Positions 1 through 64,000 of a stretch of 64,000 bases of DNA are shown in pieces. The DNA lies in assembly GCF_024300825.1 (NCBI RefSeq), contig NZ_CP101323.1:620001-684000 (forward strand). The letters run 5' to 3'. This DNA comes from Natronomonas gomsonensis. GTDB lineage: Archaea; Halobacteriota; Halobacteria; Halobacteriales; Haloarculaceae. The notes below the pieces were generated by a model, which did no database searches, was not told the origin of the DNA, and was given only the letters and a program-made list of their open reading frames with translations. The first letter of the stretch is position 1. Every line of letters begins with the position of its first letter. Position numbers and translations under genes: made by a program.

Positions 1-986
1 GCGGCGAACTCGCCGAGATCCCGGACGGAACGTATCGCTTCGAGGACCGACTCGACGGCGACGGCCGGGGCAACGAGGACCTCCCGGTCGTCGCGTCGGT
101 GACCGTCGACGGCGAGTCGGTGACCGTCGACTTCGCGAGCACGGCCGACCAGACGCCCGGCCCGATAAACGCCGTGTTCGCGGTCACGGCGTCGGCGACG
201 TACTACGCCGTCCGCGCCGTCACCGACCCGGATATCCCGCCCAACGAGGGCTGTTACCGCCCCATCGACATCCAGACGCCCGATGGCTCTATCGTCGACC
301 CGGACCCGCCGGCGGCGGTGGTCGGCGGCAACCTCGAAACGTCCCAGCGGGTCACTGACGTGGTTTTGGGCGCCTTCGCCGAGGCGGTCCCCGAACGCGC
401 CGCTGCGGCCGGACAGGGGACGATGAACAACGTCACCTTCGGCGGTACCGACCCTGACGGCGACTCGTTTGCGTTCTACGAAACCCAGGCCGGTGGCTTC
501 GGCGCACACGCCGACGGCGACGGAATGGACGCCGTCCACGTCCACATGAGCAACACGCTCAACACGCCCGCGGAGGTGTTGGAGACGGCGTATCCGCTCC
601 GCGTCCGTCGGTACGCCCTCCGACCGGACACCGGCGGCGCCGGCGAGTACCGCGGCGGTCTCGGCCTCCGACGCGACATCGAGGTCCTGACCGACGCGAC
701 CTGTAGCCTGCTGGCCGACCGCCAGCGGCACCCGCCATACGGACTCGTCGGTGGCGAGGGGGGTGCCTGCGGAGAGACGTACCTGCTGGCGGACGGCGAG
801 CGGCGCCGCCTCCCGGAGAAATCGACACACGACCTCGCTGCTGGCGACACGGTTAGCCTTCGGACGCCCGGCGGCGGTGGCTACGGCGACCCGACGGACC
901 GCCGGCGATCGGCGCTCGAACGGGATATCGAACTCGGGAAGGTGAGCCTCGACGCCGCCCGCGAAACCTACGGATACGACCCCTGA
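1..986 (+). CDS. hyuB: Hydantoinase B / oxoprolinase subunit, C-terminal part (5' end outside window)
   Basis: The reading frame is open from base 3 and ends at a TGA at 984-986, giving the last 327 residues of a protein whose start lies upstream. HyuB is the second subunit of ATP-dependent hydantoinases/5-oxoprolinases, which open cyclic amides in the cytoplasm; HyuA is expected just upstream, out of view. Family landmarks are present: [58 protein letters not shown] and the C-terminal [10 protein letters not shown]. Substrate (hydantoin, oxoproline or N-methylhydantoin) cannot be told from this half. Family assignment is firm. Confidence 0.9.
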
Positions 987-1011
987 AAAACGAGCGTCGG
1001 TGCCGGCGGTG

Positions 1012-2046
1012 TCACTTCTTGCGTGCGAACCCGTGGGCGCCGTTTCGCCCCTTCGTCGTCCCGTTGACTTCCATGAACTCGGCGTTCTTCTGGGCGGTCG
1101 AGAGGTCGTGAGCGCCGGCGTACGAGAAGCCCGAGCGGATGCCGGCGACGAACTCCTCGAGATGCGGCGCGACCGGGCCGACGTACTCGGTGACGGCCTC
1201 GACGCCCTCGTCGGCATCGACATCGCCCTCCTTGTCGTCGCGGTCCTCGGCGGCCGCCGCCGTCGACATGCCACGGGAACGCTTGTACTGCTCGCCGTCG
1301 ATTTCGACGGTTTCGCCCGGTGCTTCCGCACACCCGGCGAAGAACCCGCCCATCATCACGGCGTCGGCGCCCGCCAACAGCGCCTTGACGGCGTCGCCGG
1401 AGGTTCGGATACCCCCGTCGGCGATGGTCGTGACGCCGGCCTCGTCGGCCGCAGCAGCACACTGCTCGACGGCCGTGAACTGCGGCATCCCGAACCCAGT
1501 CACTTCGCGGGTGGTGCAGTGTGAGCCGGGGCCGACACCGACCTTCACGCAGTCGGCACCCGCCGCCGCGAGGTCGGCAACCGCCTCGCGGGTGACGACG
1601 TTGCCGGCACACAGCGGCGTCTCGGGGAACGTCTCGGCGAGGTCAGCCGTCGCCTCCAGCGCTCGGTCCATGTGGCCGTGAGCGACGTCGACGACGAGCA
1701 TCGAGACGCCCGCCTCGACCAGCGCCCGTGCTCGCTCGAGGTGGGCCTCGGCGATGCCGACCGCGGCGGCGACTGGGTGGTCGTCGTCGGCCACCGACCG
1801 AACCATCGCGGCCTGTTCGTCGATTGGAAGGAACCGATGGACGACGCCCAGTCCGCCGGACTCGGCGACGGCGCGGGCCATTTCCGCCTCGGTGACGGTG
1901 TCCATCGCCGCCGTCGTTATCGGTAACTGCAGTTCGATGCCATCGGCCAACTCCGTCGATAGGTCGACCTCCGAGCGGCTGTCGACCGGCGACCGCTGTG
2001 GCACGAGCAACACGTCGTCGTACGAGAGTCCCGTTTCGTAGGGCAT
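1012..2046 (-). CDS. IMP dehydrogenase/GMP reductase family protein without CBS domains, probably GMP reductase
   Basis: 344 residues, a (beta/alpha)8 enzyme acting on IMP/GMP in purine interconversion. The catalytic loop reads [15 protein letters not shown] with the nucleophilic cysteine at residue 177, followed by [17 protein letters not shown] and MMGGFFAG. The protein is about 140 residues shorter than classical IMP dehydrogenase because the CBS pair that normally interrupts the barrel near residue 100 is absent, and the C-terminal flap resembles GMP reductase (KRSRGMST, then [23 protein letters not shown]). GMP reductase is therefore favoured, but a CBS-less IMP dehydrogenase is possible. 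The start chosen, [14 protein letters not shown], matches the family; a longer frame upstream has no family similarity. Overlapping palindromes sit on its promoter. Confidence 0.85.
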
Positions 2047-2062
2047 ACGCAAACCTTCCAAG

Positions 2063-2082
2063 CGTATCAGATACGGCCGTAT
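2063..2082 (-). promoter_or_regulatory. Overlapping palindromes over the promoter of the GMP reductase-like gene
   Basis: CGTATCAGATACG (2063-2075, odd palindrome) overlaps ATACGGCCGTAT (2071-2082, perfect 12-base palindrome). Read on the minus strand, a TATA-like GCTTATAC runs into the second palindrome, about 30-40 bases before the ATG at 2046. This is the geometry of a repressor site blocking TBP/TFB or the start site. The binding protein is unknown. Confidence 0.45.
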
Positions 2083-2171
2083 AAGCCCCGCGATTTCGGC
2101 AGCGTACGACCGTGGGCAGGGGCTGCACCACCGCCGAACGGTTTTGTTCCGCCGGGTTGTCAACTTCTACG

Positions 2172-2594
2172 ATGGACGAATCCGACGGCGTGTCGACGAT
2201 GCGGCTGTACGGTGCGACGGTTGCCCTCGTCTCGGGGCTGTACTCGGGCTATGTCGCGGTCACCGGGATGGCGATGACGCTCGGTGCGTGGTTCATGCTC
2301 GGGGTAGGAGTGGTCGTCTTCGCCCACGGCGTCGTCTTGCTCACGCCCGCGGCCGACAGCCTCGGAGACGCAAGTGGCCCGCTTATGCTCGTCTACGCCG
2401 CGTTGATGCTTTTGAATCAGCTCCGAATGCAGTTCGGCGGTGCCGCGGGGATGGTGAACGACGGGATGGGTGGCGGAATGGGGACCGGAATGAACTCCAC
2501 TGCGACGATGGGTGCCGACCCCGGAATGGTCGCTATCGCCGCGTTGATGCTCGCAAGCGGCGTCATCATGACTGTCCGGAACGACGGGATGTGA
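2172..2594 (+). CDS. Small multi-spanning membrane protein, unknown function
   Basis: 140 residues with about four hydrophobic segments (residues ~10-35, 37-58, 68-84 and 118-134). A Gly/Met-rich stretch (NDGMGGGMGTGMNS) joins the third and fourth. The chosen ATG follows an AT-rich leader; a longer frame from 2112 begins in sequence that does not look coding. No family was recognised. Methionine enrichment could reflect metal or oxidant handling, but that is speculation. It lies between the divergent GMP reductase-like gene and aroC and shares no obvious operon with either. Confidence 0.6.
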   Translation: MDESDGVSTMRLYGATVALVSGLYSGYVAVTGMAMTLGAWFMLGVGVVVFAHGVVLLTPAADSLGDASGPLMLVYAALMLLNQLRMQFGGAAGMVNDGMGGGMGTGMNSTATMGADPGMVAIAALMLASGVIMTVRNDGM

Positions 2595-2682
2595 GGGATG
2601 CAAGCGAGCCGGTCGTCCGCCGAACACAGCGTGCGTTGCGTAATTGCAAAACCTAAACCCCCGGCGGTCCCAGAGTCCGACA

Positions 2683-3870
2683 ATGAACGGCAACCGCTTC
2701 GGTCGGCTCTTTCAGGTGACCACGTTCGGCGAGAGCCACGGCGACGCGATGGGCGTCACCGTCTCCGGCTGTCCCGCAGGCGTCGAGTTGGACGAGGAGG
2801 CCATCCAGTACGAACTCGACCGGCGAAAACCCGGGCAATCGAAGATTACCACCTCCCGCGGGGAACCCGACGAGGTGACGGTCAACTCCGGGACGCAGGA
2901 CGGCTACACCACCGGCACCCCCATCGGCATGGTCATCCAGAACAAAGACGCCCGCTCCGGCAAGTACGAACCCTTCATCACCGCGCCACGGCCCTCCCAC
3001 GGCGACTTCACCTACTCGGCGAAGTTCGGCACGCGCAACTGGGGCGGTGGCGGCCGGTCGTCGGCACGCGAAACCGTCAACTGGGTCGCCGCCGGGGCAG
3101 TCGCAAAACAGGTGCTCGAACAGTCCGAGCACGACGTGCGAATCAAAGCCCACGTCAACCAAATCGGCGACATCGAGGCGCCCGACATCACCTTCGAGGA
3201 GATGGTCGAACACTCCGAGGAGAACGAAGTTCGGTGTGGCCACCCCGAGACGGCCGAGCAGATGAGAGAGTGCATCGACGAGTACCAACAGGAGGGCGAC
3301 TCCATCGGCGGCTCAATCGAGTTCGAAATCCGCGGCGTCCCCCGCGGTCTCGGTGGCCCCCGATTCGACGCCTTCGAGGCCCGCCTCGGACAGGCTATGC
3401 TGTCCGTCCCGGCAACGACGGGCTTCGAGTTCGGCCTCGGCCGGGAGGCCCGAACCTACACCGGGAAGGACAGAAACGACGAGTGGACCTTCTACGAGGG
3501 CGGCCGCGACGATGTCGTCGCCGAAGAGGGCGACCCCATCCCCGTCGAGAACGACCACGGCGGCCTGCAGGGCGGCATCACGACTGGCCTTCCCATCTAC
3601 GGCGAAGTGACGCTGCACGCGCCGACCTCGATTCCCAAGGAGCAACAGACCGCCGACTGGGAGACCGAGGAAATCGTCGACGACGCACAGGTCATCGGCC
3701 GCCACGACCCCGTCCTCCCGCCGCGTGGCGTCCCCGTCGTTGAGGCAATGCTGTATCTCACCGTCTTGGACTTCATGCTGCTGGGCGGCCGCATCAACCC
3801 CGACCGACTCGACGGCCGCGCCGGCGAGTACGACACCGACTACCACCCTTCCAGTCCGCGCAACGAGTAA
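2683..3870 (+). CDS. aroC: Chorismate synthase
   Basis: 395 residues. Catalyses the last shikimate step, EPSP to chorismate, using reduced FMN without net redox change. All three family signatures are visible: N-terminal GRLFQVTTFGESHGDAMG, central GGGGRSSARETVNWVAAGA, and C-terminal RHDPVLPPRGVPVVEAM. Length is typical of archaeal and bacterial AroC. The ATG giving MNGNRFGRLF was chosen; a TTG 39 bases upstream in the same frame adds non-homologous residues. It stands alone here, without other aro genes. The product feeds aromatic amino acid synthesis, to which the trpB near 34 kb belongs. Confidence 0.97.
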   Translation: MNGNRFGRLFQVTTFGESHGDAMGVTVSGCPAGVELDEEAIQYELDRRKPGQSKITTSRGEPDEVTVNSGTQDGYTTGTPIGMVIQNKDARSGKYEPFITAPRPSHGDFTYSAKFGTRNWGGGGRSSARETVNWVAAGAVAKQVLEQSEHDVRIKAHVNQIGDIEAPDITFEEMVEHSEENEVRCGHPETAEQMRECIDEYQQEGDSIGGSIEFEIRGVPRGLGGPRFDAFEARLGQAMLSVPATTGFEFGLGREARTYTGKDRNDEWTFYEGGRDDVVAEEGDPIPVENDHGGLQGGITTGLPIYGEVTLHAPTSIPKEQQTADWETEEIVDDAQVIGRHDPVLPPRGVPVVEAMLYLTVLDFMLLGGRINPDRLDGRAGEYDTDYHPSSPRNE

Positions 3871-3959
3871 CTGCGCTGGCGAGAGAATCGTTTTCTCGCT
3901 TCGCTTCGGCGACGGGCGTTTCCAAAGCGCCTATTTCGTCTCGTTGACAACAGCCGACG

Positions 3960-4391
3960 ATGCGTCGACGCGACGTTCTGCGTGTCGCTGCCGGGGCTGG
4001 CGTGGCCTCTGCCGCTGGATGTACGCTCCCGGGCGGTGGCGAGGGCGTTTCCGCGACGGTGACTCACGTCTACGTTCTCAATCGGCGTTCGCAGGCGTAC
4101 CCGTTCGAACTGGAAGTCGAGTACGGTGGCGACCGAATCCTCGACCGCTCACGCGACATCTCCAGCGCGGAATCGGACTCCCAGCCGGCGGCGCTAACGT
4201 TCGAGGACTTTCCCAAAGAGCGGGGGCAGTATCGGTTCGGGTTCCGAGTCGGGGACGGCGAGTGGCTTCGAACCGCTCCGACCGAGTTGAACGTCACCGA
4301 AGCCGGCGCCGGCTGTGTCCGAGTGACGTTCGTCATCAACCTCGACGACCGAGTGACGGCCTACGCCCGACAGCCGTGTGTCGAGGAGTAG
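3960..4391 (+). CDS. Tat-exported lipoprotein, unknown function
   Basis: 143 residues. The N-terminus has a twin-arginine motif (MRRRDVLRV), a short hydrophobic stretch and a lipobox-like ASAAGC at residues ~17-22, so export by Tat and lipid anchoring outside the membrane are expected. The mature part is predicted to be beta-rich (TVTHVYVLNRRSQAYPFELE) and has two cysteines near the C-terminus that could form a disulfide. No enzymatic family was recognised. The gene ends 15 bases before the opposing tRNA-Ser gene. Confidence 0.7.
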   Translation: MRRRDVLRVAAGAGVASAAGCTLPGGGEGVSATVTHVYVLNRRSQAYPFELEVEYGGDRILDRSRDISSAESDSQPAALTFEDFPKERGQYRFGFRVGDGEWLRTAPTELNVTEAGAGCVRVTFVINLDDRVTAYARQPCVEE

Positions 4392-4405
4392 GCTGAAAAC
4401 ACGAG

Positions 4406-4489
4406 CGGTGGGGCTGGGATTCGAACCCAGGAGGCCGTGAGGCCATCTGCTCTCAAGGCAGACGCAATAGTCCACTCTGCCACCCCACC
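4406..4489 (-). tRNA. tRNA-Ser, anticodon UGA
   Basis: 84 bases on the minus strand. Acceptor arms GGTGGGG and CCCCACC pair fully; the discriminator base is G, as in serine tRNAs. The anticodon stem TCTGC/GCAGA encloses the loop CTTGAGA, giving anticodon TGA. A long variable arm (GGCC/GGCC stem) makes it class II, and the T arm carries GGTTCGAATCC. No intron, and CCA is not encoded. Leucine tRNAs are also class II but do not carry this anticodon. Confidence 0.95.
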
Positions 4490-4529
4490 GCGTTTCGTCC
4501 TATCGACGGACGGCCCTAAGCGTTGTCGG

Positions 4530-5252
4530 TCACCGGACGAGCGTCAAGCCGTCGTCGTCGGCTTCGACTGCGAGCTCCGAATCCGCAATCCACTCCGCAA
4601 GGTGCCGTGACACGATGCGGTCGGCCTTCCGGCGAGTTCGGACGGTCGTAATCGCTTCTGCGAGGTCGGCGCCGGTTTCGACGACCGGTTTACGTTCGAG
4701 GAAGTCGACCTCATATCCGGCGTCGAGTCCGCGGTCGGTGAGCGTCTCGACGGCGGGCGCAGCGAAGGCGTCGGCGTAGTCGATTGTCTCTTTGAACGCC
4801 GCGAAGTACACTCGGCCGCCCGGTGCGGGGCCGAGGACGACCTCGCTGCTGCGGAGTTTCATCGCCGACCCGTCGATTTCGGTGCGGGCGAGGAAGGCGG
4901 CCTCGGGGCGGGTGATGGCGACCGAGCCCTCGTCTTCGGTCTCAAGGAGGTGCGTCGCGGTGTTGCCCGCCCGTCCGGAGAACGACTCGCCGACCTGCAC
5001 CTCGAAGCGAACGTCGTCGGCGTCTGGGTCGACGACGCCGTCGAGGAGGTCACGGATTTCGGCTTCGGCGTCTTCGGAGCGGTAGTTCACCAACAGCGGC
5101 CCGCCGCTTTTGTCGACGGCCGAGGCGACGTCTTTCGTCATCGCGGCGTAGAGGTCAGCCGCCTCGCTCTCTGAGAGCGGCGACGTTTCGACGAGTCGGT
5201 CGAGAACTTCGCCCGCTCGTGGCGGGTCAACGAGGACGGCGGTCGTGGTCAT
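4530..5252 (-). CDS. DUF2064-like protein (glycosyltransferase-A-type fold)
   Basis: 240 residues, cytoplasmic, no signal or membrane segment. The N-terminus (DPPRAGEVLDRLVETSPLSE, then EAADLYAAMTKDV) matches in layout the PGxVKTRL...LSxxEAAxLYxAxxxD region of DUF2064 proteins, and VVLGPAPGGRVYFAAF corresponds to their GPAxDGGYYLIGL segment. Basic residues used by nucleotidyl/glycosyltransferases in the first motif are missing (KTRL is replaced by LDRL), so activity may be lost or altered. The C-terminal ~60 residues add an extra domain. ATG at 5252 was chosen; the longer frame overlaps the opposite promoter. Family call is tentative. Confidence 0.6.
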   Translation of the reverse strand: MTTTAVLVDPPRAGEVLDRLVETSPLSESEAADLYAAMTKDVASAVDKSGGPLLVNYRSEDAEAEIRDLLDGVVDPDADDVRFEVQVGESFSGRAGNTATHLLETEDEGSVAITRPEAAFLARTEIDGSAMKLRSSEVVLGPAPGGRVYFAAFKETIDYADAFAAPAVETLTDRGLDAGYEVDFLERKPVVETGADLAEAITTVRTRRKADRIVSRHLAEWIADSELAVEADDDGLTLVR

Positions 5253-5311
5253 ACCGACACCACTCGCGGGAAGGTCTTGAGTTTTATAATCCGGCGCTCG
5301 CAGTGTCGGGT

Positions 5312-5527
5312 ATGGAATCGACGAAACCGCTGTCGTTTGTACTCGCCGCACTGGTCGCGCTGTTGGCCATCGGCGGAGTCGTAGAACTGCTTCGCTCGAC
5401 GTTCACCAGTGAGTTCGCCGTCGCGGCTATCGCCACGATTGCACTCGTCGCCGTCGCCGTCATCGGGATGGTCGTCGTCGGTGCGCAGAACCGCCAATGG
5501 CTCAGCAACCCCGATTCTTACTGGTAG
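5312..5527 (+). CDS. Small two-TM membrane protein, unknown function
   Basis: 71 residues, beginning MESTKPLSFVLAALVALLAI. Two hydrophobic segments (residues ~8-24 and ~35-55) are joined by a short polar linker (LLRSTFTSEF); the tail ends QWLSNPDSYW. A clear TATA element (GTTTTATAAT, 5281-5290) lies about 25 bases before the ATG, which fits a leaderless transcript and fixes this start over an upstream in-frame ATG at 5219. It is divergent from the DUF2064-like gene. Small proteins of this type are common in haloarchaea; no function can be given. Confidence 0.65.
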   Translation: MESTKPLSFVLAALVALLAIGGVVELLRSTFTSEFAVAAIATIALVAVAVIGMVVVGAQNRQWLSNPDSYW

Positions 5528-5676
5528 GCGTCTCTGGGTCAACGTTGGGTACGTCCGGCTGAGGCTGTCGAAAATACATGTATTACTGCTCGTTAGTGGG
5601 AACGACAGCCTTCGGAATAGAACTGCTTTCGCGGATTCGTATGATGGAACACGCCGTCCGGGCTGTGGGTGTGCAC

Positions 5677-6144
5677 CTAGGCGTGGAGCGTCCATAGAAG
5701 TGGAATCGCCGGGTTACCAAGGTCGAGGATATCCCACTCGGGGTCGGCATAGTCGAACAACCCCGATGGGGGCTCCGTCTCGTAAGGGGCCGCCTTCGGT
5801 ACGATGTATTCTACTGCCCCGAGAATGCGGTTCCCGTTGCTGGTCTCGCCGTACACCATCCCCTCTGGTCGGAGCTTTTCCGGCCTCCCGTCCATAACGA
5901 GGTCGAAATTCACGTAGTGATAACCCATCCCACAGACTGCCTGGTCTTCGCCTTCGTCCCCGTCTGCTTCCGCGTTGGCTGGGTTGTTGTACTCCGCCGT
6001 TGCCGAACGTACCTCGGCCAGTTCCCGGCTTACCCCGCCTCTGTGTGCCGCGACGGCCCCGCTCAGAGCAACACTGCTAACGGCACCCGCGCCGATTGTT
6101 TTTAACACTGTTCGCCGTTGAAACGGTCGATGTTCGGGGTCCAT
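5677..6144 (-). CDS. Tat-signal secreted protein, probably truncated by an amber codon
   Basis: 155 residues beginning with a Tat signal (QRRTVLKTIG, then a hydrophobic ~20-residue stretch ending AVAAHRGG). The mature part contains GMGYHYVNFDLVMDGRPEKL, typical of small exported haloarchaeal proteins that end with a Trp-Val/His-rich tail and an NPxGxFxxxNP motif. Here the frame stops at TAG (5677-5679) after LLWTLHA, but the same frame continues for 27 codons with VHTHSPDGVFHHTNPR before TAA at 5593-5595. The TAG sits where homologues I recall have a tryptophan (TGG), so a one-base nonsense change is likely. The gene lies in a patch poorer in GC than its surroundings. Confidence 0.6.
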   Translation of the reverse strand: MDPEHRPFQRRTVLKTIGAGAVSSVALSGAVAAHRGGVSRELAEVRSATAEYNNPANAEADGDEGEDQAVCGMGYHYVNFDLVMDGRPEKLRPEGMVYGETSNGNRILGAVEYIVPKAAPYETEPPSGLFDYADPEWDILDLGNPAIPLLWTLHA

Positions 6145-6384
6145 TGTTCCTCACGTTCCCTGCCTTCTCGGGCAGTGTGTTACACTCTATCACGCGAAAT
6201 CTTAGTTAGTTCGTACTTATCGTCAGGAACCGAAAACTGCCGTTCACTCGGCCGATACGGTAGAAATCGCTTCTTTGCGCTACGTTTCCCAGTCGCTACC
6301 GAACAGTACGTGGTTCTTAAACGAGTACGGGATGGACCGCGAACAGCCCAGTTCCGAATCGCTGGGGTGGGGATTAAATTGAGA
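6145..6384. other. Low-GC intergenic stretch
   Basis: No supportable gene. Base composition is clearly poorer in GC than the flanks (25 of 60 bases in 6181-6240). Several TATA-like stretches (for example GGATTAAATTGAG at 6371-6383) lie here; the promoter of the Tat protein gene is expected near 6165-6190. Together with 5528-6144 this is the only compositionally odd patch in the window. Confidence 0.5.
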
Positions 6385-7368
6385 TTACAGTTCGTCGGCG
6401 ATTTCGTCAGCGTCGATGTCGGCCTCTTCGAGGGCCTCCTCGATGTCGACGTCGTCGGGGACGCCACCGCCGCCGCCCATGCCGCCCATCATGCCGCCCA
6501 TGCCCATCCCCATGCCGCCGCCGTCGAGGATTTCCTGGATGAGGATGCGGTCGATGTCGGTGAGGTCGATGACCTGCTGGGCGATTTGCTGTTTCTGCAT
6601 CATCCACTGCTGGTTCATCGAGAGCTGGGGCGTCGACTCGACGTAGAGGGTGCGCTTCTCGACGGTCTCGGTGACGGTCTCGGGTTCGGCATCCTCGTCG
6701 TCCTCTTCCGGCTCTTCGACGCGGGTCTCTTCGACCTCGTCGGTTTCGACCCACATCTCGAGGTCGAGGTCGAGGAACATGCCGAGCAGACCCTTGGCCT
6801 GTTCGAGGTCGCCGTCGACCTCTTCGAGGATTTCGTAGTCGTACTCGATGTCCTCGCCGGCCAGCGGGTGATTGAAGTCGACGCGTGCGCGGCCGCCGAT
6901 GATGGTCTCGAGGACGCCCTGCTCGCCGTCAATCTGGATGCGAGCACCGGGGTAGCGGTCATCCTCGTCGATTTTGTCGGCCGAGACGGTGCGGACCTGC
7001 TCTTCGTCGTACTCGCCGAAGGCGTCCTCGCCGGCGACGACGACGCTTCCCTCGTCGCCGACCTCCTTGCCGCGGATGTCGTCTTCGACCTGCGGGAAGA
7101 GGTGGCCCTCACCGAGGACGATGACGCGCGGTTCGAAGGTGCCCTGGTCGGCGACGCCCTCCTCTTCTGCGACATCCTCGTCGGTCGTGTCGACGAGGTT
7201 GTCGTCTTCGACGGTGCGGGCGGTGTAGGCCAGTCGGATGAAGTCGCCGTCCTGCAGCCCTTCGGCTTCCACTTCGTCCTGCTCCTCGGTCTCGGTGTCT
7301 GTTACTTCTTCCTCGGCCGCTTCGGCCTCGGTGTCGGTCTCCTCGACCTCATCGGGTTCGTCGCTCAT
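6385..7368 (-). CDS. FKBP-type peptidyl-prolyl cis-trans isomerase, long SlyD-like form
   Basis: 327 residues. A very acidic N-terminal tail (residues 1-36, almost all E/D/T) precedes the FKBP domain (LQDGDFIRLAYTARTVEDD, later FEPRVIVLGEGHLFPQVEDD). An inserted flap domain follows (GARIQIDGEQGVLETIIGGR with VDFNHPLAGEDIEYDYEI), which is the SlyD/archaeal long FKBP hallmark; proline isomerisation and chaperone activity on nascent proteins in the cytoplasm are expected. The C-terminal ~100 residues end with a Gly/Met run (GGGMGMGMGGMMGGMGGGGG) and an acidic tail, an unusual addition. The start was set at MSDEPDEVEE; upstream frame residues are not acidic. Confidence 0.9.
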   Translation of the reverse strand: MSDEPDEVEETDTEAEAAEEEVTDTETEEQDEVEAEGLQDGDFIRLAYTARTVEDDNLVDTTDEDVAEEEGVADQGTFEPRVIVLGEGHLFPQVEDDIRGKEVGDEGSVVVAGEDAFGEYDEEQVRTVSADKIDEDDRYPGARIQIDGEQGVLETIIGGRARVDFNHPLAGEDIEYDYEILEEVDGDLEQAKGLLGMFLDLDLEMWVETDEVEETRVEEPEEDDEDAEPETVTETVEKRTLYVESTPQLSMNQQWMMQKQQIAQQVIDLTDIDRILIQEILDGGGMGMGMGGMMGGMGGGGGVPDDVDIEEALEEADIDADEIADEL

Positions 7369-7461
7369 ACTCGCTACGTCAGCCGTCGCACCCTTAACAA
7401 TCACGTTTCCCGTCCGCCCGGAGCCGAGGCGCTTTAGTCGACGCCGAGACACCGAAAGTCC

Positions 7462-7995
7462 ATGTACGAAGTCGAGTTGAAGGTCCGAGCCGACCACGAA
7501 TCAGTTCGGGAGCGGCTCTCGGAACTCGGCGCCGAGCCGCTGGGGGCGGTCGAACAGGCCGACACCTACTACGACCACCCGGTTCGGGAGTTCGCCGAGA
7601 CCGACGAGGCGTTCCGCATCCGCCGGGAGACACACGACGGGGAGACGACGGCCCGAGTCACCTACAAGGGGCCGCTCGTCGAGGCGGCCTCGAAGACCCG
7701 CGAGGAGTTGGAGACCGAAGTCGCCGACGGCGAGACGATGGGCGGAATCGTCGAGGCGCTGGGGTTCGAGCCCGCTGCGACCGTCGAGAAGCGTCGCGAG
7801 CGGTTCGGCTACGGCGAGTACACCGTGACGCTCGATTCGGTCGTCGGACTCGACGAGTACGTCGAAGTCGAGACCGAAGCCGAAACCGTCGAACCGGCCC
7901 GAGAGGGTGCTGAGGAGCTGCTCTCGCAGTTGGGTCTCGATGCCGCAGACCAGATTCGAACGTCGTATCTCGGCTTGCTGCTCGACGATGAGTAA
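7462..7995 (+). CDS. CYTH-domain protein (class IV adenylate cyclase / triphosphatase family)
   Basis: 177 residues. The N-terminus MYEVELKVRA carries the CYTH ExExK signature at residues 3-7, followed by the other tunnel residues expected for a triphosphate-binding barrel: FRIRRE, ARVTYKGP, VEKRRERF, VTLDSV and YVEVETEAE. Such proteins hydrolyse or cyclise organic triphosphates with Mg/Mn. CyaB-type annotation is usual in archaea, but cyclase activity is unproven and a thiamine- or tri-polyphosphatase role is equally possible. The gene stands alone, divergent from the FKBP gene. Confidence 0.85.
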   Translation: MYEVELKVRADHESVRERLSELGAEPLGAVEQADTYYDHPVREFAETDEAFRIRRETHDGETTARVTYKGPLVEAASKTREELETEVADGETMGGIVEALGFEPAATVEKRRERFGYGEYTVTLDSVVGLDEYVEVETEAETVEPAREGAEELLSQLGLDAADQIRTSYLGLLLDDE

Positions 7996-8067
7996 TGCTC
8001 CGCGGTAATCTATCAACCGCGTTTGGTTTCCGTAAGTTATAGAACCGCCGGAGAGCTACTGCGAATA

Positions 8068-9273
8068 ATGAGCGAGCGAAACATCCGCGTCGAGCCGGTC
8101 GTCGGCCGCGCGGTCGAGGACCAAGAGGTCGAAATCGTCGAGCGAAAGGGGTTGGGACATCCCGATTCAATCTGTGACGGCATCGCAGAACACGTCTCAC
8201 AGGCGCTTGCGTCGGCGTACATCGACCGCGTCGGAAAAGTCCTCCACTACAACACCGACGAGACACAACTCGTCGCCGGCACCTCCGCACCCGCCTTCGA
8301 AGGCGGTGAAGTCATCGAACCCATCTATCTACTCATCACCGGCCGCGCGACGAAAGAGTATCAGGGGACGCGAATCCCGACCGAAACCATCGCGCTCCGT
8401 GCCGCCCGGGATTACTTCCAGAAACACTTCCCGCTGGTCGACTTCGGGACGGACATCATCGTCGACGTGAAGTTGGGCGAAGGCTCCGGGGACCTCCAAG
8501 AGGTGTTCGGCGAGGAGGGCCAACAGGTGCCGATGGCCAACGACACCTCCTTCGGCGTCGGCCACGCGCCGCTGACCGAGACCGAGAACATCGTTCTCGA
8601 AGCCGAGCGACAGCTCAACGGCAGGTACAGCGTCGATAACCCCGAAGTCGGCACGGACATCAAGGTGATGGGCAAACGCGAGGGCAACGAAATCGACGTG
8701 ACCGTTGCCGCCGCGATGGTGGACAACTACATCGAGGGGCTCGACGACTACGACGATGCTGTCGGCGGTATCCGCGAGTTCGTCACCGACCTCGCTTCGG
8801 AGTACACCGACCGCTCGGTGGAGGTCCACGTCAACACTGCTGACGACTACGAAGAGGGCTCTATCTACCTGACGACGACGGGCACCTCGGCCGAACAGGG
8901 CGACGACGGCTCCGTCGGCCGCGGCAATCGCGCCAACGGCCTCATCACGCCCAATCGCTCGATGTCGATGGAGGCCACCTCCGGGAAGAACCCCGTCAAC
9001 CACATCGGGAAGATTTACAACCTACTCTCGACGGATATCGCGGAATCGGTCGTCGAGGAGGTCTCCGGCATCCGCGAGATTCGCATCCGACTGCTCAGCC
9101 AAATCGGCCAACCCATCGACAAACCCCACGTCGCCGACGCGAGCCTCGTCACCGAAGACGGCGTCGAGGTCGGCGACATCGAAGACGAGGTCGAAGCCAT
9201 CATCGACCGCGAGTTGGCGAACGTCACCTCCATCACCAAACGCGTCATCGACGGGGAACTGACGACCTTCTGA
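8068..9273 (+). CDS. mat: Methionine adenosyltransferase, archaeal type
   Basis: 401 residues. Makes S-adenosylmethionine from methionine and ATP. It is the archaeal form, with only distant similarity to bacterial Met[15 protein letters not shown] at residues 28-41, [39 protein letters not shown], and C-terminal [10 protein letters not shown]. Length is that expected of archaeal Mat. The start at [10 protein letters not shown] is preferred because upstream in-frame codons overlap the promoter region (AAGTTATAGAACC, ~8033-8045). Single-gene unit. Confidence 0.97.
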
Positions 9274-9313
9274 GCACAGAAGAACTGTATAGGGGTATCC
9301 GTTAATTCGGTGT

Positions 9314-9862
9314 GTGAACCTGCTGCCCTGGCTGCTCGATTGGCCCCCCTCCCCCGCAACGGTCGCCGTCTTCGTCGTTTTGACGACGCTCAGTGTCGGC
9401 ACCCTCGTGGTGTTCGGCGGTGTCGTCGACGACGGAACGAACGAGAACGTCACCGTCGAGGAAGTCGACCTCACGGTGGCGTTGAACGACGAGCTGTCGT
9501 TCCCCGACGGCGAAAACGGGACCGTACAGACGTGCATGGCGAGCGGAACGCCCGGCGATAGCGTCAGCGTTCTCGGCGACGTGGTCGTCGAGATACCGCC
9601 CGACTCCGGCCGTGGATACGCCGCCGAGCGCTCGGCGACAGTCGAGGTGAGCCTCGCCCACACCGACGAGACGACGACAGCGACGGTCGAGGGACCGGGC
9701 CGGGAGACGATGGACGTGTTCTGGATTCTTGAGGACGACGAGACGCTCTCGGTCGGTGACACCGAGACGGTTCAGGTTCGCGTCCGAATCGATGGCTCAC
9801 GGGTCACACGCGCCACTCGAAACGTGACCGTCCAAGAGGGGTCGCGGTCCTACGACTGCTGA
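9314..9862 (+). CDS. Membrane-anchored extracytoplasmic protein, unknown function
   Basis: 182 residues starting at a GTG. One N-terminal hydrophobic helix (residues ~14-40, TVAVFVVLTTLSVGTLVVFG) is followed by a beta-rich, threonine- and acid-rich domain expected outside the cell. Two cysteines (one in QTCMASG, one at the extreme C-terminus YDC) could pair. The layout (DTETVQVRVRIDGSRVTRA) resembles a CARDB/Ig-like fold, but no family was recognised. It begins 40 bases after mat. Confidence 0.6.
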   Translation: MNLLPWLLDWPPSPATVAVFVVLTTLSVGTLVVFGGVVDDGTNENVTVEEVDLTVALNDELSFPDGENGTVQTCMASGTPGDSVSVLGDVVVEIPPDSGRGYAAERSATVEVSLAHTDETTTATVEGPGRETMDVFWILEDDETLSVGDTETVQVRVRIDGSRVTRATRNVTVQEGSRSYDC

Positions 9863-9926
9863 CCGTCTCCGAACCGGCCAAGCGTCGGTCCGAAACCGCT
9901 TTTTGATGCCTCCCGAATGAAAACCC

Positions 9927-10379
9927 ATGACGAGGGTGTGTCTGGTCGGTAGCGAGGACGTGGAGTTGCGCTACGAACTCGTCAGCCGCGAGACGGCCCG
10001 CAACGCGCTCGCAACCTACGACCTCCGGGAACCGTATCGAAACACCGTCGCCTTAGAGACCGTCTCCCTCGGTGCGGCCGTCGCCCTGTTGAACGACCTC
10101 AACTGGTATCTCGTCCGCTTCGCCGACGAATCGCTGGTCCTCGAACCCTCGGTTAGCGACGAAGAATGGCTCTCCCGTGACCTCGCGGCGGCAATCCGGG
10201 ACAACGACGTTGCGGCCGAGGACTCCGAGCGCTTCCTGAAGGTGTTCGGCATCAGCGACGGCGAGTTGCTCGAACCGATGTTCGTCACCCGCACCGGCCA
10301 CGAACTACCGGAGTACGACCTCCACGAGGTCGACGACACGCTCGTCGTCCGCGTCAGCGAAGACGAGTTCGGTGCCTAG
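9927..10379 (+). CDS. Conserved haloarchaeal protein, unknown function (perhaps DUF5804)
   Basis: 150 residues, soluble, strongly acidic. The N-terminus MTRVCLVGSEDVELRYELVS looks like the first beta strand of an alpha/beta fold; TVALETVSLGAAVALLNDLNWYLVRF is the most conserved-looking part. No catalytic motif or metal site is evident. I associate this layout with the haloarchaea-specific family DUF5804, from memory only. It lies 36 bases before a co-directional hydrolase gene, so the two may be co-transcribed. Confidence 0.55.
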   Translation: MTRVCLVGSEDVELRYELVSRETARNALATYDLREPYRNTVALETVSLGAAVALLNDLNWYLVRFADESLVLEPSVSDEEWLSRDLAAAIRDNDVAAEDSERFLKVFGISDGELLEPMFVTRTGHELPEYDLHEVDDTLVVRVSEDEFGA

Positions 10380-10415
10380 CCGACGGTATTTCACGCCGCC
10401 CCTCGACGGGACGGT

Positions 10416-11279
10416 ATGAGCGAACTCGACGCGACGACGCGAGATGTCTCCGTGGACGGAACGGACGTTCGCGTGTACGTGGCCGGCCCAGACGAGGGAC
10501 GCCCGATACTGTTGCTGCACGGCGGCGGGATGGACGCCGCCAGCGTCTCCTGGAAAAAAGCGTTTCCGGCGCTTTCGGAGACCCACCGCGTCTACGCGCT
10601 CGACTGGCCCGGATACGGCGAAAGCGACCCCGTTCCCAACGAAAAAACCCCACACGTCGACTACTACGTCGACGTTCTGGGTACCGTCCTTTCCGAACTC
10701 GACCTCCTTGAGGTGACGCTCGTCGGCATCTCGAAAGGGGGCGGCATCGCACTCGGCTACACGCTCGACCGACCGGCACGGGTCTCTCGGCTCTGTCTCG
10801 TCGACAGCTACGGCCTCGCTGGCGACGTTCCGGGTGGTAAACCCGGTGCGGCCTACGTCAAGGCGCCGAAGCTACTGGAGGCGACGTGGTGGGCGATGAA
10901 GCGAAGCCGCCGCGTGACGAGAGCCGCCATCAAGAACCTCGTGAACCCGGCGAACCTCGACGAGGAGTTCGTCGACGACGCTGTTCGAGAGGTTCAACGA
11001 CCGAATGCCGGCGATGCCTACCGACGCTTCCAGCGCGCGGAGGTCGGCTGGCGTGGCCTCCGGACGAACTACGCCGACCGGATGTCCGAATTGCCGGTCC
11101 CGACGCTTTTCGTCCACGGCGAGGACGACGACCTCATTCCCCTCGAACAGTCGAAGGCAGCGGCCGACGCCGCGCCCGTCGCTGACCTGTTCACGCTCGC
11201 CGACTGCGGCCACTGGCCGCCGCGGGAACACCCCGAGGCGTTCGTCGCACGACTGGACGCGTGGCTTCAGCGGGGCTAA
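10416..11279 (+). CDS. Alpha/beta hydrolase
   Basis: 287 residues. The fold is clear: oxyanion region LLLHGGGMD (33-40), nucleophile elbow GISKGG with Ser106, acid HGEDDDLIP, and catalytic histidine in ADCGHWPP near the C-terminus. Cap-domain residues ~135-200 are rich in Arg/Lys. Likely an esterase or C-C hydrolase of small molecules in the cytoplasm; the substrate cannot be told. Its TAA overlaps the opposing cysK stop by four bases (CTAA). Confidence 0.88.
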   Translation: MSELDATTRDVSVDGTDVRVYVAGPDEGRPILLLHGGGMDAASVSWKKAFPALSETHRVYALDWPGYGESDPVPNEKTPHVDYYVDVLGTVLSELDLLEVTLVGISKGGGIALGYTLDRPARVSRLCLVDSYGLAGDVPGGKPGAAYVKAPKLLEATWWAMKRSRRVTRAAIKNLVNPANLDEEFVDDAVREVQRPNAGDAYRRFQRAEVGWRGLRTNYADRMSELPVPTLFVHGEDDDLIPLEQSKAAADAAPVADLFTLADCGHWPPREHPEAFVARLDAWLQRG

Positions 11280-12256
11280 TCGAACATTCCGGTCGACATG
11301 TAGCGCTCCCCGGAGTCCCAGAAGACGGTGACGACGAGCGGGCAGTCGTCGGGAATCGGTTCGGGGTCGGTAGGGTCGTCTTCGAGGATGCCGACCTCGT
11401 TGTCCGGGCCGGGACAGGACTCGACGCCGCGGTCTTCGGCCAGTCGCTCGGCGACCCGCTTTGCAGCCAACAGGCTCCCGCCCGACGATTGCCCGACGAG
11501 AATGCCCTCCCCGCGAGCGAGGCGGCGACACTCGGCTTCGGCCGATTCGATGTCGACCGTCTCGACGCTGTCGAGGAGGTCACGGTCGAGGTTCGGACTG
11601 ACGAAGCCGGGGCCCATCCCCTGGAAGTCGTCGTCGCCCGGTTCGCCGCCCGAGAGAACGGCGTTGTCCTCGGGTTCGACGCCGACGACCTCCATCTCGG
11701 GGAACGCCTCCTTGAGTCGGCGGGCGGTGCCCGTGATGGTGCCGCCGGTGCCGATGCCGGCGACGAGGGCGTCGACGGTTCGGTCGCCGACCTGTTCGAT
11801 GATTTCGGCGCCGGTCGTCCGGTAGTGGGACTCTGGATTGGCGGGGTTCTCGAACTGCCGGACCTGGACCATCCCCTCGGCTTCGAGTTCGTCGGCGCGG
11901 TCCTTGGCGTCCGAGATGGTTCCATCGACCAGTTCCAAATCGGCGCCGTAGGCGTTCATGATGGCGCGGCGCTCCGGGGATTTCGAGGCGGGCATCACGA
12001 CCGTAATGTCGTACCCCTTCGCGGCAGCGACCATCGAGAGCCCGATACCCGTGTTGCCCGAGGTAGGTTCGACGATACGGTCACCCGGAGTCAACTCACC
12101 GGTGGCTTCGGCGGCTTCGACCATCGCCAGCGCCGGGCGGTCCTTGGCTGACCCACCAGGGTTCTTCGATTCTATTTTCGCTGCGATGACCGCCCCCGGT
12201 GGCGACTCGACCTGCACCAGCGGCGACCCGACCGTACCGAGAATGCCCCGTTTCAT
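11276..12256 (-). CDS. cysK: Cysteine synthase (O-acetylserine sulfhydrylase family)
   Basis: 326 residues, PLP fold type II. The Schiff-base lysine is in KNPGGSAKDR (Lys38); PTSGNTGIGL binds the amino acid, GIGTGGTITG holds the PLP phosphate and QSSGGS follows. It makes cysteine from an activated serine and sulfide. The C-terminal ~60 residues (PGPDNEVGILEDDPTDPEPI) are a haloarchaeal acidic extension. The ATG at 12256 is supported by a TATA element (GGTATAAAACC, 12277-12287 on the plus strand) 22-30 bases upstream, giving a leaderless mRNA. A GGGAGG/CCTCCC hairpin lies just beyond it. O-phosphoserine or cystathionine-synthase activity cannot be excluded. Confidence 0.93.
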   Translation of the reverse strand: MKRGILGTVGSPLVQVESPPGAVIAAKIESKNPGGSAKDRPALAMVEAAEATGELTPGDRIVEPTSGNTGIGLSMVAAAKGYDITVVMPASKSPERRAIMNAYGADLELVDGTISDAKDRADELEAEGMVQVRQFENPANPESHYRTTGAEIIEQVGDRTVDALVAGIGTGGTITGTARRLKEAFPEMEVVGVEPEDNAVLSGGEPGDDDFQGMGPGFVSPNLDRDLLDSVETVDIESAEAECRRLARGEGILVGQSSGGSLLAAKRVAERLAEDRGVESCPGPDNEVGILEDDPTDPEPIPDDCPLVVTVFWDSGERYMSTGMFD

Positions 12257-12366
12257 AGCCGGCGATTGACCGTCGCGGTATAAAACCTCCCTGAACGCGG
12301 GAGGGACTGCCGTCGTCGCAGACAGCACAAGAGCTATCGGCCGCCGGGTGAATCCCCCAGCAACGA

Positions 12367-13839
12367 ATGGCGTCGGGGCTATCGGTTCCGCGAACGCTCG
12401 AAGCGGTTCGGCCGGCGCTGGAGCGCCGCCTCGGCGTCGACGCTCGCGGCCTCGCGGCGTTCCGAATCGCGTTGGGGTGTCTTCTCCTCTTGGATTTGCT
12501 GGGCCGTGCCGGGGATTTGCGGGTGTTCTACACCGACGCGGGCGTCCTCCCGCGGGCGGCCAACGCGGCGCTGTATCCGACGCTCTCGCGGCTGTCGCTG
12601 CACGGACTCTCGGGAGCGCTGTGGGCACAGGCCGCACTTTTTCTCGTCGCCGGCGTCTTCGCAGTCCTGCTCGCGGTCGGCTACCGAACGCGGTTCGCCG
12701 CGACAGTCTCGTGGGTGCTCTTGGCATCGCTGCAACTGCGGAACTATCTCGTCCTCAACGGCGGCGACACCGTCCTGTTGGTCGCGCTGTTCGTCGGCCT
12801 GTTCCTCCCGCTCGGCGATCGGTGGTCGCTGGACGCCCTCGGCCGCGAGTCGCGAACCCCTCGGCAGTTCGTCGTCGGCTTCGGGACCGCCGCACTGCTC
12901 TCACAGGTCGTGTTGATTTACACGACGAATGCGATTTTCAAGCTCCGCGGGTCGCTGTGGATGGAGGGAGAGGCCGTCCGGTACGTCTTCGCCCTGGACC
13001 GTTTTACGGTTCGACTCGGCGATTTCTTCGCCGGCATCGAACCGTTGCTCGTCGCGGTCAACTGGGCATGGTTCGGCCTGCTCGTCGCCGCACCGCTGCT
13101 CGTCGTTTTGATCGGCCGCGCTCGGACGGCGCTCACCGCTGCGTTCCTCGCGGCCCACGTCGGAATGTTCCTCACGATGGAGTTGGGGCTGTTTCCCCAC
13201 GTCATGGTGGCCTGCCTGCTCGTGTTCCTGCCACCGTCAGTGTGGAACCGAATCGAGCGTCTGCTCTCGGGTGTGGTGACGCGACTGGAGGAGAGACTGA
13301 CGACCGCGGAAGGTCACCCGAGGGTTCCCCTCGGGCCGTCGCTTCCGAAAGCGGTTCGACGCTCTGGCCACCGCATCGCCCCCGCCGCGACGGCGACGAT
13401 ACTCGTCGTCGGACTGCTGTGGCAAGCCGCGGCGGTCGGCTACCTCTCGGTACCGAGCGACTCCCCCGTCGACCCCGAAGACCACAGTTGGAAACTGTTC
13501 GCGCCCGATCCGCCGACGACGGATGGGTGGTTCGTCGTCGACGCCGACCTCGAATCGGGTGAGACGGTCGACGCCTATCCCCACGCCGACACCGGATTGG
13601 ACCGGCCGCCGGACGTAGCCGCGACGTACCCCAACGCCAGGTGGCGCAAGTACCTCTCGGAGGTCCGCGGCGGCGAGACGGAACGCCGGGCGTTCGCCGC
13701 CTATCTCTGTCGGAGCACGGACGGCCCCGTCGACTCGGTTACCGTCGGCTTCGTCCGCGAGAAGATTCACCTCGACGGACCCAACCCGACCGAGTACGTC
13801 GAGTTCGGGACCTACGACTGTCCCGCGGTCGGCCGGTGA
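12367..13839 (+). CDS. HTTM-domain membrane protein (vitamin K-dependent carboxylase-like)
   Basis: 490 residues. After LAAFRIALGCLLLLDLLGRAGDL come several hydrophobic helices (about eight to ten to residue ~370), including the HTTM-type segments LLASLQLRNYLVLNGGDTVLLV and YTTNAIFKLRGSLWMEGEAV. This four-helix core is shared with vitamin K-dependent gamma-carboxylases. The C-terminal ~120 residues (WKLFAPDPPTTDGWFVVDAD) form a soluble domain probably outside the membrane. Carboxylase activity is not implied, since most prokaryotic HTTM proteins are uncharacterised. A thioredoxin-like gene follows by 99 bases. Confidence 0.8.
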   Translation: MASGLSVPRTLEAVRPALERRLGVDARGLAAFRIALGCLLLLDLLGRAGDLRVFYTDAGVLPRAANAALYPTLSRLSLHGLSGALWAQAALFLVAGVFAVLLAVGYRTRFAATVSWVLLASLQLRNYLVLNGGDTVLLVALFVGLFLPLGDRWSLDALGRESRTPRQFVVGFGTAALLSQVVLIYTTNAIFKLRGSLWMEGEAVRYVFALDRFTVRLGDFFAGIEPLLVAVNWAWFGLLVAAPLLVVLIGRARTALTAAFLAAHVGMFLTMELGLFPHVMVACLLVFLPPSVWNRIERLLSGVVTRLEERLTTAEGHPRVPLGPSLPKAVRRSGHRIAPAATATILVVGLLWQAAAVGYLSVPSDSPVDPEDHSWKLFAPDPPTTDGWFVVDADLESGETVDAYPHADTGLDRPPDVAATYPNARWRKYLSEVRGGETERRAFAAYLCRSTDGPVDSVTVGFVREKIHLDGPNPTEYVEFGTYDCPAVGR

Positions 13840-13938
13840 CGGCGGTTTGAACCTCCGCAATGGAGGCCGTATGACCGACTCCGTCGGCTCCGTCCACGGG
13901 AGCGCGTTCCTTAAGAAGCGTGCGACGAATCGGTAGGT

Positions 13939-14310
13939 ATGGAACTGGAAACGATGCGGCCGAACCCGGTGTGGGACGCCGACTCCTACGACGACGCAGT
14001 CGCGACTTTCGAGGCGCACGCCGACGACATCGTTGTGAAGGTGTGGGGCGGCGACTGGTGTAAGGACTGCCGCTCGCAACTGCCCGATTTCGGCGCGGCA
14101 CTCGATGCCGCCGGCGTCGAGAACGTCGAACACTATCCCGTCGAGAAGGAAGACGACGGCAGCAAGACCGGCCCGAAGGTCGAAGAATACGGCATCGAAT
14201 TGATTCCGACCGTCGTCGTGGAAGACGTCGAGACGGGAGAAGAGCTCGCCCGTTTCGTCGAGGAGGAGGACATGCCGATTGCGGTGTACCTCGCCGAACA
14301 ATTGGCGTAA
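13939..14310 (+). CDS. Thioredoxin-family protein
   Basis: 123 residues, one thioredoxin fold. The active site is WCKDC (residues ~44-48, after VVKVWGGD) and the cis-proline is in ELIPTVVVED. The CKDC dipeptide and acidic insert (EKEDDGSKTG) differ from classical CGPC thioredoxins and resemble TlpA/YyaL-type reductases. No signal peptide, hence cytoplasmic. A TATA-like CCTTAAG about 25-30 bases upstream suggests its own promoter. It converges on the large thioredoxin-fold gene with 18 bases between stops. Confidence 0.85.
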   Translation: MELETMRPNPVWDADSYDDAVATFEAHADDIVVKVWGGDWCKDCRSQLPDFGAALDAAGVENVEHYPVEKEDDGSKTGPKVEEYGIELIPTVVVEDVETGEELARFVEEEDMPIAVYLAEQLA

Positions 14311-14328
14311 CAGCGGTCGATTTTTCCG

Positions 14329-16434
14329 TCAGAGGTCTTCCACCCACTCCAGCGCCGCATCCATCTCGTGTTGCGGTGGCGAGCAGGTGAACGACCGGCA
14401 GGCGTAGACGGTGGGTTCGCCGTCGCGGGCCTCGCGGTTGGCCCAGATGGGCGGCACTTCTTCGAGTCCGAGCGTTTCGACCCACTGCTCGACACCGTTC
14501 TCTGCGGGCGGTCGGATGGTGAGAAACCGCGTCGGGAGATACCGCTCCGACAGCGATGTCCGCCACTGCTCGGGCAGGTGGTCCGCGGCGACGGTCAACT
14601 CCAAGGCGCCGACCGCACGGTCGTCGGCCGCGAGCGCGAGCGAGGCGTGCGACAGCGGGTCCGAATCCAGTTTCGAGGCGTGGGTTTCCACGACGGTTTC
14701 GGCGATTTCGTTGAATCCTTCCTCGGGGGCGACGTGGGCGAGTGCGGTGAGCAACTGGACGGCGACGCCACTTGACGACGGCGTCGACGTGTCGGTGAGT
14801 TCCTGCGGCCGAGCGACCAGCGACTCGCCGTCGACCGGCGTGAAGTAGAGCGTCCCCTCCGAGTCGTCGTAGAAGGCATCTCGGATGACTCTGCCGAGTT
14901 CGAGCGCGAACTCCAAGAACGCAACGTCACCGGTGGCCTGATACGTGTCGAGTGCGCCGCGTCCGAGGAAGGCGTAGTCTTCGAGGTAGCCCTGAATCCC
15001 CACGTCGTCGTCCTTCAGTCGGCGGTTCAGTCGGCGCTCTTCTGTGTCCCACAGCCGGTCCATACAGAAGGTGAGCGCGTCCTCGGCCGCGGCCGCGTAC
15101 TCGCTGTCGAGGGTCAAAGCGCCCTCCGCGAACGCCGAAATCATCAGGCCGTTCCAGCCGGCGAGTACCTTCTCGTCCCGTGGCGGGCGCGGACGCTCGC
15201 TTCGGGCGTCGAAGGCCTGCTTTCGGGCGCGTTCCAGTCGGTCGCGTATCTCGCCCGGCGTTCGCTCGTGGCGTTCGGCCAACTCCTCGATGGACGCTGA
15301 TTCGGTGAGGACGGTCGTCCCGTTCTCGAAGTTCCCCGCCTCGGTGACGCCGTAGCGGTCACGGAAGATTGCGGCGTCGGTGTCGTCCTCGATGGACTTC
15401 TCGACCGTCTCGGGCGTCCAGACGTAGAAGACGCCCTCCTCGCGCTCGCCGTCTTCGTCCTCGCTTTCGGCGTCGAGCGTCGAGTAGAAGCCGCCGTCGG
15501 GGTGGGTGAGTTCCCGCTGGACGAACGTGAACGTCCCCCGGACGGCATCGGCGTAGCGCTCGGCCCCGGTCAGTTGGTAGCCGGCCAGCAGCGCCCGCGG
15601 AATCTCCGCGTTGTCGTACAGCATCTTCTCGAAGTGCGGGACGGTCCACTCGCGGTCGACGCAGTAGCGGTGGAAGCCGCCGCCGACGTGGTCGTAGAGG
15701 CCGCCCGAGACCATCGCGTCGAGTGCCTCCGTCGCCACCTCCCGGTACTCGTTGCGCCCGGTTCGGTCGAAGGCCCGCAAGAGCAAGTGAACCCGGCCGG
15801 GTTGGGGGAACTTCTGGCCGCGACCCCACCCGCCGTGTTCGCGGTCCGCCCCGCGGACGGCCGCGCTGGCAGCCGAATCGACGAACTCGGCGTCCGGGGC
15901 CTCGCCGGGCGTTTCGGGGGTGTCCTCCAACTCCCCAGAGACGGCGTCGGTCCACTGTTCGGCGCGGTCCTCCATCTTCTCGCGTTCCTCGGGGTCGTTC
16001 CAGGATTCGGCGATACCGTCCAGCACCTGCCCGAAGGCGGGTGTCCCCTGCTTCTGCTCGGGCGGGAAGTACGTCCCCACGTGGAACGGTTTGCCCTCCG
16101 GGGTGAGCCACACCGACAGGGGCCACCCGCCGTTGCCGCGGACCAGTTGACAGACGGTCATGTACACCGAGTCCACGTCGGGGCGCTCCTCGCGGTCGAC
16201 TTTGATTGGAACGAAGTTCTCGTTGAGTTGCTCGGCGATGTCGGGGTCCGAGAAGCTCTCGTCTTCCATGACGTGACACCAGTGGCAGGCGGCGTAGCCG
16301 ATAGAGAGGAATATCGGCACGTCGCGCTCCTCGGCGAGGGCGAGGGACTCCTCGTCCCACTGTTGCCACGCAACCGGGTTGTCGGCGTGCTGTTTGAGGT
16401 ACGGCGAAGACGCCTCGTCGAGGCGGTTGTCCAT
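14329..16434 (-). CDS. YyaL/SPATA20-type protein: thioredoxin-like domain plus six-hairpin glycosidase-like domain
   Basis: 701 residues. The N-terminus (RLDEASSPYLKQHADNPVAW, then GYAACHWCHVMEDESF) is the DUF255 thioredoxin-like domain with a CHWC redox site and VDREERPDVDSVYM. From residue ~190 an (alpha/alpha)6 barrel like that of N-acylglucosamine epimerases follows (HVGGGFHRYCVDREWTVPHF, RLNRRLKDDDVGIQGYLEDYAFLG). Human SPATA20 and bacterial YyaL share this layout; function is unknown, with redox control of protein or sugar substrates usually proposed. Full length, no disruption. Confidence 0.92.
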   Translation of the reverse strand: MDNRLDEASSPYLKQHADNPVAWQQWDEESLALAEERDVPIFLSIGYAACHWCHVMEDESFSDPDIAEQLNENFVPIKVDREERPDVDSVYMTVCQLVRGNGGWPLSVWLTPEGKPFHVGTYFPPEQKQGTPAFGQVLDGIAESWNDPEEREKMEDRAEQWTDAVSGELEDTPETPGEAPDAEFVDSAASAAVRGADREHGGWGRGQKFPQPGRVHLLLRAFDRTGRNEYREVATEALDAMVSGGLYDHVGGGFHRYCVDREWTVPHFEKMLYDNAEIPRALLAGYQLTGAERYADAVRGTFTFVQRELTHPDGGFYSTLDAESEDEDGEREEGVFYVWTPETVEKSIEDDTDAAIFRDRYGVTEAGNFENGTTVLTESASIEELAERHERTPGEIRDRLERARKQAFDARSERPRPPRDEKVLAGWNGLMISAFAEGALTLDSEYAAAAEDALTFCMDRLWDTEERRLNRRLKDDDVGIQGYLEDYAFLGRGALDTYQATGDVAFLEFALELGRVIRDAFYDDSEGTLYFTPVDGESLVARPQELTDTSTPSSSGVAVQLLTALAHVAPEEGFNEIAETVVETHASKLDSDPLSHASLALAADDRAVGALELTVAADHLPEQWRTSLSERYLPTRFLTIRPPAENGVEQWVETLGLEEVPPIWANREARDGEPTVYACRSFTCSPPQHEMDAALEWVEDL

Positions 16435-16484
16435 ACTGGCAGTCGGGTCGCCAAGTTAGTAAACGGCGTGGCTTTGCGAGACGC

Positions 16485-16552
16485 CGAGCGGAGCGAGGGG
16501 TCTCGATGCGAGGGCGGTCGAGCGAAACGAGAGGTCTCGATGAGAGGACGAC
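16485..16552. repeat. Two tandem copies of an imperfect 34-base unit
   Basis: Copy 1 is 16485-16518 and copy 2 is 16519-16552; both start CGAGCG and share GGTCTCGATG in the middle. By eye 27 of 34 positions agree. CGAGAC (16478-16483) can also pair with GTCTCG (16500-16505). A weaker third copy may follow from 16553. The unit lies between a divergent gene pair and is not coding in any convincing frame. Confidence 0.7.
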
Positions 16553-16642
16553 CGAAGGGAGTCCTCGGGAAAGGCGAGCGGCGACGAACCGAGCCACGAG
16601 CGATTAGCGGGTTATTTGAGTCACCGGCCTGTCGTGGGCGAT

Positions 16643-17422
16643 ATGAAGCTCTCTCGTAGGGACGCCCTCCGTGCCGGCGGTGGGTTGCTGGCGGCCGGTC
16701 TCGCCGGCTGTATCGAGCAGCGCGTGACGCGCCGTGAGACCAGAGTCGAGACGTCGACGACGTGGGCGTTGAACCCGGGCGTCGGTGCGGAACTCGACGG
16801 CGCGGCGTTCGGCGACTACGTCGATTCAATGTCGGACCGCTACGGCGACAGCGGTGTCTGGGGCACCGAAAGCGAAACACCGGACACCGTAGACACCGCC
16901 TACGTCCAGCGGCTGGCGCTGTCACGGGAGACCCCGGCCGACCCCGGTGGCAGCGAGTCGAGTTTGAACCCCGACGATGTCGACCCCGACGCGCCGCTTC
17001 TGTACGTCGACGCATCGGTGTCGGCCTACGAAATCGGTGAGAACCGCTATCGCTACTGGCTGTGGGTCGCCGCCGACGCCGCCGACGACCGACTGGTGCG
17101 CGACATCGACTTGGCGATGCTCTCGGCGAACGTCGAACTCCGAGACGGAACGGTGGCCGACAGCGCGCAGTTCTCCCGGAGCGACGGTGAGGCAACCGTC
17201 TCACTCGGCGGGGCGCCGTCGGCGACGTTCCCGCTCAACGAGACGACCGAGAGCCTCGAGACGAACAGCGACCGCAGCCGAAACGGCGCGTTTAGCGCCG
17301 AGTGGGGCGGGAGCGTCGACGGCGTCCAGTCGCTCAACGGCGTCCTCGAGGAGAGCCGAACCGGCGACCACGACTTCTTCTGGACGGTCGGCGCCGCCTA
17401 CCAGTTCGACGAGAACGTCTGA
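16643..17422 (+). CDS. Tat-exported lipoprotein (DUF6517-like), unknown function
   Basis: 259 residues. MKLSRRDALRAGGGLLAAGLAGC gives a twin-arginine signal and a lipobox cysteine at residue 23, so a lipid-anchored protein outside the membrane is expected. The mature part has a region rich in polar residues (TRRETRVETSTTWALN) and beta strands (LLYVDASVSAYEIGENRYRY, then LWVAADAADD). The layout recalls haloarchaeal DUF6517 lipoproteins, from memory. The start MKLSRRD was preferred to an ATG 27 bases upstream because it places the RR motif at the N-terminus. Its stop is followed directly by two hairpins. Confidence 0.65.
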   Translation: MKLSRRDALRAGGGLLAAGLAGCIEQRVTRRETRVETSTTWALNPGVGAELDGAAFGDYVDSMSDRYGDSGVWGTESETPDTVDTAYVQRLALSRETPADPGGSESSLNPDDVDPDAPLLYVDASVSAYEIGENRYRYWLWVAADAADDRLVRDIDLAMLSANVELRDGTVADSAQFSRSDGEATVSLGGAPSATFPLNETTESLETNSDRSRNGAFSAEWGGSVDGVQSLNGVLEESRTGDHDFFWTVGAAYQFDENV

Positions 17423-17426
17423 GTGG

Positions 17427-17476
17427 GGTTGCGCGCGGAGCGCGCAACCGGATACCGTGGCGGCGAAGCCGCCACG
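17427..17476. repeat. Two adjacent perfect hairpins with purine triloops
   Basis: Hairpin 1 (17427-17449): a 10-base-pair stem GGTTGCGCGC / GCGCGCAACC closing a GGA loop. Hairpin 2 (17456-17476): a 9-base-pair stem CGTGGCGGC / GCCGCCACG closing a GAA loop. They begin four bases after the lipoprotein stop and end about 55 bases before the purD promoter (TTTACA near 17530). They could end transcription or be a short mobile palindrome; no T-tract follows. Confidence 0.75.
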
Positions 17477-17559
17477 CGGCCGTCGGATACTCACGTTCCT
17501 GCACACTTCGTCGGCGTCCAACAGCAACGTTTACACTTCTTTGCCCACCGATTTCGCGT

Positions 17560-18855
17560 ATGACCGAGACCGTACTCCTCGTGGGTGGCGGCGGACGCGA
17601 ACACGCCATCGCCCGTGCCGTCGACGACTCGGCCGACGCCGAACTGTACGCCTGTGCGTCGAACCGAAACCCCGGAATCACCGACCTCGCGGAGGGGTTC
17701 GAGGAAGTCGACGAGACCGACCCCGACGCCATCGTCGAGTTCGCCGAGTCGGTCGGCGCGACGCTGGCCGCAATCGGCCCCGAGTCCGCACTGAACGCGG
17801 GCGTGGCCGACGCCCTCGACGATGCCGGCGTCTACGCCTTCGGCCCCCGAGAGGCCGAGGCGCGCATCGAGACGGACAAGGCCTTCCAGCGGGAGTTCAT
17901 GCTGGACCACGCTATCCCCGGTTGTCCCGACTTCGAGGTCTTCGAGGACGGCGAGGCCGCCGCCGACTACATCCGGAACTACGACGGCGACCTGGCCATC
18001 AAGCCGCGCGGCCTCACCGGCGGCAAGGGCGTCCGCGTCACCGGCGACCAGATTACCAAAGAGGAGGGCGCCGAGTACGTCCTCGAAAGCGACTACGACA
18101 CCTACGTCTTGGAGGAACGCCTCGTCGGCGAGGAGTTCACCGTACAGGCGTTCGTCGCCGACGGCCAGTATCGCGTCTCGCCGGCCGTCCAGGACCACAA
18201 ACGCGCCTACGAGGGCGACGAGGGGCCGAACACCGGCGGCATGGGGTCGTACTCCGACGCCACCTTCGAATTGCCGTTCATGACGGAGGGCGATTACACT
18301 GACGCCGTCGAAATCATCGACGCGGTCGTTGAGGCGATGCCCGACTACAAGGGCATCCTCTACGGCCAGTTCATGCTCACGTCAGAGGGACCGAAGGTCG
18401 TCGAGTTCAACGCCCGCTTCGGCGACCCCGAGGCGATGAACACACTGCCGGTGCTGGAGACCGACTTCGTCGAGTTGCTCGTCGCCGCCCGCGAAGGCGA
18501 GGAACTGCCGGAACTCACCTTCTCGAATCAGGCGACCGTCTGTAAGTACGCCGTCCCCGAAGGATACCCGACCGACCCCGAGGCCGGCGCGAAGGTGAAC
18601 ATAGACCCTGAAAGCGCCGGCGAGGCGCTGCTGTTCTACGCCAGCGTCGACGCTCGCGACGACGGCGTCTACACGACGACCTCGCGGTCGTTCGCCGTCG
18701 TCGGACTGGCCGAGACCATCACCGGCGCGGAGGCCATCGCCGAGGAGGCACTCGCGAAGGCCGGCGAGGAGGGACTTCGCGTCCGCCACGACATCGGCAA
18801 GGCCGAACTCCTCCAGCAGCGCATCGACCACATGAACGAGATTCGCGGCGAGTAG
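17560..18855 (+). CDS. purD: Phosphoribosylamine-glycine ligase (GAR synthetase)
   Basis: 431 residues, ATP-grasp enzyme of purine synthesis step 2: phosphoribosylamine + glycine + ATP to GAR. Domains in order: N domain VLLVGGGGREHAIARAV; ATP-grasp from ~100 (LAIKPRGLTGGKGVRVTGDQ, EEFTVQAFVADGQ); active-site segment DHKRAYEGDEGPNTGGMGSY; metal-binding VEFNARFGDPEAMNTL; C-terminal barrel. Start at MTETVLLVGG fits the family. Other pur genes are not adjacent, apart from purM 30 kb away. The next gene follows at 63 bases and is unrelated. Confidence 0.97.
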   Translation: MTETVLLVGGGGREHAIARAVDDSADAELYACASNRNPGITDLAEGFEEVDETDPDAIVEFAESVGATLAAIGPESALNAGVADALDDAGVYAFGPREAEARIETDKAFQREFMLDHAIPGCPDFEVFEDGEAAADYIRNYDGDLAIKPRGLTGGKGVRVTGDQITKEEGAEYVLESDYDTYVLEERLVGEEFTVQAFVADGQYRVSPAVQDHKRAYEGDEGPNTGGMGSYSDATFELPFMTEGDYTDAVEIIDAVVEAMPDYKGILYGQFMLTSEGPKVVEFNARFGDPEAMNTLPVLETDFVELLVAAREGEELPELTFSNQATVCKYAVPEGYPTDPEAGAKVNIDPESAGEALLFYASVDARDDGVYTTTSRSFAVVGLAETITGAEAIAEEALAKAGEEGLRVRHDIGKAELLQQRIDHMNEIRGE

Positions 18856-18918
18856 GGAACCCGCGTAAACGCGGCAGCAGCCTTTTTGTACGGCAGGTCG
18901 TCGTCCGCGGCAAGACCG

Positions 18919-19617
18919 ATGCCACAGTTCCCGACTGAACAGTGGTTACAGGAGTATAGACGCCACCTCAACGACAGCGATGCGTTCGCGGAACTCGGCG
19001 AAGGGTGGGGACAGGGCTTCGATGGCGACGTGCTGTACGTCATCACCGACCTTCCAACCGAGGAGACGACGCTCGGAGAACTACCCGAGGCGACGCTCGA
19101 TGGCCTCCCCGACCACGTCTACGAGACGGTGTCGGACGTGACCGTCGCCGACGCCCCGGAGACGTTCGCGCCGATTCAGTCCGGCATTCCCGACAGTTTG
19201 GCTGACAAACTCGACCAACTGGAGTCCCACGTCGTCGACGACACGGTGTACGCCTACGTCGGCTTGGAGGACGGCCGCTGTACCGAGGTGGAGGTCGTCG
19301 ACGGTCCCGAAGCCCGCGAGACGGGGTTCGTCATGCGTGGCTCCTACGAGGTGTGGCGCGACATCGTCGACGGCCGGCCCTCGTCGTCGGCCGTCGTGAC
19401 CGGCGAGTTGTCGGTGAGCGGCAATCGGCTTCGGCGGCTGCGGTATGCTCCGATGTTCCAACTGCTCGGTTCGGTTGCAAGCGAGGTAGAGACGACGCAT
19501 CTCTTCGATGGCGACGACTCCACCTCGACGCCGCTTCTCGACACCGCGATGCGGGGGCGGATGGTCGCCGAACGGGAGACGCACCGAAGCGTCAAACGAA
19601 CGCTGGAGTTGTTCTGA
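18919..19617 (+). CDS. SCP2-like sterol-carrier-fold protein, haloarchaeal family
   Basis: 232 residues, soluble and acidic. The middle part (TGFVMRGSYEVWRDIVDGR, followed ~10 residues on by VVTGELSVSGNRLRRLRYAP) has the layout of SCP2 domains, which bind lipids or acyl chains in a hydrophobic tunnel. N-terminal ~90 residues are unassigned (QFPTEQWLQEYRRHLNDSDA). A start at MPQFPTEQW is supported by similar openings in SCP2-like archaeal proteins; an in-frame ATG 33 bases upstream lies in the leader. The TGA is one base from the opposing HTH gene stop. Confidence 0.7.
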   Translation: MPQFPTEQWLQEYRRHLNDSDAFAELGEGWGQGFDGDVLYVITDLPTEETTLGELPEATLDGLPDHVYETVSDVTVADAPETFAPIQSGIPDSLADKLDQLESHVVDDTVYAYVGLEDGRCTEVEVVDGPEARETGFVMRGSYEVWRDIVDGRPSSSAVVTGELSVSGNRLRRLRYAPMFQLLGSVASEVETTHLFDGDDSTSTPLLDTAMRGRMVAERETHRSVKRTLELF

Positions 19618-19618
19618 C

Positions 19619-20497
19619 TCAGGAACGTTCCTCTTCGATAACGTTCAACTCGTCGTCGACCACAAGCGTCAGCGTCTCGCCCTCGCAGGGAACCGCGAGT
19701 TCGAACTTCCAGGGGTCTTTCGACCGAACGGTCAGGTAGTTGTCCGTCATCACGAACGCCAACTCCCAGTGGGGAATCGCGGTCACGTCGACAGCGTGTT
19801 CGTGGAAAAAAGCGACGACAGCGGGATGATGCAGCAACGCCAACCCGACGGTCATGTACTGCTCTCGGCCGCAGTGGCCACAGAAGCGGTGGCAGAACAC
19901 GTCGAGTCGTTCGGCCCCGTCGGCCCACGCGACTGCGTCGCTTTCGAGGAACTCCAGTGCCATCGGGTTCGCACAGACCGGGCAGACGCCGTCGGCCGAC
20001 AGCCCCATCTGGTGGCGATTGTACTGGTCGACTCGGGTCAACAGTTCGCTTCGGTCGCCCTCGACGGCGCTTGGCGGGAGCGTCGTCCGGGCATAGAGGT
20101 GTTCACACCCTGGACAGGTCATCGTGAACAGTCCGTCGTCGTAGGCGGCCTCGACCGGCGTCTCACAGAAATAACAGTCGAAGTCGGCGTCGAAGCCCCC
20201 GACGGTGAGACTTCGGCTGAATGCCCCCGCCTTGATTGCGCGATACAGCGCCACCCCCGGCGGTCGGAGGACGTAGCCGTCGTCGGTTTTCTCGACGAAC
20301 GGGCCGACCAGTTTCTGAAGGTGGTAGTTGAACTGGCCGCTGTCGACGTCGCTGTCGACGCGTTCGCGGAGTTCCGAGAACGACACTCTCTCGTGTGGCG
20401 TCGCCCCGAGGACGCGGAGGATGCCCGCCCGGAGTTCGTTGCCCACGAGCGCGAAGGCCTCTTCGGCGGTCGTCTCCGCCGTCTCGCCGTCCGTCAT
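19619..20497 (-). CDS. Winged-helix regulator with C-terminal zinc ribbons
   Basis: 292 residues. The N-terminal ~90 residues are an ArsR-like winged helix (AFALVGNELRAGILRVLGATPHERVSFSELRE; recognition region SGQFNYHLQKLVGPFVEKTD). The rest holds two cysteine groups, CYFCETP...TCPGCEHLY and CPVCANP...CHRFCGHCGRE, each able to bind zinc. The layout fits haloarchaeal HTH proteins of the DUF7351-like type (from memory). Its start lies 42 bases from the nuoCD stop upstream on the same strand, so it could be co-transcribed with nuoCD. The target and signal are unknown. Confidence 0.75.
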   Translation of the reverse strand: MTDGETAETTAEEAFALVGNELRAGILRVLGATPHERVSFSELRERVDSDVDSGQFNYHLQKLVGPFVEKTDDGYVLRPPGVALYRAIKAGAFSRSLTVGGFDADFDCYFCETPVEAAYDDGLFTMTCPGCEHLYARTTLPPSAVEGDRSELLTRVDQYNRHQMGLSADGVCPVCANPMALEFLESDAVAWADGAERLDVFCHRFCGHCGREQYMTVGLALLHHPAVVAFFHEHAVDVTAIPHWELAFVMTDNYLTVRSKDPWKFELAVPCEGETLTLVVDDELNVIEEERS

Positions 20498-20539
20498 CGA
20501 CTGTCCGCAGTCACGGAGGGATAAGGAATCTTTGGGTGG

Positions 20540-22177
20540 TCAGCGGTCGACCTCGCCCATGATGGTGTCGAGGCTGCCGAGCGTCGCGATGAGGTCCGGG
20601 ATGTACTCGCCTTCCGTCATCGCCGGCAGCGCCGAGACGTGCGAAAAGGACGGCCCGCGAATCTTGAACCGAGCGGGCTTGTCCGTCCCGTCCGAGCGGA
20701 TGTAGATGCCGAGTTCGCCCTTCGCGGCCTCGACGGCCCGATAGATTTCGGTGTCGGGGTCGGGCTTGAGCGTCCGCGGGACGTTGGCCTGAATCGTCCG
20801 CTCGTCTTCCGGCCACGATTCGAGCAGTTCGACGCACTGTTCGATGATTTTTGCGGACTGCTCTACCTCACCGAGTCGGACCAGCAGCCGGCTGAGGTTG
20901 TCACAGCCGTCTTCGGTCACCACGTCCCAGTCCAACTCCTCGTAGTAGCCGTAGGGGTCGTCCCGGCGCAGATCGTAATCGACCCCCGACCCGCGGGCGA
21001 CGGGGCCGGTACAGCCGTAGGCCTTCGCCGTCTCGGGCGGCAGTTCGCCGACGCCGACCGTTCGGAGTTGCAGTATCTCGTTTGAGGACAGCAGGTCGTG
21101 GTACTCCCGCATCTTCGCCGGCAGCCCCTGCGTGAACGACCGGACCTTATCGAAGAACGCCTCCCGGTCGCCCGGAATGTCCCACGACACCCCGCCCAAC
21201 CGGAAGTAGTTGAACATGAGTCGCTGGCCGGTCAAATCCTCGAGAATCTCCTGGACGAGTTCGCGGTCCCGGAAGGCGTACTGCCACGTGGCGTTGAAAT
21301 CGCCGACCACGTCGAGCGCGTAGGCACCGACGGCGAGCATATGCGAGAGGATACGGCTCAACTCCGCGGCCATCGTCCGGATGAGTTGTGCGTACTCGGG
21401 GACCTCGATGTCGGCGAGATCCTCGGCGGTGCGGGCGTAGGCCCACTCGTTGAGGATGCCGCCACCGCCCCAGTCCCAGCGGTCGGGGTACGGCATTATC
21501 TGGTGGCGGTAGGTACCCTGCTGGCACATCTGCTCTTCACAGCGGTGGATGTAGCCGATGTCGGGGTCCACGTCGGCGACCGTCTCGCCGTCCAGTGTGA
21601 CTTCGAGGTGCAGGACGCCGTGGGTCGCGGGGTGATGCGGTCCGACGTTGACCAACATCGTATCTCCTCGCCGTTTGTCGTCCTGGAGGGGATTTGCGTG
21701 TTCGCGATAGGGGACCACCTGCGACGATTCGATGTCGTAGTCTGGAGCCAGTGGGTGTCCCTGCCAGGTCTCCGGCAGCAGGATGCGGCGCAGGTCAGGG
21801 TGGTCGGCGTACTCGATGCCGACGAGGTCGTAGGCCTCCCGCTCGTGCCACTCGGCGGTTGGGTACACCGACGCACCGGACTCGCTGACCGGCGCGTCGC
21901 TGGCCGTCGGGACGACGATGCCGAGTTCATCCGTCGGGTCGTCGTAACTGCGGAGGTGATACACCGTCTCGTAGCGGTCCTCGTAGGCCTGTGCGGTGAC
22001 ACAGGCGCAGTGGTCGTATCCGAGCGACCGGGCCGCTTCGAGGGCGTCCGCGACCTCGTCGGCGCGGACGACCACCGCCGGGGCGTTCTCGTGGGTCTCG
22101 TAGCCAATCGCGAATTCCGAAAGCGCCTCCGGGACGGGGGTCTCCGAGCGCTGTCGGGCAACGGCGTCAGTCGACAT
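20540..22177 (-). CDS. nuoCD: NADH-quinone oxidoreductase NuoCD fusion, stand-alone and divergent
   Basis: 545 residues: NuoC (30 kDa) part to ~165 with PTAEWHEREAYDLVGIEY, then NuoD (49 kDa) from ~173 with NVGPHHPATHGVLHLEV. These form the quinone-module arm of complex I. His182, the quinone-head histidine position of Nqo4, is kept. The partner tyrosine position (Nqo4 Tyr87, in DRxDY) is Trp236 here (DRWDW), followed by four glycines. No nuoA, B, H or I gene is nearby, whereas haloarchaea usually keep nuoCD in the nuo operon. It is therefore likely a second copy with altered function. Start MSTDAVARQR was chosen over an upstream ATG. Confidence 0.85.
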   Translation of the reverse strand: MSTDAVARQRSETPVPEALSEFAIGYETHENAPAVVVRADEVADALEAARSLGYDHCACVTAQAYEDRYETVYHLRSYDDPTDELGIVVPTASDAPVSESGASVYPTAEWHEREAYDLVGIEYADHPDLRRILLPETWQGHPLAPDYDIESSQVVPYREHANPLQDDKRRGDTMLVNVGPHHPATHGVLHLEVTLDGETVADVDPDIGYIHRCEEQMCQQGTYRHQIMPYPDRWDWGGGGILNEWAYARTAEDLADIEVPEYAQLIRTMAAELSRILSHMLAVGAYALDVVGDFNATWQYAFRDRELVQEILEDLTGQRLMFNYFRLGGVSWDIPGDREAFFDKVRSFTQGLPAKMREYHDLLSSNEILQLRTVGVGELPPETAKAYGCTGPVARGSGVDYDLRRDDPYGYYEELDWDVVTEDGCDNLSRLLVRLGEVEQSAKIIEQCVELLESWPEDERTIQANVPRTLKPDPDTEIYRAVEAAKGELGIYIRSDGTDKPARFKIRGPSFSHVSALPAMTEGEYIPDLIATLGSLDTIMGEVDR

Positions 22178-22264
22178 ACGCGACGTTACCGACGGCATCG
22201 GGACATGAATACTGCCTCACGAGTTCGGCGTTTTAAGTTATGCGCGGCCGAACGCCCCGCAACG

Positions 22265-22927
22265 ATGAAGTCCCTCCGCTGTACCCTGCGGTTCGAAGAG
22301 GCGGCGATGCACCCCGTCCACCGTCGACTCACGCGGGACGAGGCGCTCGTCAACGACCAACTGCTACACAGCCACCGCGCCGAGGACGGCCGTGCGACGC
22401 TTCTGTTCTACGTCGAGGGCGACCGCGAAGCCTACGCCGACGCGCTGGAGGCGACAGACCGCATCGTGGAGTATCGAATCACGCCACTCGACGACGAGGC
22501 GTGTTACGCCTACATCCGAGAACGGTCCAGCGAATTCGACATGCGACTGGAGGACGCCTTCCAGCGGCCGGGACTGCTCGTCATCCCGCCGGTCGAGTTC
22601 CACAGCGACGGTACGGCCCGACTAACCGCGGTCGGCGAACCCGAGGCACTGCAGACGGCTCTGGAAGACGTTCCGGCGGCCGCCAGCGTCGACATCGAAC
22701 GCGTCGGGGAGTACGACACGCCCGAGTTGACCTCGGGCGTCGACCTCACCGAGCGGCAGTACGAGGCCGTCGTCGCGGCGTTCGATGTGGGCTACTACGA
22801 CGTTCCGCGGGCGGGAACCGTCGAGGAGGTCGGCGAACGGCTCGGCTGTGCGCCGGGCACCGCTTCCGAGCACCTCAGAAAAGCCGAACGGGCCGCGATG
22901 GGTGCCCTGCTGGACCGCAACGCGTAG
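22265..22927 (+). CDS. HTH-10 (Bat-type) transcriptional regulator
   Basis: 220 residues. The N-terminal ~150 residues form a sensor-like domain (LRCTLRFEEAAMHPVHRRLT, VIPPVEFHSDGTARLTAVG). The C-terminal HTH-10 domain is clear: LTERQYEAVVAAFDVGYYDV, then RAGTVEEVGERLGCAPGTASEHLRKAER. This family is haloarchaeal and includes Bat, which controls bacterioopsin. No PAS or GAF domain is attached, so a short form binding DNA and perhaps a small ligand. It is divergent from nuoCD, 87 bases apart, and may regulate it. Its TAG abuts the opposing stop with no spacer. Confidence 0.85.
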   Translation: MKSLRCTLRFEEAAMHPVHRRLTRDEALVNDQLLHSHRAEDGRATLLFYVEGDREAYADALEATDRIVEYRITPLDDEACYAYIRERSSEFDMRLEDAFQRPGLLVIPPVEFHSDGTARLTAVGEPEALQTALEDVPAAASVDIERVGEYDTPELTSGVDLTERQYEAVVAAFDVGYYDVPRAGTVEEVGERLGCAPGTASEHLRKAERAAMGALLDRNA

Positions 22928-23368
22928 TCAGTCGCTTTCCTCGGCCAACTCCTGAAGCGCCTCCTCGGCCGTCTCGACCGCCTTCTCCTTCTTGGCGGGG
23001 TAGGCTTCGACCTTGCCGCGGAGCATCAACCCCGTTCCGAGTTCGACGTCGCCTTTGTAGGCGGCCTGCTTGTCGAGTTGGATGAAGAAGGCGCAGTTGT
23101 CGTCGACCCGCTGGTCGAGTTCGTCGATGAGTCGCTGGAAGTCGTCCAGTCGCGCCAACGCCGAGAGGACGTGTCGCACCTCGTCGGCGCGTTCGAGTCG
23201 TACCGACAACACGAGGATGCGGTCGCCGTGGTGGCCCTCGGTCTCCTCGCGTTCGATGTCGACGTCTTCGGGGAGAAACGTCCGCAGCGCCGCCTCGACC
23301 CGCTTTTCGTCCTCTGTCGCATAACAGAACGCACGTAGGTCGACGTAGTGGAACGGGACGGCGCTCAT
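22928..23368 (-). CDS. Archaeal RNA-binding protein (PF01877/DUF54 type)
   Basis: 146 residues. VPFHYVDLRAFCYATEDEKR, GHHGDRILVLSVRLERADEV and DNCAFFIQLDKQAAYKGD are the typical segments of this archaeal family, which has a ribosomal-L5-like alpha/beta fold and is presumed to bind RNA. Length matches. The tail is Lys/Glu-rich. A gene for a small KOW/DUF1918-like protein converges in order on the same strand upstream (4 bases apart), implying co-transcription. Molecular role not established. Confidence 0.8.
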   Translation of the reverse strand: MSAVPFHYVDLRAFCYATEDEKRVEAALRTFLPEDVDIEREETEGHHGDRILVLSVRLERADEVRHVLSALARLDDFQRLIDELDQRVDDNCAFFIQLDKQAAYKGDVELGTGLMLRGKVEAYPAKKEKAVETAEEALQELAEESD

Positions 23369-23372
23369 CGGC

Positions 23373-23573
23373 TCACTCCTCGTCTTCGTCGTCCGCGTCG
23401 GCAGCCTCCAAGGAGTCCTCGGGGATGCCCGCTTCCTGTCCTTCCTCGAACTGGACGATGTAGGTGTTGTCGCCGAACATCGTCTCGGAGACCTGCGTCA
23501 CCTCGCCGGTCTCGCCGTCGTACTCGCTGTGCTTGTCGTGGAAGACGACGTTGTCGCCCTTCTCGAATGCCAT
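23373..23573 (-). CDS. Small acidic beta-barrel protein (DUF1918-like)
   Basis: 66 residues. MAFEKGDNVVFHDKHSEYDG with TGEVTQVSETMFGDNTYIVQ reads as a small SH3-like/KOW-type beta barrel of the DUF1918 kind, ending in an acidic tail (AADADDEDEE). No catalytic residues are expected. It precedes the RNA-binding protein gene by four bases, so they probably share an mRNA, which weakly suggests an RNA- or ribosome-related role. The start MAFEKGD was chosen because the longer open frame upstream is Arg-rich and non-homologous. Confidence 0.75.
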   Translation of the reverse strand: MAFEKGDNVVFHDKHSEYDGETGEVTQVSETMFGDNTYIVQFEEGQEAGIPEDSLEAADADDEDEE

Positions 23574-23725
23574 ACCCGCGGATTCTCGCCCGTGCGGAAA
23601 AAGCCCGTCGTTTCCCGGTTCGAACGGCTTTTGAGACGGTGGCACGAACGACCGTATATGACCGTCCCTGCCGTTCGTACACGCTTTCCTCCCGCGTTCG
23701 CCTTTTCCGAAGGGGTGATGAGGCC

Positions 23726-24292
23726 GTGACGACCGTCGACGGCCTCTGGTATCTCGCCGACGAGGCCGAACAGCGCGCCGCACAGGCGTACCACCGGACT
23801 GTCGACACCTACGGCGAGGGGCTCCTCGAACGCACCTACCGGAAACACGTCTCACGCGGGCGGTTCCGGACGCTTGCCGAACGCATCCAACGCAGCGGCG
23901 CACCCTACGGTGCCCACACGCTCGTATACCGTCCGTCGGGGGAGGTCCTCCTCGTGCGTCACGAGGGCGTCGACCTGTGGGTTCTCCCGGGCGGCGGCGT
24001 CGACGGTTCGGAGTCGTTCCGCGAGGCCGCCGAGCGGGAACTACAGGAGGAAGCCGGCGTCGACGCCGCCTACGACGGCCTGGCGATGCTCAACCGCGTC
24101 GAGATTACCTGTGGGGGCCACCGGACGTGGGGCGTCCTCCCGGTGTTCCGTGCGCGGGCGGAGACGACCGACACGGCGATAGCCGACCCCGACGATGAAA
24201 TCAGCGCGGCGCGGTGGTTCGACCCGCCGTCGGTCCCCGAGGACACCCGCGACCGCGAGGACCTCATCGACGCTGTACGCGCCGTCGCCTGA
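23726..24292 (+). CDS. Nudix hydrolase
   Basis: 188 residues from a GTG (no in-frame ATG exists between the gene and its leader). The Nudix box is complete: GGVDGSESFREAAERELQEE followed by AGV, fitting Gx5Ex7REUxEExGU. An N-terminal ~65-residue helical extension (TTVDGLWYLADEAEQRAAQA) is seen in haloarchaeal Nudix proteins. Hydrolyses a nucleoside diphosphate linked to some moiety; the substrate is not evident. Upstream, ACGAACG (23644-23650) and CGTTCGT (23672-23678) form an inverted repeat around a TATA-like CGTATATG, a possible operator. Its TGA abuts the opposing stop. Confidence 0.88.
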   Translation: MTTVDGLWYLADEAEQRAAQAYHRTVDTYGEGLLERTYRKHVSRGRFRTLAERIQRSGAPYGAHTLVYRPSGEVLLVRHEGVDLWVLPGGGVDGSESFREAAERELQEEAGVDAAYDGLAMLNRVEITCGGHRTWGVLPVFRARAETTDTAIADPDDEISAARWFDPPSVPEDTRDREDLIDAVRAVA

Positions 24293-25159
24293 CTACCACT
24301 CGACGCCTTCGCTCTCGTCGGCGTCCATTCGTCGCAACAGCGCCCGCGCCGTCGAGGCGTCGTAGCCGAACAGCACCGACTCGCCGTACTCGCTGGCGAC
24401 TTCGGCGGCGTGAATCAAGTCGTCGATGTCCACGTCGACGGCGTAGAGTTCGATGCTGAGTGGCGTATCGAGGCGGTCGACGAACCCGCTGGCGATGGTT
24501 TCGAGCCAGTAGGTCGTCCCGTAGTGGGTGTCGTACAGCGGGACGACGAACTCGTCGACGTACTCCTCGATTGTGTTGAGGTCGATGCCGGCGCGCTCGT
24601 AGAGGTGTCCCTCGTAGGGGTCGGGGTACAGCGTCATGTAGGTGGTTCCCGGAATCCGGTCTGCGGCCGCCTCGACGAACTCGGTGATGACATCGGCGCG
24701 CCACTCGTAGCGGTCCTCGATGGTCGTCTCCTCCGGCGGTGGCCCCTCACCGTTTTCGTGGCGTGTCTCGACCCACGACTCGAAGGCCGCGTTACAGCGG
24801 TCACAGTAGCAGTACTCCGCCCGCGGGAAGCCGATGTCGTCGAGGCGGACGTCCGGGTTGACTTCGGCACAATCCTCGATTATCTCCAAGAGTCCCTCCC
24901 GATACCCCTCGTGGGTCGGACAGACGTAGGCCCAATCGAAGTAGGTCCGCTCGCGAGTCGCCCGCTGGCCCTCCGGGTTGACGGGGACGATGTCCTCGTT
25001 GCCGTCGGCCGCGGCGTTGTCACCGAAACACGACACCATACTCACCGCATCCGCGATGGGGTCCGCAGAGCGCCCCGAGACGTCTTTCACCTCGTAGAAC
25101 GCGCGGTCGAACTCCGGCCAGCGTGCCTCCTCTTCGTTTCGCGTGACGACGCCGTACAT
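24293..25159 (-). CDS. TIM-barrel glycosidase-like protein, unknown substrate
   Basis: 288 residues, no signal peptide. The stretch VNPDVRLDDIGFPRAEYCYC, then DRCNAAFESWV, is reminiscent of barrel-type hypothetical glycoside hydrolases, in which a strand ending in acidic residues is followed by a CxCxxC segment. Later strands (PGTTYMTLYPDPYEG, LSIELYAVDVD, SVLFGYDAS) fit a barrel. Cysteines at the CYCDRC site may bind a metal. The start MYGVVTRNEEE was selected over MPTTG five codons upstream by context. I do not recognise a characterised relative. Confidence 0.55.
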   Translation of the reverse strand: MYGVVTRNEEEARWPEFDRAFYEVKDVSGRSADPIADAVSMVSCFGDNAAADGNEDIVPVNPEGQRATRERTYFDWAYVCPTHEGYREGLLEIIEDCAEVNPDVRLDDIGFPRAEYCYCDRCNAAFESWVETRHENGEGPPPEETTIEDRYEWRADVITEFVEAAADRIPGTTYMTLYPDPYEGHLYERAGIDLNTIEEYVDEFVVPLYDTHYGTTYWLETIASGFVDRLDTPLSIELYAVDVDIDDLIHAAEVASEYGESVLFGYDASTARALLRRMDADESEGVEW

Positions 25160-25220
25160 ACCCGTAGTCGGCACTCGGCGTGGGTAAGTCGTTCGGAAGA
25201 GTGGTTGGGTGGCGGTACGC

Positions 25221-25289
25221 TTACTGTTTCTTCACGTACAGCAGGACTGCTGCAGCGAGGAGGACCAGCGCGATAGCTTTCTTCGACAT
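25221..25289 (-). CDS. 22-residue single-helix membrane protein
   Basis: ATG at 25287-25289 to TAA at 25221-25223 encodes MSKKAIALVLLAAAVLLYVK plus KQ. One hydrophobic helix (residues 5-18) is flanked by lysines on both sides. A TATA-like CCGTGATACCG lies 20-30 bases upstream. Very short proteins of this lysine-flanked shape occur in haloarchaea, but I cannot name a family. It is in its own gap between the barrel-like protein and pyrI, same strand as both. Confidence 0.45.
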   Translation of the reverse strand: MSKKAIALVLLAAAVLLYVKKQ

Positions 25290-25356
25290 ACGGTATCACG
25301 GACGAACCGTAACGGCATAGTCTTTCCCCCGGAGCGGCCGAGCCACGACGACATCC

Positions 25357-25818
25357 CTATGCGACGCTGATGTGTGCGGCCAGCGACTCCCTGATGATGG
25401 TATCGCAGTATGCACACCGGACGCCCTCGTCGAGGACCTCGAAGCGCGATTCGACGGGTTCGTTTTCCGTGGTGATGCAGTTGGCGTTCGGACACGACAG
25501 TACGCCGACGACGCTTTCGGGGCGAGAGACGCGATGTTTCTCGACCACGTCAAACTCGCGGACGATGTTGATTGTCGCGGCAGGCGCGATGAGCGACAGC
25601 ACGTCGACCTCGTTTTGACTCAACTCTCTGCCTTCGACCTTCACGATGTCCTTGCGGCCGAGTCGGTCGGAGGGGACGTTCATCCCGACGGAGACCTCCT
25701 CGCCCGAGGTGCCGTCGATGCCGAGGATAGCGAGGACGTTGAGCGCCTGACCGCCGGCGATGTGGTCGATGACGGTGCCGCTTTCGATTTTCGAGACGCG
25801 GAGTTCTGTGTCGGTCAT
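25357..25818 (-). CDS. pyrI: Aspartate carbamoyltransferase regulatory subunit
   Basis: 153 residues. N-terminal allosteric domain ([20 protein letters not shown], then NVLAILGI) binds nucleotides; the C-terminal zinc domain carries CPNANC...CAYC, i.e. C-x4-C and C-x2-C as required to hold the catalytic subunit. It gives feedback control of pyrimidine synthesis by CTP/ATP. The ATG overlaps the pyrB stop by four bases (ATGA), so the two are translationally coupled and made together. Confidence 0.97.
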
Positions 25819-26717
25819 AGGATTGAATCGAGCAGCGCCATTCGGACGGGAACGCCGTTGTGTGCCTGTTCGAAGTACGTCGCGTACTCCGTTTCGTCGA
25901 TTTCGGGTGCGATTTCGTCGACGCGCGGCAGCGGATGCATCACCGTCAGGTCGTCCTTGGCTTTCTCCAGCAGGTCGGCGTCGATGCGGTACTCGCCCGC
26001 TATCTGCCGGTACTCGTTCTCATCGGGGAACCGCTCCCGCTGGATGCGGGTGACGTACAACACGTCGAGTGCTTCGAGGACGTTCTCGATGTCCGTGTGT
26101 TCGCGGACCTGCGCACCGGCCTCGTGGAGGTCATAGCGAACGCTACGCGGCAGTCGCAGGCTCTCTGGACTGATGAAGTGCTGGCTGGCGTCGAAGTTCG
26201 TCAGCGCGTGGGCCAGCGAGTGGACCGTCCGGCCGTACTTCAAATCGCCCATGATGCCGATGGTGAGGTCGTCGAAGCCGGCGTTCTCGCGGATGGTGTA
26301 GAGGTCCAATAGCGTCTGAGTGGGGTGTTGGCCCGCGCCGTCGCCCGCGTTGATGACGGGCACGTCGACGAACTCGCTGGCCAGTTTCGCGGCGCCCTCG
26401 GAGGGGTGTCTGAGGACGATGGCGTCGGTGTATCCCTCGATGACGCGAACGGTGTCGGCCAGCGACTCGCCCTTTTTGACCGACGAGGACTCGACGCTCC
26501 CCATGTCGACGGTGTCGCCACCGAGCCGCTTCATCGCGGTGTCGAAGGACATCTTCGTCCGCGTACTCGGCTCGAAGAACAACAACCCGAGGAGGTCGTT
26601 GTCGTGGGAGTGAGCGACCGCGCCGGGGTCGTCGGCGATTTCGGCGGCGCGGTCCAACACCGCCTCGATATCGCCACGCGACAACTGCTTCGCGCTTATC
26701 AGGTAATCGTGGCGCAT
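25815..26717 (-). CDS. pyrB: Aspartate carbamoyltransferase catalytic subunit
   Basis: 300 residues. Makes carbamoyl-aspartate, first committed step of pyrimidine synthesis. Motifs: [20 protein letters not shown] (carbamoyl phosphate loop), [36 protein letters not shown] and HPLPRVDEI. Start [10 protein letters not shown] chosen; the longer frame to 26774 is not homologous. First gene of a pyrB-pyrI pair. Confidence 0.97.
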
Positions 26718-26871
26718 TACCGAAAGACCCGCCCCGGACGCTCTTGAATCTCCCGACCCGACCGGACTCCGCACATCGCTCCCGTGGTTTGCAGTCCCAA
26801 CCGCTGTCTTGCCGAATCAACACACAACCCTGCCAGAACATTTAATCAGGTGGACATGCTAAACCGAACAG

Positions 26872-27498
26872 ATGAGCGAGCGCCTCAGAACCGGAATTAA
26901 CGTTCTCGACCGGAAGCTCAACGGTGGGATTCCGGCCGGGAGCATCGTGGCGCTCACCGCCCAGCCTGCAAGCCAAGCGGAACTGTTCCTGTACGAACTC
27001 ACGGCCACTCGCGGGACGCTGTATCTCTCACTGGACAGAACAGGCGATTCGGTCTCCAACAGCATCGACAACTCGAACACGATGACGGGAGACCCGACGG
27101 TGCGGGACGTGACGGGCGACGCCCCACTCGACAACGCGACGAAACTCGTCTCCGCGCTTCCGGAGTCCTCGAATCTCATTATCGACCCTGCCGACGTGCT
27201 CGAACGCCAGGAGCCGACCCGCTATCGGAACTTCATGAACGAACTCCAGAATCACATCTACAACACGGGAGGACTCGCGATCCTGCACTGTCTCGACGGC
27301 CGCAACGTTCCCGACCTGCGAGACACCACAGAACACATGGCGGATTTGGTGTTCCAACTCGACACCTCGGTGAAGGGCGACCGCATCGAGAACCGCCTCG
27401 CCGTCCCAAAGTTTCGCGGTGGTCAGGCACTTTCGGACGTCATCAAACTGGAACTGTCCGACGAGGTCGACATCGACACCAGCCGCGACATCGCATAG
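26872..27498 (+). CDS. KaiC/RadA-like protein lacking the P-loop
   Basis: 208 residues. The opening RTGINVLDRKLNGGIPAGSI followed by VALTAQPASQAELFLYELT is the KaiC/RadA core start, but the Walker A GxxxxGKT is replaced by AQPASQAE. NLIIDPADVLERQEPTRYRN holds the Walker B-like strand and GGLAILHCLDGR the following core strand. It should fold like RecA yet not hydrolyse ATP. Haloarchaea carry many such degenerate KaiC-like proteins, often linked to signalling. A TATA element (CATTTAATC ~26839-26847) gives a near-leaderless start. No partner gene is coupled. Confidence 0.7.
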   Translation: MSERLRTGINVLDRKLNGGIPAGSIVALTAQPASQAELFLYELTATRGTLYLSLDRTGDSVSNSIDNSNTMTGDPTVRDVTGDAPLDNATKLVSALPESSNLIIDPADVLERQEPTRYRNFMNELQNHIYNTGGLAILHCLDGRNVPDLRDTTEHMADLVFQLDTSVKGDRIENRLAVPKFRGGQALSDVIKLELSDEVDIDTSRDIA

Positions 27499-27522
27499 GG
27501 TCACCACCCCGGCACCCCACGA

Positions 27523-27624
27523 TTTATGTACGGAAACGCGGCCAGAGCGCCCATGCTCTGAACGGACGCCGGCAGTCCGCCGAGGCCGAAGCACAGCGTG
27601 AGGGCTGCCGGACGGGAGCGCTGT
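27523..27624. ncRNA. Possible structured RNA or leader upstream of the phosphohexomutase gene
   Basis: A TATA-like TTTATG (27523-27528) is followed by three hairpins: CAGAGC/GCTCTG with a 6-base loop (27543-27560), CGGAC/GTCCG with a 7-base loop (27563-27579), and ACAGCG/CGCTGT with a 20-base loop (27593-27624). No reading frame here looks real. Expected initiation is ~27550, so the first hairpin may instead end the preceding KaiC-like gene. Guide RNA features (boxes) were not identified. Confidence 0.25.
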
Positions 27625-27666
27625 CGTTCGCCACGATTCAAGTGCGCCCGCCGCACAACTCCGGGT

Positions 27667-29022
27667 ATGGAACTGTTCGGAACCGCCGGGATTCGGGGCG
27701 ACGCGACGACGGCGGTGACGCCGTCGCTCGCGCTCGCGGTCGGCAGAGCCGCGGCCGTAGACGGCGAGACGTTCGTCGTCGGCCGCGACGGCCGCGAAAC
27801 TGGTCCGGCGCTCGCCGCAGCGGTCGAAGCCGGAATAGCAAGCGGCGGCGCCGAGGTTGTCAGGGTCGGCCGCGTCCCGACGCCGGCGCTCGCCTACGCC
27901 TCTCGGGGACGTCGCGGCGTGATGGTCACGGCGAGTCACAATCCACCGCAGGACAACGGACTGAAACTGTTCGTCGACGGAACGGAGTACGACCGTACGG
28001 CCGAGGAGGCGGTCGAATCACGCGTCGACGGGGGGACGGGACCGACCGACTGGAGCGCGTGGGGAGATTCGACCCGCGAAGAGGTACTCGACGACTATCG
28101 CGACACCATCGTCGAGTACACGCGTCGAGTCGTCGGTGACTGTGAAAACACGAAAGTCGCCGTCGACTGCGGCAACGGGATGGCGAGCGTCGCGACTCCC
28201 CAAGTCCTCCGAGCGCTCGGTGCCGACGTCGTCGCGCTCAACGCCAACGTCGACGGCCACTTCCCCGGACGCGAGTCGAAACCCACACCCGAGAGCCTCG
28301 AAGACCTTCGTGCGTTCGTCGCCGACGGCGACTTCGAGTTCGGCATCGGCCACGACGGCGACGCAGACCGCATCGTGGTCGTCGACGAGGAAGGCGAAAT
28401 AGTCCACGAGGACACCATCCTCGCGATGCTCGCGGGCTTTTACACCCGCCAGAGCGACGCCGCCGACCCGGTCGTCGTGACGACGCCGAACGCCTCGGCG
28501 CGCATCGACGAACACGTCGAGACGCACGACGGCCGAATCGAACGGGTCCGACTCGGCGCGCTTCACGAGGGCGTCGCCGCCGTCCGGGATACGGGGACGG
28601 CCGACACCGATGTCGTCTTCGCGGCGGAGCCGTGGAAACACGTCCATACCGGCTTCGGACCGTGGATAGACGGCGTCACCAGCGCCGCGGTCGTCGGTGC
28701 GTTGATTGCACGCGATGGCCTCGCGGAACTCCGGGCACCGATTGCCGAGCGACCCTACAGGAAGGTAAGCGTCGACTGTCCCGACGACCGAAAGGGGCCA
28801 ACGATGGATGTTCTCGAATCCCGACTCCCGGAGTCGTTCCCCGAGGCGTCGGTCGACACCGAGTACGGCGTCCGGTTGACCTTCGACGACGCCTCGTGGA
28901 CGCTGGTCCGTCCCAGCGGCACCGAACCGTACGTCCGCATCTACGCCGAAAGCGACGATGTCGAGGCGCTCGTCGGCGACGTTAGAGAGGTCGTCGTCGA
29001 GGCCATCGACGACGTGTCGTAG
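27667..29022 (+). CDS. Phosphohexomutase-family enzyme, probably phosphopentomutase
   Basis: 451 residues, alpha-D-phosphohexomutase fold. Phosphoserine loop TASHNPPQDNG with Ser90; metal loop DGDADR at 230-235; phosphate-binding RPSGTEPYVRIY near 416. The sugar loop, GEMSGH in phosphoglucomutase/phosphomannomutase and GEQSGH in GlmM, is AEPWKH here (Glu321). In Thermococcus a member of this family is the phosphopentomutase. The next genes are cdd and udp, which release ribose 1-phosphate, so conversion to ribose 5-phosphate is the best inference. Alternatives: phosphoglucosamine or phosphomannomutase. Start MELFGTAGIRG fits the family. Confidence 0.75.
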   Translation: MELFGTAGIRGDATTAVTPSLALAVGRAAAVDGETFVVGRDGRETGPALAAAVEAGIASGGAEVVRVGRVPTPALAYASRGRRGVMVTASHNPPQDNGLKLFVDGTEYDRTAEEAVESRVDGGTGPTDWSAWGDSTREEVLDDYRDTIVEYTRRVVGDCENTKVAVDCGNGMASVATPQVLRALGADVVALNANVDGHFPGRESKPTPESLEDLRAFVADGDFEFGIGHDGDADRIVVVDEEGEIVHEDTILAMLAGFYTRQSDAADPVVVTTPNASARIDEHVETHDGRIERVRLGALHEGVAAVRDTGTADTDVVFAAEPWKHVHTGFGPWIDGVTSAAVVGALIARDGLAELRAPIAERPYRKVSVDCPDDRKGPTMDVLESRLPESFPEASVDTEYGVRLTFDDASWTLVRPSGTEPYVRIYAESDDVEALVGDVREVVVEAIDDVS

Positions 29023-29089
29023 CCCCGGCCCCGATGCCGCCGAAGCCGTCGACGGCAGGTATTTGCGCTGGGCGGCCGAGTCCCGGCGT

Positions 29090-29482
29090 ATGGACGACAG
29101 GGAACTACTTGAAATCGCTCGCGAGGCCGTCGAGCGGTCCTACGCGCCGTACTCGGAGTACTACGTCGGGGCAGCCCTCGAAACCGACGACGGGTCGGTG
29201 TACACCGGCTGTAACATCGAGAACGCCAACTACTCCAACAGCGTCCACGCCGAGGAGTTGGCGCTGTCGAAAGCCGTCGAGGATGGCCACCGGGAGTTCG
29301 AAGCGGTCGCGGTCAGTTCGGACCGCCGGGACGGCGTCACGCCCTGTGGGATGTGCCGACAGTCGCTGTCGGAGTTCTGTGCCGCTGATTTCCGCGTTGT
29401 CTGTGAGGGCGAGGACGGGCCGACGACGTACACGCTCGGCGAACTTCTCCCGAACACCATCACGATGGAGCATCTCGAATGA
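29090..29482 (+). CDS. cdd: Cytidine deaminase
   Basis: 130 residues, the tetrameric single-domain type. Zinc ligands and catalytic glutamate are evident: NSVHAEELALSKAV carries Cys/His-Glu (here His-Ala-Glu) and PCGMCRQSLSEF the CxxC. TGCNIENANYSN is the substrate loop. It turns cytidine/deoxycytidine into uridine/deoxyuridine. Its stop overlaps udp by four bases (ATGA), and it follows the phosphohexomutase-family gene by 67 bases, forming a salvage operon. Confidence 0.95.
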   Translation: MDDRELLEIAREAVERSYAPYSEYYVGAALETDDGSVYTGCNIENANYSNSVHAEELALSKAVEDGHREFEAVAVSSDRRDGVTPCGMCRQSLSEFCAADFRVVCEGEDGPTTYTLGELLPNTITMEHLE

Positions 29483-30306
29483 CCGCCGACAGCGAAGACC
29501 CGAACGACGACGAACAGTATCACGTCGAACTCGCCGACGGGGACATCGAGGGACCGGTACTCCTTCCGGGCGACCCGAACCGCGTCGAGATAATCGCGGA
29601 CTGCTGGGATGAGTATCGCGAGCGGGCCTCTCACCGCGAGTATCGAACGCTTGCGGGGATGTACGACGACGAACCGCTCGCGGTTACGTCGACCGGAATC
29701 GGCTCGCCGTCGGCGGCCATTGCCGTCGAGGAACTCGCCCGCATCGGCGCCGAATCGTTCATCCGGGTCGGCTCCTGTGGTGCGATACAGGAGGGGGCGT
29801 CCGTCGGCGACCTCGTCATCACGACGGCGGCGGTCCGACAGGAGGGAACGAGCGACGAGTACGTCCGCGAGGATTACCCAGCGGCCGCCGACGACGAGGT
29901 GGTCACGGCGCTCGTGACCGCCGCCGAGCGACTCGACCACGACTACCACCTCGGCGTCACCTGCTCTACGGACTCGTTTTACGACGGGCAGTCACGGCCG
30001 GGATTCGAGGGGTTCCGTGCCGCCGGCGCCGAGGAGCGAATCGAAGAACTACAAGCGGCAGGGGTCCTGAATTTCGAGATGGAAGCCAGCGCCATCCTCA
30101 CGCTTTCGAGTCTGTACGGGCTCCGGGCCGGAGCCGTCTGTACCGTCTACGCCAACCGCGTCACCGGCGAGTTCAGAACCGAGGGCCAGCGGAAGGCCGC
30201 CGAAACTGCCTCACTCGCGGCGGCGCTGTTGTCGAAGATGGACCGAGAGAAGGCTAACGCAGGTGTCGACCACTGGCACGCGGGGCTGTCGCTTGATGAT
30301 GGGTAA
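29479..30306 (+). CDS. udp: Uridine (nucleoside) phosphorylase
   Basis: 275 residues, NP-I fold hexameric phosphorylase. LLPGDPNRVEIIADCW is the phosphate and start segment; RVGSCGAIQEGASVGDLVI follows; LNFEMEASAILTLSSL holds the ribose-binding Met-Glu pair. Catalyses uridine + phosphate to uracil + ribose 1-phosphate. Translationally coupled to cdd. Strict uridine over broader nucleoside specificity cannot be shown by eye, but the UdP-type FEMEAS and pairing with cdd favour uridine. Confidence 0.9.
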   Translation: MTADSEDPNDDEQYHVELADGDIEGPVLLPGDPNRVEIIADCWDEYRERASHREYRTLAGMYDDEPLAVTSTGIGSPSAAIAVEELARIGAESFIRVGSCGAIQEGASVGDLVITTAAVRQEGTSDEYVREDYPAAADDEVVTALVTAAERLDHDYHLGVTCSTDSFYDGQSRPGFEGFRAAGAEERIEELQAAGVLNFEMEASAILTLSSLYGLRAGAVCTVYANRVTGEFRTEGQRKAAETASLAAALLSKMDREKANAGVDHWHAGLSLDDG

Positions 30307-30348
30307 CGGAAGTAAAGCATCCGCGCGAGCGAAGCGAGCGCGGTTCGC

Positions 30349-30414
30349 GGCGACGAGACGGCTGTGCCGTCGAGTCGCCGTAGCGAGTGCCGACTAACGC
30401 GCCCTTTGGGCGCG
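30349..30414. repeat. Cluster of triloop hairpins after udp, one with a GA/GA internal loop
   Basis: 30349-30379: outer stem GGCGAC/GTCGCC, then GA opposite GA, then inner stem GACGGC/GCCGTC closing a TGT loop. 30398-30414: CGCGCCC/GGGCGCG with a TTT loop. A third imperfect unit at 30321-30343 has CCGCGC/GCGCGG ends around GAGCGAAGCGA. All fall in the 198-base gap between udp and the opposing NDH-2-like gene, where no gene is seen. They may end transcription from both sides. Confidence 0.65.
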
Positions 30415-30504
30415 GCAGGAGGCGCTCGCGCATATTTTCCCCAAGTTTTTGCCACGGAGGCGTGTTCGCCCACGGGGAACCGCCGGAGTGTGCAAAAAGT
30501 GGGT

Positions 30505-31671
30505 TTACATGTCCGGGAACGCTTTTGCGGCGTCGGCGAACCCATTGACCGTCTTAATCCAGCGTGCGGCGACCGTCTTTTTCAGCGCCTTTGCGGCGGG
30601 GCCGCCGAAGGTGTCGACAGGCAGTCCCTTCACGTCGTGGGCGACGGCCTTGCTGCCGACGGAGATGAGCGTCCCCTTGTCGTCGTACTCCCACTCCTTC
30701 AGCGGCTGGCCGCGGATGGTGCGGGCGATGTTCTCGCCGGCGACCTCGGCGGCCTGCCAGGCGGCCTGTGCGGTCGGCGGTGCGGGTTGTTCCTGTCCGG
30801 GCTGGTCGATGAGCGCGGCGTCGCCGAGGGCGAAGATGCGCTCGTCGGAGGTCTGGAAGTTCGAGGCGGACTCGATGCGGTTGCTCCGTTCGTCCTTGTC
30901 GACCTCGGCCGTCTCGGCGGCGTCTTGGCCGGTGATACCGCCGGTCCACAGCAGCACATCGTAGTCGAGTTCCGTCTCGTCGCCGACGTAGACGGTTTCC
31001 TCGTCGACCTCGCCGATGAACTCGCCGGTGTGAATCTCGACGTCCTTCTCTTCGAGCAGTTTGCGGAGTTTCGCCTGCACGACGGGGTCGTTGTTCGGGA
31101 AGACGTTGTCGAGGCCCTCGACGAGGTGGATGTCGAGCGGGGCGCGGTGTTTGTCTCGGAACTCCGCGATTTCGCCGGCGGACTGGATGCCGGAGAGGCC
31201 GGCACCGCCGACGATGACCTGTGCGGGGTCGTTCCGCGAGGCTTCCCGGGCAGCCTCGGTGATGGCCTCGTGGATTTCGAGGGCGTCGTCGAGCGTCTTC
31301 AGCGTCAGTGAGTGTTCTTCGAGGCCGTCGATACCGAAGAAGGCAGTCTGGGAGCCAAATCCGACGAGGAGGTAGTCGTAGTCGATGGTCGAGTCGTCGT
31401 CGAGCGTAATCTGACGGTCCTCGGTGTCGATTCCCTCGACGCGGCCCTGTACGAACCGGGTCGACGGCGACTTGATTTCCGACACCGAGAACGTGATCTT
31501 CTCCTGTACCTCTGGATTGCGGATACAGCGGTGGGATTCGTGGAGAACAAGGTGGTGGTCGACGTCTGACACCCACGTAATGTCTGCCTCTCCGTCGAGT
31601 TCCGATTCGAGCCGTTTGACCGCGCCGGTGCCGGCATAGCCGGACCCGAGCACGACGACGTCGTCCGTCAT
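30505..31671 (-). CDS. NAD(P)/FAD-dependent oxidoreductase, NDH-2-like
   Basis: 388 residues. Two Rossmann folds: FAD motif VVVLGSGYAGTGAVKRL at the N-terminus and NAD motif VIVGGAGLSGIQSAGEI near 165; FALGDAALIDQPG is the FAD C-terminal motif and LLWTGGITGQD a family segment. It likely passes electrons from NADH to quinone (type II NADH dehydrogenase) or to sulfide/other partners; no cysteine pair typical of sulfide:quinone reductase is seen. The C-terminal ~60 residues (FGGPAAKALKKTVAARWIKT) are amphipathic and could touch the membrane. Start MTDDVVVLGSG chosen; the longer frame to 32013 overlaps the next gene. Confidence 0.85.
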   Translation of the reverse strand: MTDDVVVLGSGYAGTGAVKRLESELDGEADITWVSDVDHHLVLHESHRCIRNPEVQEKITFSVSEIKSPSTRFVQGRVEGIDTEDRQITLDDDSTIDYDYLLVGFGSQTAFFGIDGLEEHSLTLKTLDDALEIHEAITEAAREASRNDPAQVIVGGAGLSGIQSAGEIAEFRDKHRAPLDIHLVEGLDNVFPNNDPVVQAKLRKLLEEKDVEIHTGEFIGEVDEETVYVGDETELDYDVLLWTGGITGQDAAETAEVDKDERSNRIESASNFQTSDERIFALGDAALIDQPGQEQPAPPTAQAAWQAAEVAGENIARTIRGQPLKEWEYDDKGTLISVGSKAVAHDVKGLPVDTFGGPAAKALKKTVAARWIKTVNGFADAAKAFPDM

Positions 31672-31768
31672 GTAAGACAGTGGGGATGCCTCCGATACAA
31701 ACCTGTTGGAACCGCACGGCCGGCGAAAGTTGCCGAATCGACTCCCTTCGGGCGATTGTGCCTCGGTA

Positions 31769-32308
31769 TCAGTGGGCGGCCTCTTCGTTGCCCGCCGGTG
31801 CCTCCATCTTGTCGATGGTAAGGATGAGGCTGTTGTTCGTGTCGTCTTTGCCCTCGATGGTTCCCGCGATGAGGAGTCGCGACAGCGGAGTCGGCCCGAC
31901 GGTGATGTCGTCACCCTCGCTGAAATCGGCGATGGAGCCCTGCAGTTTGATTTCGGCACGGCACAACTCGGGGTGGTGGACGCTCGTGAGGTCGATTTCT
32001 TGGACGTTCGCACTCTCGATGAGTTCGCCGTCGTGTCGGAAGGGGACGTCCGCCGCTTGGTCCATCTCCTGTATCTTCAGCGCGTCGTAGGCGTTCGCTG
32101 TAGGCTTGTAGCCGCCTTTCGGTCCGGGTACACCTTCGACCAACTGGAGCGCCTTGAGACTCTGCATCTGGTTGCGAATCGTCCCGGGGTTTCTGTCTAC
32201 CTGTTCGGCAATGTCTTCCCCCTTGACGGCGCTTTCGGACTCACGGTGAAGGTTGATGAGCTCCTGAAGAATCGTCTTCTGACTGGGGGTGAGCTCGATT
32301 GATGACAT
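31769..32308 (-). CDS. Haloarchaeal winged-helix regulator (Rrf2-like annotation)
   Basis: 179 residues. The N-terminal half is a winged helix (ELTPSQKTILQELINLHRES, then EDIAEQVDRNPGTIRNQMQS). The C-terminal half (AEIKLQGSIADFSEGDDITV, then GPTPLSRLLIAGTIEGKDDT) is a small beta domain that may bind a ligand. Such proteins are usually named Rrf2-like in haloarchaea, without cysteines for an iron-sulfur cluster here apart from a single Cys in PELCRAE. An inverted repeat sits on its own promoter, which suggests autoregulation. It lies 97 bases upstream of the NDH-2-like gene on the same strand. Confidence 0.75.
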   Translation of the reverse strand: MSSIELTPSQKTILQELINLHRESESAVKGEDIAEQVDRNPGTIRNQMQSLKALQLVEGVPGPKGGYKPTANAYDALKIQEMDQAADVPFRHDGELIESANVQEIDLTSVHHPELCRAEIKLQGSIADFSEGDDITVGPTPLSRLLIAGTIEGKDDTNNSLILTIDKMEAPAGNEEAAH

Positions 32309-32311
32309 AGG

Positions 32312-32325
32312 CTATCATTCGATAG
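32312..32325 (-). promoter_or_regulatory. Palindromic operator candidate before the winged-helix gene
   Basis: CTATC-ATTC-GATAG, a 5-base inverted repeat with a 4-base spacer, lies four bases before the ATG at 32308. The TATA-like GGTTTAAGGA (minus strand, 32331-32340) predicts initiation about 32311, so the palindrome covers the start site and would be blocked by a bound dimer. The most likely binder is the gene product itself. Confidence 0.5.
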
Positions 32326-32443
32326 TTCCGTCCTTAAACCCGACGGTGGGACAATGCGTTTCGCCGGCGTTCGGTTTCCTCACGGTCGCTGACGTGAAGG
32401 GCACTGGCGGCGGTTTTTAGACGGTCGGTACTGTACCGGTGGT

Positions 32444-33343
32444 ATGGACCTCCGAGTAATCGGTGCGCCGATGGACCTCGGTGCGGACCGACGTGGCGTC
32501 GACATGGGGCCGTCGGCGATTCGGTACGCTGGTCTCGCCGATACCGTCCGAGACGTCGGCCTTTCCTACGACGATGCCGGTGACCTGCCCGTCCCGCGAC
32601 CAGAGGGTCGAGACCCGAACGCCGAAACGCCGGGAGAGGGCCGAGCGAAGTACCTCCGAGAGACGCGTTGGGTGTGTCGCCGCGTCGAGAGCGCCGTCGC
32701 CGACGCCATCGACGACGGCGACCTCCCTTTGGTCCTCGGCGGCGACCACTCCATCGCTATCGGCAGCGTCGGTGGGGCGAGCGCGGACCAGGACATCGGC
32801 ATCCTCTGGCTCGACGCCCACGGCGATTTCAACACGCCGGAAACGTCCCCGAGCGGGAACGTCCACGGGATGCCTGTGGCGGCCATGCTCGGACGTGGGG
32901 CGTTCGCCGAGAAGCGGTGGGCCAACGCCGACATCGACGAGGAGAACATCGCGATGGTCGGTCTCCGAGATATCGATGAAAAGGAGCGCCACGCCATCCG
33001 TGACAGCGACGTGACGGCGTTCACGATGAGCCACATCGACAACCGGGGGCTCGTCCCGGTCATCGAGGATGCCATCGCCGCGGCGCTCGACGGAGTCGAC
33101 GCGCTGCACGTCAGCCTCGATATGGACATTCTCGACCCTGACGAGGCCCCCGGCGTCGGGACACCCGTTCGTGGCGGCGTCACGTACAGAGAGGCACACG
33201 CCGCGATGGAACTCATCGCCGATACCGGTGCCGTCCGGTCGATGGAGGTCGTCGAGGTCAACCCCATCCTCGATTCACACAACAGAACTGCGGAGTTGGC
33301 TGTCGAGTTAATCGCGAGTGGCCTCGGAAAAGTGATTCTCTGA
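32444..33343 (+). CDS. rocF: Arginase
   Basis: 299 residues, ureohydrolase fold with two Mn sites: LGGDHSIAIGSV, LWLDAHGDFN and SLDMDILDPDEAPGVGTPV. The segment PETSPSGNVHGMPVAAMLG is the arginase form rather than that of agmatinase, and EVNPILDSHNRTAELAVEL follows the family. Splits arginine into ornithine and urea. Length typical of bacterial/archaeal arginases. Stands alone, converging on trpB with 18 bases between stops. Confidence 0.92.
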   Translation: MDLRVIGAPMDLGADRRGVDMGPSAIRYAGLADTVRDVGLSYDDAGDLPVPRPEGRDPNAETPGEGRAKYLRETRWVCRRVESAVADAIDDGDLPLVLGGDHSIAIGSVGGASADQDIGILWLDAHGDFNTPETSPSGNVHGMPVAAMLGRGAFAEKRWANADIDEENIAMVGLRDIDEKERHAIRDSDVTAFTMSHIDNRGLVPVIEDAIAAALDGVDALHVSLDMDILDPDEAPGVGTPVRGGVTYREAHAAMELIADTGAVRSMEVVEVNPILDSHNRTAELAVELIASGLGKVIL

Positions 33344-33361
33344 AATCGGTCGGGAACTCGT

Positions 33362-34522
33362 CTACAAGTCGAGCATCTCGGCGACCTGCTGCATGTCCTT
33401 GTCGCCGCGACCCGAGAGGTTCACGACGATGGTGTCGTGGTTGCCCTCGTCGGCCAGTTGTCCGGCCAACGCGACGGCGTGGGCGGTTTCCAGCGCCGGG
33501 ATGATGCCCTCCAACTCCGAGAGGTCCCGGAACGCGGCCAGCGCCTCGTCGTCGGTGATACCGCGGTACTCACAGCGGCCGACAGCACGGAACATGGCGT
33601 GCTCCGGGCCCACGCCGGGGTAATCGAGTCCGGCGGAGACGCTGTGGACCTCCACATCGTCGTCGATGACGCGGGTCTTCATCCCGTGGATGACCTCCTC
33701 GTTGCCCGCCGCAAGCGGTGCAGCGTGGCGCTTGGAGTCCGCGCCTTCACCGCCGCCTTCGCCACCGTAGAAGTCCACGTCGTCGTCCCGGAAGGCGTCG
33801 AACAAGCCGATTGCGTTCGACCCGCCGCCGACGCAGGCGACGCAGGCGTCCGGGAGGCCGCCGATTTGCTCTTTGGCCTGCTCGCGGGCCTCCTTGCCGA
33901 TGACCGACTGGAACTCCCGGACCATCCGCGGGAACGGGTCCGGACCGACGACGCTGCCGACGAGGTAGTGGGTGTCGTCCATGTTCTCGGCGAAGTCCTC
34001 TAAGGCGGCATCGACGGCGTCAGCCAACCCGGACCCGCCGCGGGTGACTTCGTTGACCTCGGCGCCCATCAGTCGCATCCGGAAGACGTTCATCTCCTGA
34101 CGCTCGACGTCTTTCTTCCCCATGTAAACCTCGGTGTCGAGGTCGAACAGTGCACCGACCATCGCCGTCGCGGTGCCGTGTTGTCCGGCGCCGGTTTCGG
34201 CGATGATGCGCTCTTTGCCCGCCTTCTTCGCCAACAGCGCTTGCCCGATGGCGTTGTTGATTTTGTGTGCGCCGCCGTGGAGTAAGTCCTCTCGTTTGAG
34301 GTAGATGTCGGCGCCGTAGGCCTCGCTGAGGTTCTCGGCGTGGAACAGCGGCGTCGGCCGACCGGCGTACTGTTCGAGGACGTGCCGGAACTCCGCTTGG
34401 AACTCTTCGCTATCGACGATGTCGTCGAACGCACCGGCCAACTGTTCGAGGGGTTCGAGCATTGGTTCGGGAACGTAGCGCCCACCGAACTCGCCGAACT
34501 CGTTGTCGTCCGCGTCTGACAT
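33362..34522 (-). CDS. trpB: Tryptophan synthase beta subunit, solitary
   Basis: 386 residues, PLP fold type II. FGEFGGRYVPEPMLEPLEQL opens the TrpB family; the PLP lysine is in HKINNAIGQALLAKKAG (Lys-Ile-Asn-Asn); ETGAGQHGTATA binds substrate; CVGGGSNAIGLF the phosphate. Converts indole + serine to tryptophan. The usual GVEAGGxG stretch reads GGEGGGEGADS here, a Gly-rich variant. trpA and trpC, often next to trpB, are not adjacent. A TATA-like CCGTTTTGTACGG lies 18-30 bases upstream. Confidence 0.95.
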   Translation of the reverse strand: MSDADDNEFGEFGGRYVPEPMLEPLEQLAGAFDDIVDSEEFQAEFRHVLEQYAGRPTPLFHAENLSEAYGADIYLKREDLLHGGAHKINNAIGQALLAKKAGKERIIAETGAGQHGTATAMVGALFDLDTEVYMGKKDVERQEMNVFRMRLMGAEVNEVTRGGSGLADAVDAALEDFAENMDDTHYLVGSVVGPDPFPRMVREFQSVIGKEAREQAKEQIGGLPDACVACVGGGSNAIGLFDAFRDDDVDFYGGEGGGEGADSKRHAAPLAAGNEEVIHGMKTRVIDDDVEVHSVSAGLDYPGVGPEHAMFRAVGRCEYRGITDDEALAAFRDLSELEGIIPALETAHAVALAGQLADEGNHDTIVVNLSGRGDKDMQQVAEMLDL

Positions 34523-34585
34523 GGATAGTGGTACGCACTACCGTACAAAACGGTTGCGAAGTGGACAGCGTTGGGGTCTCGATCG

Positions 34586-37087
34586 CTACTCGTCGGTCTC
34601 CTCGGCGGACGCGTCGTCGCCTCCGGTGTTGTCGACGACGTCGACGCCGGAAACGTGGTCGTCCTCGTCGAGACGCATCACGACGACGCCTTTCGTGTTT
34701 CGGCCCACTTCAGAGACCTCGTCGACGTGCGTTCGCATGATTTGGCCGGATTCGCTCATGATGACGAGTCCGTCACCTTCCGAGACGGCGTTGATGGCAC
34801 AGACGGGGCCGTTTCGCTCGTCGGTTTTGATGTCGATGAGGCCCTTCCCGTAGCGGGACTGCTGGCGGTACTCGCTCAGCGGCGTCCGCTTGCCGTAGCC
34901 GTTCCGCGTCACCGTCAGCAGGTCGCGGTCGTCGTCGGGTTCGGCCGCGACGAGTCCGGCGACTTCGTCGTCCTCCTGTAGCTTGATTCCGTTGACGCCG
35001 CGGGCGGAGCGGCCCATCGGCCGGGCGTCGGCCTCGTCGAAGCGGATGGTCATTCCGCCCCGGGTCCCGATGAGCAGGTCGCCATTTCCGGCGGTGACTT
35101 CCACGTCGACCAACGCGTCGTCGTCTTCCAGTCGGACGGCACGGATGCCGCCGGAGTGGACGTTCTCGAAGTCCGAGACCGCGGTTCGTTTGACGTAGCC
35201 GCCGCGAGTCGCCATCGCGAGGTAGCCGTCGTCGATGTCGTCGGTGTTGACGACGGCCGTAATCTCCTCGCCGTCGTCCAAATCGAGGACGTTTACCGCG
35301 GAGGTTCCCCGAGCGGTCCGACCCATCTCCGGCAACTCGAACACCTTCAGGCGGTACACCTGCCCCTGATTGGTAAAGCAGAGCAGGTAGTCGTGTGTCG
35401 AGGCGGTGAACACCGTCGAGACGCGGTCGCCCTCTTTGGGGCGCGTCCCGATGATGCCCTTCCCGCCGCGGTGTTGGGTGTCGAACTCCGAAAGCATCAT
35501 CCGCTTGACGTAGTCTTCCTCGGTGACGACGACGACGACTTCCTCCTCGGCGATGAGGTCCTCGCGGGTGACCGACCCCGCGTCCTCGATGATTTCGGTG
35601 CGGCGGTCGTCGGCGTACTCGTCTTTGATTTCGCGGAGTTCCCCTTTGATGACTTCGAGCAGTTCCGACTCGTCGCCGAGGATGGTTTCGAGACGCTCTA
35701 TTTCGGCCTGTACCTCCTCGTACTCGGCTTCGACCTCACCGGCCTCCATCGAGGTGAGCGACCCCAACTGCATCCGGACGATGTGCTCGGCCTGCTCCGT
35801 CGACAGTTCGAACTCGGTCTCCAACCCGGCGATTGCGGCGTCGCGGTCGTCGCTGCCGCGGATGAGTTCGACGACATCGTCGACGTTGCCCAAGGCGACG
35901 AGACGGCCTTCGAGAATGTGGGCGCGGTCTTCGGCCTCCTCGAGTTCGAACTGCGAGCGCCGGCGGACGACCTCGCGGCGATGCTCGACGAACTGTTCGA
36001 GCATCTCCTTGAGGTTCAACACCCGGGGTTGTCCGTCGACCAGCGCCAACGAGATGACCGAGAACGTATTTTCGAGGTGGTGTTCGAGCAGTTGGTTCTT
36101 CACCACGTCGACGTTCGCGCCGCGTTTGCAGTCGATGACCACGCGGATTCCGGTCCGGTCGGACTCGTCGCGGATGTCGCTTATCCCCTCTATTTTGCCC
36201 TCCTGGACGTCCTCGGCGATGCGCTCGATGCGGCGGGCCTTGTTCTGCTGGTACGGCATCTCGTTGATGACGATGCGGTCGCCGCCGCGGTCGGTGTACT
36301 CCACGTCGATGTCCGCACGCACGCGGAGTCGACCCCGCCCCTCCGTGTAGGCGTTCATCAACCCCTCGCGGTTGACGATTTTCGCGCCGGTCGGGAAGTC
36401 GGGCCCCTTGACGTACCCCTCGGAGTTCGGGGTATCGATGAGGTCCGACACCGAACAGTCGGGGTTGTCGATGAGGTGGATAGAGGCGTCGATTATCTCG
36501 CCGAGGTTGTGCGGCGGGATGTTCGTCGACATCCCAACTGCGATACCCGAGGCACCGTTCACGAGCAGGTTCGGCACCCGCGCGGGCAACACGTCGGGTT
36601 CGGTAAGCCGGTCGTCGTAGTTGCTCTCGAAGTCGACGGTGTCCTTCTCTATGTCCGCCAGCAGTTCCTCGGCGATGGGGGCCATCCGGGCCTCCGTGTA
36701 CCGCATCGCCGCCGGCGGGTCGCCGTCGACCGACCCGAAGTTACCCTGCCCGTCGACCAGCGGATAGCGAAGCGAGAAGTCCTGTGCCATCCGGGCGAGG
36801 GCGTCGTAAATCGCGCTGTCGCCGTGGGGGTGGTAGTTACCCATCGTCTCGCCGATAATCGACGAGGACTTGCGGTGGCCGGCGTGGGCGGTGACGCCCA
36901 TCTCCGACATCGCATACAGGATGCGTCGCTGGACGGGTTTGAGACCGTCGCGCGCGTCGGGCAAGGCACGCCCGACGATGACGCTCATCGCGTAGTCGAT
37001 GTATGACTGCTCCATCTCGTCTTCGATGCGGACGGGCTCTACTCGGTCTGCGGGTTCGTCCGGAGGTTCGGGTGTCTCTGAACTCAT
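34586..37087 (-). CDS. gyrA: DNA gyrase subunit A
   Basis: 833 residues. N-terminal breakage-reunion domain starts [20 protein letters not shown] with [12 protein letters not shown]; the active tyrosine is in [10 protein letters not shown]. Residues ~520-830 form the beta-pinwheel that wraps DNA, with repeated blocks such as [20 protein letters not shown] and [20 protein letters not shown]; the GyrA box is in [20 protein letters not shown]. Bacterial-type, negative supercoiling with GyrB. Lies 31 bases after gyrB and probably shares its mRNA. No intein. Confidence 0.98.
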
Positions 37088-37118
37088 GTGTGAACTGGTG
37101 GTGTCTCGTCGTTCGTCC

Positions 37119-39065
<1,947 letters not shown>

Positions 39066-39080
39066 CTAACTCCCCACCGG

Positions 39081-39090
39081 GTATAAATCC
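39081..39090 (-). promoter_or_regulatory. TATA box of gyrBA
   Basis: GGATTTATAC on the minus strand, followed by about 33 bases to the gyrB ATG; initiation would leave a leader of some 10 bases. GC-rich self-complementary sequence (GCGCG runs at 39096-39116) lies just upstream, between it and the MscS gene stop, and could respond to supercoiling; that is conjecture. Confidence 0.55.
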
Positions 39091-39129
39091 CCCGCACGCG
39101 CGGGCGCGAAAGCGCGAGAAGCGGCCCTC

Positions 39130-39678
39130 TCAGCCGCCCCGTTTCGTCCACTTCGATTCCACGTCCCGGTTGGCGAGAACCGTCGTATCGCCGTTCTCCA
39201 GCGTGAATCGACTCTTTCGGAGTTCGATGGCAGCGACGGTTCCCTCGACGCTGCCGACTGATACCCGGTCTCCGACCTCGAAATCGGGGTCCTTGAGGAG
39301 GTACACCCCCGCGACTGTGTCCTCTATCATCTCCGAGAGCGCATACGAGATGCCCAACGCGATGAAGCCGACGGCGGTGCCGAGACTCGCCGCGAGGTCG
39401 CCCAATCCGACGATTTTCAGAAACGCCAAGCCGACACCGAACCACATGAAGATGCCCACGACGGTGACGAACAGGTCGGCGACGAGCGACTGTCGGTCCG
39501 AGTAAACCTGCTCTAAGGACCGCCGAAGGACTGCCAACACGACCCGAATAAGAATGTACGCGAGGGTGATGAATATCAACCCTGAGAGGACCCGTGGAAT
39601 CGCCGCCTGAACACCCGCTGCGAGTTCGGTGACCGCCCGAGCGACAGTGTTCGTCAGGAACTCCGTGGCCGTTACCAT
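39130..39678 (-). CDS. Small MscS-type mechanosensitive channel
   Basis: 182 residues. Three hydrophobic segments (~29-50, ~68-88 and ~95-112, the last corresponding to pore helix TM3 with its GxAxGxAxxG-like GTAVGFIALGISYALSEMIE) followed by the MscS beta domain (DFEVGDRVSVGSVEGTVAAI). The C-terminal alpha/beta vestibule is missing, making it shorter than E. coli MscS (286). Releases solutes under osmotic downshock. Upstream of gyrB on the same strand but with its own promoter region. Confidence 0.85.
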   Translation of the reverse strand: MVTATEFLTNTVARAVTELAAGVQAAIPRVLSGLIFITLAYILIRVVLAVLRRSLEQVYSDRQSLVADLFVTVVGIFMWFGVGLAFLKIVGLGDLAASLGTAVGFIALGISYALSEMIEDTVAGVYLLKDPDFEVGDRVSVGSVEGTVAAIELRKSRFTLENGDTTVLANRDVESKWTKRGG

Positions 39679-39832
39679 ACACTGACGGCGGCCGCCGACA
39701 GCAAAAGGGTTCGGCCGCCGGTCGTTCTCCGCGGCGTCAGACAGGCGTCAGCGGGGGCGCCACGCCGTCGGCTTTCACTTTCACTCCGGTAGCGACGAGG
39801 TTTTAGGTACCGGGGGATTCATCACAGAACGA

Positions 39833-42241
39833 ATGACCTCGTTTCAGTCGCAACTCGGGGAGGGCGACGGTGACGATCCCGACCCCGACCCCATCGCGGA
39901 GGAGCTCGCCCGCAGCCAGCGCTCCATCTCTATCGCCGAGTTCTTCGAGAAGAACAAGCAGATGCTCGGCTTCGACAGCGGGGCGAAGGCGCTCGTCACG
40001 GCCATCAAGGAGGCCGTCGACAACGCCTTAGACGCCACCGAGGAGGCCGGCATCCTCCCGGACATATACGTCGAAATCGAGGAGGTCGGCGACTACTACC
40101 GCCTCACCATCGAGGACAACGGCCCCGGAATCACCAAAGAGCAGGTGCCGAAGGTCTTCGGGAAACTGCTGTACGGTTCGCGGTTCCACGCACGAGAACA
40201 GAGCCGCGGCCAGCAGGGTATCGGTATCTCAGCGGCTGTCCTCTATTCACAACTCACCTCCGGCAAGCCCGCGAAAATCACCTCCAAGACCAACAACGGC
40301 AGCGACGCCCAGTACTTCGAGTTGACCATCGACACCGACACGAACGAACCCGAAATCGACGTCGAGGAGGGTGCCAGTTGGGAGCGACCCCACGGGACGC
40401 GCATCGAGTTGGAGATGGAGGGCAACATGCGCGCCCGCCAGCAACTCCACGATTACATCAAATACACCGCGGTCGTCAACCCTCACGCGCGAATCGAGTT
40501 CCACGAACCGAAGGAGTCGTTCAAGTTCGAGCGGGCGACCGACGACCTGCCGCCGGAGACCGAAGAGATTCGTCCACATCCCCACGGCGTCGAGTTAGGG
40601 ACGCTTCTGAAGATGCTGGACGCGACGGATTCCTACTCGGTGACGGGGTTCATGCAGGGGGAGTTCACTCGCGTCGGCCAGAAGACGGCAACCAGCGTCG
40701 CGGACAACCTCCGGGACCGTCACTTCGGTCGGGAGGCCGCCTGGTCCGCACCGCAGGCCAACGAGGACACCGATATCCGGGCGGCGGTTACCGCTGCCGT
40801 CTCGAACAAAGGTGCCGAAGCGACGAAGACACTCGCAACCAACGTTGCCGAAAGCGTCGAGGACGCCGGGCGAGTCGCCCACAGCGAGGTCGTCACGTTG
40901 GTCGACGAACACGCCGAGGCGGTCGGCGAAGAGTACGACAAGACGTTCGGGGAGACGGTCCGGGAAAACGCCGTCGAGGCAGCGTGGGGAGAGATAACGT
41001 CGAACCGCCGTTCGGACCTGTATGAACTGGTCGATGAGGCGACGACGAGTCGGAAAGACGATGCGGTCGTCGAGGCGATGGCCCGCCGACTGGCCGACAA
41101 GTTCGACGACCAGGAGGACCAGCGAAACCGCGTCACGCGTGACGAACTACGGGAGTTCGTCGACCGGGCCGCAGACATGACCATCGAGCGCGACGACGCC
41201 AGTTTCGGCGAGACGGCCCGCGAAAACGTCGTCGAAGCGGTCTGGTCACAGTCGGTTCGCGTCCCCGACGAGGTGCCGAACGTCAAATCCGTCGCCGAGG
41301 ACCGCGACACGGCGGCCCGCCTGCTCGAAGCGATGCGGGAGACGGACATCCTCTCGCCGCCGACGGATTGTCTCGCCCCGATTTCGGAGGAACTCGTCTA
41401 CGCCGGCCTCGAAAAGGAGTACGAGGCCGATTTCTACGCCTCCGCGACCCGAGACGCCGAGGTCCACGGCGGGGACCCCTTCGTCGTCGAGGCGGGCATC
41501 GCCTACGGGGGCGACCTCGACGCCGGCGGGTCAGTCGATGTGCTCCGGTTCGCAAACCGCGTGCCGTTGGTCTACCAGCGCGGCGCCTGTGCCACCGTCG
41601 ACGTGGTCAAGAACATCAACTGGCGGAACTACGGCCTGGACCAACCCGGCGGGTCGGGAATGCCGAACGGCCCCGCGGTGTTGATGATTCACGTCGCGTC
41701 GACGAACGTCCCGTTCACGAGCGAGTCGAAGGACGCCGTCGCCAACATCCCCGAAATCGAAGACGAAATCGAACTCGCCTTGCGCGAGGCCGCCCGCGAG
41801 TTGAAGTCGTATCTGAACAAGCGCCGGTCCATGGAGAAACGCCGCCGCAAACAGAACGTCATCGCCGACATCCTGCCGGAGATGGCCGGGAAACTCTCGG
41901 AGGTGACCGGCCGCGAACCGCTCGATATCGATGACTCGCTGGCCCGCATCATGAACAACGTCCTCATCGAGCGGAGCGTCGAAGACGGGACGGTCGAACT
42001 CACCGTCCACAACCACGGCGACACGAACGTCGCCCCCGAAATCACGGAAATCGTCAGTTCGAACCCCGGCGACCACGACGACGCCACCGTCGTCGAGATG
42101 GACGGCGAGTGGTTCCTGAAGTGGTCGCCGACGGTCGCAGCCGGCGACAGCGAGACGCTTGCGTACGACATCGACGGCGACGCCGACTTCGACGTCTCCG
42201 TCGAGGGTATCGAAGCCGAGAAACTCACCATCAACGCCTAA
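39833..42241 (+). CDS. top6B: DNA topoisomerase VI subunit B
   Basis: 802 residues. GHKL ATPase: [27 protein letters not shown], and the ATP lid [20 protein letters not shown]. Transducer and H2TH parts follow; [17 protein letters not shown] and LESYLNKRR-like [20 protein letters not shown] lie before a C-terminal Ig-like domain. The protein is longer than most Top6B (about 530-630 residues elsewhere) because of an acidic insert (~310-470) that contains a duplicated FGETxREN block. Cuts and passes duplex DNA with Top6A. The next ATG is two bases after its TAA. Confidence 0.96.
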
Positions 42242-42242
42242 C

Positions 42243-43349
42243 ATGAGCACAGACACCGACCCCGACGTGAAGGACGAACTCGCCCGCGAGCGACTCATCG
42301 ACCTCGCGGCGGAGTTCTACGACCAGTTCGCCGAGGGAGACGTTCCCTCGATGCAGATACCGACCCGGACGAAGAGCAACATCGTCTTCGACGAGGACAA
42401 CGACGTGTGGGTGTACGGCGACCGCCACTCCACGCGGTCGGCCAACAGCGTCCGCGGCGCCCAGAAACTCCTGAAAGCCATCTACACCATCGAGTTCCTC
42501 GCCAACCAACTCGACGAGGACCGCTCGTCGACGCTGCGTGAGTTGTACTACCTCTCGGAGTCGTGGGACGAAGAGCGCGCACAGTTCAGCGGCCAAGACG
42601 AGTCCAACCAACTCGTCGAGGACCTCGAAATCGTCAGCGGCGTCACCCGCGAGGACTTCCACATGCGACCCGAGGAATCCGGGGCGACAATCATGGGGCC
42701 GCTGTATCTCCGCGAGCAGACCCGCCGCGGCGAACGGGAGATTCACTGCCAGAAGGACGTGGGTGAAGGTGGGTATCAGATTCCCAACAACCCCGACACC
42801 ATCGAGTTCCTCGACAACGACGCCGACTTCGTGCTGTGCGTCGAGACCGGTGGGATGCGCGACCGACTGGTCGAGAACGGCTTCGACGAGGAACACAACG
42901 TCATCGTCGTCCACCTCAAGGGTCAACCCGCGCGTGCGACCCGCCGAATCACGAAACGGCTCCACGACGAACTCGATTTGCCGGTCGTGGTGTTCACCGA
43001 CGGCGACCCGTGGTCGTATCGCATCTACGGCTCCGTCGCCTACGGCTCCATCAAGTCCGCACACCTCTCGGAGTACCTCGCGACGCCGGAGGCGGAGTTC
43101 GTCGGTATTCAGCCCGAAGACATCGTCGAGTACGACCTACCGACCGACCCGCTGTCGGATTCGGACATCAACGCCCTCGAAAGCGAGCTCGACGACCCCC
43201 GATTCCAAAGCGAGTACTGGACCGAGCAAATCGAACTCCAACTCGACATCGGGAAGAAGGCCGAACAGCAGGCACTCGCTTCGCGGGGCCTCGACTTCGT
43301 GACCGACACCTACCTCCCCGAACGACTCGGCGAGATGGACGTCCTATAG
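42243..43349 (+). CDS. top6A: DNA topoisomerase VI subunit A (Spo11-like)
   Basis: 368 residues. The catalytic tyrosine is in [13 protein letters not shown] (second Tyr of the pair by analogy to Spo11); Toprim domain: [19 protein letters not shown] and [20 protein letters not shown] (acidic DGD). Start [10 protein letters not shown] overlaps nothing and follows the top6B stop by one base, so synthesis is coupled. Makes the double-strand cut. Together with gyrBA this forms a topology cluster known in haloarchaea. Confidence 0.97.
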
Positions 43350-43391
43350 GCGAGGGAACTGGTTTTTACGGACCCGAACCAAACACGACGT

Positions 43392-43652
43392 ATGAAGTGG
43401 CGCTGTGCGGAGTGCAAGCGCGTCTACGACAATCCACCGGAGACCTGCGTCTGTGGCGCCGCGAACGTCACCCCCGACGACGGTGAGGACGGTCGATACT
43501 CGCTGTCGGCACTCCGCGAGCGTCTGTTGGACCCGCAGTCGAGCGACCGCAGTCTCGTCCGCGATGAGCCCTACGTGGCCGTTGCCTTCCGTCTCCTCTT
43601 GGCGCTGGCGTTGCTCGGCGCCGTCGTCGTGACGATACAGGCGTTCGTCTAA
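43392..43652 (+). CDS. Small zinc-ribbon membrane protein
   Basis: 86 residues. MKWRCAECKRVYDNPPETCV then CGAAN: CxxC and CxCG knuckles of a rubredoxin-like zinc ribbon. A charged linker precedes one C-terminal helix (~65-84, VAFRLLLALALLGAVVVTIQ). It probably sits with the ribbon in the cytoplasm. Common small haloarchaeal type without assigned role. Its TAA overlaps the opposing gene stop by four bases. Confidence 0.75.
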   Translation: MKWRCAECKRVYDNPPETCVCGAANVTPDDGEDGRYSLSALRERLLDPQSSDRSLVRDEPYVAVAFRLLLALALLGAVVVTIQAFV

Positions 43653-44341
43653 CCGTCGAGTTCAACGGCGACCCCCCGCTCGCGGAGGTCCGCGGCGAAG
43701 GCTTCGGCGTCGGTTTCGATTTCGGGGAACGTGTCGTAGTGAATCGGGACGACCAGTTCGGGGTCCATCGCCTCGGCGAGGTCGGCCGCCTCGTGGCGGT
43801 CCATCGTGAACGTCCCGCCGATTGGCGGACAGAACACGTCCACGTCGAGGTGTTCGTGGCCCGCCAGTACGTCGGTGTCGCCGGGCCAGTAGACCGAAAC
43901 GCCGTCCAGCGTGACGTGAAAGCCACAGCCGCGGCCTTTCGGATGATACGGCTCACCGGAGGGTCTGACGTGTGAGCCGTCGGGGTCGTTGTACGCCGCC
44001 GTGGTCCTGATGATGGCGTCACCGACGGCGATGTCGGATTCGGCGTCGACATCCCGAACCTCGTAGGGGAGGTCCGCGGGCCGCTCTACGTTGCGGTCGA
44101 TTCGGTGGGTGTTGATGCCCTCGAAAACGACGACTGTGGCGGCGTTGTCGGCGACACGGCGAATCGCGTCGGTGTCGTAGTGGTGGTCGTGGGACACGCA
44201 GACGAGATTCCCGTCGCCGCCGTCGTAGCCGTCAAGGACGCCGTAGCGACCGGGGTCGAGATACACGACGGTTCCGACGGCTTCGAGTCGGAGCGTCGCA
44301 TAGCCGAGCCATTCGAGTTCCAACCCCTCGTGTTCGAGCAT
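43649..44341 (-). CDS. Metallo-beta-lactamase-fold hydrolase (UlaG-like)
   Basis: 230 residues. LELEWLGYATLRLEAVGTVV and YLDPGRYGVLDGYDGGDGNL with CVSHDHHYDTDAIR: a HxHxxYD variant of the MBL HxHxDH motif, later GVSVYWPGDTDVLAGHE and VVPIHYDTFPE. This set is that of UlaG/L-ascorbate-6-P lactonase-like and YtkL-type MBL proteins. Substrate unknown. Start MLEHEGLELEW chosen among two in-frame ATGs because the upstream one overlaps the TATA region. Confidence 0.85.
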   Translation of the reverse strand: MLEHEGLELEWLGYATLRLEAVGTVVYLDPGRYGVLDGYDGGDGNLVCVSHDHHYDTDAIRRVADNAATVVVFEGINTHRIDRNVERPADLPYEVRDVDAESDIAVGDAIIRTTAAYNDPDGSHVRPSGEPYHPKGRGCGFHVTLDGVSVYWPGDTDVLAGHEHLDVDVFCPPIGGTFTMDRHEAADLAEAMDPELVVPIHYDTFPEIETDAEAFAADLRERGVAVELDG

Positions 44342-44438
44342 ACTCGGGGCGAGACGTTCCGACACCACAAGCCCGGCGGTTTTTCACGCGCTGAAAGAGC
44401 GCTACTCGGTTTATGAGACGGTGACCCGATGAACTCGT

Positions 44439-44693
44439 ATGGCGACGGACGAGGAGTTGAAACAGCGTGTCACGCAACTGGAGTCCTCGGGGAACACCGG
44501 TGGGTTGGCGCCGGCGTCGGCGAGCGAGGAGTTGGCGGAGTACCGAGCGACGACCAGCGAGATACACGACGAACTCGCGCGGCGAATCGAGGAACTCGAC
44601 GACTGTACTGCCGCCGAGGCGGCACTCGAAGAGATTATCGACCGGCTGGACGACCTCGAAGCACGCCTCGACGCCCTCGAAGCCAGGGATTAG
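44439..44693 (+). CDS. Small coiled-coil protein
   Basis: 84 residues, soluble, very acidic. Residues ~38-82 are heptad-like (ELARRIEELDDCTAAEAALE, then IIDRLDDLEARLDALEARD), predicting a coiled coil. A TATA-like CGGTTTATGAG about 25 bases upstream gives a leaderless mRNA. Its stop overlaps the DNA ligase stop by four bases (TTAG). No family recognised; oligomeric scaffold or regulator possible. Confidence 0.65.
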   Translation: MATDEELKQRVTQLESSGNTGGLAPASASEELAEYRATTSEIHDELARRIEELDDCTAAEAALEEIIDRLDDLEARLDALEARD

Positions 44694-46336
44694 GCGTTTG
44701 CGAGCCGTTCGACGCGTTCGAGACTGTCGGCATCATCGGGCGATTTGTCCTCACGGACGCCGACGAACCGCGGGAATCGAAGCGCATACCCGGAGGAGTA
44801 CGTCGGTGAGTGCTGTATCTCCTCGTACCCGACCTCGAAGACGACGGCCGGTTCGATGTCGACCTCGGTCCCCGACTCGGAGCGAACGTACGGCTCCAGC
44901 CGGTCGTGTAACGCCGCGAGTTCTTCGTCTGTGATGCCGGTCGCGACTTTCCCGAGCGTCTCGTAGCCGTCCGGCGTTCGGGCCGAAAGCAGGAACGTTC
45001 CCAACAGGTTCGCCCGACGCCCCTCACCCCACTCGGCACCGGTGACGACGAGGTCCAGCGTCTCCACGTCGGGTTTTCGCTTGAGCCAGTTCTTCCCGCG
45101 GTTGCCCGGCGTGTACGACGAGTCGGGGTTCTTGAGCATGATTCCCTCGTGGCCGTCATCGAGAGCTTCGGCCTCGAACTCGGCGATGGCGTCTGCGTCG
45201 TCGGTTAGGACCAACTCCGAGACGCCCGTCGACAGCAGGCCACACAGGCGGTCGTGGCGCTCGACGAGCGAGGTATCTAGTAAATCGTCGCCGTTGGCGT
45301 GCAGACAGTCGAAGGCGTGTAACTCCACGGCGACGCTCTCGCGTGTCGCGGCCACGTCGTGTTTGCGGCGGAACCGGCGGAGGACCTCTTGGAAGGGTAG
45401 GGGTTCGCCGGCCTCGTCGACGGCGACGACTTCGCCGTCGAGGATGGCCGGTACATCCAGTTGTTGGTCGACGGACTCGACGACCTCCGGCAGCGAGTCG
45501 GTCACGTCCTCGAGGTTTCGGGAGAACAGCCGCGTCGTCTCGCCGTCGTGGTGGACCTGCACCCGCGCTCCGTCGAACTTCGTCTCGACGGCCGCTCGTT
45601 CCCATTCGTCCAGTGCGTCGACGGCGGTGCCGGCCTGTGCGAGCATGGCTTTCACGGGGCGGCCGACTTGGAGGTGTACGTCCTCAAGGCCCGCCTTGCC
45701 ATCTTCGCGGGCGGTTTCGGCGACGAGTCCGCAGTCGTTGGAGACCTGAATGGCGCGTGCGACCGCTTCGACGGGGACTTCGAATCCGTCGGCGATGGCG
45801 TCCCGGACGGTTCCCTCGCCGACGCCGATGCGCATCTCGCCCAACACGAGGCGAGCGAGAAAGCGCGCTTCGAGGTCGTCGGCGCGGTTGAACAGTCCGA
45901 ACAGCGTGTCGAGTTTCGTGTCGGTACTGCCCGACCCTTCGGCGGCCGCAAGCGACCGGAGTTGGTCGTCCACCTCCGAAACGATGAGCGTATCGCCGCC
46001 ACCGGCCCCGAACGCCGAAAGCCCCTGTTGGCCGCCCAAATCGAGGGTTTCGGCGACGGCGCCGATTTCGCCGACTTCTGCCAGTCGGTCCTCGATGTCG
46101 GCGACCGAAACGTTCGTTCCGGCGGCCTTCGCCAGCGCCGCGTAACACAGCGACGGCCCGATGTCGAGTTTCGTTCCGTCGTGGGCGGGGAACACACGGC
46201 CCTGCACGAAGCGAGCGACCGTGTCGAGTTCGTCGCCGGTCTCGGCGAACAACTCGGCCACGAGTGTGACCGTTTCGAGGTCCGCAGGCTCGGCTTCCAT
46301 CTCGGCGGCGCGGTCGGCGAAGGCGGCGAACTCCAT
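44690..46336 (-). CDS. lig: ATP-dependent DNA ligase
   Basis: 548 residues. The nucleotidyl-lysine motif is ETKFDGARVQVHHDG; motif III ILDGEVVAVDEAG, motif IV HEGIMLKNPDSSYTPGNRGK and motif V NWLKRKPDVETLDLVVTGAE. The N-terminal DNA-binding domain precedes it (FAAFADRAAEMEAEPADLET). Archaeal-type replicative ligase, joining Okazaki fragments with ATP. Size fits archaeal Lig1. Alone, without other replication genes. Confidence 0.97.
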   Translation of the reverse strand: MEFAAFADRAAEMEAEPADLETVTLVAELFAETGDELDTVARFVQGRVFPAHDGTKLDIGPSLCYAALAKAAGTNVSVADIEDRLAEVGEIGAVAETLDLGGQQGLSAFGAGGGDTLIVSEVDDQLRSLAAAEGSGSTDTKLDTLFGLFNRADDLEARFLARLVLGEMRIGVGEGTVRDAIADGFEVPVEAVARAIQVSNDCGLVAETAREDGKAGLEDVHLQVGRPVKAMLAQAGTAVDALDEWERAAVETKFDGARVQVHHDGETTRLFSRNLEDVTDSLPEVVESVDQQLDVPAILDGEVVAVDEAGEPLPFQEVLRRFRRKHDVAATRESVAVELHAFDCLHANGDDLLDTSLVERHDRLCGLLSTGVSELVLTDDADAIAEFEAEALDDGHEGIMLKNPDSSYTPGNRGKNWLKRKPDVETLDLVVTGAEWGEGRRANLLGTFLLSARTPDGYETLGKVATGITDEELAALHDRLEPYVRSESGTEVDIEPAVVFEVGYEEIQHSPTYSSGYALRFPRFVGVREDKSPDDADSLERVERLANA

Positions 46337-46446
46337 CGCTGTCGGCTTGGCAGGTGCCGGGATTAAATGATGTGACTCCGGTCGAACGTCGTAGGCTATG
46401 GACTGCCGGCAGACCGAAAAACAGCCGAAGAGTGAGAACTACGGCG

Positions 46447-47166
46447 TTACAGTACGTCGTCGAAGTCCTTGTGGCCCTTGATGTCGACACCCTCCTCGGT
46501 GACGGTGGCGAGGAAGACGCCGTTGCCGGAGCCGGTGTCGCGCTCGACGGCGGACTTGATACCCGAGGCGGCGACGCGCTTTGCCTCTTCGTTGCTCATT
46601 CCCTCCTCGTACTCGCGTTCGAGGGTCCCGTAGGCGACGGTCATCCCGGAGCCGGTGATGGTGTAGTCGTCGGCCATCACGCCGCCTGCGGGGTCAATGG
46701 AGTAGACGTGGTGGCCGTCGTCGTCGACGCCGCCCAGAATGGGATTGATGGCGAAGAACGGGCCGCCACGGGCGAAGTTCCCCGCGAGAGTGGCCAAAGC
46801 CTCGATGGAGATGTCCTCGCCGCGACGGGCCTCATAGAGGTTGACTTCCGCTCGGAGCGAGCGGATAAAGGACTGGGCGCCGCCGACCGAGCCGACGAGC
46901 GTCAGGGCAGCGGTCGGGTGAATCTGCTCGACCTTCTGGACGTCCTTGTTGGAGACGAATCGGCCGCCGAGGGAGGCGCGCATGTCGGTCGCGATGACGA
47001 CGCCTTCGGATGTCGTGATGCCGATGGTGGTCGTTCCCGTCTTGTTGACGCCCTCCAAATCGTCCGCGGAGAGGTCGTTCGACGGCACCTCGCCGAGTTC
47101 GGGTTCGTACGGCGAGAGGGTGTGGTCCTGACCGGTGCGGGGCAGGGAGGTGTCTGGTTGTCGCAT
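46447..47166 (-). CDS. psmB: Proteasome subunit beta
   Basis: 239 residues with a propeptide of 44 residues: cleavage between NKTG and TTTIGI exposes the catalytic Thr45. Further landmarks: GGRFVSNKDVQKVEQIHP (active-site lysine region), LVGSVGGAQSFIRSLRAEV, GSGMTVAYGTLEREY. Forms the inner rings of the 20S proteasome. ATG at 47166 is 25-33 bases after a TATA box (GGTTTTATCT, 47191-47200), a leaderless start. The C-terminus (DIKGHKDFDDVL) is typical for haloarchaea. Confidence 0.97.
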   Translation of the reverse strand: MRQPDTSLPRTGQDHTLSPYEPELGEVPSNDLSADDLEGVNKTGTTTIGITTSEGVVIATDMRASLGGRFVSNKDVQKVEQIHPTAALTLVGSVGGAQSFIRSLRAEVNLYEARRGEDISIEALATLAGNFARGGPFFAINPILGGVDDDGHHVYSIDPAGGVMADDYTITGSGMTVAYGTLEREYEEGMSNEEAKRVAASGIKSAVERDTGSGNGVFLATVTEEGVDIKGHKDFDDVL

Positions 47167-47190
47167 TGCACTGCGGTAGAAACCGACCGC

Positions 47191-47200
47191 AGATAAAACC
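47191..47200 (-). promoter_or_regulatory. TATA box of psmB (leaderless)
   Basis: GGTTTTATCT on the minus strand, 25-34 bases before the psmB ATG. It lies in the 40-base gap after the small membrane-protein gene, so psmB can be transcribed independently of it. Confidence 0.6.
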
Positions 47201-47206
47201 TTCCGG

Positions 47207-47383
47207 TCAGGCCGCCGATTCCGCTTTCTCGTGGGCCTCACCGAGCCGCTCGACGAGTCGCCCGATGGGGAACGGGATACCCGCTCGCTTGGCTACGAGC
47301 GCGACGGGGAGCAGGGTGATGCCGAGGACGATGCTGAACTGGTACAGAGCGAACACGACCGCCCGGTACGCCTGGGATTCCAT
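47207..47383 (-). CDS. 58-residue membrane protein upstream of psmB
   Basis: ATG at 47381-47383 to TGA at 47207-47209. Starts MESQAYRAVVFALYQFSIVL, has one or two hydrophobic helices (8-34, broken by PVALVAKR) and a charged C-terminal amphipathic part (GRLVERLGEAHEKAESAA). A TATA-like GCTTATACCC about 25-35 bases upstream supports it. Coding-like composition (GAC/GAG, third-position C) resembles the neighbours. Family not recognised. Confidence 0.55.
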   Translation of the reverse strand: MESQAYRAVVFALYQFSIVLGITLLPVALVAKRAGIPFPIGRLVERLGEAHEKAESAA

Positions 47384-47688
47384 CTCGGTCGTGGCAATCA
47401 GGTAGGTGGGTATAAGCTTTCCTCTCGTGTCGGCGGGCCGGATGATAAATTATGCAGAACAACGGCGCCGCAGTAATGCGGTTCCAGTCGAATTGTATTT
47501 CGACGAACTGCGGTTGCGTAATCGTCGCCGTCGTCGGATTACCCGCGTATCCGGTCGGCGCCATCGCCATAACTTATGAGAACGATGGTGGTGACGTGCG
47601 CGGCGCGATTCGACGGTCGACTCACGGGAATGCGGGCCGGCGCTCGTGAAACAATAGGGCTATCCGTCGGGGGCCGCAGGGTTCGAGT
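47384..47688. other. 305-base intergenic stretch
   Basis: It holds divergent promoter-like TATA sequences (GATAAATTATG ~47444-47454) and a GTCGAA/TTCGAC hairpin near 47487-47504. A plus-strand frame from 47452 of 65 codons (with a hydrophobic middle, CGCVIVAVVGLPAYPVGAIA) is present but has atypical codon use, so I do not call it. An AACAATAGG element (~47652-47660) may drive the next gene. Confidence 0.4.
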
Positions 47689-48051
47689 ATGAGCAACTAC
47701 CTCGTCGCGATGGAGGCCGCGTGGCTGGTGCGTGATGTCGAGGAGATAGACGACGCCATCGGGGTGGCCGTCAGCGAAGCCGGCAAACGGCTCAACAGCG
47801 AAGAGATGGATTACGTCGAAGTCGAGGTCGGAGCGACGCCCTGTCCGGCCTGTGGCGAGGCGTTCGACTCGGCCTTCATCGCCGCCGACACCGCGTTGGT
47901 CGGGCTCTTACTCGAAATGAAAGTGTTCAACGCCGACAGCAAACAGCACGCCTCCCGCATCGCGAAGAGCGAAGTCGGCGGCGCGCTCCGAGACGTTCCG
48001 CTGAAAGTCATCGAAGTATTCGAAACCGACGACGCAGACGACGACAACTAG
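47689..48051 (+). CDS. DUF555 family protein
   Basis: 120 residues. MSNYLVAMEAAWLVRDVEEI with DDAIGVAVSEAGKRLN is the opening of the archaeal DUF555/UPF0212 family; CPACGEAFDSAFIAADTALV holds a CxxC that may bind metal; LLLEMKVFNADSKQHASRIA follows. Function unknown, conserved in methanogens and haloarchaea. The TAG overlaps the opposing regulator stop in the palindrome CTAG. Confidence 0.9.
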   Translation: MSNYLVAMEAAWLVRDVEEIDDAIGVAVSEAGKRLNSEEMDYVEVEVGATPCPACGEAFDSAFIAADTALVGLLLEMKVFNADSKQHASRIAKSEVGGALRDVPLKVIEVFETDDADDDN

Positions 48052-48596
48052 GACATGTGGGCCGCGACGTCGGCCTCGGTGATGATACCCTCCAGTTGCC
48101 CGTCTCTGACGACCATTACGGCGTCCTGGTGGTTGAGGTGGGCGTTGACCTCGTCGAGGGTGGCATCGGGTTCGACCGTCGTAATCGCCTCTCGCATCAC
48201 GTCTGCGACGGGGAGTTCGCCGGCGTTTTCGTCGTCCAGTTGCCTGATATCCGAGTTCGAGATGATTCCCTGCGGTCGGCCGTCCCGGACGACTGGGAGT
48301 TGTGAGTAACCTTCCTTCACCATCAGGTCGATAGCCTCGCGGACGCTGTCGTCCGGTGCGACGCTGATGACGCCTTCGTGCATGATGTCGTCGGCGTGCA
48401 TCACCGCGCTTTCGGCCTCGTCGAGCGCCCCCACGATGCGCCGGAGCGTCGAGAGTCGCGGGTCGACGTCGCCTCCCTCGATGCGTGCGATGAGCGGCTG
48501 TGACACGTCCGCGCGGTCGGCCAGTTCGCTCTGGGTCAACTCCAGACTCGTCCGCCGCTCACGGAGGTCCGCCGGCGTCGGCAGGTCGGTTCCCAT
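48048..48596 (-). CDS. HTH-CBS transcriptional regulator
   Basis: 182 residues. N-terminal Cro/Xre-type helix-turn-helix (DLRERRTSLELTQSELADRA, DVSQPLIARIEGGDVDPRLS) then two CBS motifs (~70-182): MHEGVISVAPDDSVREAIDL with SQLPVVRDGRPQGIISNSDI, and MREAITTVEPDATLDEVNAH with AVMVVRDGQLEGIITEADV. CBS pairs bind adenine nucleotides, so DNA binding may respond to ATP/AMP or SAM. A palindrome on its promoter suggests autoregulation. It follows archaeal HTH-CBS proteins in length. Confidence 0.9.
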   Translation of the reverse strand: MGTDLPTPADLRERRTSLELTQSELADRADVSQPLIARIEGGDVDPRLSTLRRIVGALDEAESAVMHADDIMHEGVISVAPDDSVREAIDLMVKEGYSQLPVVRDGRPQGIISNSDIRQLDDENAGELPVADVMREAITTVEPDATLDEVNAHLNHQDAVMVVRDGQLEGIITEADVAAHMS

Positions 48597-48605
48597 ACGA
48601 ACCAA

Positions 48606-48618
48606 TAACTAACAGTTA
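48606..48618 (-). promoter_or_regulatory. Operator candidate before the HTH-CBS gene
   Basis: TAACT-AAC-AGTTA: 5-base inverted repeat with a 3-base spacer, 10 bases before the ATG at 48596. The minus-strand TATA element (TTTTTGTATAA, 48616-48626) overlaps its outer end, so a bound protein would block TBP or the start site. The neighbouring HTH-CBS protein is the natural candidate. Confidence 0.5.
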
Positions 48619-48769
48619 TACAAAAAGCCACCGGCCCTGTTACGGTCGGTCCGAGGGTTCAAGTACCGAAACGGGACCACCCGGCGTATGCGCCGTGCAT
48701 CGGCGGTCAGTCCCCAAGGCGGGAGCGTGGGGCAGGGCTGGCCGATACCGTCTCGCCCCGCCTGTTCGC

Positions 48770-49744
48770 CTACAACTCCAGACCGCGAATCTCGACGCTA
48801 TCCCCGGATTCGACGCTGCCGATGATCCGTGCATCGTCGAGTTCGTTGACGACTGCGTCGGCGTCGTCTTCGGGCAACGCCGCGACGAAGCCGGTTCCCA
48901 TATTGAACGTTCGGTGCATCTCCTCGTCGCTCACGTCTCCTTCCTCCTGAACGAACTCGAAGACCGGCTGGACCTCGAAGGGGTCGTCGATGTCGTAGCG
49001 GAACTCGCCCATCCGTGAGAGGTTCGTCCATCCGCCTCCCGTGACGTGGGCTGCCGCGTGTGTCTCGACGGCGTGGAGCGGTTCGAGCACCTCCCGATAG
49101 ATACGCGTCGGTTCGAGCAACGCCTCGCCGACAGTTCGGTCATCGTAGGGGAACGGGTCGGTGTACTCGTGGTTCAGCGTCGCTGCTTCCCGTGCCAGCG
49201 TCAGCCCGTTGGAATGAATCCCCGAGGACGGAAGTCCGACGAGGGCGTCACCGGTCTGTGCCTCACCGTCGAACAGTTCCCCCTCGGTCGCCAGTCCAGC
49301 GCAGGCGCCGGCAAGGTCCAATCCCTTGATGACGTCGGGCATCACGGCCGTCTCGCCACCGACGAGAGCGATTTCGGCGCGTTCCGCACCCGCCGAGAGC
49401 CCCTCGCCGACCGCCTCGGAGGTGTCGTCATCGGGAGTGTCGACTGCAAGGTAGTCGACGAACGCGACGGGCGTCACTCCCGTCGCGATGAGGTCGTTGA
49501 CGTTCATCGCGATGCAGTCGATGCCGATTGTCGAGTAGTCGTCGAGCGCCTCGGCGACGAGCAGTTTCGTCCCGACGCCGTCCGTCGCAAGGGCGAGATA
49601 CCGGTCGCCGATGTCGACCAAGCCGGCATAGTCGCCCTCGAACTCGCCGACGGCACCGATGAGTGCCGCAGTAGCGGCCTCGCTCGCGTCGATGTCGACG
49701 CCCGTATCCGCGTAAGTGAGTCCCTCGTCGTTCTCGTCGGTCAT
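48770..49744 (-). CDS. purM: Phosphoribosylformylglycinamidine cyclo-ligase (AIR synthetase)
   Basis: 324 residues. Purine step 5: FGAM + ATP to AIR. DGVGTKLLVAEALDDYSTIG, GIDCIAMNVNDLIATGVTPV, ALVGGETAVMPDV, LVGLPSSGIHSNGLTLAREA and THAAAHVTGGGWTNLSRMGE are the PurM landmarks. Start MTDENDEGLTYADTGV fits (TYADAGV of the family). Alone, without other pur genes. Confidence 0.97.
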   Translation of the reverse strand: MTDENDEGLTYADTGVDIDASEAATAALIGAVGEFEGDYAGLVDIGDRYLALATDGVGTKLLVAEALDDYSTIGIDCIAMNVNDLIATGVTPVAFVDYLAVDTPDDDTSEAVGEGLSAGAERAEIALVGGETAVMPDVIKGLDLAGACAGLATEGELFDGEAQTGDALVGLPSSGIHSNGLTLAREAATLNHEYTDPFPYDDRTVGEALLEPTRIYREVLEPLHAVETHAAAHVTGGGWTNLSRMGEFRYDIDDPFEVQPVFEFVQEEGDVSDEEMHRTFNMGTGFVAALPEDDADAVVNELDDARIIGSVESGDSVEIRGLEL

Positions 49745-49787
49745 ATCCAATGGGCGGTCCGACCGGAGCAAAAGCGCGTCGGTTGGC

Positions 49788-50879
49788 TCACGCCGCTGGG
49801 AGTCGAACAGTCACGACAGTGCCACGTGGCTCGTTGTCCTCTATGGTCACCTCGCCGTTGTATCGGGAGACCAGAGTCCTGACGAGATACAGCCCAAACC
49901 CCTCGCCGTCGCTGTCCGGAGTTCGGGTTCCAGGCTGGAAGTAACTCTCCCGTTTCTCCGGCGGAATGCTCGGCCCGTCGTCCGCGATTCGCACGACGAC
50001 TTCACCGACGGCGCGCTCTGCAGTCACCGTCACCGTCGGGGTTCCGTCGTGGTGCTCGACCGCATTCGACAGCAGGTTCTCGAATATCGTATCGATAAGG
50101 CTATCGGCGCGAACCGACAGTCCGTCCTCGATGTCGGTTCGAAACGTCGCATCCGGCGACGCCTCTGCTCTCGCCTCAACGACGCATCGCAAGGTCGCCG
50201 AAATGTCCGTCGACGTGAGGTACAACCCTCCGGAGAGCGATTCGGTCAGCGTCTGTGCTTCGTCAATGACCGTGTTGAGGTGGCGTGCCCGGTCGGCAAT
50301 GAGTTCCGAGTGGCGGGCGACGGTGTCGTCGGCGGTTTCGTTCTCGACGAGGTCGGCGTACGACTGGATGACTTGAATGCTGTTTCGGACGTTATGTCGC
50401 AGCAGTCGGTTGACGAACACGAGTCCGTCACGCTGGCGTTCGGCTGCCTCGTCTGAGGTCATCGAATCGACGGTCGAAACGCCGATGAGCAAGCCGGCAA
50501 CCGACCCGGCCGTCCCTGCGAGCAACAACTCGCCCAACATCACCGTCGGATTCATCGACTGATGCAGCGACCGCCACCCCTGGGCGAGGGCGACGACGGC
50601 GACGATGCCGGCGAACCCGAGCAGCGTCCAGAGACTGGCCCACCACCGCTTTTGCGTATCGAGTTGGGTTCGGGCGAGCCGCAGGCTCGCATAGAGAAGT
50701 GCTCCGGAAGCGACGACGACGAGCGCGAAGACGAACCCGATGACGACTGCCGTCGAGGGGACGGTGGGTTGATGCTGCCACAGGTAGAGTGCGGCTGCGA
50801 CGAGCAGCGTCACCCCCAACCCACCGATAAGCACGACCGGGGTCGTCCTGACGACAGTCTCCCGATACGTGTAGCTCAC
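49788..50879 (-). CDS. Membrane sensor histidine kinase
   Basis: 363 residues. Four hydrophobic helices (~14-34, 41-66, 79-101, 110-134) form the sensor region; there is no extracellular domain of note. Kinase: H-box FVNRLLRHNVRNSIQVIQSY (phosphorylated His), N-box FENLLSNAVEHHD, and ATP lid IADDGPSIPPEKRESYFQPG with GEGFGLYLVRTLV. No response regulator is adjacent, a common haloarchaeal layout. It follows the M50 protease gene on the same strand by 60 bases, so it may belong with the TraB-M50 unit. Confidence 0.9.
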   Translation of the reverse strand: MSYTYRETVVRTTPVVLIGGLGVTLLVAAALYLWQHQPTVPSTAVVIGFVFALVVVASGALLYASLRLARTQLDTQKRWWASLWTLLGFAGIVAVVALAQGWRSLHQSMNPTVMLGELLLAGTAGSVAGLLIGVSTVDSMTSDEAAERQRDGLVFVNRLLRHNVRNSIQVIQSYADLVENETADDTVARHSELIADRARHLNTVIDEAQTLTESLSGGLYLTSTDISATLRCVVEARAEASPDATFRTDIEDGLSVRADSLIDTIFENLLSNAVEHHDGTPTVTVTAERAVGEVVVRIADDGPSIPPEKRESYFQPGTRTPDSDGEGFGLYLVRTLVSRYNGEVTIEDNEPRGTVVTVRLPAA

Positions 50880-50939
50880 GAGTTGAGATGCGGTGTTCCG
50901 GTATAAATACCCACCAACGGTTTCAAAGTTTGAAGGTGG

Positions 50940-51587
50940 TCAGTACGGGAAGCCGACGAAGAGGAACGCACCGACGGCGAGCAAAACGGTGCCGGCGAAG
51001 ACGACCGCGAAGACGGCTTTGCTCCACGAGACCACCTTTTTGCCATCTAGGGGTCCGAACGGAATCATATTGAACGCCGCGAGGACGGCGTTTATCGTGA
51101 CACCCAACTGCCCGAGTTCGCCGACAAACCCGCCGAAAAAGACCAACGGGAGGAACACGGCGACGAGTACGACGTTCGTCAGCGGGCCGGCAACCGAGAC
51201 CAGTCCGTTCTGGCGTTCGGTGATTCGTCCACGGTGATACACCGCTCCCGGTGCGGCGAAGAGGAATCCGGCGAAGGCGGCTCCGACACACAGCGCGAGC
51301 ATGGCGTAGTCGGCTTTGAACGCCGCAATTTGGCCGAACCTGACCGCGACGACCTTGTGGGCCAACTCGTGGAGGAGAAATCCGACCCCGACGGTCAGCA
51401 CGCTGAGAGCGAACACGCGAACGAAAAGCGGCGACGTGACGGCACCCGCGATGTCGGGGAACACCTGCCGCCCGGTCGAAACGAAGATGAACAGCGTAAA
51501 CGCCAGTCCCAATGCGCCCCACGCAATCGCCAAATCCCGGATTTCGTCCGGGTAGAACCGAACGTCCGCGAGCGTGAGGCCGCTCAT
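50940..51587 (-). CDS. M50 (site-2-type) intramembrane metalloprotease
   Basis: 215 residues. About six hydrophobic segments. The zinc motif HELAH (73-77, in FLLHELAHKVVA) lies in one helix, and NMIPFGPLDGKKV (173-185) gives the third ligand (LDG). This is the S2P core; the family cuts transmembrane segments of regulators. No PDZ or CBS domain. Start MSGLTLADVRFYPDE overlaps the TraB-family stop by four bases (ATGA), so it is translated from the same message. Confidence 0.92.
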   Translation of the reverse strand: MSGLTLADVRFYPDEIRDLAIAWGALGLAFTLFIFVSTGRQVFPDIAGAVTSPLFVRVFALSVLTVGVGFLLHELAHKVVAVRFGQIAAFKADYAMLALCVGAAFAGFLFAAPGAVYHRGRITERQNGLVSVAGPLTNVVLVAVFLPLVFFGGFVGELGQLGVTINAVLAAFNMIPFGPLDGKKVVSWSKAVFAVVFAGTVLLAVGAFLFVGFPY

Positions 51588-53086
51588 GCGACCGCCCCCG
51601 TGAGCAGGTCGACGCTGTTTCGAGCGGCCTCGAGCATCAGCCGAGCGATGCCGTCGGCACCCTCGATACCCGACCCGGCGAACACGTACGGCAGGAACAC
51701 CGTCGCGAAGAGTACGCTTCCGACGAAGCTCCCGACGTTCGTCAGCGCGACTATCATGATGAGCCGGAACAGCGGCACACCCCTGAGATTTCGCCAGAGG
51801 TCTCGAATCGGAGCATCCTCGTCTGAGAGGATTTCGTTGAGCGTCGAGATGTCGCTGACGTTCACGTCGAGATACCGCAGTTCGACGTAGCCGGCGAACC
51901 ATCCCGGTGCGAGCAACGGGTTGACGCTCGTCAGCCACGCGATGCCGCCGCCGACGCCCGCAGAGCGCCAGTGGGCACCAGCGAGTTTGGCGAGGCCGAA
52001 CGCCAACACACCGTTGACGAGGAACCATGCCGCGAACAGCCGGAACAGCAGTTCGCTCGAGGCGCCCTCGACGCCCGTGTACGTCGCGATGGCCAGCAGG
52101 ACGAAGAAGACCAGAAAGCCGAGCGTGAACAGGTAGCCGAACAGTTTGTACAGCGAGAATCGACTGCCGGAGGTTCGGCCGCTCAACTCCGCCATCGGCG
52201 GCAACAGCGACGGTTTCTCGAGGTAGCGTTCGATTCCCTCGCGGTGGCCGGCGCCGACGATGGCGACGACGTGTTTACCCTGGTCGCGCAACGCGACGAG
52301 TTGGTGGGCAATGTAGGCGTCCCGCTCGTCGATGAGCGCTTCCGCACCGCCCGGAGAGAACCGCCGGAACTCCTCCATCATCGCACCGACAACGTCGGTG
52401 TCAGTCATCTGCTCGATGTCTATGTCGTCGATGTCTTCTTCGGGGACCATCCGTTCGAGGAGGACGGTCAGCACTATCCCGAGGCCGAGGCCGACCGCCA
52501 ATGCCACGAGGAGCGTGTCCGCGATACCCACGAGGATGCCCGGTCCAACCCCGGCGGGCACGACGAACGGCCCCGCGAGGGCGCCGGCGAGTATCGAGAT
52601 GACAAACCCGACCCCGATGCCGATGCCCATGCCGACTTCGACGGGCGTTCCGAACCCGATAGAGAGGCTCCCGACGAGTTTCAGTTTCTCCAGAAACGAG
52701 AGTCGTGCCCAGAAGCGCTGAATCGTCACTTGGATGTCCCGGTCGACGAGCGCCACGTCGATACCCAATCCCTCTGAGGTGTCGATGGCGGCTTTCATGT
52801 CGGCGCCGGGTTCGATGTCGAGACGGTCGCCGAGACGCGCCTGCACGTAGGAGAGCATCCAGTAGGCGAGGAACTGATAGACGGTGTTGCCGCGCAACAG
52901 GTCGCCGGCATCGAGGTCGTCGGGCGTTTCGCCTTTCATCTGGCGGTACCGACCCTCGTCGAGTTCGACGGCGACCACATCCGGTCGCTCCTCTTCGATG
53001 ACGTCCTCGACCTCTTCGACACTCGCCTCGGAGACGTGCGCCGTCCCGACGACTTGGACGGAGCCCTCCTCGACGTCTTCGCTCAT
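51584..53086 (-). CDS. TraB/PrgY (TIKI-like) membrane protein, possible metalloprotease
   Basis: 500 residues. The TraB domain has GTAH (14-17), Glu41 (VAVELDEGRY), Arg255 (DERDAYIA) and GAGH (278-281): the two GxxH motifs and acid of TraB/TIKI/EreA-like proteases are all present. A Gly-rich pair of hydrophobic helices (~141-212) interrupts the domain, and four more helices (~305-500) follow. PrgY inhibits pheromone activity in enterococci; animal TIKI is a protease. Coupled to the M50 protease gene. Start MSEDVEEGSVQ preferred; the ATG at 53200 precedes poor coding sequence. Confidence 0.85.
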   Translation of the reverse strand: MSEDVEEGSVQVVGTAHVSEASVEEVEDVIEEERPDVVAVELDEGRYRQMKGETPDDLDAGDLLRGNTVYQFLAYWMLSYVQARLGDRLDIEPGADMKAAIDTSEGLGIDVALVDRDIQVTIQRFWARLSFLEKLKLVGSLSIGFGTPVEVGMGIGIGVGFVISILAGALAGPFVVPAGVGPGILVGIADTLLVALAVGLGLGIVLTVLLERMVPEEDIDDIDIEQMTDTDVVGAMMEEFRRFSPGGAEALIDERDAYIAHQLVALRDQGKHVVAIVGAGHREGIERYLEKPSLLPPMAELSGRTSGSRFSLYKLFGYLFTLGFLVFFVLLAIATYTGVEGASSELLFRLFAAWFLVNGVLAFGLAKLAGAHWRSAGVGGGIAWLTSVNPLLAPGWFAGYVELRYLDVNVSDISTLNEILSDEDAPIRDLWRNLRGVPLFRLIMIVALTNVGSFVGSVLFATVFLPYVFAGSGIEGADGIARLMLEAARNSVDLLTGAVA

Positions 53087-53205
53087 TGTCGGGTTCAGTC
53101 GGGCGAGCGGCTTACGTGTGTCGGGACGGACCCGAGGAGCGCCCCCGGCTGAGACTTCCAGCGAACCGACTGGTCTTTTCACGCCGGCCCTCGGATACAC
53201 CGGAG

Positions 53206-53646
53206 ATGCCGGACCTACTGGATACGCTCATCGAAAACAGGTGGATAGTCCAACCGAACCACGCGAACAACCTCGACACCGCCCATGGGGGGAACGTGAT
53301 GAAGTGGATGGACGAAGCCGGTGCGATGAGCGCGATGCACTTCTCCGGGGAGACCTGCGTGACGGCCCACATGGACGAAGTGAATTTCAAGCGGCCAATC
53401 GAGGTCGGCGACGTCGCGCTCGTCAAGTCCTACGTCTACCGGGCGGGAACGAGCAGCATTCACATCAGAACTCGTGTGTTCCGGGAGAACCCCGGGCGGG
53501 ACCCGACCGAACTCACCACCGAGTCCTACATGGTGTTCGTGGCGATAGACGAGAATCGAACGCCCATGACGGTGCCCGAACTGACCGTCTCCTCGGAGCG
53601 GGGCGAGGAACTTCTGGAGGAAGCGCTCGACGACGCACCCCGCTAG
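53206..53646 (+). CDS. Acyl-CoA thioesterase, hotdog fold
   Basis: 146 residues. NRWIVQPNHANNLDTAHGGN followed by VMKWMDEAGAMSAMHFSGET is the YciA/cytosolic acyl-CoA hydrolase pattern (active-site Asp in the N-D-xxHGG stretch). FKRPIEVGDVALVKSYVYRA and IHIRTRVFRENP complete the hotdog. Releases fatty acids from CoA. Start MPDLLDTLIEN chosen; the earlier ATG at 53086 is in the intergenic region. Stops overlap the opposing usp gene in CTAG. Confidence 0.88.
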   Translation: MPDLLDTLIENRWIVQPNHANNLDTAHGGNVMKWMDEAGAMSAMHFSGETCVTAHMDEVNFKRPIEVGDVALVKSYVYRAGTSSIHIRTRVFRENPGRDPTELTTESYMVFVAIDENRTPMTVPELTVSSERGEELLEEALDDAPR

Positions 53647-54062
53647 CGAACGACGGTAACGGGAACTGGCGACCGCCGGACAACCGTCTCCGCGACGCTG
53701 CCGAGAAGAACCCGGGAGACGCCGCTGCGGCCGTGACTTCCGATGACGACGGCGTCGACGGCGTTGTCCTCGACGTACTCGACGATTGCCCGCTCCGGGC
53801 GGCCGACGGCGGATTCGGTCTCAAGGTCGATGTCGACGCGTGCTTGGGCTTCTTCGAACAACTGTTCGGCTTCGGCTTGGGCGTCCTCGTACCACTCCTT
53901 CCAGTAGCCCGGCAGTGCCGCTCCGGGTGAGGCCTCGTACCCCGCCGCGACGAAGTCCTGAACGTACAGGAGGACGATTTCGCCGTCGCCGTAGCGCTCG
54001 ACCGCGTGGTCGAGCGCCTTGCGAGCCTGCTCGGAGCCGTCGTATGGGACTACGACACGCAT
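53643..54062 (-). CDS. Universal stress protein (UspA family)
   Basis: 139 residues, single Usp domain. Start MRVVVPYDGSEQARKALDHA; ATP site GSHGRSGVSRVLLGSVAE (G-x2-G-x9-G-S) and VVRRSPVPVTVVR at the end. Binds ATP as a dimer; haloarchaea hold dozens. Cytoplasmic. The TAG overlaps the thioesterase stop. Confidence 0.93.
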   Translation of the reverse strand: MRVVVPYDGSEQARKALDHAVERYGDGEIVLLYVQDFVAAGYEASPGAALPGYWKEWYEDAQAEAEQLFEEAQARVDIDLETESAVGRPERAIVEYVEDNAVDAVVIGSHGRSGVSRVLLGSVAETVVRRSPVPVTVVR

Positions 54063-54167
54063 GTTCAGGAGTACTCCGTCATCGGTGTTAAACGTGGGTG
54101 GGGTGTGCCGACACCCCAGCCAGGACTCGTCGGAGGTGGTTTTACCCCTCGGCGACGTACGTCCACC

Positions 54168-54620
54168 ATGGGACTGAACGTCGATACGCCCGCACCGCCC
54201 GAACTGCCGGAGGTCGACACCGGCGAGTACGACGACGTGGACGTACAGGGGACGGAGTACCGTCGCGAGGAACTCGAAGAGTTGCTCGCCGAGGGCGCCT
54301 GGGCCGACGCTTTCGAGAAGTGGGCGGCACACACCGACCTTGACGCCGAGGAGTTCGCCGTCGCCGAGGAACTCGGACTGTTCGCCGAATTCGATTTCTT
54401 CTGGGACGACTTCGCCGACCGGGTCGGCTACCACGCCCCCGGCATCCCCGAAGACTGGCGTGAACAGGAGCTTCACCCCGAACTGAACTCCTGGGAGACG
54501 GTGTCGGGTATCAACGCGGCGCTGGCTGAGTTCGGCGACACGGTCAGCCGGACGCTGAAAGAGGAATACATCGACTGGGAAGCCGAATACGAGGCCCCCG
54601 ACGACCTTCCGGACTTCTAG
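54168..54620 (+). CDS. Conserved acidic protein, unknown function
   Basis: 150 residues, soluble and acidic. The sequence is mainly helical (EYRREELEELLAEGAWADAF, EFAVAEELGLFAEFDFFWDD) with a Trp- and Tyr-rich tail (SRTLKEEYIDWEAEYEAPDD). It has no cysteines, signal or membrane segments. I recognise no family. A TATA-like GGTTTTACC near 54140 supports a leader of about 25 bases before the ATG. Its TAG overlaps the next gene's stop in CTAG. Confidence 0.65.
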   Translation: MGLNVDTPAPPELPEVDTGEYDDVDVQGTEYRREELEELLAEGAWADAFEKWAAHTDLDAEEFAVAEELGLFAEFDFFWDDFADRVGYHAPGIPEDWREQELHPELNSWETVSGINAALAEFGDTVSRTLKEEYIDWEAEYEAPDDLPDF

Positions 54621-55174
54621 AACCGCTCGTAAACCGCGGTGAGAGTCGTACTGGAGCGAACTGCTCCTTCGAGGGCCTCATCGAAGACGTCGCGGTCGGC
54701 GCCGCCCTCGATGGAGAGCGGTTCATCCAGGGCGTAGACGTTGAACCGGTACTCGTTTTGACCCGGTGTTTCGTGACACGGCGAGCGGTAGCCGACGAAC
54801 CCCTCGTCGTTGGTTCCCTGTCTGGCCCCATCGACCACCTCGACGCGCGGACCGTTGGGGATGTCCGCCGGGAGTTCCAGCCGGCCCTCTACCGGGAGGT
54901 TCCACAGCAGCCAGATTGTGGCGGAACCGTAACTGCGGAGCCACTCGCCGACGATGGCGAGCGATTCAGAGCCGTCCGGAACGCCCTCGACGACCAGCGG
55001 CGGCGAGACGTCCTCACCATCGCAGGTGAACCGCTTGGGTATCCGTCCCTCATCGAAGGCCGGAGCGGACAGCGTCAGGTCGTCCGGTTCGGGGGGTTCA
55101 CCACCGACGGTACAGCCGGCGACCGCCGAAAGCCCGACTGCCGGAAGTCCCGCCAGTAACTCGCGCCGTCGCAT
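54617..55174 (-). CDS. Tat lipoprotein of the PEBP / YbhB-YbcL family
   Basis: 185 residues. Twin-arginine start MRRRELLAGLPAVGLSAVAG and a lipobox Cys (AVAGC) direct it outside the cell with a lipid anchor. The mature part is a phosphatidylethanolamine-binding-like domain: FTCDGEDVSPPLVVEGVPDG, SLAIVGEWLRSYGS, WLLWNLPVEGRLELPADIP and RSPCHETPGQNEYRFNVYAL. Bacterial YbhB/YbcL relate to Raf-kinase-inhibitor proteins; ligand here unknown. Confidence 0.87.
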   Translation of the reverse strand: MRRRELLAGLPAVGLSAVAGCTVGGEPPEPDDLTLSAPAFDEGRIPKRFTCDGEDVSPPLVVEGVPDGSESLAIVGEWLRSYGSATIWLLWNLPVEGRLELPADIPNGPRVEVVDGARQGTNDEGFVGYRSPCHETPGQNEYRFNVYALDEPLSIEGGADRDVFDEALEGAVRSSTTLTAVYERF

Positions 55175-55272
55175 ACCCGTCTTTCGTGCTCAGCGTTAAT
55201 GACCCCACCGGGACGGATTCGCCGGACCGTTCGAGCGGTCCCTTGATTATGCAGGCCATCGTTCCTTCGAGT

Positions 55273-55479
55273 ATGACGGACGAAATCGTTCCCCCGACGG
55301 AGCGCCAGTGTGAGTTGTGCGGCCGGACCGACCGTTGGGACGCCGACACGCAGAACTGGGTCATCGCCGTCGAGGACGGCGAGCGACAGGTCGGCAACAA
55401 ACACTGCATTCACGAGTGGGACATCAACGGTCGGTACAACCCCATAGAGGGCAAGCCGAACGTCGACGCCGACGCCTGA
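55273..55479 (+). CDS. HEWD family protein
   Basis: 68 residues. Cysteines in ERQCELCGRTDRWDADTQ (CxxC) and the motif HCIHEWDINGRYNPIEGK (H-E-W-D) define the family, a small zinc-finger-like haloarchaeal protein. Its ATG at 55273 follows an in-frame ATG at 55249 that is also possible. Its TGA overlaps cutA (ATGA), so the two are coupled; a metal-related role would fit cutA. Confidence 0.8.
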   Translation: MTDEIVPPTERQCELCGRTDRWDADTQNWVIAVEDGERQVGNKHCIHEWDINGRYNPIEGKPNVDADA

Positions 55480-55790
55480 TGCCGACGGTTTACATCACGG
55501 CTCCGCCGGAGGCCGCCACCGAACTGGCCGAGGCGCTCGTCGAAGAACGCCTCGCAGCGTGTGTCAACCGATTCGACTGCCGCTCGACGTTCCGCTGGGA
55601 TGGGGATGTCGTCTCCGAGGAGGAAGTCGTCCTCCTCGCGAAGACGACCGACGACGCCTACGACCGACTGGCGTCCCGCATCGAGGAACTGCACCCCTAC
55701 GACGTTCCCTGCATCGAGCGGTTCGACGAGGAAGCCCTCTGGCCCTCGTTCGGTGAGTGGGTCGCCGAAAGCGTCGATTCGGAAAAATAA
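55479..55790 (+). CDS. cutA: Divalent-cation tolerance protein CutA
   Basis: 103 residues. VYITAPPEAATELAEALVEE, LAACVNRFDCRSTFRWDGDV, VSEEEVVLLAKTTDDAYDRL and LHPYDVPCIERF are the CutA landmarks; the family forms ferredoxin-like trimers, linked to copper tolerance in bacteria though the role is debated. The start overlaps the HEWD gene stop. The katG promoter follows. Confidence 0.95.
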   Translation: MPTVYITAPPEAATELAEALVEERLAACVNRFDCRSTFRWDGDVVSEEEVVLLAKTTDDAYDRLASRIEELHPYDVPCIERFDEEALWPSFGEWVAESVDSEK

Positions 55791-58043
<2,253 letters not shown>

Positions 58044-58066
58044 ACTGACAATCGGGGTTCCCGACG

Positions 58067-58561
58067 CTATTTTTCGCCGTCGAACATCGAATCGTCGAAC
58101 GGGACGCGCCGTTCGGTGTTACCGCCGTCGGCAACCGCATCGGTGTGTGCCGAGCTGGGTTGCCACCCCGACTTGCCGTCGGGTTTCGCGCGCTGTTCGG
58201 CCATCGATGCCAACAGAAGTTCGGCTTCGAGGTCGTCGCCCGCGATGGCGGCGACGTACTCCAGCGACCGGGCGTGGGCGCCGAACGGCGTCCCGGACAG
58301 TGACGCCAGCGGCCCTTCGAGCGTGCCGGGCTCGTCGTACTTCTTGTTGTGGAGTTCGTCCATGCCGAGACCACGCAGGTAATCGAGCAGTCCTTCGCGG
58401 GCTTGGGGCGTTATCCATCCGAGTCGTTCGTAGTACTCCAAGGCGTTGAGTGCGCCCGAGGTACCGAAGGTGGTTCCAAGGTACTCCATCCACTCGATGA
58501 CCGCTTTCACCCGGCCGGGTTCGGGGTCGATAGTTTCGAGGTACGGCTTCTGTGGGCTCAT
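58067..58561 (-). CDS. arlD: Archaellum accessory protein ArlD (FlaD/E domain)
   Basis: 164 residues. KPYLETIDPEPGRVKAVIEW and MEYLGTTFGTSGALNALEYY with ERLGWITPQAREGLLDYLRG form the FlaD/E domain, also in ArlCE at the other end of the operon (STLKALDYYESVGWIS). It links the chemotaxis adaptor CheF and the archaellum motor switch. It ends the operon after arlJ but has its own TATA (ATTTAAAG, 58586-58593) 25-32 bases upstream. A ~50-residue C-terminal tail is unassigned. Confidence 0.9.
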   Translation of the reverse strand: MSPQKPYLETIDPEPGRVKAVIEWMEYLGTTFGTSGALNALEYYERLGWITPQAREGLLDYLRGLGMDELHNKKYDEPGTLEGPLASLSGTPFGAHARSLEYVAAIAGDDLEAELLLASMAEQRAKPDGKSGWQPSSAHTDAVADGGNTERRVPFDDSMFDGEK

Positions 58562-58624
58562 GACCCGGCGTACGTCAGGGATTCGCTTTAAATGGCATAC
58601 GGTTTCGAAGAGTGAGTTCTCGCC

Positions 58625-60346
58625 CTACGCGATGAGGCCACCGACAACGTACTCAGTGAGGACGCTGACGAGCGCGCCGACCCACGTCAGCAACACGAAG
58701 TGGAGGAACCCGGAGATGGGGTGGCCGCGGTCCATCAGCCGGATCATCAGCGACGACAGCAAGGCGTTCAGGAGGATGACGAACAGCAGCAGGAACTCGA
58801 TGAGGTCGATGTCGTAGAGGTCGGGGTTGAACAGCATCGTCGCGATTTGGCTGTCGCTTTCGGTCAGTCCCTCCGCGATGGTGAGCATCTGCCCGGCAAT
58901 TTCCAACCCGATGAACGACGAGAAGATGGCGGCTGCCGTGATGCCGTAGACGACGCCGATGAACGTCGTCGTCGCCTGCTCTCGCTGTTCGCGGACCCGC
59001 AACACTTCGTGGAAGTTCTTCGAGATGACCTGCCCGAGCTGTTTCGGGTCGCCACCCATCCGCCGGCCGACGACGTACATGTCGCCGAACTTCTGGATGA
59101 GATACGACCCCGATTCGATGGCGAACAGTCGCCACGACCGGGCGGTGTCGATGCGAGTGTTCAGCCGCTTGTAGAGGGCGTCGACGTTCGGTGTGAGCGC
59201 GCCGAAATCCTTGGTACGGAGCGTCCGAAGCACCGACGCCGTCGAGGACTGTTTGACGCTCTCGACGCTCCCGAGCGCACGGATGAAGGACGGAAACCCC
59301 TGGTCGCGGTCCTTTACGCGCTGTTCTTCCCGACGCATCGCCAGCCCCGGGATGGCAAGCGGGGTAACACAGACGCCCATCCAAATCGCCAGCGGTACGG
59401 TATCGCCCGCAAGCGGCCCGTATCCCAACGAGGAGAGCAACGCCACGGCGAGTGCAACGCCAGTTAACAGGAGGCCGACGCCGAGATACGGCCACGTTCG
59501 ACGTATCGGCGACCGCCCCTCGTTGGCGTGAAACCAGACGGGGTCCTGTGGGGCCACGGTGTGGATGATGAAGAGGAACCCACCTTGGACGAAGACGAAC
59601 ATGACGATGACGCCGCCGACCAGAAGCGTCGGCGGCACGGCGATGAGCAACGGCAGCACCGTCGCGAAGACGAGGACGAACGTCGTCGATAGCATCATCG
59701 AGAGGTACAACTCCTTCAGTACGTCGAGTTTCTGGAGGTCCGATTCGTACCGAATGACGAACTGCTGGATGATGCTGTCCTGTTCGTCGACGAGGAACTC
59801 GCTCATGTTCTGTCCAGCGCCGACGGTGTAGGCCAACCGTTCGAAGAAGTCCTCCAGTAACTCCGAGGGGACCTGCTTCGAACGCCGCCGGCAGGCGTCG
59901 TCGAGGCTCTGATTCCACGTGTCGACCAACGCGACGACGCGGCCCATCTCCTCGGCGAGGGCGCCGTACTCCTCGACGTGTGAGAGTCGGCGGAACACCT
60001 CCACGCGGTCGATGTTCGTCATCGAAAGCACCGTGATGTGTGTCAGAAACAGGTGGAACCGCTCGCGAATCTGTTTGCGTTTGCGGTCCTGAACCACCTT
60101 CGGGTAGGCGACGGCGCCGAGAAACGACAACGCACCGAGCAGCGACAGCGGCAACGAAATGGCAAGCGGCGCACCGGCGATCACCGCTCCGATTGGGAGG
60201 CCGATGGCCAACACGGTAGCGGGGAGCAACACGAACAGCGCGTACTGCTCTAGGGGCATTTCCATGTACCGATAGGAGTCCGCCACCGAGAGGACGATGT
60301 CCCGAAAATCGACCTCGAAGGAGTCTTCGTCGTCAGCAGTCGCCAC
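58625..60346 (-). CDS. arlJ: Archaellum platform membrane protein ArlJ
   Basis: 573 residues from a GTG, preceded by GAGGTG. Nine or so hydrophobic helices in two groups with GspF/T2SF-type cytoplasmic loops (HITVLSMTNIDRVEVFRRLS, SFIRALGSVESVKQSSTASV; FEVLRVREQREQATTTFIGV-type). The polytopic core of the archaellum motor, working with ATPase ArlI. A 10-codon frame overlaps its start (see finding). Gap of 18 bases after arlI, so same operon. Confidence 0.95.
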   Translation of the reverse strand: MATADDEDSFEVDFRDIVLSVADSYRYMEMPLEQYALFVLLPATVLAIGLPIGAVIAGAPLAISLPLSLLGALSFLGAVAYPKVVQDRKRKQIRERFHLFLTHITVLSMTNIDRVEVFRRLSHVEEYGALAEEMGRVVALVDTWNQSLDDACRRRSKQVPSELLEDFFERLAYTVGAGQNMSEFLVDEQDSIIQQFVIRYESDLQKLDVLKELYLSMMLSTTFVLVFATVLPLLIAVPPTLLVGGVIVMFVFVQGGFLFIIHTVAPQDPVWFHANEGRSPIRRTWPYLGVGLLLTGVALAVALLSSLGYGPLAGDTVPLAIWMGVCVTPLAIPGLAMRREEQRVKDRDQGFPSFIRALGSVESVKQSSTASVLRTLRTKDFGALTPNVDALYKRLNTRIDTARSWRLFAIESGSYLIQKFGDMYVVGRRMGGDPKQLGQVISKNFHEVLRVREQREQATTTFIGVVYGITAAAIFSSFIGLEIAGQMLTIAEGLTESDSQIATMLFNPDLYDIDLIEFLLLFVILLNALLSSLMIRLMDRGHPISGFLHFVLLTWVGALVSVLTEYVVGGLIA

Positions 60347-60364
60347 CGGTGTTCACCTCCCACA

Positions 60365-62050
60365 TTAGGGTCTCGCCTCCTCTGAGAGGCCCGCGATGTC
60401 GATGGGTAGTGCCTCGACGCCGTCGCGCTGGAACGTCTCGATGGCGTCGTTGACCTCGTGATAGCCGAGGATGTCGGCGTCGATGAGCCGCCGGAGGACC
60501 TCTGCACGGCGCTCCAGTTCGTCGTAAATCTTTCTCGTATCGCGGTAGCCGAGCAGCGTCGCGATTTGCTCTTCGAGGACGTAGGAGTTGTTCTGTCCCT
60601 TGAATACGACTTCGTCGTCGCGGGGGTCCCAACCGAACGCCTCACGGGTGACGACGCCGCCCTCGTGGTCGGAGTAGCCCTCGATTTCCTGCACCGAGGT
60701 GACCCGTCGGAGGATGTCGTCGCCCTGTTTGACGCGGTTCTGGAACAGCGCCACGTCGCAGTTGTCCATGAACGTCTCGGGGACGTTGATAGGGTTGGAC
60801 GTAAAGCGCTGAATCATCGAGACGATGTCGGAGGCGTGGAAGGTGATGAGGACGGGGTGGCCGGTCTGGGCGGCCTGAAACGCCATCTGTGCCTCTGCGC
60901 CTCGAACCTCCCCGACACAGATGTAATCGGGGCGGGAGCGCAGCGCCGCCGCCACCAAATCGAACATGTCCACGTCCGCGGAGCCGTCGCCCTGTCCTTC
61001 CCGGGTCAGCAGTTGCTGCCAGTTCTCGTGCGGTGGTTTCACTTCGGCGGTGTCCTCTGCCGTGTAGATTTTGTGGTCCCGTGGGATAAACGAGAACATC
61101 GAGTTCAGCGTCGTCGTCTTCCCGGAAGCCGTCTCGCCGACGACGAAGACAGTCTGTTCGTTCTCCATACAGAGCCACAGATACGCCGCCAGTTCCGGTG
61201 AGAGCGTCCCCCACTTCGTAATCTGGAGGATGGACAGCGGCACGTCCTCGCCCTGTCGGATGGTCAGAGAGGGCCCCTTGATGGAGACGTCGTCGGAGTA
61301 GATGATGTTGATACGCGAGCCGTTCGGGAGCGTCGAGTCGATGATTGGCTGGGAGTCGGAGACTGGGTGGTTCATCCGTTCGCCCATGTTGCGAATCCAG
61401 GACTCGAACTCCCGTGGGGTGCCGAAGTCGACAGTGGTTTCCAGCATACCGAAGGTGCCGTGGTCGACGTAGCAGTTCGAGGGACCGATGACGTGGATGT
61501 CCTCGTTTTCGGGGTCGGTCATCACGGGGTCCAGTGGGCCGAGTCCCGCGATGTCTCGCTGGAGGCGATAGCGGAGTCGGTCGTACGTCTCTTTGCCGAC
61601 GGTCATGCGGTCGCCGACGAACTGCTCGCGGAGACCCGTCAGCGCCGTCGCATCGCCGTTGACGACCAGCGTCTCCTCGATGAGCGAATCGAGGAATTCG
61701 GTGAACTCGGCATCCGTCGACGGTGCCTGTCGGGTCACCGAGAGGTCCAACACCCGGCTTCGAAGCCGCTCGTAGCGCTGTTCGTCGGCCTCCCCGTCCA
61801 GCGCCGGTTCGATGCAGTAGTACATCGTCTCGACGCCGGTGTCGCCGTAAACGTGGGCGAAGACTGGCGGTTCGGTGGCGTAGATGATGTTCGGGCGCTG
61901 GGTGTCGTGTTCGTCGTCCGGTTCCTCGACGAGAAGCGGATACTCGCCGGTACGGTCGTTGAACGTCTCCAGGTGGTCGGCGAGGTGTGGGTACTCCTTG
62001 ACGTACGCTCGCAGTTCGTCGCCCATCCGGAGTGTTCCGTGGTCGCTCAT
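60365..62050 (-). CDS. arlI: Archaellum motor ATPase ArlI
   Basis: 561 residues, secretion-superfamily ATPase. Walker A VVGETASGKTTTLNSMF; acidic box EDTAEVKPPHENW; Walker B/His motifs CVGEVRGAEAQMAFQAAQTG. N-terminal domain (~1-200) is the flexible part with YCIEPALDG. Hexameric; drives both archaellin assembly and rotation. Coupled to arlH by a four-base ATGA overlap. Confidence 0.97.
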   Translation of the reverse strand: MSDHGTLRMGDELRAYVKEYPHLADHLETFNDRTGEYPLLVEEPDDEHDTQRPNIIYATEPPVFAHVYGDTGVETMYYCIEPALDGEADEQRYERLRSRVLDLSVTRQAPSTDAEFTEFLDSLIEETLVVNGDATALTGLREQFVGDRMTVGKETYDRLRYRLQRDIAGLGPLDPVMTDPENEDIHVIGPSNCYVDHGTFGMLETTVDFGTPREFESWIRNMGERMNHPVSDSQPIIDSTLPNGSRINIIYSDDVSIKGPSLTIRQGEDVPLSILQITKWGTLSPELAAYLWLCMENEQTVFVVGETASGKTTTLNSMFSFIPRDHKIYTAEDTAEVKPPHENWQQLLTREGQGDGSADVDMFDLVAAALRSRPDYICVGEVRGAEAQMAFQAAQTGHPVLITFHASDIVSMIQRFTSNPINVPETFMDNCDVALFQNRVKQGDDILRRVTSVQEIEGYSDHEGGVVTREAFGWDPRDDEVVFKGQNNSYVLEEQIATLLGYRDTRKIYDELERRAEVLRRLIDADILGYHEVNDAIETFQRDGVEALPIDIAGLSEEARP

Positions 62051-62787
62051 GCGATGGTCCTCGATTCGATGACGACGCCGCGGCCCTGCTGGACCGCGAA
62101 GCCGATGGTGTCGTCGACGGGATTTTTCATGCCGGCGAACCGTCGAACGACGGCTTTCTGTCTGATTTCCTGTCCGACTGTCGATGTTTCGAGTTGGAGG
62201 TACACGTCAGAGACGTCCCGGAGAGGCTGGAGGGCGCGGTCCGTGACTGTTGCCGGGTTGACCGTCAACACGACCGTCCGGTCGTCGGCGGTCCGCTGTC
62301 GGAGCGCGCTGACGATGCGCTGCATCGCGTGGTCCTCTTCGCCGCGTTCGGTGACGGCGTCGAAGCGCGGGTCGTTCCGCAACATCGCATCGAAGCCGTC
62401 GACGACGAGAACGTCGCCGGACCAGAGCGGACTCGGCGAGAACAGCCGCGAGATGAGTCTGCGCGTGCCACGTTCGCGGCCGCCGGCCTCGACGTGGGTG
62501 TCGACGTTCGCGTGGAAAAACAACAACCGGTCGGCAAGCAGGTGGTCGACCACGTCGTAGGACAGCGAGTTCATCTGTCCGATATACTCACTCGCCGTGA
62601 GTTCCGTCGAGACGACGGCGGTCGAGGTACCCTCTTCGACGAGTCCGTAGGCGATTCGTTGGGTGAGGACGCTTTTGCCGGCGCCGTCGCGCCCTTCGAG
62701 GAGACACACCGACCCCGATGGAAGTCCGCCGCCGATGGCGTGGTTCACCCGGTCGCGGTCGGTCAGTCCGATGGAGTAGTGACTCAT
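62047..62787 (-). CDS. arlH: Archaellum motor protein ArlH (RecA/KaiC-like ATPase)
   Basis: 246 residues. Walker A EGRDGAGKSVLTQRI and Walker B VLVVDGFDAMLR are present, with LTVNPATVTDRALQPLRDVS after. Binds ATP and docks on ArlI to switch assembly to rotation. Start MSHYSIGLTDRDRV was chosen; upstream codons belong to arlG. ATG overlaps the arlG stop by four bases. Confidence 0.95.
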   Translation of the reverse strand: MSHYSIGLTDRDRVNHAIGGGLPSGSVCLLEGRDGAGKSVLTQRIAYGLVEEGTSTAVVSTELTASEYIGQMNSLSYDVVDHLLADRLLFFHANVDTHVEAGGRERGTRRLISRLFSPSPLWSGDVLVVDGFDAMLRNDPRFDAVTERGEEDHAMQRIVSALRQRTADDRTVVLTVNPATVTDRALQPLRDVSDVYLQLETSTVGQEIRQKAVVRRFAGMKNPVDDTIGFAVQQGRGVVIESRTIA

Positions 62788-63248
62788 ACGTAGAAGCGCA
62801 ACACCTCCTCGTCGCCGTCGACGATGACCGTCGCCCGGTGTTCGCCGGTAGCGAGACTCCCATCGAGATCGATGACGAGTTCGATTACCTCCCCTTCCTT
62901 CCACGTGCCGGTGTTGGTACTCACCACGTCGATAGTGGTCGACGACGGGACGACGTACTCGCCGTCGAACACCACGTCGACGAGGTCGGGGTCCGTCGGT
63001 AACGGGCGAGCGCCGGTGTTCTTCACGAGGACGGTCACCGTGTCGTTGGTGCCGTCGTAAATCGCGTCGCTCCCGGTGTCGCTGATAATCGTGATGTCCG
63101 TCTCGAGTTGCTCCTCGACGGAGTCGCCGTGGGTAGTTATCGACTCGGAGATGCCGCCGACGCTGTCGACCATGACGCCGGAGACGCCAGCGGCGATGCC
63201 AATCGCCGCGATGAACAGGATGAGACTAGACGCGGAGAGGCTCGCCAT
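62784..63248 (-). CDS. arlG: Archaellum stator protein ArlG
   Basis: 154 residues. One N-terminal type III (archaellin-like) hydrophobic helix (SLILFIAAIGIAAGVSGVMV) and a beta-sandwich outside the membrane (AIYDGTNDTVTVLVKNTGAR, TDPDLVDVVFDGEYVVPSST). With ArlF it anchors the motor to the S-layer in the pseudoperiplasm. Start abuts the arlF stop (TGA then ATG with no gap). Confidence 0.9.
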   Translation of the reverse strand: MASLSASSLILFIAAIGIAAGVSGVMVDSVGGISESITTHGDSVEEQLETDITIISDTGSDAIYDGTNDTVTVLVKNTGARPLPTDPDLVDVVFDGEYVVPSSTTIDVVSTNTGTWKEGEVIELVIDLDGSLATGEHRATVIVDGDEEVLRFYV

Positions 63249-63692
63249 TCAGTTCACCCCCGTCACGGTCACGTTCGTCGCGACCTGGACACCCGGTCGC
63301 GTCGCGACATGGACGCGGTCCGGCGCCGTGGTCGTGTCGTGGGTAAATACGAGTCGCGTGCCGGGAGACCACAGCGACCGCGTGCCGTCGCCGTCGACGG
63401 TCGTGGAGGGGCCGACGTACTCACCGTCGACGAGGAGGTCCGTCTCCTCGGCGTCGAGCGTCGTCGTCCCGGTGTTGTCGAGGCGGACGACGAGTCTCTC
63501 TTCGGTGTCGTTGTACACGGCGTCCACGACCTCGATGTCGGTGTTGCGTTGTTCGAGCATCCTGTCGTCTCGTTCCGTCAGTCCGTCGCGCTGTGCCTCG
63601 CGTGCGTCCTGCACCGCCGGTACGAGCGTCGCGGCGCTCACCAACAGCCCGATGAATATCACCGCCGTCGCGCCGCTCGCACTGAACCCCAT
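63249..63692 (-). CDS. arlF: Archaellum stator protein ArlF
   Basis: 147 residues. N-terminal helix (SGATAVIFIGLLVSAATLVP) followed by a linker (AREAQRDGLTERDDRM) and a beta domain with the shared LDNTGTTTLDAEETDLLVDG segment, so paralogous with ArlG. S-layer-binding partner of ArlG. Overlaps the arlCE stop by one base (TAATG), so coupled translation. Confidence 0.9.
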   Translation of the reverse strand: MGFSASGATAVIFIGLLVSAATLVPAVQDAREAQRDGLTERDDRMLEQRNTDIEVVDAVYNDTEERLVVRLDNTGTTTLDAEETDLLVDGEYVGPSTTVDGDGTRSLWSPGTRLVFTHDTTTAPDRVHVATRPGVQVATNVTVTGVN

Positions 63693-64000
63693 TAGATGTC
63701 CATCGCCGCCAGCGCCCCGAGTCGTCGAACGTAGCCGTGACTGTCGGCGTGGTCGCCCGCCGAGAGTTCGGAGGGCTCTCCGGGGTCGACGTGGGCATCG
63801 AGATGTGGCCCACTGAGAACCGCTTCGAGTTCACGCCGGACCGACGGGGATATCCAGCCGACGGACTCGTAGTAATCAAGCGCTTTCAGCGTGCTCGCGG
63901 GCCCGGACGCACACACGAGTTCCGAGAGCCACTCGAAGACCAGTAAGTCCGCTGCATACCCGCCCTCTATCTCGGAGAGTTCCGCGGTGGCCTCCGCTGG
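63692..64000 (-). CDS. arlCE: Archaellum protein ArlCE, C-terminal part (5' end outside window)
   Basis: The last 102 residues: IEGGYAADLLVFEWLSELVC, then ASGPASTLKALDYYESVGWI and SPSVRRELEAVLSGPHLDAH. This is the FlaD/E domain; haloarchaeal ArlC is fused to ArlE upstream, and the start lies beyond 64000. It receives the switch signal from CheF. The frame is open to the last base. Confidence 0.88.
   Translation of the reverse strand, partial: PAEATAELSEIEGGYAADLLVFEWLSELVCASGPASTLKALDYYESVGWISPSVRRELEAVLSGPHLDAHVDPGEPSELSAGDHADSHGYVRRLGALAAMDI

Follow-up and report, generated by a model that had tools for sequence, protein, structure and literature searches.

A predicted TK1777-type phosphopentomutase beside cytidine deaminase and uridine phosphorylase genes in Natronomonas gomsonensis

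Closest described systems

The closest described counterpart of the mutase considered here is TK1777, a phosphopentomutase of Thermococcus kodakarensis that was reportedly also the subject of work by Rashid et al. 2004. It has been both crystallised (PDB 9ix8) and assayed, and it confirms what the first-pass annotation of this DNA had stated, namely that Thermococcus possesses a phosphopentomutase in the same superfamily. Naz et al. 2024 (PMC11641776) describe AAEP of TK1777 as replacing the GEEN of hexose mutases, and give high activity on deoxyribose 1-phosphate and none of significance on hexose phosphates. In the structure, AAE lies in a sheet and the proline in a turn, according to PMC11940775. 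DeoB (COG1015, TIGR01696) shares its reaction and pathway position with those predicted below, but belongs to a different family.

For haloarchaea, the non-carboxylating pentose bisphosphate pathway presented by Sato et al. 2022 (PMC9700705) also begins with nucleoside phosphorolysis to ribose 1-phosphate (R1P), and differs from the route proposed here in relying on a kinase, not a mutase. The main text of that article contains 0 occurrences of 'phosphopentomutase'. It leaves the substrate of Urdpase2 open and, for 19 of the 63 species examined, gives no clue to nucleoside degradation, with Haloarcula among the genera named.

The locus

The window is the whole stretch of DNA that was analysed, 64,000 nucleotides of the N. 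gomsonensis contig NZ_CP101323.1 (positions 620,001 to 684,000). The genes of interest are the following:

27667..29022, + strand: ppm, predicted archaeal phosphopentomutase of the COG1109 / alpha-phosphohexomutase superfamily (ATG 27667, TAG 29022, 451 aa)
29090..29482, + strand: cdd, tetrameric-type cytidine deaminase (130 aa; TIGR01354)
29479..30306, + strand: udp, predicted uridine phosphorylase of the 'Urdpase2' type (275 aa; TIGR01718 and best PDB matches)
25357..26774, - strand: pyrB and pyrI, aspartate carbamoyltransferase, neighbours divergent from ppm (TIGR00670 and TIGR00240, over cut-offs)

An open reading frame check of the window recovered the order phosphohexomutase-family gene, cdd, udp just as it had first been read, with the same frames and strand, 67 bases between ppm and cdd, and an ATGA overlap of cdd and udp (29479-29482). 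The divergent pyrB and pyrI serve de novo pyrimidine synthesis; pyrB stands beside ppm in 7 of 80 haloarchaeal loci, six from Natronomonas and one from a Haloarculaceae bin.

Motifs and kinship of the mutase

Four motifs of the superfamily were located in ppm:

27928..27948, + strand: motif I, TASHNPP, catalytic phosphoserine loop, residues 88-94 (aligned with 9ix8 and the paralogues)
28354..28371, + strand: motif II, DGDADR, metal-binding loop, residues 230-235 (alignment)
28618..28641, + strand: motif III, FAAEPWKH, residues 318-325, replacing the hexose-type GExSGH/GEEN loop
28909..28929, + strand: motif IV, RPSGTEP, phosphate-binding loop, residues 415-421 (alignment)

The phosphoserine and DGDADR loops, seen at the outset, are borne out by the alignment; T88-P94 show no variation across 29 orthologues, and motif II reads DGDGDR or DGDSDR in a few orthologues. 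Motifs I (TXSHNP) and II (DXDXDR) are common to the hexose enzymes, and RPSGTEP recurs in GlmM as well as in all but one of the four ppm paralogues of the genome, so that none of these three motifs is diagnostic. At motif III, F318-H325 are again without variation in the 29 orthologues. The earlier reading had set AEPWKH against a GExSGH sugar loop, a motif definition of its own; the replacement is confirmed and corresponds to motif III (AAEP) of TK1777, with which ppm has FAAEPWK in common, aligned residue by residue. The Pfam PGM_PMM models for domains I, II, and IV match ppm, and the model for domain III, which carries motif III, gives no match at E<=0.001.

Among PDB entries searched by phmmer, the top match of ppm is 9ix8 (287 bits), followed by hexose mutases at 193 and 186 bits. 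With TK1777 as the query, ppm is the best of the five paralogues of the genome (285 bits vs. 210 for the next) and is 40% identical to it over 437 residues, while the PMM/PGM of P. horikoshii and the PGM of T. kodakarensis as queries retrieve the paralogue L001 first, not ppm. In a tree holding a random draw of 22 of the 80 haloarchaeal loci, the haloarchaeal proteins and TK1777 are grouped at 100/99, apart from the hexose-type paralogues. The tree was repeated without three long rows (7ojr, 2f7l, and own_L002) and without ten of the 22 haloarchaeal rows, with the paralogue L132 added, and the group was recovered at 100/98 and in 100% of 200 bootstrap trees. Both trees are midpoint-rooted, and TK1777, their sole characterised phosphopentomutase, has a long branch and a deviating letter make-up in each. 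The predicted model of ppm (pLDDT 90.1) has 9ix8 as its best fold match, rank 1 by Foldseek and by VIA-align, with a small margin (Z 48.1 vs. 46.3 and 45.5 for the next); its strand 314-321 includes FAAE, and P322-W323 lie outside strand and helix.

The Thermococcus enzyme is, hence, the nearest relative by sequence and fold, falls in the same tree group, and shares the AAEPWK loop; the likeness covers the COG1109 fold, TASHNPP, DGDADR, FAAEPWK, and RPSGTEP. The differences are that ppm is haloarchaeal, and that linkage to cdd/udp and to a nucleoside-type transporter is stated for the haloarchaeal side alone. A pentose substrate, already thought likely from the first inspection, is supported by the variant loop of TK1777 together with these sequence, tree, and fold comparisons, and remains the predicted one.

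It is very improbable that ppm acts on hexosamine or hexose phosphates (as a GlmM, PMM, or PGM) and lies near nucleoside genes by chance. Such an identity would agree with the best NCBIfam model of ppm, Arch_GlmM (TIGR03990, 370.4 bits), with the common superfamily, with motifs I and II as in the hexose enzymes, and with motif IV as in bacterial GlmM. Nevertheless, this score lies under the model cut-off of 439, which is passed by three other of the five genome proteins matching PF02878, ppm included (L001 499.7, L003 475.7, and L005 472.1), so that ppm is not the only GlmM candidate of the genome. Moreover, ppm is devoid of the hexose-type loop, the pentose enzyme is favoured by 287 vs. 193 bits, and the linkage to nucleoside genes is conserved. 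Archaeal GlmM (TIGR03990) and archaeal PMM/PGM (1wqa, 9du5, and 2f7l) resemble ppm in superfamily, fold, and motifs I and II, but carry a GEEN/GExSGH loop where ppm has AAEPWK, and neither tree places them within the phosphopentomutase group. On account of the sub-cut-off score, the three better paralogues, and the AAEPWKH loop, a GlmM/PMM identity was rejected.

Two further candidates were discarded. Neither the ppm protein nor the genome has a TIGR01696 match (the control search was positive in 7 of 14 known genomes), and no DeoB was found elsewhere in the genome to act as the phosphopentomutase. The RuBisCO-like neighbour of L005 is unsupported as a type III RuBisCO (154 bits vs. a cut-off of 497).

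Products of cdd and udp

The cdd product passes the TIGR01354 cut-off (143.8 bits vs. 113.65) and contains HAE and PCGMC, presumably the zinc motifs of cytidine deaminase. The udp product scores 272.9 bits with TIGR01718, narrowly under the cut-off of 280.3, so its name rests on residues and on its nearest solved relatives, the best PDB matches being uridine phosphorylases (190 bits). The residues in question are as follows:

29977..29997, + strand: FYDGQSR of the udp product, which lines up with Phe162, Gln166, and Arg168 of the uridine phosphorylase 1k3f

The entry 1k3f is E. coli Udp, in which these three residues serve uracil recognition. They are kept in udp, which is 45% identical to 1k3f over 222 residues and differs from it in being haloarchaeal and just under the TIGR01718 cut-off. 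FY.GQ.R occurs in 33 of 33 udp orthologues whose readable part exceeds 240 aa, and a motif of this type is absent from L099, the udp paralogue of the genome. Because the residues aligned with the uracil-binding ones are conserved, uridine is predicted as the substrate of this 'Urdpase2'.

Linkage and transcription

Same-strand downstream of ppm, 77 of the 80 haloarchaeal loci carry cdd, udp, and/or a PnrA/Bmp-type ABC transporter (whole or in part), and linkage of ppm with cdd, udp, and/or a nucleoside-type transporter extends over 27 of 28 named genera; this arrangement is more than chance. A PnrA-type ABC transporter follows ppm in 38 of the 80 loci (36 complete or with at least three genes and cdd, and 2, L026 and L090, cut or partial), with cdd behind the transporter in 14 of these. 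In the N. gomsonensis genome, a transporter next to ppm was rejected, since the Bmp family has no match at all there (control positive in 6 of 14 genomes, Haloferax volcanii included). Two of the three loci without linkage end within 2.8 kb.

The position of udp was compared in the 106 genomes having both ppm and udp among the matches listed (best 150 of 242 genomes each). In 67 of them, it follows ppm on the same strand at a distance of up to 12 kb, and in the other 39 it does not: in 36, it is far from ppm or on another contig, as in G037, one of six genomes of the same genus, and in 3 it is near but not same-strand downstream.

The gap between ppm and cdd contains a candidate promoter element:

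29060..29066, + strand: TATTTGC, candidate TATA element, spanning -30 to -24 relative to the cdd start, leaderless spacing

Over 29 loci, A/T amounts to 97% at -29 and -27 of the cdd start, compared with 3-59% outside -30 to -25; the strings counted in this gap were picked after viewing the sequences, and the A/T profile was not. From this profile, cdd-udp probably has a promoter of its own within the 67 bases. The first-pass annotation spoke of an operon: the short gap and the ATGA overlap would agree with one, but strict co-transcription is doubtful and the operon unproven, because of the conserved TATA-like block before cdd.

On another reading, the three genes are mere neighbours, with cdd-udp as a separate transcription unit and the mutase acting in general pentose metabolism. 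The conserved TATA-like block (-30 to -25 relative to cdd) and the 36 of 106 genomes in which udp is distant or on a different contig speak for this reading, which is, nonetheless, rather unlikely: the PnrA-type transporter after ppm in 38 of 80 loci, 14 with cdd behind it, forms a pattern that would be difficult to account for if the genes did not share a pathway. A shared pathway and separate promoters for ppm and cdd-udp are compatible.

Proposed pathway and fate of ribose 1-phosphate

Overall, 27667-29022 very probably encodes a TK1777-type phosphopentomutase, which would form a pyrimidine-nucleoside module with cdd and udp. In this COG1109 enzyme, the third substrate loop would have been remodelled from GExSGH/GEEN to AAEPWKH. 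Since ppm matches a proven ribose-phosphate mutase of T. kodakarensis, it most likely recycles nucleoside ribose. Cdd would convert (deoxy)cytidine to (deoxy)uridine, which Udp would cleave with phosphate to uracil and (deoxy)ribose 1-phosphate, and the mutase would then shift the phosphate of the latter to C5. Ribose 5-phosphate (R5P) could be turned into PRPP, which would yield UMP with uracil via Upp, and deoxyribose 5-phosphate could be handed to the DeoC aldolase; Upp and DeoC are both encoded in the genome, over their model cut-offs. Within this scheme, the order of the genes, the family of ppm by sequence and fold, its loop shared with TK1777, the conserved linkage, and the occurrence of Upp and DeoC are observed, and we infer the substrate of ppm, the flux direction, and co-regulation.

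The statement that ribose 1-phosphate 'needs a mutase' held in part. A mutase is supported, but the genome also encodes an R1P kinase (NF053626, 364.5 vs. a cut-off of 330) and an R15P isomerase (461 vs. 314), which offer a second outlet for ribose 1-phosphate; a Urdpase1-like protein is encoded as well. These two enzymes also suggest that the main flux might run from R5P to R1P, with the mutase feeding the kinase and isomerase (pentose bisphosphate pathway) and salvage being secondary. Each of the 242 genomes sampled from the class has a strong mutase homologue, and udp is absent (E<=1e-60) from 7 of the 242, which would suit this direction. It is, however, unlikely to be the main one, as the mutase is linked instead to cdd, udp, and the transporter, and the kinase cluster is remote: the R1P kinase lies at 3.377 Mb of the contig, with its own phosphorylase nearby, and the mutase at 0.648 Mb, a distance of 2.7 Mb, which would shrink to about 0.8 Mb on a circular contig of 3.54 Mb. 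The two flux directions are not mutually exclusive.

More broadly, the TK1777-type phosphopentomutase is possibly, though with slightly less than even confidence, part of the core enzyme set in practically all Halobacteria, supplying the missing nucleoside-breakdown step where Sato et al. found no route, with R1P as a branch point. There, the kinase would lead to R15P for catabolism, and the mutase would provide R5P from which PRPP is made for salvage; in reverse, R5P would enter the pentose bisphosphate route via the mutase.

If the salvage reading is true, the phosphopentomutase of haloarchaea is a gene with a sub-cut-off GlmM match, and is thus easily mis-named. Uridine would be the predicted substrate of the second phosphorylase, and a nucleoside ABC transporter would be predicted in many genera. 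The predicted reaction itself is ordinary. No haloarchaeal phosphopentomutase was among the matches listed in open literature searches, and no assay of a TK1777-type member from haloarchaea is known to us. PMC4725937 names ribokinase/phosphopentomutase for a genome of MSBL1, an uncultured brine lineage, and PMC4177761 treats phosphopentomutase in general. If the reading is confirmed, the ribose of nucleosides would have a way to R5P in a class for which Sato et al. describe mainly bisphosphate routes (PMC9700705).

Distribution of the AAEPWK loop

The presence of FAAEPWKH in 80 of 80 loci is partly circular, because this string was one of the six search patterns. Among 40 loci found by protein similarity, 39 have AAEPWK (33 genes, the window's own included, six loci repeating a gene), and the remaining locus holds a paralogue that is 45% identical. 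The FAAEPWK codon pattern was found in 50 of 53 Halobacteria vs. 0 of 241 genomes from the rest of the phylum, in a sample of 294 genomes (234 at least 90% complete) where the exact pattern alone was sought; this exact pattern is absent from the other 3 Halobacteria. As the exact loop is seen within the phylum in Halobacteria alone, and the characterised relative is from Thermococcus, gene transfer between hyperthermophiles and halophiles would fit. Twenty-four genomes have a weak mutase match (best E weaker than 1e-120); in 22, these are split matches in single open frames, and the other two hold mutase homologues of 47-50% identity, both with AAEPWK.

Assignment of the Mutase

The mutase gene (ppm, COG1109-type), the cytidine deaminase gene (cdd) and the predicted uridine phosphorylase gene (udp) are arranged as follows, in window coordinates:

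27667-29022, + strand: ppm, predicted phosphopentomutase
29060-29066: TATTTGC, a conserved TATA-like block in the 67-base ppm-cdd gap, at -30 to -24 of cdd (leaderless spacing)
29090-29482, + strand: cdd, with an ATGA overlap with udp
29479-30306, + strand: udp

This order, strand, gap and overlap confirm what the first-pass annotation had observed, and its interpretation, a pentose substrate for the mutase, is supported. On the evidence of sequence and fold, the protein belongs to the known type of TK1777, the Thermococcus kodakarensis phosphopentomutase (PDB 9ix8), and its phosphopentomutase activity is predicted. According to PMC11641776, AAEP in TK1777 replaces GEEN of hexose mutases, and the enzyme is active on deoxyribose 1-phosphate, with no significant activity on hexose phosphates. 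FAAEPWK aligns in both proteins; the departure from GExSGH, annotated as AEPWKH, is thus the TK1777-type loop.

Against solved structures, the window mutase matches 9ix8 first (287 bits), then hexose mutases (193 and 186), while the paralogue L003 reverses this preference (hexose mutases 283 bits, 9ix8 231). With TK1777 as query against the genome's five paralogues, the window protein comes top (40% identity); three archaeal hexose-type enzymes retrieve the paralogue L001 as top, and bacterial GlmM retrieves L003. In the predicted model (pLDDT 90.1), strand 314-321 includes FAAE, the chain leaving it at P322-W323, and the AAEP of 9ix8 is described in much the same arrangement in PMC11940775; 9ix8 is also the best fold match, narrowly (Z 48.1 vs 46.3). 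Phylogenetically, the haloarchaeal proteins form one group with TK1777, which occupies a long branch, and with two divergent homologues, at a support of 100/99; the haloarchaeal and TK1777 group stays at 100/98 once three long rows are dropped.

AAEPWK occurs in 80/80 aligned haloarchaeal proteins, a partly circular count because FAAEPWKH was among the six patterns used to find the loci. Among loci fetched by protein similarity, it occurs in 39 of 40 (33 genes, including the window's own), the sole exception being a paralogue with 45% identity. The exact FAAEPWK codon pattern was found in 50/53 Halobacteria, vs 0/241 other genomes of the phylum. Three Halobacteria (G002, G014, G050) lack this exact pattern; each matches the mutase strongly, at E 6.4e-144 or better, and may carry a loop variant.

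By the annotation's own terms, the pentose reading would fail if the genome had no GlmM besides this gene. The protein reaches 370 bits, below the archaeal GlmM cut-off of 439, and its paralogue L002 also falls short; the three other members of the five PF02878 proteins pass it, so the window mutase is not the sole GlmM candidate. Elsewhere in this genome (L101:5793-8448, - strand), a RuBisCO-superfamily gene (7183-8448) immediately precedes a GlmM-like paralogue whose loop reads GEGNGG. The RuBisCO-superfamily product, at 154 bits, falls far short of the type III cut-off (497), and the pairing of a divergent RuBisCO-like protein with a sugar-phosphate mutase may deserve attention.

Transcription Units

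The sequence upstream of cdd was profiled in 29 loci with a ppm-cdd gap of 44-250 bases. Positions -29 and -27 are 97% A/T, compared with only 3-59% outside -30 to -25. A leaderless promoter thus likely drives cdd-udp, so that the locus may consist of two neighbouring units, ppm and cdd-udp, that work in a single pathway. That all three genes share one transcript, as the annotated operon implies, is doubtful: the gap is short and cdd and udp overlap, but the TATA-like block points to a separate promoter. A comparable A/T block precedes ppm (95-96% at -27 and -26, 80 loci).

Upstream of ppm, pyrB and pyrI lie on the opposite strand; near pyrI, a 293-aa ORF (24293-25174, - strand) has no NCBIfam match at E<=0.001. 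The genome comprises 3.65 Mb in 2 contigs, and the mutase is 89% and 92% identical to its nearest named relatives at the locus, from Natronomonas gomsonensis and Natronomonas sp. CBA1123, respectively.

Distribution across Haloarchaea

The enzyme type is already known; what is newly seen is its haloarchaeal distribution and gene context, on which no paper was found in the literature searched. A strong mutase homologue is near-universal in the class: 218/242 genomes reach E 6.4e-144 or better; among the other 24, 22 hold it as segments of 62-73% identity within a single open frame and two have 47-50% identical homologues. The latter two, G021 and G218, are small genomes whose homologues (L111, L127) carry AAEPWK and form a pair in the tree, next to the remaining haloarchaeal mutases; no udp was found in them at E<=1e-60. 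At this threshold, udp is absent from 7/242 genomes. By coordinates, udp is found up to 12 kb downstream of the mutase, on the same strand, in 67 of the 106 genomes with both genes among the matches listed, near but otherwise placed in three, and far away or on a different contig in 36.

Same-strand genes downstream of ppm were compared in 80 haloarchaeal loci. In 33, cdd and udp occur without a transporter, and in 38 (two partial, L026 and L090) a Bmp-ABC-permease-permease transporter is present; 14 of these 38 also have cdd within the 6 kb examined, four of them with udp as well. Six loci have cdd or udp alone, and three, two of which are short stretches, have neither these nor the transporter. 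Linkage of ppm to cdd, udp and/or the transporter thus extends to 77/80 loci and 27/28 named genera. The transporter lipoprotein is Pfam 'PnrA-like' (read in L031 and L074). In PMC12628685, the T. kodakarensis transporter component NupD resembles PnrA with swapped domain order, and the NupD-containing transporter is required by an evolved strain growing on guanosine, inosine and cytidine. We infer that the haloarchaeal PnrA-like transporter carries nucleosides. No Bmp match was found in the window's own genome.

Probable Uridine Phosphorylase and Outlets for Ribose 1-Phosphate

The udp product retains Gln and Arg aligned with the uracil-recognising Gln166 and Arg168 of the E. coli uridine phosphorylase 1k3f, as do 33/33 orthologues with more than 240 readable aa. 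The genome's other uridine-phosphorylase-like protein, encoded near the ribose 1-phosphate kinase (L099), lacks both. Its gene position is like that of the guanosine phosphorylase (Urdpase1) in Sato et al. 2022 (PMC9700705), and a third PF01048 member resembles neither protein; by elimination within the genome, the window udp is therefore likely their second phosphorylase, 'Urdpase2' (reference gene VNG_0893G). Between the kinase and the Urdpase1-like gene lies a 214-aa ORF (L099:4250-4894, + strand) whose product resembles a HAD-type hydrolase on visual inspection and might correspond to the RuBP phosphatase of the published pathway.

The genome encodes an ATP-dependent ribose 1-phosphate kinase (364.5 bits, cut-off 330) and a ribose 1,5-bisphosphate isomerase (461 bits, cut-off 314), so ribose 1-phosphate may exit through the kinase as well as the mutase. 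DeoC adjoins the isomerase gene, and Upp is also encoded. For deoxyribose 1-phosphate, we know of no kinase outlet; it would be handled by the mutase and DeoC, as in Thermococcus. A further homologue of the isomerase, also eIF2B-like (L103, 890391-891242 of the same genome), has one in-frame TAG within the matched stretch, possibly reflecting a pseudogene, the gene end or a sequencing matter.
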